A DNA stretch of 43,643 nt from Nitrospirota bacterium. Lineage in GTDB: Bacteria; Nitrospirota; UBA9217. The translations under genes were made by a program, and so were the position numbers. How positions within the stretch are numbered: the stretch's first letter is position 1; every line of letters starts with the position of its first letter. The DNA lies in NCBI GenBank assembly GCA_029858565.1, contig JAOUEV010000028.1, positions 1 to 43,643 on the forward strand, read 5' to 3'. Below are positions 1-43,643 of the stretch, one piece after another. The notes beneath the pieces are model-generated. The model was not told the origin of the DNA. It saw only the letters and a program-made list of their open reading frames with translations, and made no database searches.

Positions 1-1064
1 ACCTGGCGATCGAGGCGATCCGCGTCTGCCGCCAGGTGCATATCCGTCCGGTGATGATCACCGGGGACCACAAGCTGACCGCGGTCGCAGTGGCGCGGGA
101 AATGGGGATCTACCGCGAGGGCGACCGGGTGCTGACCGGTGAGGAGTTGGAGCGGATGTCGGACAAGGAGTTCGACGATATCGTGAGCACCGTTTCGGTC
201 TATGCGCGCGTTTCACCCATGGACAAGCTCAAGATCGTGAAGGCATGGAAGCACCGTGGCGAAGTGGTAGCCATGACCGGCGATGGGGTGAACGACGCGC
301 CGGCGCTGAAGCACGCGGACATCGGCATCGCCATGGGCATCAGCGGCACCGAGGTGACCAAGGAGGCCGCTGACATGGTGCTCCTGGACGACAATTTCGC
401 CACGATCGTCACGGCCATCGAGCGGGGCCGGTGGATCTACGATAATATAAAGAAATACCTCGCCTATCTCCTGCAGTGCAACATCACCGAGGTGGTGGTG
501 ATCGGCGGGACCGTCCTCGCCATGGGGCCGGACTACCTTCCGCTGCTGCCCGCCGCCATCCTGTACATGAACCTGGCAACCGACGGGCTTCCGGCGCTGG
601 CCCTGGGCGTGGCGCCGCCGGATCCGGACCTCATGCAGCGGCCGCCGAGGGATCCCAAGGAGAGCGTCTTCTCCTGGGACGTCAAGTCCTTCATCCTCCG
701 GGCCGTGCTGATCGAGAGCCCGCTGTTCCTCTTCATCTTCTTCCACGACCTGGGCGACATCACCCATGCGCGGACCGAGGTGTTCTTCCTGTTCATTGTC
801 GTGGAGCTCGTGATCGCGCTCAATTGCCGTTCCCTGGTGCACAGCGTGTTCAAAGCGCCTCCCCACAAATGGCTCGTGATAGCCCTTTTCTGGGAGATCG
901 TGCTGATCGTCGGTTTGATCCAGGTGCCCGCGGTCAGGGAATCCTTCGGCATCAACATTCCCTCGATGCGGGACATGGGCATTATCTCGGCTCTCGGCAT
1001 CGTCGTGTTCGTCATCATCGAAGTGACCAAGGGATGGCTGAGAAGGCGAGCAGCGGCGCACTGA
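1..1064 (+). CDS. Cation-transporting P-type ATPase, Ca2+ type (C-terminal part)
   Basis: Only the last 353 codons are visible; the frame is open through the left edge, so the GTG at 36 is not the real start. The visible part begins in the P domain with the TGDH motif (about 60-71) and the GDGVNDAPALK hinge motif (about 280-312), followed by the membrane helices M5-M10. Residues that bind Ca2+ in SERCA-type pumps are kept: N and E in CNITEV (M5), N, T and D in MNLATDGLPA (M6) and E in VELVIALN (M8). Established family knowledge makes this a type II pump using ATP to move Ca2+ (possibly Mn2+) across the inner membrane. The N-terminal actuator, the phosphorylated DKTGT and the ATP-binding domain lie outside the window. 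A promoter and a new transcription unit follow it. Confidence 0.93.
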   Translation, partial: LAIEAIRVCRQVHIRPVMITGDHKLTAVAVAREMGIYREGDRVLTGEELERMSDKEFDDIVSTVSVYARVSPMDKLKIVKAWKHRGEVVAMTGDGVNDAPALKHADIGIAMGISGTEVTKEAADMVLLDDNFATIVTAIERGRWIYDNIKKYLAYLLQCNITEVVVIGGTVLAMGPDYLPLLPAAILYMNLATDGLPALALGVAPPDPDLMQRPPRDPKESVFSWDVKSFILRAVLIESPLFLFIFFHDLGDITHARTEVFFLFIVVELVIALNCRSLVHSVFKAPPHKWLVIALFWEIVLIVGLIQVPAVRESFGINIPSMRDMGIISALGIVVFVIIEVTKGWLRRRAAAH

Positions 1065-1208
1065 TCACGGCCGCAGCCTGGGAAAATCATAATTGCTTCA
1101 GGAACATCGCCGCTTTGAGGATGCAACCGCCGGGTTTGCAGGCACGGTCCTGGTCCGGTGCGAGCGGCATTTGCGGAAATAGTGCGAGCATTTATAACGC
1201 TAATTTGC

Positions 1209-1237
1209 TTGACACCAACCTGGGTCCATACTATAAT
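1209..1237 (+). promoter_or_regulatory. Consensus sigma70-type promoter
   Basis: TTGACA (1209-1214) and TATAAT (1232-1237) are separated by exactly 17 bases, a perfect match to the housekeeping consensus. Transcription should start near 1244, giving a leader of about 177 bases before the lipoprotein gene at 1421. The 1065-1420 gap otherwise holds only this promoter and a possible 19-codon leader ORF. Confidence 0.8.
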
Positions 1238-1364
1238 CGCCCGCAGATTTCGAACCGTCGCGTCGCGCAATCCATCCGAAACTTCAAAACTGCGATAACA
1301 CCTGGTAGAGTTTTCGGGAAATCGTTTGCCTCTTGTGCAACTGATGCAGGAGAAGGGGCCGGCG

Positions 1365-1424
1365 ATGAATGTCCGATTGCGCCCGCAACAACCGGTAATG
1401 AAAATACCAAGGAGGTTGTCATGA
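1365..1424 (+). CDS. Possible 19-aa leader ORF overlapping the lipoprotein start
   Basis: ATG at 1365 is preceded by AGGAG (1348-1352) and AAGGGG (1353-1358, 6-base spacing). It is read for 19 codons to a TGA at 1422-1424 that overlaps the next gene's ATG as ATGA. The peptide would be Arg/Pro/Gln-rich (MNVRLRPQQPVMKIPRRLS). The arrangement would allow translational coupling, and the ORF itself contains the ribosome-binding site of the next gene. No homology can be claimed, and an ORF this short can arise by chance. Confidence 0.3.
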   Translation: MNVRLRPQQPVMKIPRRLS

Positions 1425-1891
1425 GAAGGTTCCTGCTGATTGCGCTGCTTGCGGTGACATTGCTTCAGGGGTGCGCCAGGCTCCCTGCCCCGGAGGAAAT
1501 GGCGCAGGAGATCAAGGGATTCGAACTTCCCGCAAAACCCGATCAGAACAGCGCAATGATCTACGTTGTCAGGCCGTCGATGGTTGGAACATTGGTGCGG
1601 TTCAATGTGTTTCTAGACAACCATGATGACGCATCCGAGATGGGATACAATCGGGGATCGCAGTATATTTTCTTCACGGTCAAGCCGGGCAGGCATGATA
1701 TCTTTTCCAAGGCGGAAAATTGGGCCGATGCCACGATTGACGCGAAAGGGGGAGACACGATCTTTATCCGTCAGGATGTCCAGATGGGATTTATCATGGC
1801 ACGGAACAGCCTCACCGTGGTCGATGTGCTCGAGGGGACCTACCATGTCAAGAATACCCAAGCCGGGACAATGATCAAAACACAGAATTGA
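1421..1891 (+). CDS. DUF2846-type lipoprotein
   Basis: A 156-residue protein with a short lipoprotein signal: positive MRR, a hydrophobic stretch, then LLQGC with the lipidated Cys at 18. The mature part (MIYVVRP, FNVFLDN, FFTVKPGRHDI, IFIRQDVQMGF) follows the pattern of DUF2846 proteins, a small beta-rich family of unknown function. The start is set by AAGGAGG at 1409-1415, five bases before the ATG; the much longer open frame upstream is only an unused extension. It sits 83 bases before a second lipoprotein gene, probably in one transcription unit from the promoter at 1209. It is predicted to be anchored in the periplasmic face of a membrane. Family assignment is by recognition; function is unknown. 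Confidence 0.8.
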   Translation: MRRFLLIALLAVTLLQGCARLPAPEEMAQEIKGFELPAKPDQNSAMIYVVRPSMVGTLVRFNVFLDNHDDASEMGYNRGSQYIFFTVKPGRHDIFSKAENWADATIDAKGGDTIFIRQDVQMGFIMARNSLTVVDVLEGTYHVKNTQAGTMIKTQN

Positions 1892-1974
1892 TCTGAAACC
1901 CTGGGGAGCTGTTTCATATTGATCGGCGCATTGCGGGAGAACAAGCACGCTGACAACCCAATTCAGGAGGGCTA

Positions 1975-2718
1975 ATGAGAAGACTGGTCGTCGCATTCAT
2001 GCTTTGTCTCGCAAGTTTTTCGGTAGGTTGTACGCACAGCATGCATATTTCCAATGCCGAAGAATATTTCACGCCGCCGGCCCCTCCGGTCAAGCGGCCG
2101 GTCAAGCTGGGGGTCACTTCGTCGAACACGGTTGATGTCAAGAACAGCAGGTATGTAGCTTCGATCATCGATGCATTGAATCAGAGCGGCAACTTTGAAC
2201 GCATTATCTATCCCTATAATCCGGCGGTCCACCAGGGCGAGGTGGAGCTGATCGCCGACATCAATGTCCATCCCCGGTATACGGGCAGCACCGGCAATTT
2301 CTTCCTGAACTGGCCCGGATTCCTCATCTTTGCTCCGGCAATCTGGGGTTATAAGTATCACGCGGAATTGGAAACGCAGGTCATGCTGACACGCGTTGCA
2401 GACAGTCAGACGCAGCAAATGTCCATCCCGACCCGCTACACGTTCCGTCACGCGGAAATGAACCGGACCTGGACAGAGATCGGCTGGTTCGAAGTAGGGA
2501 TCATTCCGCTGATCAGCGGTTTTTTCTTCACCGATTTCGATCCTGAGGTTACCGGTCAATTCATAAGCCAGGTCGGGCCCAGTTACGGCACCTTTGTCGC
2601 GAGAAAGATCTTGTCAGCGCTTCCACAGCCGGTACCTGTTCCTGCGCAGCCTGTTCCAGCACCGCCTGTTCCTGCCCAGCCGGCGCCGATCACGGGGATG
2701 GCTGCACCGCAGCAATAG
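1975..2718 (+). CDS. Uncharacterised lipoprotein with proline-rich tail
   Basis: 247 residues. The signal peptide ends in SVGC with the probable lipidated Cys at 19. The body has a predicted mixed alpha/beta region and an aromatic, hydrophobic stretch around 105-125 (FFLNWPGFLIFAPAIWGY). The last 30 residues are a Pro/Ala/Val/Gln repeat built on PVPAQP and PAPPVPAQP, a flexible linker-like tail. AGGAGG at 1965-1970 fixes the ATG. I do not recognise a family. It is followed by a strong terminator at 2751-2793, so it closes the two-lipoprotein operon. Confidence 0.8.
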   Translation: MRRLVVAFMLCLASFSVGCTHSMHISNAEEYFTPPAPPVKRPVKLGVTSSNTVDVKNSRYVASIIDALNQSGNFERIIYPYNPAVHQGEVELIADINVHPRYTGSTGNFFLNWPGFLIFAPAIWGYKYHAELETQVMLTRVADSQTQQMSIPTRYTFRHAEMNRTWTEIGWFEVGIIPLISGFFFTDFDPEVTGQFISQVGPSYGTFVARKILSALPQPVPVPAQPVPAPPVPAQPAPITGMAAPQQ

Positions 2719-2750
2719 GTTATTACTGATACTTGATCGAGCTTTCTTCA

Positions 2751-2793
2751 GGAACGGCAGGAGATGATATTCTTCTTGCCGTTCTTTTTTTTT
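2751..2793 (+). terminator. Rho-independent terminator
   Basis: GAACGGCA (2752-2759) pairs with TGCCGTTC (2777-2784). The stem extends inward through G-U, G-C, A-U and G-U pairs and is followed directly by nine T (2785-2793). It ends the lipoprotein operon. It also shows that the in-frame ATG at 2764, which lies inside this hairpin, is not the start of the next gene. Confidence 0.85.
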
Positions 2794-2856
2794 GCGACTA
2801 CAATCAGAGCGTCAGGTAGCAGGATCGGAAGTTTTGTTCCTCCAGGGAGGCCACTT

Positions 2857-5760
2857 GTGCGACGGGCAGTATTCGTATTTGCAGTTCTCGTTCTTCTCGC
2901 GGCAGGCAATGCCTTCGCCAAATTCGATCCCTCTTTTGACTGGACCACGGTCGAGACCCCGCACTTCCTGATCCACCATCACCAGGGCGGCGAGGAGATC
3001 GCGAAGCGGGTCGCGGTCCTTGCCGAGGACATCCATAACCGCCTGACGCCTCGAATCAAATGGGAACCCAGGGACAAGACCCATCTGGCGCTCGTTGACG
3101 CCATGGATGAGGCGAACGGGTACTCCTTTCCCATCCCCTATAATCAGGTTGTCATTTACCTCTCCGCTCCCTCGGGCGAGCAGGGGCTCGGTCTCGTGTC
3201 CTATGACGACTGGCTGCGGCTCGTGATCACCCATGAATACACCCACACGCTGCAGCTCGACATGGTGCGGCGCGGGCCGCGGCGGCTGCAGAAGGTGCTC
3301 GGCAGGATCTATTTCCCCAACCTGTTCCAGCCGAGCTGGATGATCGAAGGCCTTGCCACCTACGAGGAGACCGAGCAGACCAGCGGCGGCAGGGGGCGGT
3401 CCGCATGGGAGGAAATGATCTTACGGGCAGCGGTGCTGGAGCATGGATTCCCGACCCTGGGACAGGCTTCGGTATTTCCCGACACCTGGCCGTCGGGCCT
3501 GGTGCCCTATCTTTTCGGCGAGGGATTCACGCGCTACCTTGCTGACCGTTTTGGCAGGGACAAGATCGCTGAGTTAAGCCTAGCCTACAGCGGCAGGGGC
3601 TGGCCCTTCCTGGTCGGGTCCACGGGAAAGCAGGTGCTTGGCAAGGATTATGAGACGCTCTGGTTCGAGTGGGAGGTGGAGCTCAGGACAAAGTACCGCG
3701 ACCAGGAAAAGCAGGTCCGGTCACTCGGCGTTACGCCGTCGACCCGTCTGACCAACCGGGGATTCGTGAACACAGGCCCCGCGTTCTCGCCTGACGGTTC
3801 GAAGATCGCCTACGCAGTCGCTGATGCTGACGAATATCCGGCCGTCCATGTGATGAACGCCGACGGCAGCAATGACCGCGCGGTTGTGGAGAATGTTTTT
3901 CCCTCGTCCACTTCCGGAGCATCGGTCTCCTGGAGCCCTGACGGCAACAGGCTCTACTATACCAAGGTAGATCTGGCGAAGAACACGAACTATTACAGCG
4001 ATCTCTATGTCTATGACCTCCGGACAAAGAAGGAGACGCGGCTGACCAAAGGCCTGCGCAGCCGAGATCCCCATCCATCCCCTGACGGGACCAGGATCCT
4101 TTTCGTGATGAACTCGCTCGGAAGGACAAGGCTTGCGACGCTCGATCTTGCGAAGACCGTCAAATGCCCGGCTGGAGAAAAGGACATCGTTCTTTTGACG
4201 CCCTGGAGCAGCGATCAGTACGCATCCCCGAGGTGGAGCCCCGATGGATCACGCATTGCCGTGACCGTGCAGCAGGCGGCCGGTTTCAGGGACATTCAGG
4301 TCCTTGATGCTGGCGGCGCGAAGCTCGCCGACGTGAGCCACGACCGGGCCCTTGACGGAGCACCTGCCTGGAGCCCTGACGGGACGGCTCTCTATTTCTC
4401 CTCCGACCGCTCGGGCATTTACAATATTTACGTTTATGATCTCCTGACCGGCAAGGCCTTCAGGCTGAGCAATGTGGTCAACGGCGCGTTCACACCATCG
4501 CCTTCGCCAGACGGACGTTCGCTTGCAATAACCTCCTACAGTTCATCGGGATTCGATATTCACCTGATGCAGGTCCCTGACCGAGGTGAATGGGCCGAGG
4601 CAGCGGTCTATGTGGACCGTTATCCCGCAATGACCTACGAAGAAAAATCCGTTGAGACAGCGAGCCGTCCCTACAGCCCGCTCTCCACGATCTATCCCCG
4701 CTTCTGGCTGCCCTGGGCTGGATACAGCGAAGCAAGCGGCACATTGCTCGGCGCTCTCACCTTTGGCCAGGACGCGGTCCAGCGGCATCGGTATGTTGCC
4801 ACGGCGTTCTACGGTCCCAAGAACAGCAGGACGTGGTATGGCCTTGATTATTTCTACGACGGTTTTTATCCCACGATTCATCTGCATGCTTCGGACACCG
4901 ACATTGCCTACGCGAACTTTCTTGAGGACACGGTATCACGGCGCGACTATGTTGAGCGTGCAAAGACCTACGGCGCGTCGCTGGTCATCCCGGTGCTGAA
5001 GAACGAGCAGCAGCAGGCTGTCACCATCGGGTATCGCAGACGGGATACCTCGGCCCTGACCGGTCTGCCGCCCTGGACAGGTTATGCCGGTCTCCTGCCC
5101 GGCGAGGGCATGCTTGCGTCGGGCAGGGTAAAATATAATTACAACAGCAGCAGGCGCTACGCCCTCTCGATCAGTCCCGAGGATGGGCGGACCGTGAACC
5201 TGGGTGCCGAGCGTTTCACGGAATCCTTTGGCAGTGACTTTGAGTTCACGAAATACACTGCTGACTGGCACGAGTACCTTGACCTGCCGGGCAGGCATCA
5301 CGTGCTCCAGGCGCGGGCCTTTGTGGGAAGGGCGATCGGCGATGCTCCTATCCAGGGAGCATATCAGCTCGGCGGGGATAACCCCGGTGATGTGACCATG
5401 TCGCTCGAGGACCGTACCGTGTACCTGCGCGGCTATCCCATGAACGTCATGCGGGGAAGCAAAGTCGGCCTGGCTAGCCTCGAGTACCGCTTTCCGCTGA
5501 GCGTCCTCGAAAAGGGATGGAACACCAAGGCGGTCTACTTCCGCAAGCTCCACGGCGCGCTTTTCTACGAAGCAGGCAGCGCCTGGGACGGAACGTTACG
5601 GGGAGACTATATCAGGAAGAGCGTCGGCGGCGAACTGCGGTTCGATGTTGACCTGGCCTACTATCTGCCGATCACCTTCCGGTTCGTGATAGCGAGGGGA
5701 CTTGATGAGGACGGTCAGTCGCAGGCCTATCTGGGGCTGTGGATGCCGCTGTCATTGTGA
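2857..5760 (+). CDS. Secreted metallopeptidase / TolB propeller / outer-membrane beta-barrel fusion
   Basis: 967 residues from a GTG start with AGGGAGG at 2844-2850 (6-base spacing). This start gives a clean signal peptide (cleavage near AFA, residue 21). Residues 22-290 are a gluzincin-type peptidase domain: zinc motif HEYTH at 126-130 with the catalytic Glu at 127, and the probable third ligand Glu 164 in EGLATYEE. Residues about 293-580 are repeated PD40/TolB-like propeller blades (FSPDGSKIAY, WSPDGNRLYY, PSPDGTRILF, WSPDGSRIAV, WSPDGTALYF, PSPDGRSLAI). Residues about 600-967 are aromatic-rich alternating strands like a bacterial surface antigen (Omp85 C-terminal) barrel, ending in a run typical of outer-membrane proteins. 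I infer a surface or periplasmic protease tethered by its own barrel. Substrate is unknown. Confidence 0.8.
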   Translation: MRRAVFVFAVLVLLAAGNAFAKFDPSFDWTTVETPHFLIHHHQGGEEIAKRVAVLAEDIHNRLTPRIKWEPRDKTHLALVDAMDEANGYSFPIPYNQVVIYLSAPSGEQGLGLVSYDDWLRLVITHEYTHTLQLDMVRRGPRRLQKVLGRIYFPNLFQPSWMIEGLATYEETEQTSGGRGRSAWEEMILRAAVLEHGFPTLGQASVFPDTWPSGLVPYLFGEGFTRYLADRFGRDKIAELSLAYSGRGWPFLVGSTGKQVLGKDYETLWFEWEVELRTKYRDQEKQVRSLGVTPSTRLTNRGFVNTGPAFSPDGSKIAYAVADADEYPAVHVMNADGSNDRAVVENVFPSSTSGASVSWSPDGNRLYYTKVDLAKNTNYYSDLYVYDLRTKKETRLTKGLRSRDPHPSPDGTRILFVMNSLGRTRLATLDLAKTVKCPAGEKDIVLLTPWSSDQYASPRWSPDGSRIAVTVQQAAGFRDIQVLDAGGAKLADVSHDRALDGAPAWSPDGTALYFSSDRSGIYNIYVYDLLTGKAFRLSNVVNGAFTPSPSPDGRSLAITSYSSSGFDIHLMQVPDRGEWAEAAVYVDRYPAMTYEEKSVETASRPYSPLSTIYPRFWLPWAGYSEASGTLLGALTFGQDAVQRHRYVATAFYGPKNSRTWYGLDYFYDGFYPTIHLHASDTDIAYANFLEDTVSRRDYVERAKTYGASLVIPVLKNEQQQAVTIGYRRRDTSALTGLPPWTGYAGLLPGEGMLASGRVKYNYNSSRRYALSISPEDGRTVNLGAERFTESFGSDFEFTKYTADWHEYLDLPGRHHVLQARAFVGRAIGDAPIQGAYQLGGDNPGDVTMSLEDRTVYLRGYPMNVMRGSKVGLASLEYRFPLSVLEKGWNTKAVYFRKLHGALFYEAGSAWDGTLRGDYIRKSVGGELRFDVDLAYYLPITFRFVIARGLDEDGQSQAYLGLWMPLSL

Positions 5761-5776
5761 AAAAAATCGAGAGGCC

Positions 5777-5803
5777 GTTAGGGGTAAGGTGTTAGGGGTA
5801 AGG
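5777..5803. repeat. Tandem GTTAGGGGTAAGG direct repeat
   Basis: GTTAGGGGTAAGG occurs at 5777-5789 and again at 5791-5803, followed by GGGTGAGG-like variants up to the ribosome-binding site of the next gene. It fills the 70-base gap between two genes. Similar GGGCTAGG units occur at 20811-20890. Confidence 0.7.
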
Positions 5804-5830
5804 GGTGAGGCAAGTGAAGGTGAGGTAATC

Positions 5831-6721
5831 ATGATCCTTGTAACTGGTGCAACGGGATTTGTAGGCCGTCATCTGGTGAAGCGACTGCGGCAGGACGGGT
5901 TCGCTGTCCGTGCTGTTGTCAGGACGCCTGCAAAGGCCTCATGGCTCAAGGACCTGGGCGTCGAGGTCGTTCCCGGCGATATCAGCGACCAGACGTCGCT
6001 TGAAGCGGCAGTCCAGGGTTGCGATAAGGTCATCCACCTGGTCGGCATCATCCAGGAAGGCCGCGGGTTCACTTTCCGGAGCGTGCACGTGGACGGCACG
6101 CGCAATGTCCTTGATTCGGCGAAGAAAGCCGGGGTGAGGCACTTCTTTTACCAGAGCGCGCTGGGCACGCGGGAACACGCGAAGAGCGAATATCACAAGA
6201 CCAAGTGGGAGGCTGAGAAGCTTGTCAAGGCATCGGGCATTCCCTATACCATTCTGCGGCCGTCGCTGATCTACGGTTCAGGCGACCTATTCACGATCCG
6301 GCTGGCTGAGATGATCCGCCTTTCCCCGGTCCTTCCGGTGATCGGGACCGGCAGATCGAAGATCCAGCCGATCTTCATCGATGACGTGGTGACTTGCATG
6401 GCCAGGATACTGAAGGATGATAGGTTCCTGAACAAGACCTTTGAGATCGGCGGGCCTGAAGAGCTTTCCTACGAAGAGGTTACCCGGGCCATTGCAGCGG
6501 CACTGGGCGTACGCCGGCCGACCGTGCATATGCCGCTCTTCTTCATGCGCACGGTTGCGAAGATCGGTGAATCTTTGCTGCCCAAGCCGCCGGTGACCAC
6601 GGACCAGCTGATCATGCTGCAGGAGGACAATGTCTGCGGCTTGAAGGACATCCGCGAGGCATTCGGCGTGGAGCCGGTGAAGTTCGCTGAGGGACTGAAG
6701 CGGTTCCTGGGAAGAACCTAA
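5831..6721 (+). CDS. Atypical SDR / NAD(P)-dependent epimerase-like (NDUFA9-type)
   Basis: 296 residues with an N-terminal Rossmann fold: GATGFVG at 6-12 binds the dinucleotide, and a YHKTK (Tyr121, Lys125) sits at the place of the SDR catalytic pair. The length and the motifs LRPSLIYGSGD and IQPIFIDDVV are typical of complex-I NDUFA9-like atypical SDR proteins, many of which bind NADPH without proven catalysis. AAGGTGAGG at 5817-5825 supports the ATG at 5831; the longer upstream frame runs through the GTTAGGGG repeat and is not coding. Neighbours give no pathway. An epimerase, a reductase or a quinone-related chaperone are all possible. Confidence 0.85.
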   Translation: MILVTGATGFVGRHLVKRLRQDGFAVRAVVRTPAKASWLKDLGVEVVPGDISDQTSLEAAVQGCDKVIHLVGIIQEGRGFTFRSVHVDGTRNVLDSAKKAGVRHFFYQSALGTREHAKSEYHKTKWEAEKLVKASGIPYTILRPSLIYGSGDLFTIRLAEMIRLSPVLPVIGTGRSKIQPIFIDDVVTCMARILKDDRFLNKTFEIGGPEELSYEEVTRAIAAALGVRRPTVHMPLFFMRTVAKIGESLLPKPPVTTDQLIMLQEDNVCGLKDIREAFGVEPVKFAEGLKRFLGRT

Positions 6722-6728
6722 GCAGATC

Positions 6729-6843
6729 TTTGACACTGAGGACACTGAAGAATCATAGACACAGAACATGCTGATATAGGGACGGAAAAAGACGAGAATC
6801 GACGTGCTTTTTCATAGGTCTTTTCAGTGTCTTCAGTGTCAAA
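6729..6843. repeat. Palindromic intergenic element, 21-bp arms
   Basis: The arm at 6729-6749 and the reverse complement of 6823-6843 match at 20 of 21 bases. Each arm is itself a double GACACTGA unit. Inside, GAAAAAG (6785-6791) faces CTTTTTC (about 6807-6813). The 222-base gap 6722-6943 lies between convergent genes and holds nothing else I can support. It could act as a bidirectional terminator or be a mobile palindrome. Confidence 0.65.
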
Positions 6844-6943
6844 ATAAAAGTCTTTGGTTTGAGCCGCAGGCTCGGTGTCAAAACGGAGGGCCATCATGAG
6901 CGGACCGGCCGTGGTAATTGGGCGGAAGGGCGGTAGCGGAGCA

Positions 6944-8128
6944 TTATTCCAGCGCGTACAGCGTCCTTCCGGCGCTGAAGTAGATCGTCCTTCCGACCGG
7001 CAGAGGCGCGCCGGGCGCATTGCGCTGCGCGGGCTGGAATTGCCACAGTTCCTTGCCATTGGCGGCGTCGAATGCGTGCAGGATGCCATGGCCGTCAGCT
7101 GCGTATACGGTCCTGCCTGCCACGGCCGGCGGTTCCTCGAACCACGCATCGATGTAGTGCTGCCAACGGACCTGCCCGGTGAGCGCATCAACGGCATAGA
7201 ACGTTCCCGCGCGGTCGTCGCTTGTGCCGAAGTATACCGTGCCGTCGGCGACCGCCGGCGTGTTCGCCGCGCCCTGGGCTGCCACTTTCCAGAGGACCTG
7301 GCCTGTTTGCCGGGACAGGGCCAGCAAGGCGCCCCGGACGCCTGAACCGATGGTGATATAGATCCTGTCGCCGAAGACAGCCGGAGCGCCGCGCAGGGAC
7401 AGGATGTTGGGCACCTCCCAGAGCTTGCCGCCGTCGCTCGCGCGGATCGCGAAGAAGCCGCCCCCGGTCAGCAGGTGGCCTGAGTTCCCGTAGCCGAAGT
7501 ACACCACGCCGTCGGCGATCGCCGGCGGGGTCACCACGCGGTTCCGGGTCTTGAAGAGCCATCGTTCGTCGCCGGTCGCGGCGTCGATCGCGGCGAGAAA
7601 CCCGTGGTCCTCACGGGAGCCCGGGAACGAGCCGCCGCCGTAATAGAGCATCCCGTTCACCAGGGCAGGCGAGGTCGGACGGACGGTGCCGGTCAGGACC
7701 TTCCAGCGGATGTCGCCGCTTCGAGTGTCCATGGCGTAGAGAGCGTTCATCGATGCACCGAAATACACCGTGTTGTTCACGATCGCCGGCGCGCCGGCGC
7801 CGGAGAGGTGGTATTTCCAGCGAAGCGTTCCCCTGCTTCTGTCGATCGCGTAGAGGTACTCGTCATCGCCAAGGAACAGGGTGTTTCCGGCAACCACGGG
7901 CGGTGACAGGAAGTGTCCTTCCGCTGTGAATGACCATTTCACCGATGGTTTTGCGGTGATCTGCGCGGCGCGGAATGAGCCGGTCCTCTGCAGATCACCG
8001 CGGAACCATGAAGCGGAAACCGGCATTTCGCCCTGCCGGACCGGAGCCGGGCCTCCTTCGTCGCAAAAGGACGGCGCCGGCGCAGCGAAAAGAACACCTG
8101 TCAGCAGCAAGCAAGCAACGGACCGCAT
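6944..8128 (-). CDS. Secreted PQQ-type beta-propeller protein
   Basis: 394 residues with a signal peptide (to about residue 22). The rest is about eight repeats of the PQQ/quinoprotein-dehydrogenase blade, each ending in an Asp/Thr-G-x-x-x-W signature (RGTLRW, SGDIRW, TGDERW, DGGKLW, TGQVLW, TGQVRW, NGKELW) followed by a PAVADGTVYFG strand. There are no dehydrogenase active-site regions beyond the propeller, so a scaffold or BamB-like binding role is more likely than alcohol oxidation. AGGGAG lies at about 8137-8142 on this strand. It is divergent from the RCC1 gene pair, with about 106 bases between the starts that probably carry both promoters. Confidence 0.85.
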   Translation of the reverse strand: MRSVACLLLTGVLFAAPAPSFCDEGGPAPVRQGEMPVSASWFRGDLQRTGSFRAAQITAKPSVKWSFTAEGHFLSPPVVAGNTLFLGDDEYLYAIDRSRGTLRWKYHLSGAGAPAIVNNTVYFGASMNALYAMDTRSGDIRWKVLTGTVRPTSPALVNGMLYYGGGSFPGSREDHGFLAAIDAATGDERWLFKTRNRVVTPPAIADGVVYFGYGNSGHLLTGGGFFAIRASDGGKLWEVPNILSLRGAPAVFGDRIYITIGSGVRGALLALSRQTGQVLWKVAAQGAANTPAVADGTVYFGTSDDRAGTFYAVDALTGQVRWQHYIDAWFEEPPAVAGRTVYAADGHGILHAFDAANGKELWQFQPAQRNAPGAPLPVGRTIYFSAGRTLYALE

Positions 8129-8234
8129 AAACGATCTCCCTCTTCAGTCTGGTGTCGTACCGGAACGTATAGTATCATAGTGTCCGGCAAAGGGAAAGAA
8201 CTCAAGGCGCTGGTTCCCGGGACCAGGAGGCTGC

Positions 8235-10628
8235 ATGAGAAAGCTCATAGGCATTGTCGTACTGCTCGGGCTGCTGATCGTCCTGGCGGTCCTCATCGTG
8301 TCGCGGGGTGACCGTGAGCAAACGGACCGTGTCCCGAAGGACGCAACAAAGGCGCTGGCAAGCCCTGTGGTCGCGATTTCCGCTGCAGGCAACCGCGCGG
8401 TCGCGCGCAAGGCCGACGGGTCGGTCTGGGTCTGGGGCGGCCCCCTTCAGGACACGGGGTTCGCTTACCCGGGGGCCAGCGGTGAACCCCGGCTGCTGAA
8501 TGATGCCGGCATCGCGGCAGACGCGATCGCAGGTCCTTACGGCCTTCTGCTCAGAAAAACGGACAGCACGCTGTGGGAGCGGAGCAGGCGAACCGGCGGT
8601 AAAGCGGTGCAGATGGCCGGTCCGGTGAGATCTGCAGCGGCAGGGGAACAACATGCTGCCGCAGTCACGGAAGACGGCAGGGTCCTGACCTGGGGAGAGA
8701 ACGCTTTAGGCCAGCTCGGCCGGGGGGTGCGAGATGACGGCGCTGCTCCGGAACCGGTGACCGACAGTGCGGGCATGCCGCTTACGGGCATTATCGCGGT
8801 CGCGGCCGGCGCGGGCCATACGCTCGCCCTCAGGAACGACGGGACCATTATGGCATGGGGCGCCAATGGATCAGGCCAGCTGGGCGACGGCTCGGTGATG
8901 AACCGCATGGTGCCGGTCCCTGTCCCGGGGCCGGCCGACATCATCGCCATTTCCTGCGGATACGCCCACTCGCTCGCGGTCGCGCGGGACGGGACGGTCT
9001 GGGCGTGGGGCGCGAACGAATCAGGACAGCTCGGCGACGGCACCTATGACCTCCGGCTGACACCGGTCCGTGTGGCGCAGCTGACCGAGGTGCGTCAGGT
9101 CGCGGCGGGTCTCAAGCACAGCGCTGCTGTGCGGAAGGACGGCACGGTCTGGACCTGGGGCGGGAACCGTCAGGGCCAGCTCGGCATCGAAGGTCCGATG
9201 ATGAGTCCCCTGCCGCGGCAGGTGGCTGAGCTGGCGAACGTCGCGATGGTGGCTTGCGGGGCGGAGTTCTCCGCGGCATTGAAGGACGACGGGTCCGTGT
9301 GGGCCTGGGGTGACAACCGGTCGTTCCAGATGGGAGCGGGCCATCGGTCACATCGAACGATCCCGGTGCAGGTCGCTGCGTTCGGCCCGGTCCGCGATGG
9401 AGGCGATGAATATTCCCGAACGCGGTACGAGCGTTCTCCGGCAGTTCCCGGTGTCGGCCTTGCGGCGCAGGATATAGCGGCCGGCGGATATCACAATCTG
9501 GCGATCGTCAGCAACGGCAGGGTCCTTGCCTGGGGCCGGAATCATCATGGCCAGCTCGGCGACGGGACGACTTTGGGCAGCGCGGTCCCGGTCGCGGTGA
9601 CAGGCCTGAGCGATGTAGCGGCGATCGCCGGCGGGGGTCAACATTCAGCTGCACTGAAAAAGGACGGCACGGTCTGGACCTGGGGCGGGAACCGCTATGG
9701 TCAGCTCGGGAACGGAACGCGCCAGGATTCCGCAGTGCCCGTGGCGGTCAGCGGCCTTGACAACGTGAAAGCGGTCTCGGCGGGCTGGTCGCATACCCTC
9801 GCGATAGGCAAGGACGGCACGGTCTGGGCGTGGGGCGATAATTATTACGATCAGCTCGGCAACGGGACCGGGGCGAGCTCGGACCTGCCCCTGCAGGTGC
9901 CGGGTCTGCAGAACGCGATCGCGGTCTCCGCGGGCCGGTATCACAGTGCCGCGCTGACCAGCGACGGGTCCCTGTGGGTCTGGGGCGCGAACGATGCCGG
10001 TCAGCTCGGTCCCGGGATCACGGAACGGGCAGTCACGCCCGTCCGGGTCCAGGCACTCGCGCGGATCGCGGCCGTCGCTGCCTGTGATCACCACACGCTT
10101 GCCCTGACCGGCTGGAACGGAAGGGTGCTGTCCTGGGGCGGCAATGAATACGGTCAGCTGGGACATGGGGCGGTGAGCCGGTCCCTCCCGAACGTGGGCG
10201 CTGACCCTCCGCGGCTGTATATCTCGATCGTCAGCGGAGGGTCCCCTCCCGAGTCCCTGATCAATGAGCTTGCGGTCAGGCTCAGCGGCCGGCCCTACAT
10301 CCAGAGCGGCGCGGGGGAGGGATCGCTCACGGCCATCGTCGGCATGGCCTGCGGCGGAGACCATGGCGTCGCGCGCGGGAACGGCGGCCCGGTCTATTCC
10401 TGGGGCAGGAACAACTTCGGTCAGCTTGGCAGCGGTTATCCCTGGGAGGATTCCGGACTTGCCGGCGCGGTTCCGCAGGTCATGGCCAAGGCGGTTGCCG
10501 CAGGATATGAACATTCGATCGCCCTGCTCGAGAATGGATCGGTCGTTGCCTGGGGAAGCAACGAGTACGGACAGCTGGGGGATGCCACGCGGGACGACGT
10601 CAGGGACCGTCCTGTCACTGTCAGGTAG
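8235..10628 (+). CDS. Membrane-anchored RCC1-repeat protein, two 7-blade propellers
   Basis: 797 residues with one N-terminal membrane helix (5-23) and no cleavage site, so the rest should lie in the periplasm. The body is RCC1 repeats of the form AAG-x-x-H-S-x-A-L-x-x-DGTVWAWG-x-N-x-x-GQLGDGT. I count 14 blades by eye: 7 up to about residue 380 (the second is degenerate, DSTLWERS), a 25-residue linker with GGDEYSRTRYERS, then 7 more. A roughly 55-residue insertion (about 645-698) sits between blades 12 and 13. AGGAGG at 8225-8230 supports the ATG. RCC1 folds as a seven-bladed propeller, so 14 blades fit two domains. The partner or ligand is unknown; a longer paralogue follows 34 bases downstream. 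Confidence 0.88.
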   Translation: MRKLIGIVVLLGLLIVLAVLIVSRGDREQTDRVPKDATKALASPVVAISAAGNRAVARKADGSVWVWGGPLQDTGFAYPGASGEPRLLNDAGIAADAIAGPYGLLLRKTDSTLWERSRRTGGKAVQMAGPVRSAAAGEQHAAAVTEDGRVLTWGENALGQLGRGVRDDGAAPEPVTDSAGMPLTGIIAVAAGAGHTLALRNDGTIMAWGANGSGQLGDGSVMNRMVPVPVPGPADIIAISCGYAHSLAVARDGTVWAWGANESGQLGDGTYDLRLTPVRVAQLTEVRQVAAGLKHSAAVRKDGTVWTWGGNRQGQLGIEGPMMSPLPRQVAELANVAMVACGAEFSAALKDDGSVWAWGDNRSFQMGAGHRSHRTIPVQVAAFGPVRDGGDEYSRTRYERSPAVPGVGLAAQDIAAGGYHNLAIVSNGRVLAWGRNHHGQLGDGTTLGSAVPVAVTGLSDVAAIAGGGQHSAALKKDGTVWTWGGNRYGQLGNGTRQDSAVPVAVSGLDNVKAVSAGWSHTLAIGKDGTVWAWGDNYYDQLGNGTGASSDLPLQVPGLQNAIAVSAGRYHSAALTSDGSLWVWGANDAGQLGPGITERAVTPVRVQALARIAAVAACDHHTLALTGWNGRVLSWGGNEYGQLGHGAVSRSLPNVGADPPRLYISIVSGGSPPESLINELAVRLSGRPYIQSGAGEGSLTAIVGMACGGDHGVARGNGGPVYSWGRNNFGQLGSGYPWEDSGLAGAVPQVMAKAVAAGYEHSIALLENGSVVAWGSNEYGQLGDATRDDVRDRPVTVR

Positions 10629-10662
10629 TTCCCGGGAAAGAGACACTGCTCCAGGAGGGGAC

Positions 10663-13600
10663 ATGAAACAGCTGCTGATCATCATCGTCGTCATCGCGCT
10701 TATCGCAATCGCGGGCGTCACGTTCCTTCCCCGGCTGTTCACCTCCGTGCCCGATGCTGCATCCGGTCCGGCCGTGCTGAGCGGTGTCGGTGCCGCGGCA
10801 GCCGGGTTCGGTCACACACTGGCGGTGAAGGTCGACCGCACGGTCTGGGCATGGGGCAGGAACGATCTCGGCCAGCTGGGCGACGGGACCACCGCTGACC
10901 GGACCACGGCCCGGCAGGTAGCGGGGATCAGCGGGATCACGGCAATAGCCGCCGGAGAAGGACACAGTTTGGCGCTCACGGCCGAGGGGACCGTTGTTGC
11001 CTGGGGCGGCAATGAGCACGGCCAGCTCGGAGACGAAGAGACGCTGCAGCGGTCCCTGCCGCGCGAGATAGACGGCCTGCTCTCGGTGACCGCGATCGCC
11101 GCAGGCGAGAACCACTCTCTGGCGCTCAAGAGCGACGGAACCGTGATCGCCTGGGGGAGCAACGAGTCAGGGCAGCTCGGCGACGGGACGAAGGAGTCGC
11201 GCGGTGTGCTTCGCCCGGTTCCGGGGGTCGCGTCCGTATCTGCCATTGCCAGCGGACGGGGCCACGTGGCCGCGGCGCTGCAGGACGGCACGGTCCTCAC
11301 CTGGGGCGCGAACAACGCTGGCCAGCTCGGCGACGGATCGACCAGGGAAAGGAATTCCCCGGCTCCGGTCAGCGGTCTTGCCGGCATCACCGCCGTGGCC
11401 TGCGGCCATGACCACACGCTCGCTCTCCGGTCCGACGGCACGGTCTGGGCCTGGGGCGCCAACGACGCGGGCCAGATCGGCGACGGGACCACGGAAATGC
11501 GGCAGCGGCCCGTGCAGGTTCCGGGCCTGGAGGGAGCGGTCGCCCTTGCCGCCGGACACCGCCACTCCCTCGCGCTGCTGGGGAACGGTGATGTGCGGAT
11601 CTGGGGATCGAACTTCCATTATCAGCAGGCGCGGCGGTTCGGGGCCATGCAGCCCCAGCCGCAGACGGTCGCTTCGCTGGACAGCGGCGTCGCGGCCATC
11701 GCGTCGGGCGCGTATCACGTTCTGGCGGTGGATGGCGCGGGAACACTGCGGTCCTGGGGCTTTAATCACTACGGCCAGCTGGGCGACGCAACGCTCGACT
11801 ATCGCTCCGCGCCGGTGCAGACGCTCGCGTCCGCAGGAGGGCCGGCGCCTGTTCAAAAGCCCGGAGCAGGCCAGGCGTCGGCAAAGGATTCGGCGATCAT
11901 TGATTTAGCCGCGGGGAGGTCCCATTCAGCGGCCCTCAAGGGCGACGGGACCGTCTGGACCTGGGGGGACAATTTTCACGGCCAGCTGGGCGACGGCGCA
12001 CGCCGCACCATCAGACCGCGGCCACAGCTTGCACAGAACCTCTACCAGGTGAAGGCGATAGCGGCAGGGAACAATATCACCCTCGCGCTCAGGCAGGACG
12101 GCACGGTCTGGGCATGGGGCAATAACGAGAACCGCCAGCTCGGCGATGGATCAAAAGCACAGAGCCGGGCGCTTCCCGTGCAGGTCCAGGGCCTCACGGA
12201 CGTGATCACCCTTGCCTCGAGCGGCAATGTTTCGCTGGCCCTTCGTTCCGACGGCACGGTCTGGACCTGGGGGCTCGCGTTCAACGGGGCCGGCGCCAAC
12301 GCAGCGCCGCAGACGCCGGCGAAAGTAGCGGGGGTCGGACCTGCCGCGGCCATTGCCGCAGGCCATGACCATTTCCTCGTCCTGTGCAGGGACGGCACGG
12401 TCTGGGCCTGGGGCAAGAACGAGTTCGGCCAGGTCGGAGACGGCAGCACTGTGGAACGGCGCGGTCCGGTCAGCGTCGCCGGGTTGACGGACGTTGCGGC
12501 GATCGCCGCGGGCGGCAAGCACAGCGTGGCGCTCAAAAAGGACGGGACCGTTTGGGCATGGGGCCTGGTGCGGGCGATGCGGACGAAGAACTACCTGGAA
12601 GCGTGCAGTCCGTCTCCCGCGGCGATCGCGGGGCTGCAGGATATCACCGCTATAGCGGCTGGAGACGGTCACACGATCGCGCTCAAAAAGGACGGAACCA
12701 TCTGGGGCTGGGGCCGCGGATCTCAGAGCCAGCTGGGAGGCAGGGTGGCGACAATGACCGACACGGTCGTCCAGGTCACCGATCTGACAGGCGTGGCACG
12801 GATCGCCGCGGGATGGGACCACAATCTGGCGATGCTGATGAACGGAACGCTGGTGACCTGGGGATATAACGAATACGGCCAAACGGGCGATGGGAGCCAG
12901 GGACTGACCGAGCACGGGTCCAAGACGTTCAATAAGAGCGTTCTCGGAAAGAGGACTCCCGGTCCTGTTGCGTGGTCTGTGCCAGCCGCCCCCCAGGGAG
13001 ACCGGCCGAAGCGGTCGGTCAAGACCGTCTCCCTGGGCGGGACCCACTCGGGGATCCTGATGGATGACGGCACGGTCTGGGTCTGGGGGGATAATTCGTA
13101 CCAGCAGCTGGGCGGGCGCGCGGATATCACCACCCCGGACGGCAAACTGCTGTCAGCGGTCTTCCACAAGGAGAAGCCATTTCCCATGGTCGGGCTGAGC
13201 AGCATCATCGCGATCGACATGGGCATGTTCCATTCCCTGGTCCTGCGCAACGACCGGACCGTGGCCCAGTGGGGCAGGAGCTATGACGATTCGGCCTATG
13301 AACAGAAGATCGACTCCTTCGGCCTTAGCGAGCGGATCGCTCATGACCGGAGCATGAGCAGCGGCAGGGGGAAGCCTGCGGCGGCCATGAGCGGGGTCGT
13401 GGGCGAACTGACCGACGTGGCGGCGGTCAGCGCCGGCGCCGGGTTCTCACTGGCCCTCAGGCAGGACGGCACGGTCTGGGCATGGGGCGTGAACAGCTAT
13501 GGCCAGCTGGGCGACGGAACGACGGCGCACCGAAAAGTGCCCAAGCCGGTGCAGGAGCTGTCCGGGATCACCGCCATTGCGGCGGGGGGGAACTATGCCG

Positions 13601-14139
13601 TCGCCCTGGCGAACGACGGATCGGTGTGGGGCTGGGGGCTGACCTCGTACCGGAAATCAGGGGGGAAAATGTTCCCGCAGGCGTCTGTGAAGCCCCTTCG
13701 CATCGCAGGTCTGGCCGGCGTGATCGCCGTAGCAGCCGCGGGAGAGCCCCTGGCGCTCATGGCCGATGGAACCGTCTGGTCCTGCTGGACCTGGCAGCGG
13801 GAAGATCCCCTGGCATTCGGCCCGGCCCCGATCGCGGGACTGGAGAACATCACGGAGATCTCATCGGAAGGAAACCATACCGTCGCGCTCGGCAGGAGCG
13901 GGGTCTATGAGATGAACGGATACCGCACGATCGCGAAGGACGGGAACATGACGACAACGCGCCATATCGCGGCTGTCGAGGAAGCCGATGGCGCAGAGCA
14001 TGTGGCCGCCGGCGCATCCCATGGAATGCTGCTGAAGCGGGACGGCACAGTCTGGGCATGGGGGGACAACGAATTCGGCCAACTGGGAGACAAGACCGAG
14101 CATGACAGCATGTATCCGCTGCTGATCCGGATCCCCTGA
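10663..14139 (+). CDS. Membrane-anchored RCC1-repeat protein, three 7-blade propellers
   Basis: 1158 residues. AGGAGGGG at 10653-10660 and a membrane helix at residues 4-20 set the start at ATG 10663; the open frame upstream lies inside the previous gene. By eye there are 21 blade positions in three groups of seven: about 45-385, 410-743 and 783-1158. They are separated by a Pro/Ala/Gln/Lys linker (GGPAPVQKPGAGQ) and a second linker with KSVLGKRTPGPVAW. In the last group blades 5 (WSCWTWQRE) and 6 (GVYEMNGYR) are degenerate. The protein is closely related to the gene before it, probably by tandem duplication plus gain of one propeller. It is predicted to be an anchored periplasmic binding platform. 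No enzymatic motif was seen. Confidence 0.88.
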   Translation: MKQLLIIIVVIALIAIAGVTFLPRLFTSVPDAASGPAVLSGVGAAAAGFGHTLAVKVDRTVWAWGRNDLGQLGDGTTADRTTARQVAGISGITAIAAGEGHSLALTAEGTVVAWGGNEHGQLGDEETLQRSLPREIDGLLSVTAIAAGENHSLALKSDGTVIAWGSNESGQLGDGTKESRGVLRPVPGVASVSAIASGRGHVAAALQDGTVLTWGANNAGQLGDGSTRERNSPAPVSGLAGITAVACGHDHTLALRSDGTVWAWGANDAGQIGDGTTEMRQRPVQVPGLEGAVALAAGHRHSLALLGNGDVRIWGSNFHYQQARRFGAMQPQPQTVASLDSGVAAIASGAYHVLAVDGAGTLRSWGFNHYGQLGDATLDYRSAPVQTLASAGGPAPVQKPGAGQASAKDSAIIDLAAGRSHSAALKGDGTVWTWGDNFHGQLGDGARRTIRPRPQLAQNLYQVKAIAAGNNITLALRQDGTVWAWGNNENRQLGDGSKAQSRALPVQVQGLTDVITLASSGNVSLALRSDGTVWTWGLAFNGAGANAAPQTPAKVAGVGPAAAIAAGHDHFLVLCRDGTVWAWGKNEFGQVGDGSTVERRGPVSVAGLTDVAAIAAGGKHSVALKKDGTVWAWGLVRAMRTKNYLEACSPSPAAIAGLQDITAIAAGDGHTIALKKDGTIWGWGRGSQSQLGGRVATMTDTVVQVTDLTGVARIAAGWDHNLAMLMNGTLVTWGYNEYGQTGDGSQGLTEHGSKTFNKSVLGKRTPGPVAWSVPAAPQGDRPKRSVKTVSLGGTHSGILMDDGTVWVWGDNSYQQLGGRADITTPDGKLLSAVFHKEKPFPMVGLSSIIAIDMGMFHSLVLRNDRTVAQWGRSYDDSAYEQKIDSFGLSERIAHDRSMSSGRGKPAAAMSGVVGELTDVAAVSAGAGFSLALRQDGTVWAWGVNSYGQLGDGTTAHRKVPKPVQELSGITAIAAGGNYAVALANDGSVWGWGLTSYRKSGGKMFPQASVKPLRIAGLAGVIAVAAAGEPLALMADGTVWSCWTWQREDPLAFGPAPIAGLENITEISSEGNHTVALGRSGVYEMNGYRTIAKDGNMTTTRHIAAVEEADGAEHVAAGASHGMLLKRDGTVWAWGDNEFGQLGDKTEHDSMYPLLIRIP

Positions 14140-14228
14140 TCCGCGCGAGAGACCAGGATCGTCCGCGATGGACCGCTCATGACGAAACTGATTTTGCTTT
14201 ATTTTGCGCTCCGGTCCTCCCTTTCAAG

Positions 14229-14258
14229 TTGACATCCTTTTGCGGCTTCTGCTATCAT
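14229..14258 (+). promoter_or_regulatory. Sigma70-type promoter of the NfeD-flotillin operon
   Basis: TTGACA at 14229-14234 and TATCAT at 14253-14258 with an 18-base spacer. The predicted start near 14265 gives a leader of about 37 bases with AGGAGG at 14291-14296. Confidence 0.7.
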
Positions 14259-14301
14259 CGTTTTCAATCGCGGTCACCACGACGCCTCACAGGAGGAATG
14301 C

Positions 14302-14883
14302 ATGAACGGAGCTTTTTCAAATCTTGCGGGCCTGGAAGTGTTCTTTCTTGCCTGCGCTGCAATCGGAGGCATCTTCGTACTTCTCCGGCTGATCATGCAG
14401 TTTCTCGGTGCCGATGCGGATACCGATCCGACAGCTGAAGCGCCGGTGGATGTGGACGTTCATCACACGGACTCCGACATCGGCTTCAAGTTCCTGTCGC
14501 TCCACGGCCTGACCGCTTTCTTCATGATGTTCGGGCTGGTGGGTTTCGCGCTCTTCCGCCAAAGCAACATGGGCCACCTGATCTCGATCCTCGGCGCCAT
14601 GGCGGCCGGTTTCGCCTCTGTCTGGATCATCGGCAGGATGTTCGCGATGATCGGAAAGCTCCAGTCGAGCGGCACGGTGTTGCTCAAGAATGCCGTTGGA
14701 TGCGAAGGCACCGTGTATCTGAACATTCCCGCCGGTGGAACCGGAAAGGTCATGATCACCGTGAATAACCGCCTGCGTGAGTACGAAGCCACGTCAAAGG
14801 ACGGGATGGAGCTCAAAACGGGATTACCAGTTCGGGTCGTTTCCGTGAGCGGAGACAGGCTGGTCGTGGAAAAGAGCGCCTAG
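14302..14883 (+). CDS. NfeD-like membrane protein (short form)
   Basis: 193 residues: a membrane helix at about 12-36, an acidic, His-containing loop (DADTDPTAEAPVDVDVHHTD), two more helices at about 69-112, and a C-terminal OB-fold-like domain (about 125-190: GCEGTVYLNIPAGGTGKVMITV, then LPVRVVSVSGDRLVVEK). This is the short NfeD architecture without the serine-protease domain. NfeD proteins are known genomic and physical partners of flotillins/stomatins, and a flotillin gene follows directly. AGGAGG lies 5 bases before the ATG. Confidence 0.82.
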   Translation: MNGAFSNLAGLEVFFLACAAIGGIFVLLRLIMQFLGADADTDPTAEAPVDVDVHHTDSDIGFKFLSLHGLTAFFMMFGLVGFALFRQSNMGHLISILGAMAAGFASVWIIGRMFAMIGKLQSSGTVLLKNAVGCEGTVYLNIPAGGTGKVMITVNNRLREYEATSKDGMELKTGLPVRVVSVSGDRLVVEKSA

Positions 14884-15064
14884 TATGCCGATCCCGGGGA
14901 TAGGGTAACAACATTTAAACCTCGGATGCGCGAGGACAGCAATAAATCGTATCTTTCCTTGCCGTTACTCTCGGTGACCTCGGCGACCTCTGTGGTTTAG
15001 CGGTCTTCCGTTCTGTTCGCGTTTGAAATCCGATCCTGATATGCAGCATACGAAAGGAGTTGTC
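14884..15064. other. 181-bp spacer with repeat-like pieces
   Basis: Within the NfeD-flotillin operon. It contains a small hairpin CCTCG-gatgcg-CGAGG (about 14920-14935) and a low-complexity run of GTGACCTCGGCGACCTCTGTGG type at about 14970-14995, resembling degenerate intergenic repeats seen elsewhere in this window. AAGGAG at 15054-15059 belongs to the flotillin gene. No gene is visible. Confidence 0.5.
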
Positions 15065-16615
15065 ATGTTCGACCTCTGGGCATTCCCAATAACCGCGTTC
15101 ATCATCCTGATCGTATCGACCGTCGTGTTCCTTGCCTCCCGCTATAAACGTTGTCCCTCGGACAAGATCCTGGTGATCTACGGAAAGGTGGGCGAAGGCC
15201 AGTCCGCCCGGTGCATCCACGGCGGCGGCACGCTGGTCTGGCCGCTGATCCAGGACTACTCCTACATGAGCCTCACGCCGATCACCATCGGCATTCCGCT
15301 CCAGAAGGCGCTGTCCATGCAGAACATCCGCATCAACGTGCCGAGCACCTTCACCATCGGCATCAGCACCGAACCGGCGATCATGAACAACGCGGCCGAA
15401 CGTCTCCTGAAACTGGACCAGTCCAGCGTCGAGGAAATGGCCAAGGAGATCATCTTCGGCCAGCTCAGGCTCACGGTCGCCTCGCTCACCATCGAGCAGA
15501 TCAACCAGGACCGCGAAAGCTTCCTGGAGTCGATCCGGAAGAACGTTACTCCGGAGCTGAACAAGATCGGACTGTACCTGATCAACGTGAACATCACGGA
15601 TATCACCGACGAATCGGGCTATATCGACAGTATCGGGAAAAAAGCCGCGGCCGAGGCCATCAACCAGGCAAAGATCGACGTTGCCGTGCAGGATAAGCTG
15701 GGATCCATCGGCCATGCCGAGGCGACCCGTGAGCGGGACGTGCGGGTTGCGGAGAACGTGGCGTCGGCGGAAAAGGGCAAGAAGAAGGCCGAGGCTGACC
15801 AGCGCGTGTTCGTGCAGCAGCAGGAGACGTCGGCGACGATCGGCGAGGCCGAGGCGATCCGGGACAAGGACATCCGCGTGGCCGAGAACGTCGCCCAGTC
15901 GGAGAAGGGCAAGAAGAAGGCCGAGGCTGACCAGCGCGTCTTTGTGCAGCAGCAGGAAGCGGGTGCGGTAAAAGGCGAGAACGACGCCAAGGCAGACATC
16001 GCCGCGACAAACGCCGAACTTGCGGTCAAGCAGGCGGAAGCTCTCCAGAAGGGCGAGGTCGCGCGGCTCGATGCGCAGGTGGAGATACAGAAGGCCCAGT
16101 ACCGGGCCGAGCAGGAGCGGCTGACCGCCGAGGAAGTGGTGGTGTCCGAGATCGACAAGCGGAAGATCGAGATCGCGGCAGAGGCCGAAGCCGAGAAGGT
16201 CCGGCGCGAGGCCAAGGGTACGGCTGACGCCATCCTGATGAAATACGAAGCCGAGGCAAAGGGCATCCGGCAGGTGCTCGAAAGCAAGGCCCAGGGCTAC
16301 CAGAACCTGATCAAGAGCTGCAACGGCGACGCGCGCGCGGCAGCGACGCTGCTCATGACCGAGAAGATCGAAGAGATCGTGAAGCTCCAGATCGAGGCGA
16401 TCAAGAACATCAAGATCGACAAGGTGACGGTCTGGGACGGAGGCAAGGACGGCAACGGCGGCACGGCAACGTCCAACTTCATGTCCGGCCTGATCCGGAG
16501 CCTGCCGCCGCTTCACGATGTCGCGAAGATGGCGGGCATCGAACTGCCGCAGTACCTGGGGAATATTTCGGAAGAGAAAGGCAAGGAAAAGAGCGCGGGG
16601 AAAGAGAACGCGTAG
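15065..16615 (+). CDS. Flotillin-like SPFH/band 7 protein
   Basis: 516 residues: N-terminal membrane anchor (5-25), SPFH domain (about 27-215, LVIYGKVGEGQSARCIHGGGTLVWP onward) and a long Ala/Glu/Lys/Gln coiled-coil flotillin region (about 220-430), then a Gly-rich, charged tail. Two consecutive 44-residue units (both containing EKGKKKAEADQRVFVQQQE) form an exact-register tandem duplication; the matching DNA lies 132 bases apart (15775 and 15907). ATG 15065 has AAGGAG at 15054-15059. Flotillins organise membrane microdomains and act with NfeD proteins, which matches the gene order. A rho-independent terminator follows. Confidence 0.9.
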   Translation: MFDLWAFPITAFIILIVSTVVFLASRYKRCPSDKILVIYGKVGEGQSARCIHGGGTLVWPLIQDYSYMSLTPITIGIPLQKALSMQNIRINVPSTFTIGISTEPAIMNNAAERLLKLDQSSVEEMAKEIIFGQLRLTVASLTIEQINQDRESFLESIRKNVTPELNKIGLYLINVNITDITDESGYIDSIGKKAAAEAINQAKIDVAVQDKLGSIGHAEATRERDVRVAENVASAEKGKKKAEADQRVFVQQQETSATIGEAEAIRDKDIRVAENVAQSEKGKKKAEADQRVFVQQQEAGAVKGENDAKADIAATNAELAVKQAEALQKGEVARLDAQVEIQKAQYRAEQERLTAEEVVVSEIDKRKIEIAAEAEAEKVRREAKGTADAILMKYEAEAKGIRQVLESKAQGYQNLIKSCNGDARAAATLLMTEKIEEIVKLQIEAIKNIKIDKVTVWDGGKDGNGGTATSNFMSGLIRSLPPLHDVAKMAGIELPQYLGNISEEKGKEKSAGKENA

Positions 16616-16635
16616 ATGATGATTTGTTCGGTCGT

Positions 16636-16675
16636 AAACGGGCTGGTCGCATTATGCGGTCAGCCCGTTTTTTTT
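16636..16675 (+). terminator. Rho-independent terminator after flotillin gene
   Basis: AAACGGGCTG (16636-16645) pairs with CAGCCCGTTT (16661-16670), followed by T to 16675. The perfect 10-bp stem with 15-base loop and T-run ends the NfeD-flotillin operon. Confidence 0.9.
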
Positions 16676-16684
16676 GGAAGGAAC

Positions 16685-16708
16685 AGAGCCGTCCCCAAGA
16701 GCCGTCCC
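16685..16708. repeat. AGAGCCGTCCC direct repeat
   Basis: AGAGCCGTCCC occurs at 16685-16695 and 16698-16708 (13-base period). It lies between the flotillin terminator and the toxin-antitoxin promoter. GTCCC-type short repeats like this are often seen near RAYT transposases, but no transposase is in this window. Confidence 0.5.
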
Positions 16709-16713
16709 GAGGA

Positions 16714-16745
16714 TTGACAAAGCGTACGTAATTGCGTACTATAAT
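16714..16745 (+). promoter_or_regulatory. YefM/YoeB-type promoter with internal palindrome
   Basis: TTGACA at 16714-16719 and TATAAT at 16740-16745, spacer 20 (longer than optimal). The spacer is filled by GTACGTAATTGCGTAC (16724-16739), a 16-bp palindrome imperfect only at one base pair. Such a site is a natural operator for antitoxin/toxin autorepression. Weak basal activity from the long spacer would fit. Confidence 0.7.
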
Positions 16746-16762
16746 AGCAGTGAGGTGCTGAA

Positions 16763-17005
16763 ATGAAGACAGTCGCAGTTACTAAAGCCCGGGCATCGTG
16801 GTACGCGCTCGTGGACGAGGCCGCAGAGTCCCATGCGCCGATCAAGATCACGGGAAAGCGCCATAATGCCGTGCTGGTGAGCGAAGAGGACTGGCGGGCG
16901 ATCGAGGAAACGCTCTATCTGCTCTCGATCCCCGGCATGCGGGAGTCCATCCGGGTCGGGTTGAAAACGCCGGTCAAGAAGTGCTCGGGGAAGCTCGCCT
17001 GGTGA
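16763..17005 (+). CDS. Phd/YefM family antitoxin
   Basis: 80 residues. The N-terminal half (VTKARASWYALVDEAAESHAPIKITGKRHNAVLVSEEDW) is the Phd/YefM DNA-binding fold; the C-terminal region (TLYLLSIPGMRESIRVGL) is the toxin-wrapping helix. GAGGTG at 16752-16757 precedes the ATG. Its stop overlaps the toxin start as GTGA (17002-17005), typical of coupled antitoxin-toxin pairs. It is expected to neutralise the downstream Txe/YoeB-type RNase and to repress the operon through the palindrome at 16724-16739. Confidence 0.85.
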   Translation: MKTVAVTKARASWYALVDEAAESHAPIKITGKRHNAVLVSEEDWRAIEETLYLLSIPGMRESIRVGLKTPVKKCSGKLAW

Positions 17006-17265
17006 GCTGGAAGCTCGTGTACACGCCGCAGGCGCAGAAGGACGCGAAGAAGCTGACGCGGTCCGGATTGAAGGAACAGGCGCAGCGGATCATTGCCATC
17101 ATCGAACAGAACCCTTTCGAGCCGCATCCTCCCTTTGAAAAGCTCGTCGGCGATCTTGCCGGAGCTTACTCCCGCAGGATCAATATTCAGCATCGCGTGG
17201 TCTATCAAGTGCTCAAAAAGGAGCGGATCGTCAAGATCCTGCGCCTATGGACGCATTATGAATAG
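17002..17265 (+). CDS. Txe/YoeB family mRNA-interferase toxin
   Basis: 87 residues from GTG 17002, four bases inside the antitoxin gene. It starts SWKLVYTPQAQKDAKKL and contains PFEKLVGDLAGAYSRRI and HRVVYQVLKKERIVKILRLWTHY, the RelE-fold pattern of Txe/YoeB. These are ribosome-dependent endoribonucleases with Glu, Arg and a C-terminal His-Tyr as key residues; candidate equivalents here are Glu in FEKL, Arg in SRRI/HRVV and the terminal THY. Starting at the ATG upstream (16981) would need reading through antitoxin codons in another frame and is less likely. Confidence 0.85.
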   Translation: MSWKLVYTPQAQKDAKKLTRSGLKEQAQRIIAIIEQNPFEPHPPFEKLVGDLAGAYSRRINIQHRVVYQVLKKERIVKILRLWTHYE

Positions 17266-17354
17266 ATGTCAACAAAATCGGAAGTCACCTCCTGCTCGAT
17301 GCAGCATGTCTGACAGGGATTGAGAGCCAGGAATGCTGCATATCCGCTACTTAG

Positions 17355-17618
17355 TCGCTGTTCGCATCCGGCAACATCACCGCGTTCATGCGGCAGGACG
17401 CGGGCACCTATGAACTTGCATTCAAGCGGCCACGGATGCTGCGGGTGGACACGAAGTATGGCCGGTCCCTTGAAACGAGGATCCTGCGGGGAAGAACGGG
17501 ATATCGCGGTACAGACGTGGTTCCGCTCGTAGAGGTGACGGACCACCGCCTGCTTGCCATGGTCTACCAATACAAGCACCTGGACCTGCTGTACGGTCCG
17601 GAACCGGACAGCATCTAG
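17355..17618 (+). pseudogene. C-terminal gene fragment of unknown family
   Basis: An open frame begins right after an in-frame TAG (17352-17354) and encodes about 87 residues (SLFASGNITAFMRQDAG..., then MLRVDTKYGRSLETRIL, RGRTGYRGTDVVPLVEV, MVYQYKHLDLLYGPEP). The sequence looks protein-like, but there is no ribosome-binding site and the first ATG is at 17388, inside what looks like a conserved segment. I read it as the 3' remnant of a truncated gene. I do not recognise the family. The rest of the 374-base gap 17266-17639 shows nothing supportable. Confidence 0.4.
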
Positions 17619-17639
17619 GGAAGATTCGGAGGAAGGGTC

Positions 17640-18089
17640 ATGAAAAGGATCGCATTTGCAGTCGCTGTGCTGTTTGTCGCAACTGTTCTGCCGGGCGTTG
17701 CCCGTGCTGATCTCGATCGGTTCATCAAGAACCTGAACGTCGAGGCCCAGGCGGATATCGGCAACTACAACGTGAAAGTGAGCCAGCAGTTCGGGGTGTC
17801 GGAAGTGCAGGTGAAGGAGATATCAAGCAAGGTGGATTCGCCGGCTGATGCGTTCCTCTGCCTGCAGGTGGCCCAGATGACGGAGAGGAAGCCGGAGGAG
17901 GTCTTGCGGGTTTACCAGCAGAACAGGGGGAAGGGATGGGGCGCAATCGCCAAGGCCATGGGTATCAAGCCGGGCTCGCCCGAGTTCCATGCGCTCAAAA
18001 GCGGCAATTTCGAACTGACCGGCCGGCCCGGCGGCGGAGCAGGGCAGGGGCAGGGAAAAGGCAAGGGAAAGGGCCGCGGCAGGAACTAG
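17640..18089 (+). CDS. Small secreted protein of unknown function
   Basis: 149 residues: signal peptide with probable cleavage after ARA (residue 23), a helical domain, the segment QQNRGKGWGAIAKAMGIKPGSPEFHALKSG, and a Gly/Lys/Arg/Gln tail (GQGQGKGKGKGRGRN) that would be flexible and strongly basic. GGAGGAA at 17628-17634 supports the start. I recognise the RGKGWG-IAK-GIKPGS motif as recurring in hypothetical periplasmic proteins but know no function. It is followed by a bidirectional terminator shared with the convergent RACo-like gene. Confidence 0.75.
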   Translation: MKRIAFAVAVLFVATVLPGVARADLDRFIKNLNVEAQADIGNYNVKVSQQFGVSEVQVKEISSKVDSPADAFLCLQVAQMTERKPEEVLRVYQQNRGKGWGAIAKAMGIKPGSPEFHALKSGNFELTGRPGGGAGQGQGKGKGKGRGRN

Positions 18090-18108
18090 ACAACATCCAG
18101 GAGTTTGC

Positions 18109-18143
18109 AAAAACAGGCTGACCGGAGATATCCGGTCAGCCTG
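18109..18143. terminator. Bidirectional rho-independent terminator
   Basis: CAGGCTGACCGGA (18114-18126) and TCCGGTCAGCCTG (18131-18143) form a perfect 13-bp stem with a 4-base loop. On the minus strand it is followed by TTTTT (18113-18109), on the plus strand by a weaker AACTGTTTTC. It lies between convergent genes. Confidence 0.88.
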
Positions 18144-18190
18144 AACTGTTTTCTGTTCAATTTCAGTCACCCGCAGAGGAACGCCTGCGC

Positions 18191-20110
18191 CTACTTCTTC
18201 CGCTTCTCCATTTCCTTCTGCACCGTGGGGAAGGCATGCAGGTCCGTGTGGGGCAGGAAGAGCGCGGACATGTATTCGTCCATGAAACTGCGCGAGACCG
18301 AGAGCTCCACATAGGTCATCTTTTTGGCGATCTCCTCGGCCTCGTGGCGCAGGCGGTCGCAGAGCAGCGAGTAGTATGCGCCCACGATGGAGGTGTTGCC
18401 CAGGAACTGGAACTTCTCCACCGCCAGGTCCGGCAGCATGCCGATGGTTATGGCCCGCTCCACGTCGATGTACCTGCCGAAGCCTCCGGCGATATAGATC
18501 TTCGCGATGTCCCCGAAGGTCATGCCCATGTGGCCGACCAGTGTCGCGAAGCCCGCGTAGATCGCGGCCTTGGCGCGGATCAGGTTGTCCAGGTCCACCT
18601 CGGTGATCACGATCTCCTTGTTGATCGCCGACTCCACGCGCCAGGCGAGCACGAACTCCAGTCCGTTCTCGCCCTTGCGCACGCGATTGGACCCGATCTC
18701 CTCGCGGATCTTGCCCTTCTGGTCGATCACGCCGGTGAGGTACATTTCCGCCAGGGCGTCGATCATGCCGGAGCCGCAGATGCCGATGGGCTTGGCATCG
18801 CCGATGACCCGGTAGTTCACCTCGTGCGTTTGGGGATTTATCTCAACTTCCTCGATGGCGCCTTCCATGGCGCGCATGCCGAACTTGATGCCGCTCCCTT
18901 CGAAGGCCGGGCCCGCTGAGCAGGCCGCGGTCACCATCCAGTCCTTGTTGCCCAGCACGATCTCGCCGTTCGTCCCGATGTCGATGAAGAGCGAGACCTC
19001 TTCCTTCTTGTGGATCTGCGAGACCAGCACTCCCGACGTGATGTCGCCGCCCACGTAGCTGGCCACGTTCGGCATGGAATAGATCAGGGCCTGGGGGTCG
19101 ATGGTAAAGCCGATGCTCTTGCCGCGGATGAGCGGGAAGAAGGCCGCGGTCGGGATGTAGGGCTCCTCGCGGATGAACTGGGGGTTGATGCCGTAGAAGA
19201 GATGGTTCATCGTGGTATTGCCCGCGACGACCATGTAGTCGATCATGCCCGGCCGGATGCCGTGCTTGGTCGCGATCTCGGTCAGCAGGCTGCTGATGTT
19301 GTTGATCACGAGGTCCTGGAGCTCCTGCAGTCCGTTCTTCTCCGTGGCGTAGACGATGCGGGTGATCACGTCGTCACCGCACTTGACCTGGGCGTTGTAG
19401 GACGAGGCCGAGCCGATGATGTGGCCGTTGGCGAGGTCCACCAGATAGACCACGACCGTGGTGGTGCCGATGTCCACGGCCACGCCGAAGCGCTTTTTCA
19501 CCACGTTATGGGGGAAGATGTCCAGCACCTCGGTCACCGTGCCCGTGTGGAACAGGGCCAGGGTCACCTTCCACGCCGCTTCGCGCAGCACATGGCTGAG
19601 CTTCCTGAGCACCATGAAGTTGATGTGCAGGTTCTCCACGTCGAATCCCGCCTGGTCGAGCGCGCGGCGCACCCGCTCCAGGTCCGAGATATTGTCGTCC
19701 AGCGTGGGCGGGGCAAGGTCGAGGTAGATCCTGCTGATGCGGGACTCCAGGCAGCCGCCCGCCTCCTGCATGAACTTGAGCAGCTCCTCGGTCTTGGCGC
19801 CGGTCGCGATCTTGTGCTTGGCCTGCATGCGCGACTCCGCCGGGATCTCCACGGTCAGTTCGCTCTGCACGTGGGAATGGCAGGCCAGGACATAGCCGCG
19901 CTCCTGCTCTTCGGCGGAAAGATAGGACTTTGACTGGCCCGGGTCCACGGTGCCCTGCTTGACCACGAGCTTGCACTTGCCGCAGTTGCCCTTGCCGCCG
20001 CAGGAGGAGAGCACGTACACGCCCGCGGCCTTGGCCGCCTTGAACAGGCTGCCTCCGTGCTCCATCTCGATGGTCAGGTTGTCAGGAAGAAAGGTCACTT
20101 TATGCTTCAT
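18191..20110 (-). CDS. RACo-like 2Fe-2S ferredoxin / ASKHA ATPase (DUF4445)
   Basis: 639 residues. The N-terminus (1-95) is a plant-type 2Fe-2S ferredoxin: Cys37, 43, 46 and 77 (SCGGKGNCGKC ... LACHSH). The linker is followed from about 205 by the ASKHA fold (VAVDIGTTTVVVYLVD, VVAGNTTMNHLFYG, FIDIGTNGEIVLG, ICGSGMIDALAEMYLTG, IYIAGGFGRYIDVERAI). This is the architecture of reductive activators of corrinoid enzymes (RACo, RamA-like), which use ATP to push an electron onto Co(II). No corrinoid protein or methyltransferase gene lies nearby, so its client is unknown. There is no Shine-Dalgarno sequence; a -10 box lies only 7 bases upstream. Confidence 0.88.
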   Translation of the reverse strand: MKHKVTFLPDNLTIEMEHGGSLFKAAKAAGVYVLSSCGGKGNCGKCKLVVKQGTVDPGQSKSYLSAEEQERGYVLACHSHVQSELTVEIPAESRMQAKHKIATGAKTEELLKFMQEAGGCLESRISRIYLDLAPPTLDDNISDLERVRRALDQAGFDVENLHINFMVLRKLSHVLREAAWKVTLALFHTGTVTEVLDIFPHNVVKKRFGVAVDIGTTTVVVYLVDLANGHIIGSASSYNAQVKCGDDVITRIVYATEKNGLQELQDLVINNISSLLTEIATKHGIRPGMIDYMVVAGNTTMNHLFYGINPQFIREEPYIPTAAFFPLIRGKSIGFTIDPQALIYSMPNVASYVGGDITSGVLVSQIHKKEEVSLFIDIGTNGEIVLGNKDWMVTAACSAGPAFEGSGIKFGMRAMEGAIEEVEINPQTHEVNYRVIGDAKPIGICGSGMIDALAEMYLTGVIDQKGKIREEIGSNRVRKGENGLEFVLAWRVESAINKEIVITEVDLDNLIRAKAAIYAGFATLVGHMGMTFGDIAKIYIAGGFGRYIDVERAITIGMLPDLAVEKFQFLGNTSIVGAYYSLLCDRLRHEAEEIAKKMTYVELSVSRSFMDEYMSALFLPHTDLHAFPTVQKEMEKRKK

Positions 20111-20117
20111 GGAAAAA

Positions 20118-20147
20118 ACTATAACAGGGAGCCTGCGGAAGCGTCAA
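20118..20147 (-). promoter_or_regulatory. Promoter implying leaderless RACo-like mRNA
   Basis: On the minus strand, TTGACG (20147-20142) and TATAGT (20123-20118) are separated by 18 bases. The start codon lies 7 bases after the -10 box, so transcription would begin at or next to the ATG at 20110. Confidence 0.65.
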
Positions 20148-20277
20148 GGGGTTTCTGGAAGCAGAGGCAGGAAAAAACATTATTGACAGGTCAGAAGCGG
20201 ATGAACATCCTGATAAAGGCGGATACAGCGAAAGCTTCAGGACCGCGGCAGTTCTCACATAGTAGTACCAACGATTA

Positions 20278-20307
20278 TTGCAAAATGACATTCGAGGATA
20301 TTATAAT
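20278..20307 (+). promoter_or_regulatory. Promoter implying leaderless NlpC/P60 mRNA
   Basis: TTGCAA (20278-20283) and TATAAT (20302-20307) with an 18-base spacer. The GTG start at 20314 is 6 bases after the -10 box, which places the expected transcription start on the start codon. Confidence 0.65.
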
Positions 20308-20313
20308 GTTCCC

Positions 20314-20808
20314 GTGACCTTTCGTATAACCACACTTCCCAAAGGATCGCTGCAGGCCTGTGCCCTGACCGCGCTCCTCTTCCTCTCAGCATGCGGCACC
20401 GGACATGTGCCAGTGAAGCCCGTGAAGGGCTACACTCCGGCTGTCGGAGAAAAAGCTGCGAACACGGCAGTCTCCATGATAGGGCGTCCCTACAAATATA
20501 CCGGGGATACCCCCTCGGGATTCGACTGCAGCGGACTGGTGCGGTACAGCTATCTCACCGCGGGCATGGACCTTCCTCACGGTACGTCATCGCTCAAGAG
20601 CATCTCCCGGCCGGTAGGTTCTTCTTCTGCGCGCAAGGGAGACCTGGTCTTTTTTGTGCAGGAAGGGAAGAAGTATTCTCATGTGGGAATCTATGTGGGG
20701 AAGAATAATTTTGTGCACGCGCCGAGCACCGGGGGCAAGGTCCGCAGGGACAGCCTGACTGACCCCTACTGGAAGAAACATTACCTTGATACGAGAAGAT
20801 TCATTTGA
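20314..20808 (+). CDS. NlpC/P60 family lipoprotein
   Basis: 164 residues from GTG 20314; the frame is open further upstream only through the promoter. The lipoprotein signal ends at LSAC (Cys27). The NlpC/P60 cysteine-peptidase domain fills the rest: Cys72 in GFDCSGLV is the nucleophile, the His in YSHVGIYVG (near 123) the general base, and the His in VHAPS the third polar residue. Such enzymes cut peptidoglycan stem peptides (D-Glu-diaminopimelate bond). It is probably outer-membrane anchored. No ribosome-binding site is seen, and the -10 box placement suggests a leaderless transcript. A later start after AAAGGA (20340) would destroy the signal peptide. Confidence 0.85.
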   Translation: MTFRITTLPKGSLQACALTALLFLSACGTGHVPVKPVKGYTPAVGEKAANTAVSMIGRPYKYTGDTPSGFDCSGLVRYSYLTAGMDLPHGTSSLKSISRPVGSSSARKGDLVFFVQEGKKYSHVGIYVGKNNFVHAPSTGGKVRRDSLTDPYWKKHYLDTRRFI

Positions 20809-20810
20809 AA

Positions 20811-20890
20811 TACGGGGCTAGATGAATCAGGGCTAGGTGAGGCAGGGGAAGATCGATAAAGAAGGGCTAGGTGATGCGGGGCTAGGAGTG
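20811..20890. repeat. GGGCTAGG-type direct repeats
   Basis: GGGCTAG recurs at about 20815, 20830, 20864 and 20879 with GATGA/GTGAG variants between. AAGGGCTAGG (20862-20871) also faces AGCCCTT (20918-20924). This is related to the GTTAGGGG repeat at 5777 and to sequence near 42985-43030. Confidence 0.55.
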
Positions 20891-20936
20891 ACAAGGGGTA
20901 TATCCCTTTAACCCTCCAGCCCTTGTTTTGTTTTAA
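20891..20936 (+). terminator. Probable terminator after NlpC/P60 gene
   Basis: ACAAGGG (20891-20897) pairs with CCCTTGT (20920-20926), followed by TTTGTTTT. The loop is long (22 bases), so the call is moderate. CCCTTGTTTTGTT is repeated at 43018-43030 near the right end of the window. Confidence 0.5.
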
Positions 20937-20937
20937 C

Positions 20938-21702
20938 TTATTTTTTCTTCCTCGCTGGCGGTTCCAGTGCCGCTGCTGCCCGTTCTTCCTTGGCCCGCTG
21001 GGCAATGCCGCTCCAGAGACCGTAGAACAGGACCTGCAGGGTCATTACCACGACAAATCCCAGATGGGTCACATATCCCATGTAGTCCGCAGCCTGTACG
21101 GTCAGCTCCTCGATCGCCCGGTAGAGCGCAAGAAGGTTGGTCATCGTGGAGATGACAGTGACCGCGGCGCCTGCCATGACCCCCTCCAGGATGGCGTTCC
21201 CCCTGGTCGTCGTACCGATCCAGATGCCCGTGCCCAGGCTGGCGGTCAGGGCGATAAGGGCGAGCAGCACGATGCTCCAGTTCCCCGATATCCAGGGATG
21301 GTCGCCCCGGAGAAGACGGCCCATAGTTTCGACTGAAAAAGCCCCATAAGCGCCTGCAAAGCTTTGCTTGGTCGCGTACAGGTGGGCGGCGGTCAGGATC
21401 ACCTCGAAGGTGAACTTGATGCACATGCTGATGCCCACATCAACAATGACCCGTTCGACGGTTATGTTCTTGAAGATGGCCGAAACGCCGGCCTTCATTT
21501 CTGCCTTGGCCTGGGACGGGGGGATGGGTTTGGATTTTCCCGTTCTGCGCTTTTCGAGCGCCTCGTATACGATGGCGTAGAGGATGGGAATGAGCGGAAA
21601 GATGCGGCTGGTGTACATCTCTAGGTCAAAGGTCCTGCTGAGCGTCACAAGGCCTGCTGCACTGCCGATGGCGATCAGAAAGCTGATGAACAGTGTGTTC
21701 AT
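20938..21702 (-). CDS. Polytopic membrane protein of unknown function
   Basis: 254 residues with hydrophobic segments at about 4-22, 31-46, 77-105 (weaker), 140-163, 168-190 and 208-230, an internal charged loop (EKRRTGKSKPIPPSQAKAEMKAG) and a basic tail (PPARKKK). I do not recognise a family. There is no ribosome-binding site; TATAAT lies 9 bases before the ATG, so the mRNA may be leaderless. It is convergent with the NlpC/P60 gene and transcribed like the DUF3109 gene behind it, but has its own -10 box. Confidence 0.75.
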   Translation of the reverse strand: MNTLFISFLIAIGSAAGLVTLSRTFDLEMYTSRIFPLIPILYAIVYEALEKRRTGKSKPIPPSQAKAEMKAGVSAIFKNITVERVIVDVGISMCIKFTFEVILTAAHLYATKQSFAGAYGAFSVETMGRLLRGDHPWISGNWSIVLLALIALTASLGTGIWIGTTTRGNAILEGVMAGAAVTVISTMTNLLALYRAIEELTVQAADYMGYVTHLGFVVVMTLQVLFYGLWSGIAQRAKEERAAAALEPPARKKK

Positions 21703-21711
21703 AGAGAGAAC

Positions 21712-21717
21712 ATTATA
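21712..21717 (-). promoter_or_regulatory. -10 box just upstream of the membrane-protein gene
   Basis: TATAAT on the minus strand, 9 bases before the ATG at 21702. The best -35 (TTCCGT, 18-base spacing) is weak. The placement implies an mRNA with at most a few leader bases. Confidence 0.5.
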
Positions 21718-21770
21718 CCACAGGTACAGCTGCTGACGGAATGCTTGCCAAGATCCTCAGCTGCCGGGGG

Positions 21771-22436
21771 CTACTTTTTTGACTGCTTTTCCGCTGTATT
21801 AGACAGTTCCTTGTAAAAGTCCTTGCCAAGAAAGGTCTCAATGGTCTTCTTGAGGCTCTTGTACATGGGCGGTCCCGAAGGCTCGGACATGCATTTGATA
21901 TGGTTCAGGTATGGCGTGTCCTGGATGGACAGGACCTTCTTTCCGTCCTCGGTTGTGTAGAAAGAAAGAGGGTACTGGACGCAGTCCGCGAACTTGAACT
22001 CCTCCCAGACCAGACCCTTATCCATGGCAAAGGTGTGCACGGCACAGTATTGCAGGCCTTCCTTGTTCGTATAGAGCAGGGCGCAGGTCTTGTTGTGGAT
22101 CAGGACGCAGCGGAAATCAGCTCCGCCGAATTCCCTGCGGATGGCCTGTGCTTCGTCATCGTGGATCTCGCAGCCCTGGGGGCACTGTTTTTTGCACTCC
22201 GCCAGGATGGTGCCGTTCTTTTTGAGCGCTTCCCGGTTTTCAGGTCCCAGGTAGCTGAGGATTTCATCGAAATGCGCTTCGATCCGCTTGACCTCCTGGG
22301 GAGGAACGATGCAGGAACGGTAGCAGCACATGGAGTTGCAGCCGTATTTTACCACATCGCAGGTGTAGGGACGGGTGAATATCTCAGGATTTACCAGGAC
22401 ACCGGCGATTTCCACGAACAACTTCTCGTCAGCCAT
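21771..22436 (-). CDS. DUF3109 family protein, cysteine-rich
   Basis: 221 residues with many Cys (CDVVKYGCNSMCCYRSC near the N-terminus, CKKQCPQGC in the middle, then single Cys). This fits the DUF3109/YkgJ-like family of presumed metal- or cluster-binding proteins of unknown role. GGGGAGG at 22444-22450 (7-base spacing) sets the ATG; the open frame upstream is not coding. A promoter is visible at 22554-22582, leaving a leader of about 110 bases. Confidence 0.82.
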   Translation of the reverse strand: MADEKLFVEIAGVLVNPEIFTRPYTCDVVKYGCNSMCCYRSCIVPPQEVKRIEAHFDEILSYLGPENREALKKNGTILAECKKQCPQGCEIHDDEAQAIRREFGGADFRCVLIHNKTCALLYTNKEGLQYCAVHTFAMDKGLVWEEFKFADCVQYPLSFYTTEDGKKVLSIQDTPYLNHIKCMSEPSGPPMYKSLKKTIETFLGKDFYKELSNTAEKQSKK

Positions 22437-22553
22437 CAAAAAACCTCCCCAAAAGACAGTTGCAAGCCGCCGGTGGCGGGTAGCCGGGAGGAAGATCACG
22501 AACACTGAACGAGGGTCCGTGGACCAATCATCCTTTCCCGGTCGGCGACTGCC

Positions 22554-22582
22554 AATATATATCGCCGGCAAAAGGTTGTAAA
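22554..22582 (-). promoter_or_regulatory. Promoter of the DUF3109 gene
   Basis: On the minus strand TTTACA (22582-22577) and TATATT (22559-22554) with a 17-base spacer. Transcription should start near 22547. The leader contains a small GGTCC-gt-GGACC palindrome (about 22514-22525). Confidence 0.6.
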
Positions 22583-22708
22583 GGACTTTTTCGGGTCTTT
22601 CACGCGCTCTTCGACCGTTGTCAGGACCAAGAAAACGTCTCGTCGGACCGCTGACGGCGTGAACATTACCACGGGGGAAAAAAAATGAGGCCCCTTGTTG
22701 TTTTTTAT

Positions 22709-22737
22709 TGACGTGCCGTGCTGATTTTGATATATAA
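22709..22737 (+). promoter_or_regulatory. Promoter of the speD operon
   Basis: TTGACG (22709-22714) and TATATA (22732-22737) with a 17-base spacer. The expected start near 22744 leaves about 145 bases of leader before speD, long and GC-rich compared with other leaders in the window. The rest of the 22437-22708 divergent gap shows only the DUF3109 promoter. Confidence 0.7.
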
Positions 22738-22743
22738 CAATCA

Positions 22744-22889
22744 AATTTTGTGCGGTGGTAGGTGCCGTCGGAGGTCACGACGGATGTGGCGAAAACAAAG
22801 TAGCCCTCTCGCGCGAGCGGGAGGCGGTGCTCGCAGAACCGGGAGGCAAGCCCGGGGGTCTTCGGCGGGCGGAGAAGGAGGCAAACAGG
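22744..22889 (+). ncRNA. Candidate structured leader RNA upstream of speD
   Basis: Three hairpins can be drawn from the sequence. CCGTCG (22765-22770) pairs with CGACGG (22778-22783). CCTCTCGC (22805-22812) pairs with GCGGGAGG (22817-22824) closed by a GCGA tetraloop of the GNRA type. CCGGG (22839-22843) pairs with CCCGG (22851-22855) around AGGCAAG, followed by a small GUC-UUCG-GC. The leader ends in AAGGAGG (22875-22881) and a TTG start. No known riboswitch consensus was recognised. It could be a cis-regulator responding to a polyamine-pathway metabolite or an ncRNA such as a divergent 6S-like RNA. The function is inference only. Confidence 0.4.
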
Positions 22890-23288
22890 TTGCACGCGTT
22901 GGGAACCCACTTGTTGCTGGAGTTGCGGGATTGCAACCCCAAGACCCTCGGAAGTCTGGAATTTGTTAAGAATGCAATGCAAAATGCCGCACTAGAGGCA
23001 AAGGCGACGATCGTAGAGGTCGCTTTCCACGAATTCAGCCCCTTTGGTGTCAGCGGTATGGTAGTCATTGCTGAATCTCACCTTGCCATCCACACTTGGC
23101 CGGAATACGGCTACGCCGCAGTCGATGTTTTCACTTGCGGGGACCTCATTAAACCCCAGGTCGCCGCAAAATTCCTCATCGAACAGTTCGAGTGCAAGAA
23201 CTCCTCCATCGTAGAGATGAAGCGGGGAGTGCTCGGCCACGAAAAGCTACCGCACAAGGTCACGCTTCAGGAGCCGGCATACGCATGA
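22890..23288 (+). CDS. speD: S-adenosylmethionine decarboxylase proenzyme
   Basis: 132 residues from TTG 22890 (AAGGAGG at 22875-22881). The self-cleavage site is in VIAESHLAIHTWPE. With this start the pyruvoyl-forming Ser is residue 63, the same number as in the well-studied Thermotoga enzyme, which supports the rare TTG. FSPFGVSG, GYAAVDVFTCG and FECKNSSIVEMKRG complete the class 1B pattern. The enzyme decarboxylates AdoMet to provide the aminopropyl donor for SpeE. The stop overlaps the speE start as ATGA (23285-23288). A long structured leader precedes it. Confidence 0.95.
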   Translation: MHALGTHLLLELRDCNPKTLGSLEFVKNAMQNAALEAKATIVEVAFHEFSPFGVSGMVVIAESHLAIHTWPEYGYAAVDVFTCGDLIKPQVAAKFLIEQFECKNSSIVEMKRGVLGHEKLPHKVTLQEPAYA

Positions 23289-24205
23289 TCGAACCAAAGA
23301 ATTACAAATGGTTCATTGAATATACCAGTCCGGAAGAGGGGCACCTCCACGGGATCCGCGATATCCTCTATACTGCCCAGACAAAGTACCAGAAGATGGA
23401 CATTATGGAGTGCGGAAGCTACGGGAGGTCCCTCGTCCTGGACGGTAAGATCCAGTCCACCGAGACGGACGAGTTCATTTACCACGAGTCACTCGTCCAT
23501 CCGGCCATGCTGACCCATCCGAACCCGAAACGGGTGTTCATTGTGGGCGGCGGCGAAGGGGCTACCCTTCGGGACGTGCTCAGGCACAAGACGGTCGAAT
23601 ACTGCATGATGGTCGATATAGACCAGGATGTGGTTGAAAAGTCGAAAGAATTGCTACCGGCCTGGAGCGCGGGTGCTTTTGACGACCCGCGCACCGACCT
23701 TCGCTACATGGATGCCAGAAAGTACCTTGAAGAGACCACCGATTCCTACGATGTCATCATCATCGACATCTCCGAACCGGTCGAGGAAGGCCCGGCCTAC
23801 CTGCTCTTTACCAAGGAGTTCTACGAGATCGTGAAGGAGCGGCTGTCTCCGGACGGGGTCATCTCTCTCCAGGCCGGAACCACGGCGCTCCATCAGCTCC
23901 TGAACTTCACTGCCGTGAACAAGACCTTGTCCGCCGTGTTCCCGGTGGTGGCGCCCTATGATATTCCGATCCCGTCCTTTGGCCTGCCCTGGGGATTCAC
24001 CCTGGCTTCCAAGAACATCGATCCCCGGAAATGGACGCCCAAGGAAGTGGACGACATGATCGCCAAGCGGATCTCCGTGGAGCCCAGGTTCTACGACGGA
24101 ATCGCCCATTTAGGATTATTCAATCTTCCCAAGCACATCCGGAAGGCAATGGCGGCGCAGACCAAGATCATCGAAGATAATTCGCCGCTGTTCACCTATC
24201 ATTAG
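23285..24205 (+). CDS. speE: Spermidine synthase
   Basis: 306 residues. The Rossmann-type domain binds decarboxylated AdoMet through VFIVGGGEGATLRDVLRH; DGKIQSTETDEFIYHESLVHPA and the acidic DARKYL and IDISEP motifs match polyamine aminopropyltransferases. It transfers an aminopropyl group to putrescine (or a related diamine) in the cytoplasm. Its ATG overlaps the speD stop by four bases, and the decarboxylase gene follows 11 bases after its stop, so the three genes form one operon. Substrate preference (putrescine, agmatine or cadaverine) cannot be settled from the sequence. Confidence 0.95.
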   Translation: MIEPKNYKWFIEYTSPEEGHLHGIRDILYTAQTKYQKMDIMECGSYGRSLVLDGKIQSTETDEFIYHESLVHPAMLTHPNPKRVFIVGGGEGATLRDVLRHKTVEYCMMVDIDQDVVEKSKELLPAWSAGAFDDPRTDLRYMDARKYLEETTDSYDVIIIDISEPVEEGPAYLLFTKEFYEIVKERLSPDGVISLQAGTTALHQLLNFTAVNKTLSAVFPVVAPYDIPIPSFGLPWGFTLASKNIDPRKWTPKEVDDMIAKRISVEPRFYDGIAHLGLFNLPKHIRKAMAAQTKIIEDNSPLFTYH

Positions 24206-24216
24206 GCGAAAAGGCC

Positions 24217-25695
24217 ATGAGCCCCCCACCCAGAGACGACGAACAGCTCCGCACCCCCCTGTTCGACGCAATGGTCAACCTTGCGGAGAGCCGCAAGGTC
24301 TCGTTCCATACCCCCGGCCATAAGAGCGGTAAAGGCATTGCGACCCGGTTCCGGAAGTTCGTGGGACCGCGCGTCTTTGCCATTGACCTTACGACCCTTG
24401 ATGAGGTCGATTCCCTGCAGAACCCGACAGGCGTGATCAAGGAAGCCCAGGAACTGGCTGCCAAGGCAGCAGGCGCCGACCGTTCCTACTTTCTCGTGAA
24501 CGGCACCACCGTGGGCAACCACGCCATGGTCGCCTCGTCCACCGGCCCGGGTGACAAGGTCCTGATCGCCCGGAACTGCCACCGTTCCGTGCTCACCGGA
24601 CTCATCATGAGCGGCGCATCGCCGATCTTCTTTCAGCCGACCTTTGACCGGAACCTGAAACTGACCCTGAATGTCACCTTTGACACGGTCAAGGAGGCGA
24701 TCGACGCAAATCCCGGCGCACGGGTGCTGCTGATCACGACCCCGAACTACTACGGCCTTTGCGCGGACATCGAGAAGATCATCCCCTATGCCCGGGAAAA
24801 GGGCCTGCTCGTGTTCGTGGACGAAGCTCATGGACCTCACCTCAAGTTCAATCCCAAACTGCCCAAATGCGCGCTTGAAGCAGGAGCCGACATGTGCGTC
24901 CAGTCGACCCACAAGATCGTTGGGGGCATGACCCAGGCATCGATGCTCCACGCCAATGCCGGCAGGGTGAACATCGACGATGTCACGAACACCCTGAAGC
25001 TCCTCCAGACCACCAGCCCTTCGTATATCCTGATGGCGTCCCTGGACCTGGCGCGCATGCAGATGGCGACAGACGGACGGAAACTCCTGAACCGGACCAT
25101 CAAGCTTGCCGAAGACGCCAGGACGGAGATCAACAAGATCCCGGGCATCGTCTGCTTTACCAAGGAGATGGCGAAACAGGCGGGCATGGCGGACATGGAC
25201 GTGACCAAACTCACGATCACCGTGGCCGACATGGGGCTGTCGGGCTACCACGTCTCCCAGATGCTGAACACCCGGTTCGGCATCCAGGTGGAGATGGCAG
25301 ATCCTTTTCATGTGCTCGTGATCGTTTCCATCGGCGACCGTCAGGACGACCTGAACCGCCTGGTGGAGGCGCTCAAGACGATCTCGGCCGAGAACGGGCT
25401 CCAGGGCGCGCTTCTGCCCCTGGACAAGGTCCATCCTCCGGTGCTGTCGAACCGTTTTGCCATGACCCCCCGCAAGGCTTTCTACTCGGACAGCGAACTG
25501 GTGAATGTAAAGGATTCCATCGGCCGCGTCTCGACCGAGATCGTGACCGTGTACCCTCCCGGCATCCCGCTCCTGGTCCCTGGGGAAGAGATCTCCCAGG
25601 ACGCCCTCGATTACCTCCAGAACATGGCCGGCCTCGGCGCCATCATCGACGGTTTGAACGAGAACAACTCGCTTGTTCGCGTGGCGAAGGGGTAG
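24217..25695 (+). CDS. Orn/Lys/Arg decarboxylase, fold-I PLP enzyme
   Basis: 492 residues, the size of the short bacterial group (similar to Bacillus SpeA/YaaO). SFHTPGHKSGKG near the N-terminus, FVDEAHGPHL, and STHKIVGGMTQASMLH with the PLP-binding Lys at 233 are diagnostic. A C-terminal domain with TPRKAFYSDSE, TVYPPGIPLLVPGE and an ending Y-L-Q-N-M complete it. Its place after speD and speE makes arginine decarboxylase (agmatine formation) the best guess, but lysine or ornithine are possible. No agmatinase or agmatine deiminase gene is in the window. Confidence 0.9.
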   Translation: MSPPPRDDEQLRTPLFDAMVNLAESRKVSFHTPGHKSGKGIATRFRKFVGPRVFAIDLTTLDEVDSLQNPTGVIKEAQELAAKAAGADRSYFLVNGTTVGNHAMVASSTGPGDKVLIARNCHRSVLTGLIMSGASPIFFQPTFDRNLKLTLNVTFDTVKEAIDANPGARVLLITTPNYYGLCADIEKIIPYAREKGLLVFVDEAHGPHLKFNPKLPKCALEAGADMCVQSTHKIVGGMTQASMLHANAGRVNIDDVTNTLKLLQTTSPSYILMASLDLARMQMATDGRKLLNRTIKLAEDARTEINKIPGIVCFTKEMAKQAGMADMDVTKLTITVADMGLSGYHVSQMLNTRFGIQVEMADPFHVLVIVSIGDRQDDLNRLVEALKTISAENGLQGALLPLDKVHPPVLSNRFAMTPRKAFYSDSELVNVKDSIGRVSTEIVTVYPPGIPLLVPGEEISQDALDYLQNMAGLGAIIDGLNENNSLVRVAKG

Positions 25696-25771
25696 AGGTT
25701 TACCCCTTTCATGCATAAAACGGACAGAGAGTAGCCCTTCCCTTCTTGATCTGACATCGTTGTTATTCCCC

Positions 25772-25800
25772 TTGCCTTTCTGTAGCCCATAGAGTACAAT
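25772..25800 (+). promoter_or_regulatory. Promoter implying leaderless toxin mRNA
   Basis: TTGCCT (25772-25777) and TACAAT (25795-25800) with a 17-base spacer; the GTG start is 6 bases after the -10. ACAAT (25796-25800) and ATTGT (25804-25808) form a small palindrome over the -10 and the start codon. Confidence 0.6.
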
Positions 25801-25806
25801 CAAATT

Positions 25807-26097
25807 GTGATCGAGATTCAGAAGACCGAAATATTCGAACGGTGGTTGACAAGCTTGCGCGACCGGAAAGCTGCCGCCCGGATAAAATCTCGCATCGATA
25901 GGTTGCATCTCGGGTTGTTCGGAGATGTCAAACCGGTGGGAGAGGGCGTTTCCGAAATGCGGATTGACTATGGTCCTGGTTATCGTATCTATTTTGTTCA
26001 ACGCGGCAGGGAACTCGTGATCTTGCTGGCAGGGGGCGATAAGCGCACGCAAGCAAAGGATATTCAACGGGCGCATGAACTAGCGCGGATGCTTTAG
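25807..26097 (+). CDS. RelE/ParE-superfamily toxin (HI1419-like)
   Basis: 96 residues from GTG 25807. FERWLTSLRDRKAAARIKSRIDRLHLGLFGDVKPVGEGVSEMRIDYGPGYRIYFVQRG and LLAGGDKRTQAKDI follow the upstream protein of the HI1419/HI1420-type modules, in which the toxin gene comes first. The predicted action is on mRNA at the ribosome, by family analogy. There is no ribosome-binding site, and the -10 box lies 6 bases upstream, suggesting leaderless expression. The cognate antitoxin starts 10 bases after its end. Confidence 0.85.
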   Translation: MIEIQKTEIFERWLTSLRDRKAAARIKSRIDRLHLGLFGDVKPVGEGVSEMRIDYGPGYRIYFVQRGRELVILLAGGDKRTQAKDIQRAHELARML

Positions 26098-26106
26098 GAG
26101 GATGGT

Positions 26107-26400
26107 ATGAAGAAAGCGAAGTTGAAGACAACGAAGTGGGATGTAGTGGATTATTTAAAAACGGAAAAGGATATAGTGGAGTATCTTGAAGCTGCCATGG
26201 AGGATGGACATCCTGCGGTTATTGCGACTGCGATCGGGAACATCGCCCGCGCAAAGGGAATGACACAAGTCGCCCGTAAAGCAGGGATCGGCCGTGTCAG
26301 TCTTTATAAAGCGCTTTCGCCGGACGGAAATCCTGAGTTTGCAACGATCCTCAAGGTGGTGAAGGCGTTGGGGCTGCGGTTGCACGCGACAACATCGTAG
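26107..26400 (+). CDS. HTH antitoxin (HI1420-like)
   Basis: 97 residues. WDVVDYLKTEKDIVEYLEAAMEDGHPAVIATAIGNIARAKGMTQVARKAGIGRVSLYKAL is the addiction-module antidote pattern with a lambda-repressor-like helix-turn-helix; PEFATILKVVKALGLRL closes it. AGGAGG at about 26096-26101 overlaps the end of the toxin gene and supports the ATG. It probably neutralises the preceding RelE/ParE-type toxin and represses the shared promoter. Confidence 0.87.
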   Translation: MKKAKLKTTKWDVVDYLKTEKDIVEYLEAAMEDGHPAVIATAIGNIARAKGMTQVARKAGIGRVSLYKALSPDGNPEFATILKVVKALGLRLHATTS

Positions 26401-26410
26401 CGAAAACGTC

Positions 26411-26439
26411 TTGACGCCTCGCGGCGAGCGGTATATACT
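26411..26439 (+). promoter_or_regulatory. MazEF-type promoter with palindrome in spacer
   Basis: TTGACG (26411-26416) and TATACT (26434-26439), spacer 17. CTCGC-g-GCGAG (26418-26428) is a perfect palindrome inside the spacer, a candidate operator. Confidence 0.65.
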
Positions 26440-26466
26440 TCTGGTGATACCTGGAGGAGGCATGCC

Positions 26467-26706
26467 ATGTCCAAGACCCTTTCGTTGAAACTGCAGGATG
26501 ACATCTTTACGGAAACCGAGGAAGTCATCGCAGCGGTCCATAAACCGAGAAATCTGTATATTAACGATGCGTTGAGTTTCTATAACAGTTTCATGAAGAG
26601 AACGCTGATGCGCACGCGGTTGAAAAAGGAATCCCGCCTGGTCTCGGAATCTTCGCTTGAGGCGCTGCAGGAACTGGAGCTGATCGAAGACAAACTGCCG
26701 AGATGA
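26467..26706 (+). CDS. Antitoxin partner of MazF/PemK toxin
   Basis: 79 residues with a short beta strand then helices (SKTLSLKLQDDIFTETEEVIA, KPRNLYINDALSFYNSF), resembling a ribbon-helix-helix antitoxin. The C-terminal half is highly charged (RTRLKKESRLVSESSLEALQELELIEDKLP), as expected for a toxin-binding tail. GGAGGAGG lies before the ATG; another ATG at 26462 is less well placed. The stop overlaps the toxin start as ATGA. Confidence 0.78.
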   Translation: MSKTLSLKLQDDIFTETEEVIAAVHKPRNLYINDALSFYNSFMKRTLMRTRLKKESRLVSESSLEALQELELIEDKLPR

Positions 26707-27044
26707 CACCGCGCAAATTCCACGTCTATACCGCCGACCTCAATCCCCGATTCGGGACCGAACCGGGAAAAGTTCGCCCCGTAGTCGTCATCCAAACGAA
26801 TCTCCTCAACGAAGATCATCCCAGCACGATTGTCTGCCCTATTACCACGAAGGTCCTGCCTGAGGTGGAAATCCTGCGCATCCATCTCAAGAAGGGCGAG
26901 GCCGGCCTGGACAAAGACTCCGATATCATCGTTGATCAGATACGCTCGATCGACAATAAGAGATTTCGGGACCATCTCGGCGAGATATCGGACAAGCATA
27001 AACAGCTTCTCCTGGGCAGTTTGAGGGTCATCATCCTTGAATAA
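26703..27044 (+). CDS. MazF/PemK family endoribonuclease toxin
   Basis: 113 residues. FHVYTADLNPRFGTEPGKVRPVVVIQ, STIVCPITTKV and DIIVDQIRSIDNKRF are the three conserved blocks of the MazF/PemK SH3-like barrel; the Arg in VRPVVVIQ and the Thr in CPITT are the usual catalytic residues. It cleaves RNA at short specific sequences. It overlaps the antitoxin by four bases. A perfect 12-bp palindrome (ATCGCATGCGAT, 27045-27056) directly follows the stop. Confidence 0.9.
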   Translation: MTPRKFHVYTADLNPRFGTEPGKVRPVVVIQTNLLNEDHPSTIVCPITTKVLPEVEILRIHLKKGEAGLDKDSDIIVDQIRSIDNKRFRDHLGEISDKHKQLLLGSLRVIILE

Positions 27045-27073
27045 ATCGCATGCGATGAGTTTTCGACACTAGG

Positions 27074-27175
27074 GACATCAAAACCCACAAAACAAAAAAG
27101 GACTACGAAACCGCGCTGAAAGAAATCCCGTTGCTCTTCTCGACGACTACAGTGCTTATGAAAGGGTTAAAATGA
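27074..27175 (+). pseudogene. N-terminal remnant of a HigA-type antitoxin gene
   Basis: Read from 27074, the DNA gives DIKTHKTKKDYETALKEI, the familiar start of HigA-like antitoxins (IK-x-x-x-x-E-x-DY-x-x-AL-x-EI), then loses the pattern and stops at 27173-27175. The start codon is gone (AGG before DIK). The remaining part of the 27045-27288 gap shows no gene. This looks like a decayed module within the toxin-antitoxin island. Confidence 0.55.
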
Positions 27176-27288
27176 AACGATTCCGGGTGAATATCTCAAC
27201 AAACCATCGCCTTTGTTTGTTCAGTGTGGGCAGGCTGTAATGTCTGCTGCGGTGTCCTGTACCTTTAAACCTGAATAAAACAATATCT

Positions 27289-27891
27289 ATGTCTGTATTT
27301 GATAGCTTGATTGACGACGCCATGAAAGAACGCCCCATAGTATTTGCTGCGGATGCCGTGCCAGCGATCTATGATCTTATGGAGACCCAAACGCGCAGAC
27401 TGGTTCTTCCGCAGCCCGCCTCAGCCAGATCGGCAATTTCAGCTCAGTGTCCCTATGGCGAGCCGGGAGACACCTTGTGGGTGCGTGAAAAATGGGCAAT
27501 TCTAACGAAAACCGTTGTCTATGGGGCCAAGACCGCGTTGTATGATCGGACCCGCACGCAGTTGCAATCAGTCAAGTGGAACAGTCCGACCACTATGCCG
27601 CGAAGTGCCGCACGGTTGTTCCTGACCATTCGGAATGTCCGTATCCAGAGGCTGCAGGATATAACGAAGGGCGAGGCTCAAGAGGAAGGATATGAGTTTA
27701 GTGCTCGTTATTTTCCGCGAGAATGGTTCGCCCTCACCTGGGACAGATCAGCGCGCAGGAGCGGATATACCTGGAAAAAGAATCCCTTCGTATGGGTCAT
27801 AGAGTTCAAGGTGGATGAATCGAAAACGAAAGACGTCAGGGAAAATATGCGGCCGGTTGCGTGTGCCTATCCCGTGGGCCTGCAAGGCTAA
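27289..27891 (+). CDS. Phage-type ASCH-like protein of unknown function
   Basis: 200 residues. Blocks typical of this phage/prophage family are present: ERPIVFAADAVPAIYDLMETQTRR, CPYGEPGDTLWVREKWA, MPRSAARLFLTIRNVRIQRLQDI, KGEAQEEG, and WKKNPFVWVIEF near the end. The PYG-PGD-LWVRE and TQTRR motifs belong to ASCH/PUA-like folds that may bind RNA or nucleotides. No other phage gene is around it; it is an orphan cargo gene among toxin-antitoxin pairs. There is no clear ribosome-binding site. The DNA here looks AT-richer than the flanking genes, suggesting transfer. Confidence 0.75.
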   Translation: MSVFDSLIDDAMKERPIVFAADAVPAIYDLMETQTRRLVLPQPASARSAISAQCPYGEPGDTLWVREKWAILTKTVVYGAKTALYDRTRTQLQSVKWNSPTTMPRSAARLFLTIRNVRIQRLQDITKGEAQEEGYEFSARYFPREWFALTWDRSARRSGYTWKKNPFVWVIEFKVDESKTKDVRENMRPVACAYPVGLQG

Positions 27892-27896
27892 TTCAG

Positions 27897-27925
27897 TTGA
27901 CAATATGTCAAAAATGACATATTCT
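27897..27925 (+). promoter_or_regulatory. Strong promoter with overlapping palindrome
   Basis: TTGACA (27897-27902) and TATTCT (27920-27925), spacer 17. AATATGTCA (27902-27910) and TGACATATT (27915-27923) form a perfect 9-bp inverted repeat around AAAA, covering the spacer and the -10. The toxin ATG is 8 bases after the -10. This is a clear autoregulatory operator layout with a nearly leaderless transcript. Confidence 0.75.
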
Positions 27926-27933
27926 GTATTTAG

Positions 27934-28269
27934 ATGACGAAGCAAAAACCAATTGTATGGCTGCATGGTGAGGTCAAGACCCCGCCTCTTTCCGCCGAAG
28001 CACGGGTAGAGGTGGGGTATCTTTTGCGGATGCTGCAGAGCAATGCGCGTTTATCGTTGCCTCATTCAAGGCCCATGACTTCTATATGCGCAAGATGTCA
28101 TGAGCTGAGGATCAACGATGAGGATAAGACATGGCGAATTATATACCGGCTTGATGTCGATGCGGTTGTTATTTTGGAGGTTTTTGAAAAGAAGAGCCAA
28201 AAGACGCCGAAACATGTTATTGATGTCTGCAAGAAGCGGTTGATTCATTATGAGAGCAGTGTGAGGTGA
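27934..28269 (+). CDS. Gp49-like/HigB-type toxin (RelE/ParE superfamily)
   Basis: 111 residues. KPIVWLHGEVKTPPLSAEARVEVGYLLRMLQ, LPHSRPMTSICARCHELRINDEDKTWRIIYRLD and EVFEKKSQKTPKHVIDVCKKRL are the signature segments of phage-derived Gp49-like toxins. The toxin-first order and the HTH antitoxin behind it match HigBA-type modules. The stop (28267-28269) overlaps a possible GTG start of the antitoxin. Confidence 0.88.
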   Translation: MTKQKPIVWLHGEVKTPPLSAEARVEVGYLLRMLQSNARLSLPHSRPMTSICARCHELRINDEDKTWRIIYRLDVDAVVILEVFEKKSQKTPKHVIDVCKKRLIHYESSVR

Positions 28270-28274
28270 TTGCG

Positions 28275-28595
28275 ATGAAAAAAGATAAAATGAAAAAACT
28301 TGAAAAGAAGGGCTGGAAGGTCGGGAACGTATCCGAGTTCCTTCATTTGAGCCCTGAAGAGGAAGAGTACATCGAGATGAAGCTTATCCTCTCGAATTAT
28401 TTTCAGGAACTGAGGAAACGGAAGAACCTCACTCAGGTGCAGGTTGCGGCTAGGATCAGATCCAGTCAGTCACGGGTCGCCAAAATTGAGCGCGCTGAAT
28501 CTTCTGTTTCACTTGACCTTATTGTGCGGTCTATCATAGCTCTTGGTTCGTCAAAAAAAGAGATCGGTAAAGTCATGCTTGCGAAAACGGCATAG
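28275..28595 (+). CDS. XRE-family HTH antitoxin
   Basis: 106 residues from ATG 28275, which gives the usual N-terminus (MKKDKMKKLEKKGWKVGNVSEFLHLS) and has AGG about 8 bases upstream. A GTG at 28266 overlapping the toxin stop is an alternative. EYIEMKLILSNYFQELRKRKNLTQVQVAARIRSSQSRVAKIERAE is a lambda-repressor-type helix-turn-helix. It is the probable antitoxin and autorepressor acting on the palindrome at 27902-27923. Confidence 0.88.
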   Translation: MKKDKMKKLEKKGWKVGNVSEFLHLSPEEEEYIEMKLILSNYFQELRKRKNLTQVQVAARIRSSQSRVAKIERAESSVSLDLIVRSIIALGSSKKEIGKVMLAKTA

Positions 28596-28609
28596 CGAGC
28601 TCTTTTTTA

Positions 28610-30442
28610 ATGTCCACTTCACAATCCTCGAATACAAGTCTTCACCACACCCTCCGAACGATCTTTGGCTTCGAGTCTTTCCGGCCGAACCAGGCGGAGA
28701 TCGTCGCGAACATCCTGGCGAAACGGGACGTGTTCGGCGTCATGCCCACGGGTGGGGGGAAGTCGCTGTGCTATCAGCTGCCGGCGCTCCTGATGGAGGG
28801 GACAGCAGTGGTGATCAGCCCGCTGATCTCCTTGATGAAAGATCAGGTGGATGCTGCGCAGGAGAACGGGATCTCAGCGGAGTTCCTGAACAGTTCGCTT
28901 GGGACAAGAGAGATGTCCGAGGTCTTTCGCAAGCTCAGATCCGGCACGGTCAAGCTGCTGTATATCGCGCCGGAACGTTTTGCCATGTCGCAGTTCATGG
29001 AGCTGTTGCAGGAGATGTCGATCTCACTCTTTGCTATTGACGAAGCGCACTGCATCTCCGAGTGGGGCCATGATTTCCGGCCGGATTATCTTGCGCTTTC
29101 TTCTATTCCAAAACAGTTTCCGGAAGTGCCTGTTGCAGCGTTCACGGCAACAGCCACGGAAAAGGTCCAGCAGGACATTATTAGAAAAATCGGCCTCAGA
29201 TCGCCTTTCACAGTACGCGCGTCCTTTAACCGGCCGAATCTGTTTTATCAGGTTGCTGCAAAGTCCGATGTCCATCAACAGATCCTCGATTTTCTCAAGG
29301 ACCATAAGGACGAATCAGGCATTGTGTACCGGACAACGCGGGACGCGGTTGAATCTACTGCTGATTTTTTGTCGTCCCAGGGCATCAAGGCGCTGCCCTA
29401 TCATGCGGGGCTGCCGTCAGAAGAGCGCGAGAAGAACCAGGAGGCCTTCAACCGGGACGAAGTGTCGGTGATCGTGGCAACGATCGCATTCGGCATGGGC
29501 ATCGACAAGTCGAATGTCCGGTTCGTGGTCCATGCGGACCTGCCGCGCCACATCGAGGGCTATTACCAGGAGACGGGCCGCGCGGGCCGTGACGGGGAGC
29601 CTGCTCACTGTCTGCTCTATTTCGGTCGGGGCGACATTCCGAAGATCACCTATTTCATCAACCAGATGTCGGACGATGCAGAACGGACCATTGCGCAGGA
29701 AAAGCTGAACCAGACCATACGGTTCGCATCCTATAATGCCTGCAGACGCAAACAGCTTCTCTCTTTTTTCGGGGAGACCTATCCCCTGGACAACTGCAGG
29801 ACCTGCGATATCTGTACCGGTTCCGTTGAGAAGATCGATATCTCTACGGACAGCCAGATCGTCATGTCCGCCATGGCCAGGACCAATGAACGATTCGGCA
29901 TCACCCATATCATGGACGTGGTCATGGGCGCGAACACCCAGCGGGTACGCGACCTTGGCCACAGCAGCATCAAGACCTTTGGTGCGGGCAAAGACAAGGA
30001 CAAACGGCACTGGCAGTTCATCATCGGTGAGCTGCTTGCGCAGGAGTTCATCAGACAGGATGGCGACCGTTATCCCGTTCTGAAGATGACAGCCCGGGGC
30101 AGCGACGCGCTCCGGGGAAAAGAGCCGGTCTTCGGCATCAAGCGGGAAGAGCCGAAGGCGTCAGGCCGAAGGCGTAAGATCAGTGAAGGGGCGGCGTTCG
30201 ATGAACAGCTCTTTGAAAAGCTTCGAGCGGTCCGGAAGCGGCTGGCTGACGAGCACCATGTGCCGCCTTATGTTATATTTTCAGACAAGACCCTGCATGA
30301 GATGTGCAGACATTATCCGATGAGTCCCGCGGACATGCGGCAGGTCCACGGGGTGGGCGACGTGAAACTGGAGAAATACGGAGCGGTTTTTCTCGGCGAG
30401 CTGCGGGCGTACCGGGAGAACGAGGGGAGATCGAACAAATGA
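28610..30442 (+). CDS. recQ: ATP-dependent DNA helicase RecQ
   Basis: 610 residues, standard length. Superfamily 2 motifs: TGGGKS (47-52), DEAH (144-147), AFTATAT, IVATIAFGMGIDKSNVRFVVH and QETGRAGRDG. The Zn-binding site of the RQC region is ACRRKQLLSFFGE ... NCRTCDIC. A winged-helix RQC domain and a C-terminal HRDC domain (about 520-600, FEKLRAVRKRLADEHHVPPYVIFSD) complete it. It unwinds DNA 3'-5' in recombination and fork repair. Only a weak ribosome-binding site is visible. The next gene overlaps its stop as ATGA. Confidence 0.96.
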   Translation: MSTSQSSNTSLHHTLRTIFGFESFRPNQAEIVANILAKRDVFGVMPTGGGKSLCYQLPALLMEGTAVVISPLISLMKDQVDAAQENGISAEFLNSSLGTREMSEVFRKLRSGTVKLLYIAPERFAMSQFMELLQEMSISLFAIDEAHCISEWGHDFRPDYLALSSIPKQFPEVPVAAFTATATEKVQQDIIRKIGLRSPFTVRASFNRPNLFYQVAAKSDVHQQILDFLKDHKDESGIVYRTTRDAVESTADFLSSQGIKALPYHAGLPSEEREKNQEAFNRDEVSVIVATIAFGMGIDKSNVRFVVHADLPRHIEGYYQETGRAGRDGEPAHCLLYFGRGDIPKITYFINQMSDDAERTIAQEKLNQTIRFASYNACRRKQLLSFFGETYPLDNCRTCDICTGSVEKIDISTDSQIVMSAMARTNERFGITHIMDVVMGANTQRVRDLGHSSIKTFGAGKDKDKRHWQFIIGELLAQEFIRQDGDRYPVLKMTARGSDALRGKEPVFGIKREEPKASGRRRKISEGAAFDEQLFEKLRAVRKRLADEHHVPPYVIFSDKTLHEMCRHYPMSPADMRQVHGVGDVKLEKYGAVFLGELRAYRENEGRSNK

Positions 30443-30831
30443 TCGACGTCACCTGCGCCATCATCATCCAGAACACCAGGATCCTCTGCGTGCAGCGAGG
30501 CCGCGGGCGGCATCTGGCGGGAAAATGGGAGTTTCCCGGCGGGAAGGTGCATGACGGGGAGGCCATGGAAGCCTCGATCGTGAGAGAGGTGCGGGAGGAG
30601 CTGGACCTGGATATCGAAGTGAGGGAAAAACTGAACGCGGTCACCTACGAGTATCCTGACAAGACCGTGCGCCTGGTGCCTTTCATCTGCCGCATCACCG
30701 GAGGGAAGCTCCGTCTTCATGAACATCAGGCCCATCAGTGGCTTGATCCGGCCGACCTCGACAGGCTGGACTGGTGCGATGCTGACCGTCCGATCATACA
30801 AGAACTGCAGAGAGCAAGATTAAATCGTTGA
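30439..30831 (+). CDS. MutT-type Nudix hydrolase (8-oxo-dGTP diphosphatase-like)
   Basis: 130 residues. The Nudix box at 35-57 (GKVHDGEAMEASIVREVREEL) is complete with Glu50, Glu53 and Glu54. KWEFPGG just before it and EHQAHQWLDPADLDRLDW near the end are typical of MutT, which clears oxidised dGTP. GAGGGGAGA at 30421-30430 and a four-base overlap with recQ set the start at 30439 and suggest translational coupling in a repair operon. Nucleotide specificity cannot be proved from sequence. Confidence 0.9.
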   Translation: MIDVTCAIIIQNTRILCVQRGRGRHLAGKWEFPGGKVHDGEAMEASIVREVREELDLDIEVREKLNAVTYEYPDKTVRLVPFICRITGGKLRLHEHQAHQWLDPADLDRLDWCDADRPIIQELQRARLNR

Positions 30832-30984
30832 GCATTTAGGCCACGGAAGAGGCGGATAGCTTCTGGTAAAGACGGCTTGTTCCCGTGGTCACGTAGCGGT
30901 CTGCAAGATTGATGTCGGTTCGCTTCTCTCTGCGTCTCCGCGTTTTTGCGCGAGAAAAGATCTGCTTCTCGTCTGGCTTGGCAC
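30832..30984. other. 153-bp spacer with intergenic repeat pieces
   Basis: Between convergent genes. It holds GGCCACGG (30839-30846) facing CCGTGGTC (30883-30890) and a run CTCTGCGTCTCCGCG followed by TTTTTGCGCGAGAAAAG (about 30926-30958) that resembles the arms of the palindromic element at 40301-40400. No gene and no clear T-run terminator. Confidence 0.5.
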
Positions 30985-33474
30985 TTAGACCGCGTTCATC
31001 GGGTCTTTCCACTCGCCATCCACCTTGCAGAACACGGCAGTGCGCCTGATCCGCGTCATGGTTGTCTCCTCGTCCGACAGTTCAAGGAGAACGCGGACGA
31101 CATCCTGGATGCGCGGTTTCACATTATCTTTATCCTCGAGCATCACCTCAAGCGAATCCGCTCCGGCGACTGCTATCGCAGTGATGCCCGGCCGGATGTC
31201 CTTTGATTTGCCTTCACGCGACACTTCTACGGAACTTCTCTGGAGAAGCGCATGGATCCTCTCCTCAACACCTGACCGCCTGCTCCCCGGTATCGTGACT
31301 GAATACTGATATCTCGTGATGGCTCCTGCCAGAGAGGGCGTTTTTCTCGGTACGATGCGCGCTTCAAGGATGCGGAGGCCTTCCGGCAGGGCGTGATTGA
31401 GCTCCTTGGTCACGGTGAGCAGGTCGACGAGCGGATCGGTCTCCATGTCGAAAAATTCCGCATCGCTCTCCATGCCTACGGACAAGGGCGGGCCAAAGGC
31501 CATCTTCGGATGGGGATTGAACCCCTGGGAGAAGGCAATGGGGATGTTCGCCCGCATGACCGCGCGGTGCAGCAGGGTCATAAAATCAAGATGGGACAGG
31601 AACCGTATCTTGCCGGTCTTGGCGTACTTTATCCGGATCTTGCTGAGCATTTCCGGATTAACGGCAGCTGACGGTCGTGGCGATTGTGCGGTCTGCGCCG
31701 CGGACGAAGATGCTGTCCGCGCCGGCTTCCCGAGCTCCACGGTTCCGCCGTCCCTGCACCCCAGCCCGCAGTGGGTGCACTCCTCGCGGCAGTTGCCGGT
31801 CGCTTCAGCGGCGACCGCTTTGTGGTATTCCTTTTCCAGGAACTCCCTGGTCACGCCTGGCTTGACATGGTCCCAGGGCAGCGGGTCCTCGATGGAGAAC
31901 TTTCGCTCTGCCGTCTGGTGAAGATCGATACCGCAGCGCTTGAACGTCTCTTCCCACGCGGGAAAACTGAAGCACTCGGTCCAGCCGTCCATGCGGCATC
32001 CCCGGTCAACAGCCGCCTCGATCACCCGTCCCAACTCCCTGCCGCCACGCGCAAAGGCCCCTTCAAGAAGACTTGTTTCGGGATTGTGGGTCTTGAGCGA
32101 AATACCGCGTTTGCGCAGGCCCTGCTGGAGGTACGCCTGCTTTCGCCTTACCTCGGTGATCGGGATCTGTCCATGCCACTGGAAGGGCGTGTGCGGCTTG
32201 GGCACAAAGGTCGAAACGCTGACGTTCAGCTGCACATGGCGGCGCGACGACCGTTTGCCCAGTGCGAGCAGTTCGTTCGCCAGCTTGATGATGCCGTCCA
32301 GGTCCTCGTCGGTCTCGGTCGGCAGGCCGATCATGAAATAGAGCTTGATCACGCTCCACCCGTTCCTGAAGATCGTTTCCGCCGCATCCAGAAGGTCCAG
32401 GTCGCTCACGGGCTTGTTGATCACCCGGCGGAGCCGTTCGGTGCCCGCCTCGGGCGCGAGCGTGAACCCGGTCTTTCTGGTCGATGCAATGGCCTTGATC
32501 ATCGCCGGCGTGAGCGTGCCGACGCGGAGGGAAGGAAGGGAAACGGACACGCGGCTGTCGCGGTAGCGGTCCATCAAATCGACGACGAGGGATTCGATCT
32601 CCGAGTGATCGCCGGAACTCAGGGATGCGAGCGAGAGCTCCTCATATCCCGTACAGGCAAGGGAGTGCTGCAGAAGGTCCTTGACGCGCCCGGAGCTCCG
32701 CTCGCGGTAGGGGCGGTAGATCACGCCTGCCTGGCAGAAGCGGCATCCCCGGATGCAGCCCCGCGCCACCTCGACCGTGACCCGGTCATGGACCGGCTTC
32801 ATGAGCGGCAGGATCGGGCGGTCAGGATAGGGCGCGGTCTCGATCGAGGCGAGGCGCCGCCTGCGCACGGTCGACCTGCCGAGCGAGGGAACATAGAAGC
32901 CGTCACGTGCGGCCAGCTCGGCCAGATACTGTTTGCGGTTCTGGTGCCGCTGCCGGAGGTCCACCATCTCATGGATTGCTTCTTCCGCCTCGCCGATGAA
33001 GAAGACATCGATGAAATCCGCGAGCGGTTCGGGATTCACGGCGCAGGGACCGCCCGCGATAACGATCGGGTGGTCATTGGTGCGGTCGGCGGCCCTGACC
33101 GGGATATGGGAGAGCTTGAGCGCGGCGACGATGTTGGTGTAGGACAGCTCGTATTGAAGCGTGATCCCCAGGATGTCGAAGGAGGAGACCGGCAGGTTCG
33201 TTTCCAGGCTGGTGAGCGGCCTGCCTGACGCGGTCAACAGCTTCTCATAATCGGTCCAGGGCGAGAAAACCCGTTCGGCCACCGTGTCCTCACGGCTGTT
33301 CAGGATATGGTAGAGGATCCGGAGCCCCAGGTGGGACATGCCGACCTCATAGGTGTCGGGAAAGAGCAGGCAGACCTTTGTCCGGACCTTGTCACGATCT
33401 TTCCGGACAACGTTTACTTCCTGGTCTATGTATCGTGCGGGCTTAGAGACGAGCGGGAGGAAATCTTCGTACAT
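30985..33474 (-). CDS. TIGR03960-type radical SAM protein fused to DUF2344 domain
   Basis: 829 residues from ATG 33474. The open frame extends 24 codons further, but only through a GAGAGACG repeat, so MYEDFLPLV is the likely N-terminus. Residues about 30-200 resemble a B12-binding-like region; the radical SAM core has Cys240, Cys244 and Cys247 (GCIRGCRFCQAG) for the 4Fe-4S cluster. A second Cys cluster lies near 570-585 (CREECTHCGLGC). From about 608 a DUF2344/TIGR03936 domain follows (KIRFLSHLDFMTLLHRA, FSQGFNPHPKMAFGPPLS). The family is widespread and often near ribonuclease G or cell-shape genes; its reaction is unknown to me. It is the last gene of the mre cluster. Confidence 0.92.
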   Translation of the reverse strand: MYEDFLPLVSKPARYIDQEVNVVRKDRDKVRTKVCLLFPDTYEVGMSHLGLRILYHILNSREDTVAERVFSPWTDYEKLLTASGRPLTSLETNLPVSSFDILGITLQYELSYTNIVAALKLSHIPVRAADRTNDHPIVIAGGPCAVNPEPLADFIDVFFIGEAEEAIHEMVDLRQRHQNRKQYLAELAARDGFYVPSLGRSTVRRRRLASIETAPYPDRPILPLMKPVHDRVTVEVARGCIRGCRFCQAGVIYRPYRERSSGRVKDLLQHSLACTGYEELSLASLSSGDHSEIESLVVDLMDRYRDSRVSVSLPSLRVGTLTPAMIKAIASTRKTGFTLAPEAGTERLRRVINKPVSDLDLLDAAETIFRNGWSVIKLYFMIGLPTETDEDLDGIIKLANELLALGKRSSRRHVQLNVSVSTFVPKPHTPFQWHGQIPITEVRRKQAYLQQGLRKRGISLKTHNPETSLLEGAFARGGRELGRVIEAAVDRGCRMDGWTECFSFPAWEETFKRCGIDLHQTAERKFSIEDPLPWDHVKPGVTREFLEKEYHKAVAAEATGNCREECTHCGLGCRDGGTVELGKPARTASSSAAQTAQSPRPSAAVNPEMLSKIRIKYAKTGKIRFLSHLDFMTLLHRAVMRANIPIAFSQGFNPHPKMAFGPPLSVGMESDAEFFDMETDPLVDLLTVTKELNHALPEGLRILEARIVPRKTPSLAGAITRYQYSVTIPGSRRSGVEERIHALLQRSSVEVSREGKSKDIRPGITAIAVAGADSLEVMLEDKDNVKPRIQDVVRVLLELSDEETTMTRIRRTAVFCKVDGEWKDPMNAV

Positions 33475-33483
33475 GAGAACCCC

Positions 33484-33555
33484 GAGAGACGAGAGACGAG
33501 AGACGGGAGACGAGAACGACGATACTCGTCTCTTGTCCCTTGTCACTTGTCTCTG
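33484..33555. repeat. Palindromic GAGAGACG repeat element
   Basis: Left arm 33484-33515 is made of four GAGAGACG/GAGACGG units; right arm 33524-33555 reads CTCGTCTCTTGTCCC-type units and is roughly its reverse complement with mostly G/A differences (about 24 of 32). It fills the gap between rodA and the radical SAM gene and produces the spurious 24-codon extension of the latter. Confidence 0.65.
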
Positions 33556-33559
33556 CAGT

Positions 33560-34690
33560 TTAGTAAAACAACATAAACCTGCGTGAACGGATATTCAAGA
33601 GCAATCCGATGGCGAGGAAGGTGGTGATGACGGACGTACCGCCGTAGCTTATCAACGGGAGCGGCACGCCCACGACCGGCAGGATGCCGACGGACATTCC
33701 GATGTTGATGCAGACATAGAGGGACAGCATGGACACGATGCCTCCCGCCATAAGAACACCGAGCCGGTCCTTGGCCCCCTTCGCGGTCTCCAGGCCGACG
33801 AACAGAAAGACGACGTAGACCACGATCAGGAAGCTTGCCCCGAGGAAGCCGCGTTCTTCTGCGATGACCGCGAAGATGAAGTCCGTGTGGCGCTCGGGCA
33901 GGAAGGCCATCTGCCCCTGGGTCCCCTTGCGGAACCCTTTTCCCGTGGTCTGGCCGGAACCCACGGCGATCTTGGCCTGGGACGCATGGTAGCCGCTTCC
34001 CAGGGGGTCCGACGACGGATCGAGGAACGCTTTGATGCGCTTCTGCTGGTACGGCTTCAGGGATGTCCATATCTTATGGCGCACCGGCGGCACGAGGAAC
34101 ACGGCAGAGGCGAGCACCGCGCCGGCCACGGCAAGGACCATGATGGAGCGGAACTTGATGCCCGCCAGCAGGATAATGAGCGAGGAAGTGAACAGGAGCA
34201 TGAGCGCGGTGCCGAGGTCGGGCTGCTTCAGCACGAGCAGCAGGGGCACCGCGATCATGGCACCGGGGATCGCAAGATCGCGGAGCTCGTAGCCGCCCCC
34301 CCGCGGATCCTCCGCAAAGTAGCGGGCCAGAGCAAGGACCAGGGAGATCTTCGCCAGCTCCGAAGGCTGGAACGCGAAGGGTCCGAGGGGCAGCCATCGC
34401 TGGGCTCCCATGCCCGTCTTTCCCACAAGGGCAACCAGGATCAGGAAAAAGACCGACAGAACATACAGAACATAAGCATAGCGCCCTACGGTATGGTAGT
34501 CCGGGACCAGAGCCGCGAACATGACGATGATCCCCAGGGAGATCCATATGAACTGCTTGGTGAACAGCGATGAGATGCCCGACTCGGAGTAGGTCGCGCT
34601 GTATACGGACGAAAGGCCGAACATCGCGATCCCGATCACGAGGATCACCATCCCCCAGGGGATATTACTGACCGTTCTTCGTTCCAGCAT
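33560..34690 (-). CDS. rodA: Rod shape-determining glycosyltransferase RodA
   Basis: 376 residues with about ten membrane helices, a SEDS-family peptidoglycan polymerase. Signatures include QRWLPLGPFAFQPSELAKI, KQPDLGTALMLL, GSGQTTGKGFRKGTQGQMAFLPERHTDFIFAVIAEERG and GVPLPLISYGGTS. It elongates glycan strands together with PBP2. Its start lies 26 bases inside the end of mrdA, indicating coupled translation. Confidence 0.97.
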   Translation of the reverse strand: MLERRTVSNIPWGMVILVIGIAMFGLSSVYSATYSESGISSLFTKQFIWISLGIIVMFAALVPDYHTVGRYAYVLYVLSVFFLILVALVGKTGMGAQRWLPLGPFAFQPSELAKISLVLALARYFAEDPRGGGYELRDLAIPGAMIAVPLLLVLKQPDLGTALMLLFTSSLIILLAGIKFRSIMVLAVAGAVLASAVFLVPPVRHKIWTSLKPYQQKRIKAFLDPSSDPLGSGYHASQAKIAVGSGQTTGKGFRKGTQGQMAFLPERHTDFIFAVIAEERGFLGASFLIVVYVVFLFVGLETAKGAKDRLGVLMAGGIVSMLSLYVCINIGMSVGILPVVGVPLPLISYGGTSVITTFLAIGLLLNIRSRRFMLFY

Positions 34691-36473
34691 GCTTTAAATG
34701 CTCCTCTATGACCTTTCTTGCAATGGGCGCGGCAGCCGCGCCGCCATGACCGCCATGTTCGACAATGACCGCGACCGCGATCGTCGGCTTGTCTGCCGGC
34801 GCGTATGCCACAAACCAGGCGTGGTCCTCGGTCGACTCGGTGAGCTTCCTTCCGGGGACCTTCTGTGCGATCACCTGGGCCGTGCCGGTCTTTCCCGCAA
34901 CCACGGCCAGCGGAGTGGCCGCGCCATGGGCTGTGCCGCCGGCTTCGGTGGTGACGCCGATCAGCGCGCTGCGGACCTGGTCCAGGGCGTCCTGGTTCAG
35001 TTTGATGCGGTGCTTCTCCTGCGCCGGGTAAATACGCTCCTCGCCGGTCTCGCGGTTCCGCGTGCGCTTCAGGATCTGCGGTTTGTAGAACACGCCGCCA
35101 TTCGCCAGGACGCTCATCATCTGGGCAGCCTGGATGGGGCTGACGAGCACGAATCCCTGTCCTATGGAGTTGATGAACGAGTCCCCCTGGAACCAGGGCT
35201 CCCGCGTTTTTTCCAGTTTCCAGGCCGGTGTCGGGATGAGCCCGGGCTTCTCATCGGCGAGATCGATCCCGGTGATCTTGGCAAGACCTAATGATCTGGC
35301 AGTTTGGGCGATCTGATCGAAGCCGATGCGGTCTCCCATGGTATAGAAGTACACGTCGCAGGATTCCACCAGTGCCCGGTGAAAGTCCACGGCGCCGTGG
35401 CCGCCCCGCTTCCAGCAGCGAAAGGACCTGCGGCCGCTCTTGAGCGAGCCGCCGCAGTTCACCTTTTCGTCGGGGTCGATGAGACCCTGGTTCAGCCCGG
35501 CAAGGGCAACAACGATCTTGAACGTCGACCCCGGGGGATAGACGCTCTGAATGGCCCGGTTGTAGAGCGGATGGGAAGGATCGTTCGACAGGCGGTCCCA
35601 ATCCGCGGGCGATATGCCGCGCGGGAAGAGGTTGGGATCATAGGCCGGGTGGCTGGCAAGGGCAAGGATCTCGCCGCTATTGGGATCCAGCGCAACGATG
35701 GCGCCCGCCCGGGTGCCCAGCGCTTCCTCGGCGGCCCGCTGGACATCGAGGTCCAGCGTCAGGAACAGGTCGGTGCCCGGTTTCGGCTCCTCGATGCCGA
35801 GGTCCTTGACCTTGCGGCCCGCAGCATTCACCTGGATCATCCGCCTTCCCGCAGTTCCCCGCAGGAACTTGTCAAAGGTCTTTTCCAGGCCGCTCTGGCC
35901 GATCAGCATTCCCGGTTCCGCTGCCAGCTTGCGCTTCTGGTCCTCGGTGACCTTTCCGATGTACCCGAACTGATGCGAAGCCAGTCCGCCGTAGGGATAA
36001 TGGCGACGGTGTTCCGGTTCCACGATCACGCCGGGCAGGTCGTCCTGCCGTGCTTCGGCGACCGCGACCTCTGCCCAGCTCGCTTCTTCCTTGATCTTGA
36101 TCGGCTCATACTTGGTGCGGATCGGCCTGGCTGCGTCAATAAGTTCGATGATATCCTGCTGATCCATCTTGACGACCGGAGCGATCCGGCGGACGGACTC
36201 CTCGAGATAGGATGCATCTTCGGGGACGATCGAGATATCGAAGGTCAGCTCATTTTCCACCATGGGCTTGCCGTTCCGGTCATAGATGATGCCCCGGGGC
36301 GGCCGGATCTTGATGGGCCTGATGCGATTGCTCTCCGCAAGCTCCTGATAGTAGCTTCCTTTGAGCACCTGGAGGTACCAGAGCCGGAAGAAAAGGATGA
36401 CGGCGAAGAGCAGGATGAAGATCGCGAGGAGCGGAAGACGGCTCTGGATCGATGCCGGGCTGTCCTGCCGCAT
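34665..36473 (-). CDS. mrdA: Penicillin-binding protein 2 (elongasome transpeptidase)
   Basis: 602 residues: short cytoplasmic tail, membrane helix (14-33), dimerisation/pedestal domain (RPPRGIIYDRNGKPM, HRRHYPYGGLASHQFGYIG), then the transpeptidase domain. Active Ser316 is in PPGSTFK with Lys319, the second motif is SCD (VESCDVYFYTMGD), and Lys528 is in the KTG motif (AGKTGTAQ). It crosslinks peptidoglycan during cell elongation in partnership with RodA. Its start follows the mreD stop by one base. Confidence 0.97.
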   Translation of the reverse strand: MRQDSPASIQSRLPLLAIFILLFAVILFFRLWYLQVLKGSYYQELAESNRIRPIKIRPPRGIIYDRNGKPMVENELTFDISIVPEDASYLEESVRRIAPVVKMDQQDIIELIDAARPIRTKYEPIKIKEEASWAEVAVAEARQDDLPGVIVEPEHRRHYPYGGLASHQFGYIGKVTEDQKRKLAAEPGMLIGQSGLEKTFDKFLRGTAGRRMIQVNAAGRKVKDLGIEEPKPGTDLFLTLDLDVQRAAEEALGTRAGAIVALDPNSGEILALASHPAYDPNLFPRGISPADWDRLSNDPSHPLYNRAIQSVYPPGSTFKIVVALAGLNQGLIDPDEKVNCGGSLKSGRRSFRCWKRGGHGAVDFHRALVESCDVYFYTMGDRIGFDQIAQTARSLGLAKITGIDLADEKPGLIPTPAWKLEKTREPWFQGDSFINSIGQGFVLVSPIQAAQMMSVLANGGVFYKPQILKRTRNRETGEERIYPAQEKHRIKLNQDALDQVRSALIGVTTEAGGTAHGAATPLAVVAGKTGTAQVIAQKVPGRKLTESTEDHAWFVAYAPADKPTIAVAVIVEHGGHGGAAAAPIARKVIEEHLKHAGTKNGQ

Positions 36474-36474
36474 A

Positions 36475-36987
36475 TCAGAACTCCTTCTGCAGTTCCCGGC
36501 GCCTGATCAAGCCGAGAACGTTCCTGCGCATGACGAACTGGAGCAGCCAGTATCCCGCCAGTGCCGTGACAAAGGCGCGGGGGAGCATGCGGCTGAAGAG
36601 CTGGCGGAGGATCGGGAAGGAACCATAGGTCATTTCCAAATAGAGCGTGGTCAGGAGCGAATCGAGGACGCTGAAGAGAGCGAACAGGACCGGCGTGGAC
36701 GGCCCGCGTACATCAAGGACCCGCTGACCCAGGAATCCCGCGAAAAGGCCGATGATGCCCCGGGTCAGCCCGGACAGGCCGAGAAGGCTTGCCGAGGAGA
36801 TGTCCTGGTACAGGCCGAGGGCGATTCCGGCGATCGCGCCTTCGATGGGACCCGCGAGGAGGCCGATGATCGAGATGATCGCCAGGCCCAGGTCCGGAAC
36901 GAGCCCGATACGTGAAAGCGGCGCGAGCAGGGTGGCCTGCAGGGGAATGATCAGCAGGAATGCGATTAGGTAGGCGTAGAGGTTCAT
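36475..36987 (-). CDS. mreD: Rod shape-determining protein MreD
   Basis: 170 residues, about five membrane helices (first LIAFLLIIPLQATLLAPL), with DLGLAIISIIGLLAGPIEGAIAGIALGLYQDI, the most typical MreD segment. It is the membrane link in the MreBCD complex. The start overlaps the mreC stop as ATGA (36984-36987). Confidence 0.93.
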   Translation of the reverse strand: MNLYAYLIAFLLIIPLQATLLAPLSRIGLVPDLGLAIISIIGLLAGPIEGAIAGIALGLYQDISSASLLGLSGLTRGIIGLFAGFLGQRVLDVRGPSTPVLFALFSVLDSLLTTLYLEMTYGSFPILRQLFSRMLPRAFVTALAGYWLLQFVMRRNVLGLIRRRELQKEF

Positions 36988-37790
36988 CTCTTCAGCACCA
37001 ATGCTTCCTCGAGCCGCGAGAACCTCACGACCGGCTCCGCGTAGACCGCCTGGAAGGAACTGGCCTCATGCTTCTGGACCTTGGTCACCAGGGCCACGGG
37101 CAGCCCCTTGGGATAGATGCCGTCAAGACCGGAGGTCACCAGGAGGTCCCCCTCCTGGACGTCAACGTAGAACGATACGTATTTGAGCGCGCAACGGTCG
37201 ATCTTGCCTTCCAGCAGACCCTCTTCGCGGTTCCGCTGGACCCGAACTGCGATCGTGCTGCCGGGATCGGTGATCAGGAGGACCTTTGCGGTCTCGGGGA
37301 GCAGGGCCTGGATCCTGCCCACGACCCCATCGGCCGTGACGACCGGCATGTCGCGCGCCAGACCATGGACCGACCCCTTATTCACGGTGAAGGTGCTGGA
37401 GGAGGGGGATGACTCCTTGGCAATGACGCCGATCGTGATCGATCCGGGAAGGCTGATTTTCTGAAAGCCCAGCGCGGCGCGAAGCCGGTCGTTCTCCAGG
37501 AGCAGTTCGTTCGTGACCTGATTCTCCAGGCGAAGGCGCTCGACCTGTTCCTTGAGCCTGCCGTTCTCCCGTTCCGTCCGCACGAGCACGATATAGCCGT
37601 GGATCGTGGAAGTTGTGACATTATAAATTCCGGTGATGATCCGTTCGAAGAAACCCGATACGGCGAGGACCGGACGCTCCAGGATGGTGAATCGTCCCGC
37701 CTTGACCTGGATGGTTACGAGCCAGAACAGGAAGAGGAAAATCGCCAGGACGATAAGGTATTTTCGGTTTTTATCGATGAGTCCAGTCAT
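36984..37790 (-). CDS. mreC: Rod shape-determining protein MreC
   Basis: 268 residues: N-terminal membrane helix (about 10-27), a coiled coil (about 70-105, RENGRLKEQVERLRLENQVTNELLLENDRLR), then two beta-barrel domains with VNKGSVHGLARDMPVVTADGVVGRI and DLLVTSGLDGIYPKGLPVALVTKV, the classical MreC motifs. It stimulates PBP2-RodA from the periplasmic side. It lies 18 bases after mreB. Confidence 0.95.
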   Translation of the reverse strand: MTGLIDKNRKYLIVLAIFLFLFWLVTIQVKAGRFTILERPVLAVSGFFERIITGIYNVTTSTIHGYIVLVRTERENGRLKEQVERLRLENQVTNELLLENDRLRAALGFQKISLPGSITIGVIAKESSPSSSTFTVNKGSVHGLARDMPVVTADGVVGRIQALLPETAKVLLITDPGSTIAVRVQRNREEGLLEGKIDRCALKYVSFYVDVQEGDLLVTSGLDGIYPKGLPVALVTKVQKHEASSFQAVYAEPVVRFSRLEEALVLKR

Positions 37791-37808
37791 GCAGGAGCCG
37801 TTTCCGAA

Positions 37809-38834
37809 CTACATCATGACCTTTTTCAGCACATCGATGTCGTCCAGCACCCGCCCCGCGCCCAAAGCTACGCACATGAGCGGGTCTTCGGCGATGATGA
37901 TGGGGAGCGAGGTTTCCTCGCGCAGGAACACGTCCATGCCCTTGAGGAGCGCGCCGCCGCCTGCCAGCACGATGCCCTTGTCCACGATGTCCGCGGACAG
38001 CTCGGGCGGGGTGTTCTCCAGCGCCAGCTTGATCGCGTTCAGGATCTGGCTGACCGGCTCCGCCAGTGCTTCGCGCACTTCATCGTCGTCGAGGATGAGG
38101 GTCTTCGGAATGCCGGACACGAGGTCGCGTCCCTTGATCTCCATGGTCTGGCGGTTGCCGTCGGTCTTGTAAGCGGATCCCAGTTCCATCTTGATCATCT
38201 CGGCCATCATTTCGCCGATCAGCAGGTTGTACTTGCGCTTGATGTAGTTGATGACGGCCTCGTCCATCTTGTCGCCGCCCACGCGAATGGCCTTCGAGTA
38301 CACGACGCCGTCCATGGAGATCACGGCGATGTCCGTGGTGCCGCCGCCGATGTCCACGATCATATTGCCCGAGGGTTCGGAAATGGGAAGGCCCGTGCCG
38401 ATCGCGGCAGCCACCGGCTCCTCGATCAGGTAGACCTCCCGTCCGCCCGATGAGAGGGCGGAGTCCTTCACCGCGCGCTGCTCCACCTGGGTGATCCCGG
38501 TCGGAACGCCGATGACGATGCGCGGCCGCATAAAGGACTTGCGGTTGTGGACCCGCTGGATGAAGTAACGGAGCATCTCGCCGGTGGCGTCGAAGTCGGA
38601 AATGACGCCGTCCTTGATGGGACGGATGGTCTGGATATCGCCCGGTGTGCGGCCCAGCATGCGCTTGGCCTCGGCGCCGACGGCGAGGACCTTTCCGGTC
38701 TTGACGGACTTGGCGACCACCGACGGCTCGTTGCACACGATGCCCCGGCCTTTGACGTAGACCAGGGTGTTCGCCGTGCCCAGGTCAATGGCCATGTCAT
38801 TTGAGAACCAGCCCATGATCGTATTGATAAACAT
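37809..38834 (-). CDS. mreB: Rod shape-determining protein MreB
   Basis: 341 residues. Actin-like ASKHA motifs: DLGTANTLVYVKG (phosphate 1), IVDIGGGTTDIAVISMDG (phosphate 2) and LAGGGALLKGMDVFL (adenosine motif). The N-terminal MFINTIMGWFSND resembles the membrane-binding amphipathic start. Polymerises under the membrane to orient wall synthesis. AAGGAG upstream (about 38847-38852) is 12 bases from the ATG, a longish spacing; ATG 38816 would remove the amphipathic start and is less likely. Confidence 0.97.
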   Translation of the reverse strand: MFINTIMGWFSNDMAIDLGTANTLVYVKGRGIVCNEPSVVAKSVKTGKVLAVGAEAKRMLGRTPGDIQTIRPIKDGVISDFDATGEMLRYFIQRVHNRKSFMRPRIVIGVPTGITQVEQRAVKDSALSSGGREVYLIEEPVAAAIGTGLPISEPSGNMIVDIGGGTTDIAVISMDGVVYSKAIRVGGDKMDEAVINYIKRKYNLLIGEMMAEMIKMELGSAYKTDGNRQTMEIKGRDLVSGIPKTLILDDDEVREALAEPVSQILNAIKLALENTPPELSADIVDKGIVLAGGGALLKGMDVFLREETSLPIIIAEDPLMCVALGAGRVLDDIDVLKKVMM

Positions 38835-38906
38835 GTTGTTCTGAAGCTCCTTTCACCATGCATCGAGAACGGCCCGCGCACGATGGCGCAGGGCAGAGGT
38901 GTTTGT

Positions 38907-39389
38907 TCAACTTGCCGGCGGCTCCTGCTGAGCGGTCGGAGGGGTTCCCTGGTCCTGGACCGCTTCCGAAGCAGCTCCCGATGCCGGCTCGGCCCCGCTC
39001 ATGAGGGTCACGGTCCTGGCGAGAAGATCTCCGACGCGCATCGTGCGGTCATCACCCAGGGCGACCAGATATTCAAGCGCCACTACCAGCGGGCCAAGCA
39101 CCCATCCCGCAACAGGCACCAGCCACAGGACATAAGCGGCTGCAAAGGGAGCGTTCCTGATGATCGATTCGCGGAACTGGACAGGCCGGGCTGGATCATC
39201 GGCGGACGATACGCGCAAACCGATCAGCTTCTTGCCGATGCTCTGCTGATCGAAGAGACCGTCGCGAATGAGTATGTACCCGGTAGCGGAGAGGACTCCG
39301 ATGACGTCCGGCAACCGGGTCAATCCGATGATAAGGAGTAGATCAATGAATCCCGCGACCGCTCGGGTCGTGAGGTCTGCAGTGCGCAT
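38907..39389 (-). CDS. RDD family membrane protein
   Basis: 160 residues from ATG 39389 (GAGG at 39396-39399, six bases upstream); an ATG at 39437 is also open but lacks a good site. RAVAGFIDLLLIIGL gives the R and D of the RDD motif, followed by QSIGKKLIGLRVSS and NAPFAAAYVLWLVPVAGWVLGPLVVALEYLVALGDDRTMRVGDLLARTVTL. Three helices are predicted, then a Pro/Ala/Gln tail. Proteins of this type include putative Na+/H+ antiporters and uncharacterised membrane proteins; function here is unknown. It lies between the HD gene and mreB on the same strand. Confidence 0.85.
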   Translation of the reverse strand: MRTADLTTRAVAGFIDLLLIIGLTRLPDVIGVLSATGYILIRDGLFDQQSIGKKLIGLRVSSADDPARPVQFRESIIRNAPFAAAYVLWLVPVAGWVLGPLVVALEYLVALGDDRTMRVGDLLARTVTLMSGAEPASGAASEAVQDQGTPPTAQQEPPAS

Positions 39390-39475
39390 GAGCATCCTCG
39401 GCCCGAGCATCATAGCAGAAGGCCCGGGTGATTTCAAGCGAAAAGGTGGCGGGAAAACCCCGCAGGAAGCGGCGA

Positions 39476-40267
39476 TCAGCGCGTTTCGCCTGACCGTTCG
39501 CGAACGTAGTTGTTCACCGACGTGATCGCATCAGAGATCTCGGCAGTGGACGGCAGCGTCCCTGCGAGCCGTCCGACGATGTTCCGCTCCCGCAGAAGTC
39601 TGAGTGAAGGAGCGAAGTTCAGGTCGAAGATCCATGCGAGCTGGAGAAGCTTGAAATCGTTCAGGGTCCTGAGGTCGTCGAGGCGGACCATTTCGCGCTG
39701 CCGGAGCTGCTCCAGGATGTGCGGGGAGTAGGTCGGGTCGTCCGGAAGGCCCAGGCCGGCTGCGCTCGGACGTTCGTCCGGATTCACGATGAAATACTCG
39801 ATAAAGACCCGCCAGATGTCCAGTTTGTCCGCGTCCCGGACGATCCTGAGGAACAGGAGGGCGCGTTCGTCCACGCCCGGCGGGACCGTGAAGACATTGT
39901 GGAGCGCCACAGCGCGGATGATGCTTTCCCGGTCGTCCTTTGGCAGCGCTTCGAGAACCTTTTGCTCGACCAGCACTTTGGCGCCGAGCGCGGCATGGTT
40001 TACCGAATCGCTGTCCCGGAAGGTCTTATGGTCCCGGTACTGCGGAAAGCGCCCCACATCATGGAACAGACCGGCAAGCTCGGCGAGCGCTACGTCATCG
40101 TCGCCCAGGCCGAGACCCCGGGCGACCAGGACCGCGTTCTGCCGCACCAGTTCAGTGTGCTCCTCCTTCAGACGGATGTTCCGCTGATGTTCGGGATCAT
40201 CGTAGTAGAAGGTCTTGCAGTAGTCCGCGAACCAGGCGCGGTAGTAGGTTGTATCGGTGGAGTTCAT
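39476..40267 (-). CDS. HD-domain phosphohydrolase-like protein
   Basis: 263 residues from ATG 40267. HD metal motifs are seen as H in KEEHTELV, HD in AGLFHDVGRFPQ and D in RIVRDADKLDIWRVF; VNHAALGAKVL and VALHNVFTVPPG support the superfamily. This is a metal-dependent phosphohydrolase fold with unknown substrate. The frame stays open 60 codons further upstream, but that part is a translation of the palindromic repeat (40301-40400) and terminator, not protein. It is the first gene of the minus-strand cell-shape cluster. Confidence 0.87.
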   Translation of the reverse strand: MNSTDTTYYRAWFADYCKTFYYDDPEHQRNIRLKEEHTELVRQNAVLVARGLGLGDDDVALAELAGLFHDVGRFPQYRDHKTFRDSDSVNHAALGAKVLVEQKVLEALPKDDRESIIRAVALHNVFTVPPGVDERALLFLRIVRDADKLDIWRVFIEYFIVNPDERPSAAGLGLPDDPTYSPHILEQLRQREMVRLDDLRTLNDFKLLQLAWIFDLNFAPSLRLLRERNIVGRLAGTLPSTAEISDAITSVNNYVRERSGETR

Positions 40268-40300
40268 AAAAACAGAAAAAAAGATTCGAAAAACGTTTTT

Positions 40301-40400
40301 TCTCGCGCAAAGCCGCAAAGCTCGCAATGAAAATCGAAACGTCCGTATTGGGGCGCGGTTCAAATAGTATTTCTTTGCGCCTTGGCGGCTTTGCGCGAGA
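40301..40400. repeat. Palindromic intergenic element, 20-bp arms
   Basis: The arm TCTCGCGCAAAGCCGCAAAG (40301-40320) is matched by the reverse complement of 40381-40400 at 19 of 20 bases, and the similarity continues inward for about 14 bases. The total length is 100 bases with a unique centre containing GGGGCGCGGTTC. It lies between the HD gene start and the terminator of the HMGL gene. It is probably a REP/MITE-like non-autonomous repeat; no transposase is in view. Confidence 0.7.
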
Positions 40401-40431
40401 CAGAATTGTCTTGGGTGCTCGTATTGTCGGT

Positions 40432-40463
40432 AAAAAAAGCCGCACACCCGATGGCGTGCGGCT
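40432..40463 (-). terminator. Rho-independent terminator of the HMGL-Cache gene
   Basis: On the minus strand AGCCGCAC (40463-40456) pairs with GTGCGGCT (40445-40438), followed by TTTTTTT (40438-40432). It lies 28 bases after the stop of the gene ending at 40492. Confidence 0.88.
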
Positions 40464-40491
40464 CATGCTTGCGCTTTACCGAACGAGCAGA

Positions 40492-42276
40492 TTACTCTGC
40501 CCGCACGAGGTCTTCGAACCGGATATCCACTCCGAAGACGCCGATGATATTGCTCTCGTCGTCGGAGACGGGAGCCGACACGGTGATGCAGAGCGCACCG
40601 GTGATCTTGGACGTGTAGAAGTCCGATACGTAGCTCTTGCCGTCCTTCATGGGATTGATGAACCACGGACGGTCGGAGAAATCATCGCCCAGGCCCGCGG
40701 TCTCGTACTTGGCCTTGTCCACGATGTCGGTTATGTTCCTCGTGATCTTCTTGCCCTGGGGATTGACCACATACGCGAACTGGATGTAGGGATCCTCGCG
40801 CTGCAGCTTTTCCATGACCGGCTCCTGCTTCGCCGGATCCATGGACCTGATCTCAGGCCGCTCCACGAAGGCTTCGACAATGTGGCGCGCGACCTCCGCG
40901 GCCTTTGTCTTGAGCTTGTCAAGATCGGAGACAAAGTATTCAGGCAAATACTTCTTGGCCTTTTCGAGCAGTTCATCATGGGAGATGCTGGTGGTCCGTC
41001 CCTGTTCATACTGTTCCATGACCCACTTGTTCATTTTCACGATCCCGGGGTGGCGCTTGTCGATCTTCTTGTCCGCGTCGGGCTGGAGGTGACTGTTCGC
41101 CCAGTGGGCGATGCCGGCGACGCCGGACTTGTCCGTGATGATCACGCCCATGGGCCGGTTCAGGATCGTGGTGGTGTCGAAAATGTTGTAGATCTCCTCG
41201 TTCTTCATCATGCCGTCGGCATGGATGCCGGCGCTCGTGGAGTTGAACTCCGAGCCCACAAAGGGGTAGTTGTGAGGAATGTTGAAGTCCAGGTCCTTCC
41301 GGAAGAACTCCGCCATCTCGGTGATCGCCGTGGTGTCGATCCCCGCGTCGTCGCCGGTGAGGCCCATGTAATCGAACAGGAGCGCCTCGATGGGCGTGTT
41401 CCCGGTGCGTTCGCCGAAGCCCAGGAGCGCGCCGTTCACCGATGAACATCCGTACATCCATGCTGCCACGCCGTTCACCAGGACCTTGTGGAAGTCATTG
41501 TGGCCGTGCCACTCCAGCTGTTCCGAGGGAACGCCGCCGTCGTGTATCAGCGCGTAGAAGATCTCCGGCACGCCGCGCGGCAGGGCCGTACCCGGGAAGG
41601 GAAATCCGTAGCCCATGGTGTCGCAGGCCCGGATCTTGACCGGGATGCGGGATTCTTCGGACAGCTTCATCAGCTCCTGGGCAAAGGGGATCACGAATCC
41701 GTAGAAGTCCGCCCGGGTGATGTCCTCGAGGTGGCAGCGCGGCACAATGCCCTGGTCGAGCGCGGTCTTCACGATCCCCAGGTAATTGTCCAGCGCCTGT
41801 TTCCGCGACCAGTTCAGCTTCAGGAAGATATGGTAGTCCGAGCAGGAAGTGAGAATGCCGGTCTCCTTCAGCCCCATGCTCTTCACGAGCTTGAAGTCGT
41901 TCTTGTTGGCCCGGATCCAGCCGGTCACTTCCGGGAACCGGTAACCGCGGTCAAGGCAGAGCCGTACCGCTTCCTGGTCCTTCTGGGAGTAGAGGAAGAA
42001 CTCGGTCTGGCGGATGACGCCCTTGGGGCCGCTCATGCGGTGCATGTAATCGAAGATCGTGACGATCTGCTTGGGCGTATAGGGCGGTCGCGACTGCTGG
42101 CCGTCGCGGAACGTGGTGTCGGTGATCCAGATGTCCTTGGGCAGGTTCGCCTGGATCAACCGGTCCTCGAACACGACCTTGGGCGCGCTGGTGTAGGGGA
42201 ACATGTCCCGGTAGAGCACCGGTTCCTTCACGTCCTTCAGCTCGAAGGGCGTACGCACTTTTTTCTGCTGGATCAT
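40492..42276 (-). CDS. HMGL-family acyltransferase with C-terminal Cache-like domain
   Basis: 594 residues. The catalytic TIM barrel is complete: TDTTFRDGQQ with Asp53, Arg57 and Asp58, metal-binding HGHND (His257, His259) and GFGERTGNTP, as in isopropylmalate, citramalate, homocitrate and Re-citrate synthases, which condense acetyl-CoA with a 2-oxoacid. Residues about 370-490 are helical with ISHDELLEKAKKYLP. Residues about 495-594 look like a single Cache sensor domain (YIQFAYVVNPQGKKIT, FSDRPWFINPMKDGKSYVSDFYTS, TGALCITVSAPV, IIGVFGVDIRFEDL), normally extracytoplasmic in chemoreceptors. No signal peptide or membrane helix is present, so here it would be a cytoplasmic regulatory domain. AGGAGG precedes the ATG. 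The substrate is open. Confidence 0.85.
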   Translation of the reverse strand: MIQQKKVRTPFELKDVKEPVLYRDMFPYTSAPKVVFEDRLIQANLPKDIWITDTTFRDGQQSRPPYTPKQIVTIFDYMHRMSGPKGVIRQTEFFLYSQKDQEAVRLCLDRGYRFPEVTGWIRANKNDFKLVKSMGLKETGILTSCSDYHIFLKLNWSRKQALDNYLGIVKTALDQGIVPRCHLEDITRADFYGFVIPFAQELMKLSEESRIPVKIRACDTMGYGFPFPGTALPRGVPEIFYALIHDGGVPSEQLEWHGHNDFHKVLVNGVAAWMYGCSSVNGALLGFGERTGNTPIEALLFDYMGLTGDDAGIDTTAITEMAEFFRKDLDFNIPHNYPFVGSEFNSTSAGIHADGMMKNEEIYNIFDTTTILNRPMGVIITDKSGVAGIAHWANSHLQPDADKKIDKRHPGIVKMNKWVMEQYEQGRTTSISHDELLEKAKKYLPEYFVSDLDKLKTKAAEVARHIVEAFVERPEIRSMDPAKQEPVMEKLQREDPYIQFAYVVNPQGKKITRNITDIVDKAKYETAGLGDDFSDRPWFINPMKDGKSYVSDFYTSKITGALCITVSAPVSDDESNIIGVFGVDIRFEDLVRAE

Positions 42277-42291
42277 GAACTACCTCCTAGA

Positions 42292-42951
42292 TTAATTTCC
42301 CCGAATGCCCTTGATGGCTGCGGCGTAGTCCTTCGCGCCGAAGACCGCGGAGCCCGCGACGAGGATATCCGCTCCCGCGGCTGCGATCTCTTTGCCGTTC
42401 TCGGGCTTGACCCCGCCGTCCACATTGATCTCGACCTTCAGGCCCCGGTCATCGATCATCTTCCGCAGACCTTTGATCTTATCCAGCGCCGAGGGGATGA
42501 ACGATTGGCCGCCGAAGCCCGGGTTCACGGACATGATCAGCACCATGTCGATGTCCGCCAGGATGTAATCAAGCGTCTCGAGCGGTGTCGCCGGGTTAAG
42601 CGACACGCCGGCCATCACGCCTTTGTGCTCGCGGACGTTCTGGACCAGCCGATGCAGGTGTGTTGCCGCTTCCACGTGCACGGTGATGTAGTCAGCACCC
42701 GCTTTCGCGAAATCGGCGATGTAGTGCTCGGGATTGTCGATCATGAGGTGCACGTCGAGCGGAAGCTTTGTCACCTTCCGGGCGGCCTGGACCACCAGCG
42801 GACCGATGGTGATGTTCGGCACAAAGTGGCCGTCCATCACATCGATATGGATGAGATCAGCGCCTGCGGCCTCGACCGCCTTGATCTCTTCGCCCAGGCG
42901 GCTGAAATCGGCCGAAAGGATGGAAGGTGCTATCTTGATCTTTTTCGTCAT
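42292..42951 (-). CDS. rpe: Ribulose-phosphate 3-epimerase
   Basis: 219 residues, standard length. [61 protein letters not shown] and INVDGGV carry the conserved metal ligands and phosphate loop of the TIM-barrel epimerase. It interconverts ribulose-5-phosphate and xylulose-5-phosphate. It is followed after 15 bases by the HMGL gene and preceded by the PASTA gene, so all three may be cotranscribed. Confidence 0.97.
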
Positions 42952-43030
42952 GCAGTCATGCCCTTTCTCACCGGTTCAACCTCCGGGGCTGTAATCCTTT
43001 AGCTCTCTGGCCCGCTACCCCTTGTTTTGT

Positions 43031-43643
43031 TCATTTACTTACCGTCAGCTCCACCACCGCGTCAGCGGGAAGGGGCGAACCCGCGGCGGGTTTTTGTCCG
43101 GTGACTACCCGGTCTCCCGCTGCACGAACCGCGCCGCCTGCGGCTGAGAGGACCTTGAACTGCATTCCCATGCGGTCCACGAGCCTGACCGCTTCTTCGG
43201 CCTTTCTGCCCATGAGCTTCGGCGTCACGGAGACGCGCACTTTTTTTCCGAGGCTCACAAGAATGCCGACCTTGCCGCCCTTTTCGACCGGCGTTCCCGC
43301 GGGCGGGTCCTGGGCAATGACGATGTCGCGCTCGATCGTGTCGGACCAGGTCTTGGCAATGACCGGCTCGGAAAGTCCGGACTGACGCAGGGTGATATCA
43401 GCCTTCCGGTACTGGTCGCCGACAACTTTCGGAGCAAGCAGTTCGCTCGGCCCCGCGCTCACCACAATGTGGATCCTTCGGCCCTTCTTGATCCCCGTTC
43501 CGGGAAGCGGGTTCTGTGACACGATCGAATCCCTGGGAATGGTCTGGTTCGGCTCCCTTCGGGCCACGGCGAGCAGCAGACCCTGCTGGTTCATGATCTC
43601 GATGACCGAGACCACGTCCTTGCCCACAAGGTCCGGTACGCGC
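43031..43643 (-). CDS. PASTA-domain protein (C-terminal part)
   Basis: About 203 codons are visible and the frame is open through the right edge, reading RVPDLVGKDVVSV; the GTG at 43627 is internal. Three PASTA repeats can be seen: VPDLVGKDVVSVIEIMNQQGL ... QNPLPGTGIKKG; APKVVGDQYRKADITLRQSGL ... QDPPAGTPVEKG; TPKLMGRKAEEAVRLVDRMGM ... QKPAAGSPLPAD. PASTA domains bind peptidoglycan or beta-lactams. Whether the upstream part is a membrane anchor, kinase or PBP cannot be seen. A stand-alone PASTA gene next to rpe is a gene order I associate with Desulfobacterota. Confidence 0.88.
   Translation of the reverse strand, partial: RVPDLVGKDVVSVIEIMNQQGLLLAVARREPNQTIPRDSIVSQNPLPGTGIKKGRRIHIVVSAGPSELLAPKVVGDQYRKADITLRQSGLSEPVIAKTWSDTIERDIVIAQDPPAGTPVEKGGKVGILVSLGKKVRVSVTPKLMGRKAEEAVRLVDRMGMQFKVLSAAGGAVRAAGDRVVTGQKPAAGSPLPADAVVELTVSK

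Follow-up and report, generated by a model that had tools for sequence, protein, structure and literature searches.

The question raised by the locus described here is what two adjacent bacterial genes, each encoding a hydrophobic N-terminal helix followed by a long run of RCC1 repeats, contribute to the cell. The genes, denoted R1 and R2, are found in a 43,643-nucleotide stretch of DNA from a Nitrospirota bacterium (contig JAOUEV010000028.1 of assembly GCA_029858565.1), which is referred to as the window. In an earlier note, 14 and 21 blades were counted by eye for the two proteins, and double and triple seven-bladed propellers hung on a single helix were proposed.

Blade Number and Fold of R1 and R2

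The features of the two genes are listed below.

8235–10628 (+): R1, 797 aa, N-terminal transmembrane helix and 14 RCC1 blades (2 × 7); from the ORF, Pfam, HMM, and AlphaFold2
8361–9383 (+): R1 propeller 1, blades 1–7, aa 43–383; HMM blades and AlphaFold2 strands 45–379
8514–8618 (+): R1 degenerate blade 2, about aa 94–128 (Trp114); missed by the HMM, recovered by alignment with 14-blade homologues and by AlphaFold2
9384–9458 (+): R1 inter-propeller linker with a short helix, aa 384–408; low AlphaFold2 confidence at 386–407, helix 392–399
9459–10625 (+): R1 propeller 2, blades 8–14, aa 409–797; HMM and AlphaFold2
10179–10322 (+): R1 disordered insertion within blade 12, aa 649–696; pLDDT <50, mostly uncovered by homologues
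10663–14139 (+): R2, 1158 aa, N-terminal transmembrane helix and 21 RCC1 blades (3 × 7); ORF, Pfam, and 21 HMM blades
10780–11832 (+): R2 propeller 1, blades 1–7, aa 40–390; seven regular HMM blades at ~50-aa spacing
11890–12936 (+): R2 propeller 2, blades 8–14, aa 410–758; HMM and seven AlphaFold2 sheets
13012–14136 (+): R2 propeller 3, blades 15–21, aa 784–1158, the most divergent propeller; HMM and seven AlphaFold2 sheets
13843–13986 (+): R2 degenerate blade 20, about aa 1061–1108; 1.1 bits with the HMM, AlphaFold2 strands at residues 664–706 of the folded fragment

The believable Pfam models in R1 and R2 are all of the RCC1 type (PF00415, PF13540, PF25390, and PF25384). Scores of 455.6 and 502.1 bits were obtained with PF00415 for R1 and R2, respectively, relative to a curated cut-off of 21.7, and the corresponding scores with PF25390 are 538.6 and 894.4 bits. 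The Pfam scan gave no other believable domain, in agreement with the earlier statement that the two proteins carry no enzyme domain.

Blades were located using an HMM trained on R1 and R2 themselves. With R1, 13 units were detected, and the absent unit between W67 and W153 corresponds to the degenerate blade 2. This stretch is aligned one-to-one in 15 homologues with 14 blades, which mostly skip residues 649–696, and it appears in the AlphaFold2 model as four strands (94–100, 103–108, 113–117, and 125–128) with a pLDDT of about 70–85. The full model of R1 (mean pLDDT of 82) consists of a helix at residues 2–23, seven four-stranded sheets (45–379), the linker, and seven further sheets (411–795). 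The fourth strand of blade 12 is gone, displaced by the disordered insertion. One pairwise alignment hinted that residues 649–696 form an eighth blade of propeller 2; this assignment was ruled out because most homologues skip the segment and AlphaFold2 leaves it disordered. The Foldseek alignment of the R1 model spans the propeller boundary with a TM of about 0.5, and closure of the two predicted propellers is therefore judged from the strand count of the model.

The coordinates and reading frames of the two genes were verified. The start of R2 was assigned to the ATG at 10663, the longer ORF from 10264 being a mere frame extension. All 21 of 21 units were detected by the HMM, the weakest at residues 1062–1080 with 1.1 bits. 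AlphaFold2 was used to fold residues 400–1158 (pLDDT of 77), which gave two sets of seven sheets. One propeller of this model superimposes on UVR8 with a TM of 0.87 and 2.2 Å over 365 columns, and this propeller is thus closed in the model. Propeller 1 of R2 is probably seven-bladed as well, as judged from its regular blade spacing.

The counts of 14 and 21 were therefore confirmed, the first as 13 HMM units plus the degenerate blade 2 and the second directly by the HMM. Structure prediction returned groups of seven, and no other blade number, in R1 and in residues 400–1158 of R2. The AlphaFold2 strand order in sevens and the match of the R2 fragment to UVR8 are those of closed seven-bladed propellers, and the HMM, alignment, and structure prediction agree on a double and a triple propeller, each behind one N-terminal helix. 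The linkers had been described as falling exactly after each seventh blade. They do so in R1 at residues 384–408 and in R2, where the blades are split 7 + 7 + 7 at about 391–409 and 759–783, but three additional insertions had been overlooked: R1 649–696 and, around blades 15–17 of R2, about 830–846 and 876–916.

Blade Numbers among RCC1 Relatives

A set of 91 nonredundant complete RCC1 ORFs from many phyla was assembled, drawing on 59 loci in named genomes and on additional Nitrospirota regions. The loci were picked by similarity to R1 or R2, and the census describes the relatives of these two proteins rather than RCC1 proteins at large. Blade counts of 7 (28 ORFs), 8 (14), 14 (28), 13 (4), 21 (2), and 28 (1) were obtained, together with a few others. 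In 12 of the 14 ORFs scored with eight blades, a partial first unit and a complementary partial last unit make up a single blade split across the two ends, for a true total of seven. With the window excluded, 30 of the 41 proteins with at least 10 blades contain a multiple of seven, relative to 1/7 expected by chance (p about 3e-17). Another 21-blade protein (7 + 7 + 7; 1322 aa) was found in the same phylum at locus L174 (G191:C16; ORF 3700–7665, − strand), with a signal peptide in place of the anchor, and a 28-blade protein was found in a Synergistaceae genome (L040). Two or more RCC1 ORFs occur at 13 of 96 loci, the window counted. The R1/R2 locus is thus not set apart by its multiples of seven or by its tandem arrangement, and the rarity implied earlier does not hold, since exported RCC1 proteins of 14 blades are common in bacteria, as are RCC1 genes in tandem.

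The exported bacterial RCC1-repeat proteins (COG5184; PF00415/PF13540; Nitrospirota loci L174, L175, L178, and L189) resemble R1 and R2 in their 50-aa blades, mostly in sevens, in their export, and in their frequent tandem genes. They differ in having signal peptides or lipoboxes, whereas the anchor of R1 and R2 is apparently uncleaved. R1 and R2 are a correct observation of an already known protein type with a modest distinctive twist, and a clean case of the bacterial multi-propeller RCC1 proteins. Their distinctive features are small: the very hydrophobic, apparently uncleaved anchor and a divergently oriented gene for a BamB-like PQQ protein. The predominance of whole sevens in exported bacterial RCC1 chains makes selection on complete closed propellers testable.

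Propellers of the RCC1/BLIP-II type are common among repetitive propellers and are mostly bacterial (PMC9218822), and myxobacteria contain many RCC1-like genes (PMC3035250). No paper joining RCC1 repeats with Nitrospira was found in the literature. The formation of two seven-bladed propellers from 14 consecutive blades, as in R1, has been described in another lineage for the WRAP propeller of Npun_R6612 (PMC9218822). Unlike R1 and R2, Npun_R6612 belongs to the WD40 lineage, has near-identical blades, and is part of a STAND ATPase.

Two features of the wider set were also recorded. In single-propeller RCC1 proteins, one blade is often made up jointly by the two chain ends (Velcro closure; 12 proteins), and the first blade is unsplit in nearly all of the multi-propeller proteins. 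An open ORF from an Oscillospiraceae MAG (L091, 2–20161) encodes 6720 aa, in which no fewer than 47 RCC1 units, irregularly spaced, were detected.

Proposed N-Terminal Anchor and Topology

8238–8303 (+): R1 signal-anchor helix, aa 2–23; AlphaFold2 helix 2–23 and hydropathy
10666–10728 (+): R2 signal-anchor helix, about aa 2–22; sequence and hydropathy

The N-terminal hydropathy was compared across about 44 multi-propeller proteins. R1 ranks first (3.51) and R2 second (3.26), followed by a value of 3.06. Neither a lipobox nor a clear cleavage site is apparent in the N-terminal sequences of R1 and R2. Most multi-propeller homologues start with a signal peptide or a lipobox, which indicates that the family is exported. 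The positive-inside rule favors an N-in/C-out orientation of the anchor. The periplasmic location given in the earlier note is accordingly retained as an inference from this charge pattern and from the signals of the homologues, which together suggest that the propellers face the periplasm.

The hydrophobic segment may instead be cleaved off as a long signal peptide, so that R1 and R2 would be soluble periplasmic or extracellular proteins like most exported bacterial RCC1 proteins. This reading is unlikely but carries real weight. It draws on the signal peptides and lipoboxes of the homologues, on a possible weak site in R2 (VPDAAS/G), and on the presence of one RCC1 protein among the outer membrane vesicle (OMV) proteins of Myxococcus (PMC4158809). 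Against it, a typical A-x-A sequence just past the hydrophobic core is absent from R1, from R2, and from the R1 orthologue of a second Nitrospirota genome (G006), and the hydropathy of R1 and R2 exceeds that of the signal peptides of the homologues.

Proposed Function

The reading favored here, with somewhat better than even confidence, is that R1 and R2 are co-transcribed periplasmic scaffolds tethered to the inner membrane, whose closed seven-bladed propellers bind proteins of the cell envelope, with the BamB-like protein as the best partner candidate. One uncleaved N-terminal helix would hold each chain in the inner membrane, and the loop-lined faces of the propellers would bind envelope partners, so that each tether would display several such faces, from two propellers in R1 and from three in R2. 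A partner or a co-regulated component would be supplied by the BamB-like propeller protein, whose gene is read from the divergent promoter. Protein binding is the established job of the solved relatives RCC1, UVR8, RPGR, HERC2, and BLIP-II. The roles of these relatives, together with the fold and the absence of other domains, support the tethered scaffold, and the earlier suggestion of a large binding platform is plausible. Binding of proteins by RCC1 and BLIP-II is also described in the literature (PMC9218822). The membrane-tethered pair and its conserved divergent neighbor offer a practical entry to the function of exported bacterial RCC1 proteins.

Probable Operon and Divergent PQQ Gene

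6944–8128 (−): exported PQQ/BamB-like propeller protein, 394 aa, divergent from R1; PF13360, 179.6 bits
8168–8180 (strand not assigned): TATAGTATCATAG, 13-bp conserved core of the promoter region shared by the divergent PQQ and R1 genes, identical in G006 (L134)
8225–8230 (+): R1 ribosome-binding site AGGAGG; from the sequence
10653–10658 (+): R2 ribosome-binding site AGGAGG; from the sequence

The stop codon of R1 and the start codon of R2 are separated by 34 bp. This spacing and the AGGAGG sites make a single operon likely, and R1 and R2 are thus probably co-transcribed. The PQQ protein scores 113.1 bits against the BamB equivalog model TIGR03300, below the cut-off of 285.2, and is therefore termed BamB-like. 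A close relative (53% identical) was found in one other genome, G006, among 296 Nitrospirota genomes, where the PQQ gene likewise points away from an R1-type gene. Of the latter, the sequence up to the contig end covers the helix and the first blade (41% identity over residues 1–80). On its other flank, the PQQ gene has different neighbors in the window and in G006. The divergent arrangement, seen in two genomes, points to a small PQQ–R1 module, and the PQQ protein is the first candidate to consider as a partner or co-regulated component of R1 and R2.

A stronger proposal is that R1, R2, and the BamB-like protein assemble in the periplasm into a complex made of propellers only and tethered to the inner membrane, encoded by a small and patchily distributed Nitrospirota module. 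Such a complex is improbable at present; if real, it would be an envelope scaffold of a type without earlier description.

Another propeller gene lies nearby. A protein of 998 aa, encoded at 2764–5760 (+) of the window, has an unusual-looking combination in which a WD40-like PD40 propeller precedes an outer-membrane domain of the Omp85 type (PF07676 + PF01103).

Origin and Distribution

R1 and R2 could also be products of a recent whole-propeller or whole-gene duplication, with their blade numbers a by-product of little function. The tandem genes, the same architecture, and the identity of about 40% in the alignment of R1 with R2 are consistent with such an origin. However, when the blades of the five propellers were compared by identity under cyclic shifts, both inside a propeller and from one propeller to another, no register was preferred. 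No recent whole-propeller duplication is therefore visible, and any duplication was old or proceeded blade by blade. The reading frames are also intact, and the G+C content at third codon positions (0.77–0.80) resembles that of the neighboring genes. The higher overall G+C content of R1 and R2 lies in the first and second positions of the codons, where repeats rich in Gly and Ala would be expected to place it. The by-product explanation is accordingly given little credence.

Searches of 61 relatives and of 296 Nitrospirota genomes gave no full-length orthologue of R1 or R2, the N-terminal fragment at the contig end in G006 being the single trace. The other congeneric genome yielded neither gene, and the role of R1 and R2 is therefore dispensable.

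Downstream NfeD–Flotillin Genes

A functional tie between R1/R2 and the downstream NfeD–flotillin genes, for example as a raft-associated scaffold, was considered because R1 and R2 are their immediate upstream neighbors, with the same orientation. This association is very improbable and was dropped. A 160-bp gap precedes NfeD, the gene has a strong promoter-like site to itself (14229–14258, TTGACA-18-TATCAT), and the copies in G004 and G006 have no adjoining RCC1 gene in the sequence examined around them, so that the adjacency is not conserved.

Elsewhere in the window (40495–42276, −), a protein of 594 aa contains an HMGL-like (aldolase/lyase) domain joined to a Cache sensor domain, which is an odd pairing.

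Comparison with Characterized RCC1-Type Proteins

RCC1 proper is the exchange factor for Ran and acts in the nucleus. R1 and R2 are bacterial and apparently exported, and a Ran-exchange role is therefore implausible. Several seven-bladed RCC1 domains per chain are found in HERC2, with three RCC1-like domains (RLDs), and in HERC1, and the solved RLDs match R1 and R2. HERC1 and HERC2 are, however, eukaryotic E3 ligases with a HECT domain, which was not found in the Pfam scan of R1 and R2.

In UVR8, the UV-B receptor, the sensor tryptophans 233, 285, and 337 lie in a repeated GWRHT motif. It is extremely unlikely that R1 and R2 are light sensors like UVR8 or enzyme inhibitors like the β-lactamase inhibitor BLIP-II: UVR8, a seven-bladed RCC1 propeller, is the best match in sequence and fold among solved proteins and BLIP-II matches too, but UVR8 is a soluble plant protein with one propeller, its repeated motif is missing (one GW-x-H each in R1 and R2), and the blades of R1 and R2 are about 50 aa in length, unlike the short BLIP-II type. 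As far as the sequence allows, a UV receptor role is excluded. BLIP-II is a secreted bacterial RCC1-type propeller that binds a protein tightly and targets class A β-lactamases. It is a single short-bladed propeller, whereas R1 and R2 have 14 and 21 blades at the longer spacing.

At four loci (L080, L084, L087, and L088), exported RCC1-like proteins have short blades of 37 aa, a spacing like that of BLIP-II. They mostly have 14 blades and come from MAGs labeled Acidobacteria, Dehalococcoidia, and Acidimicrobiia and from one unclassified bacterium.
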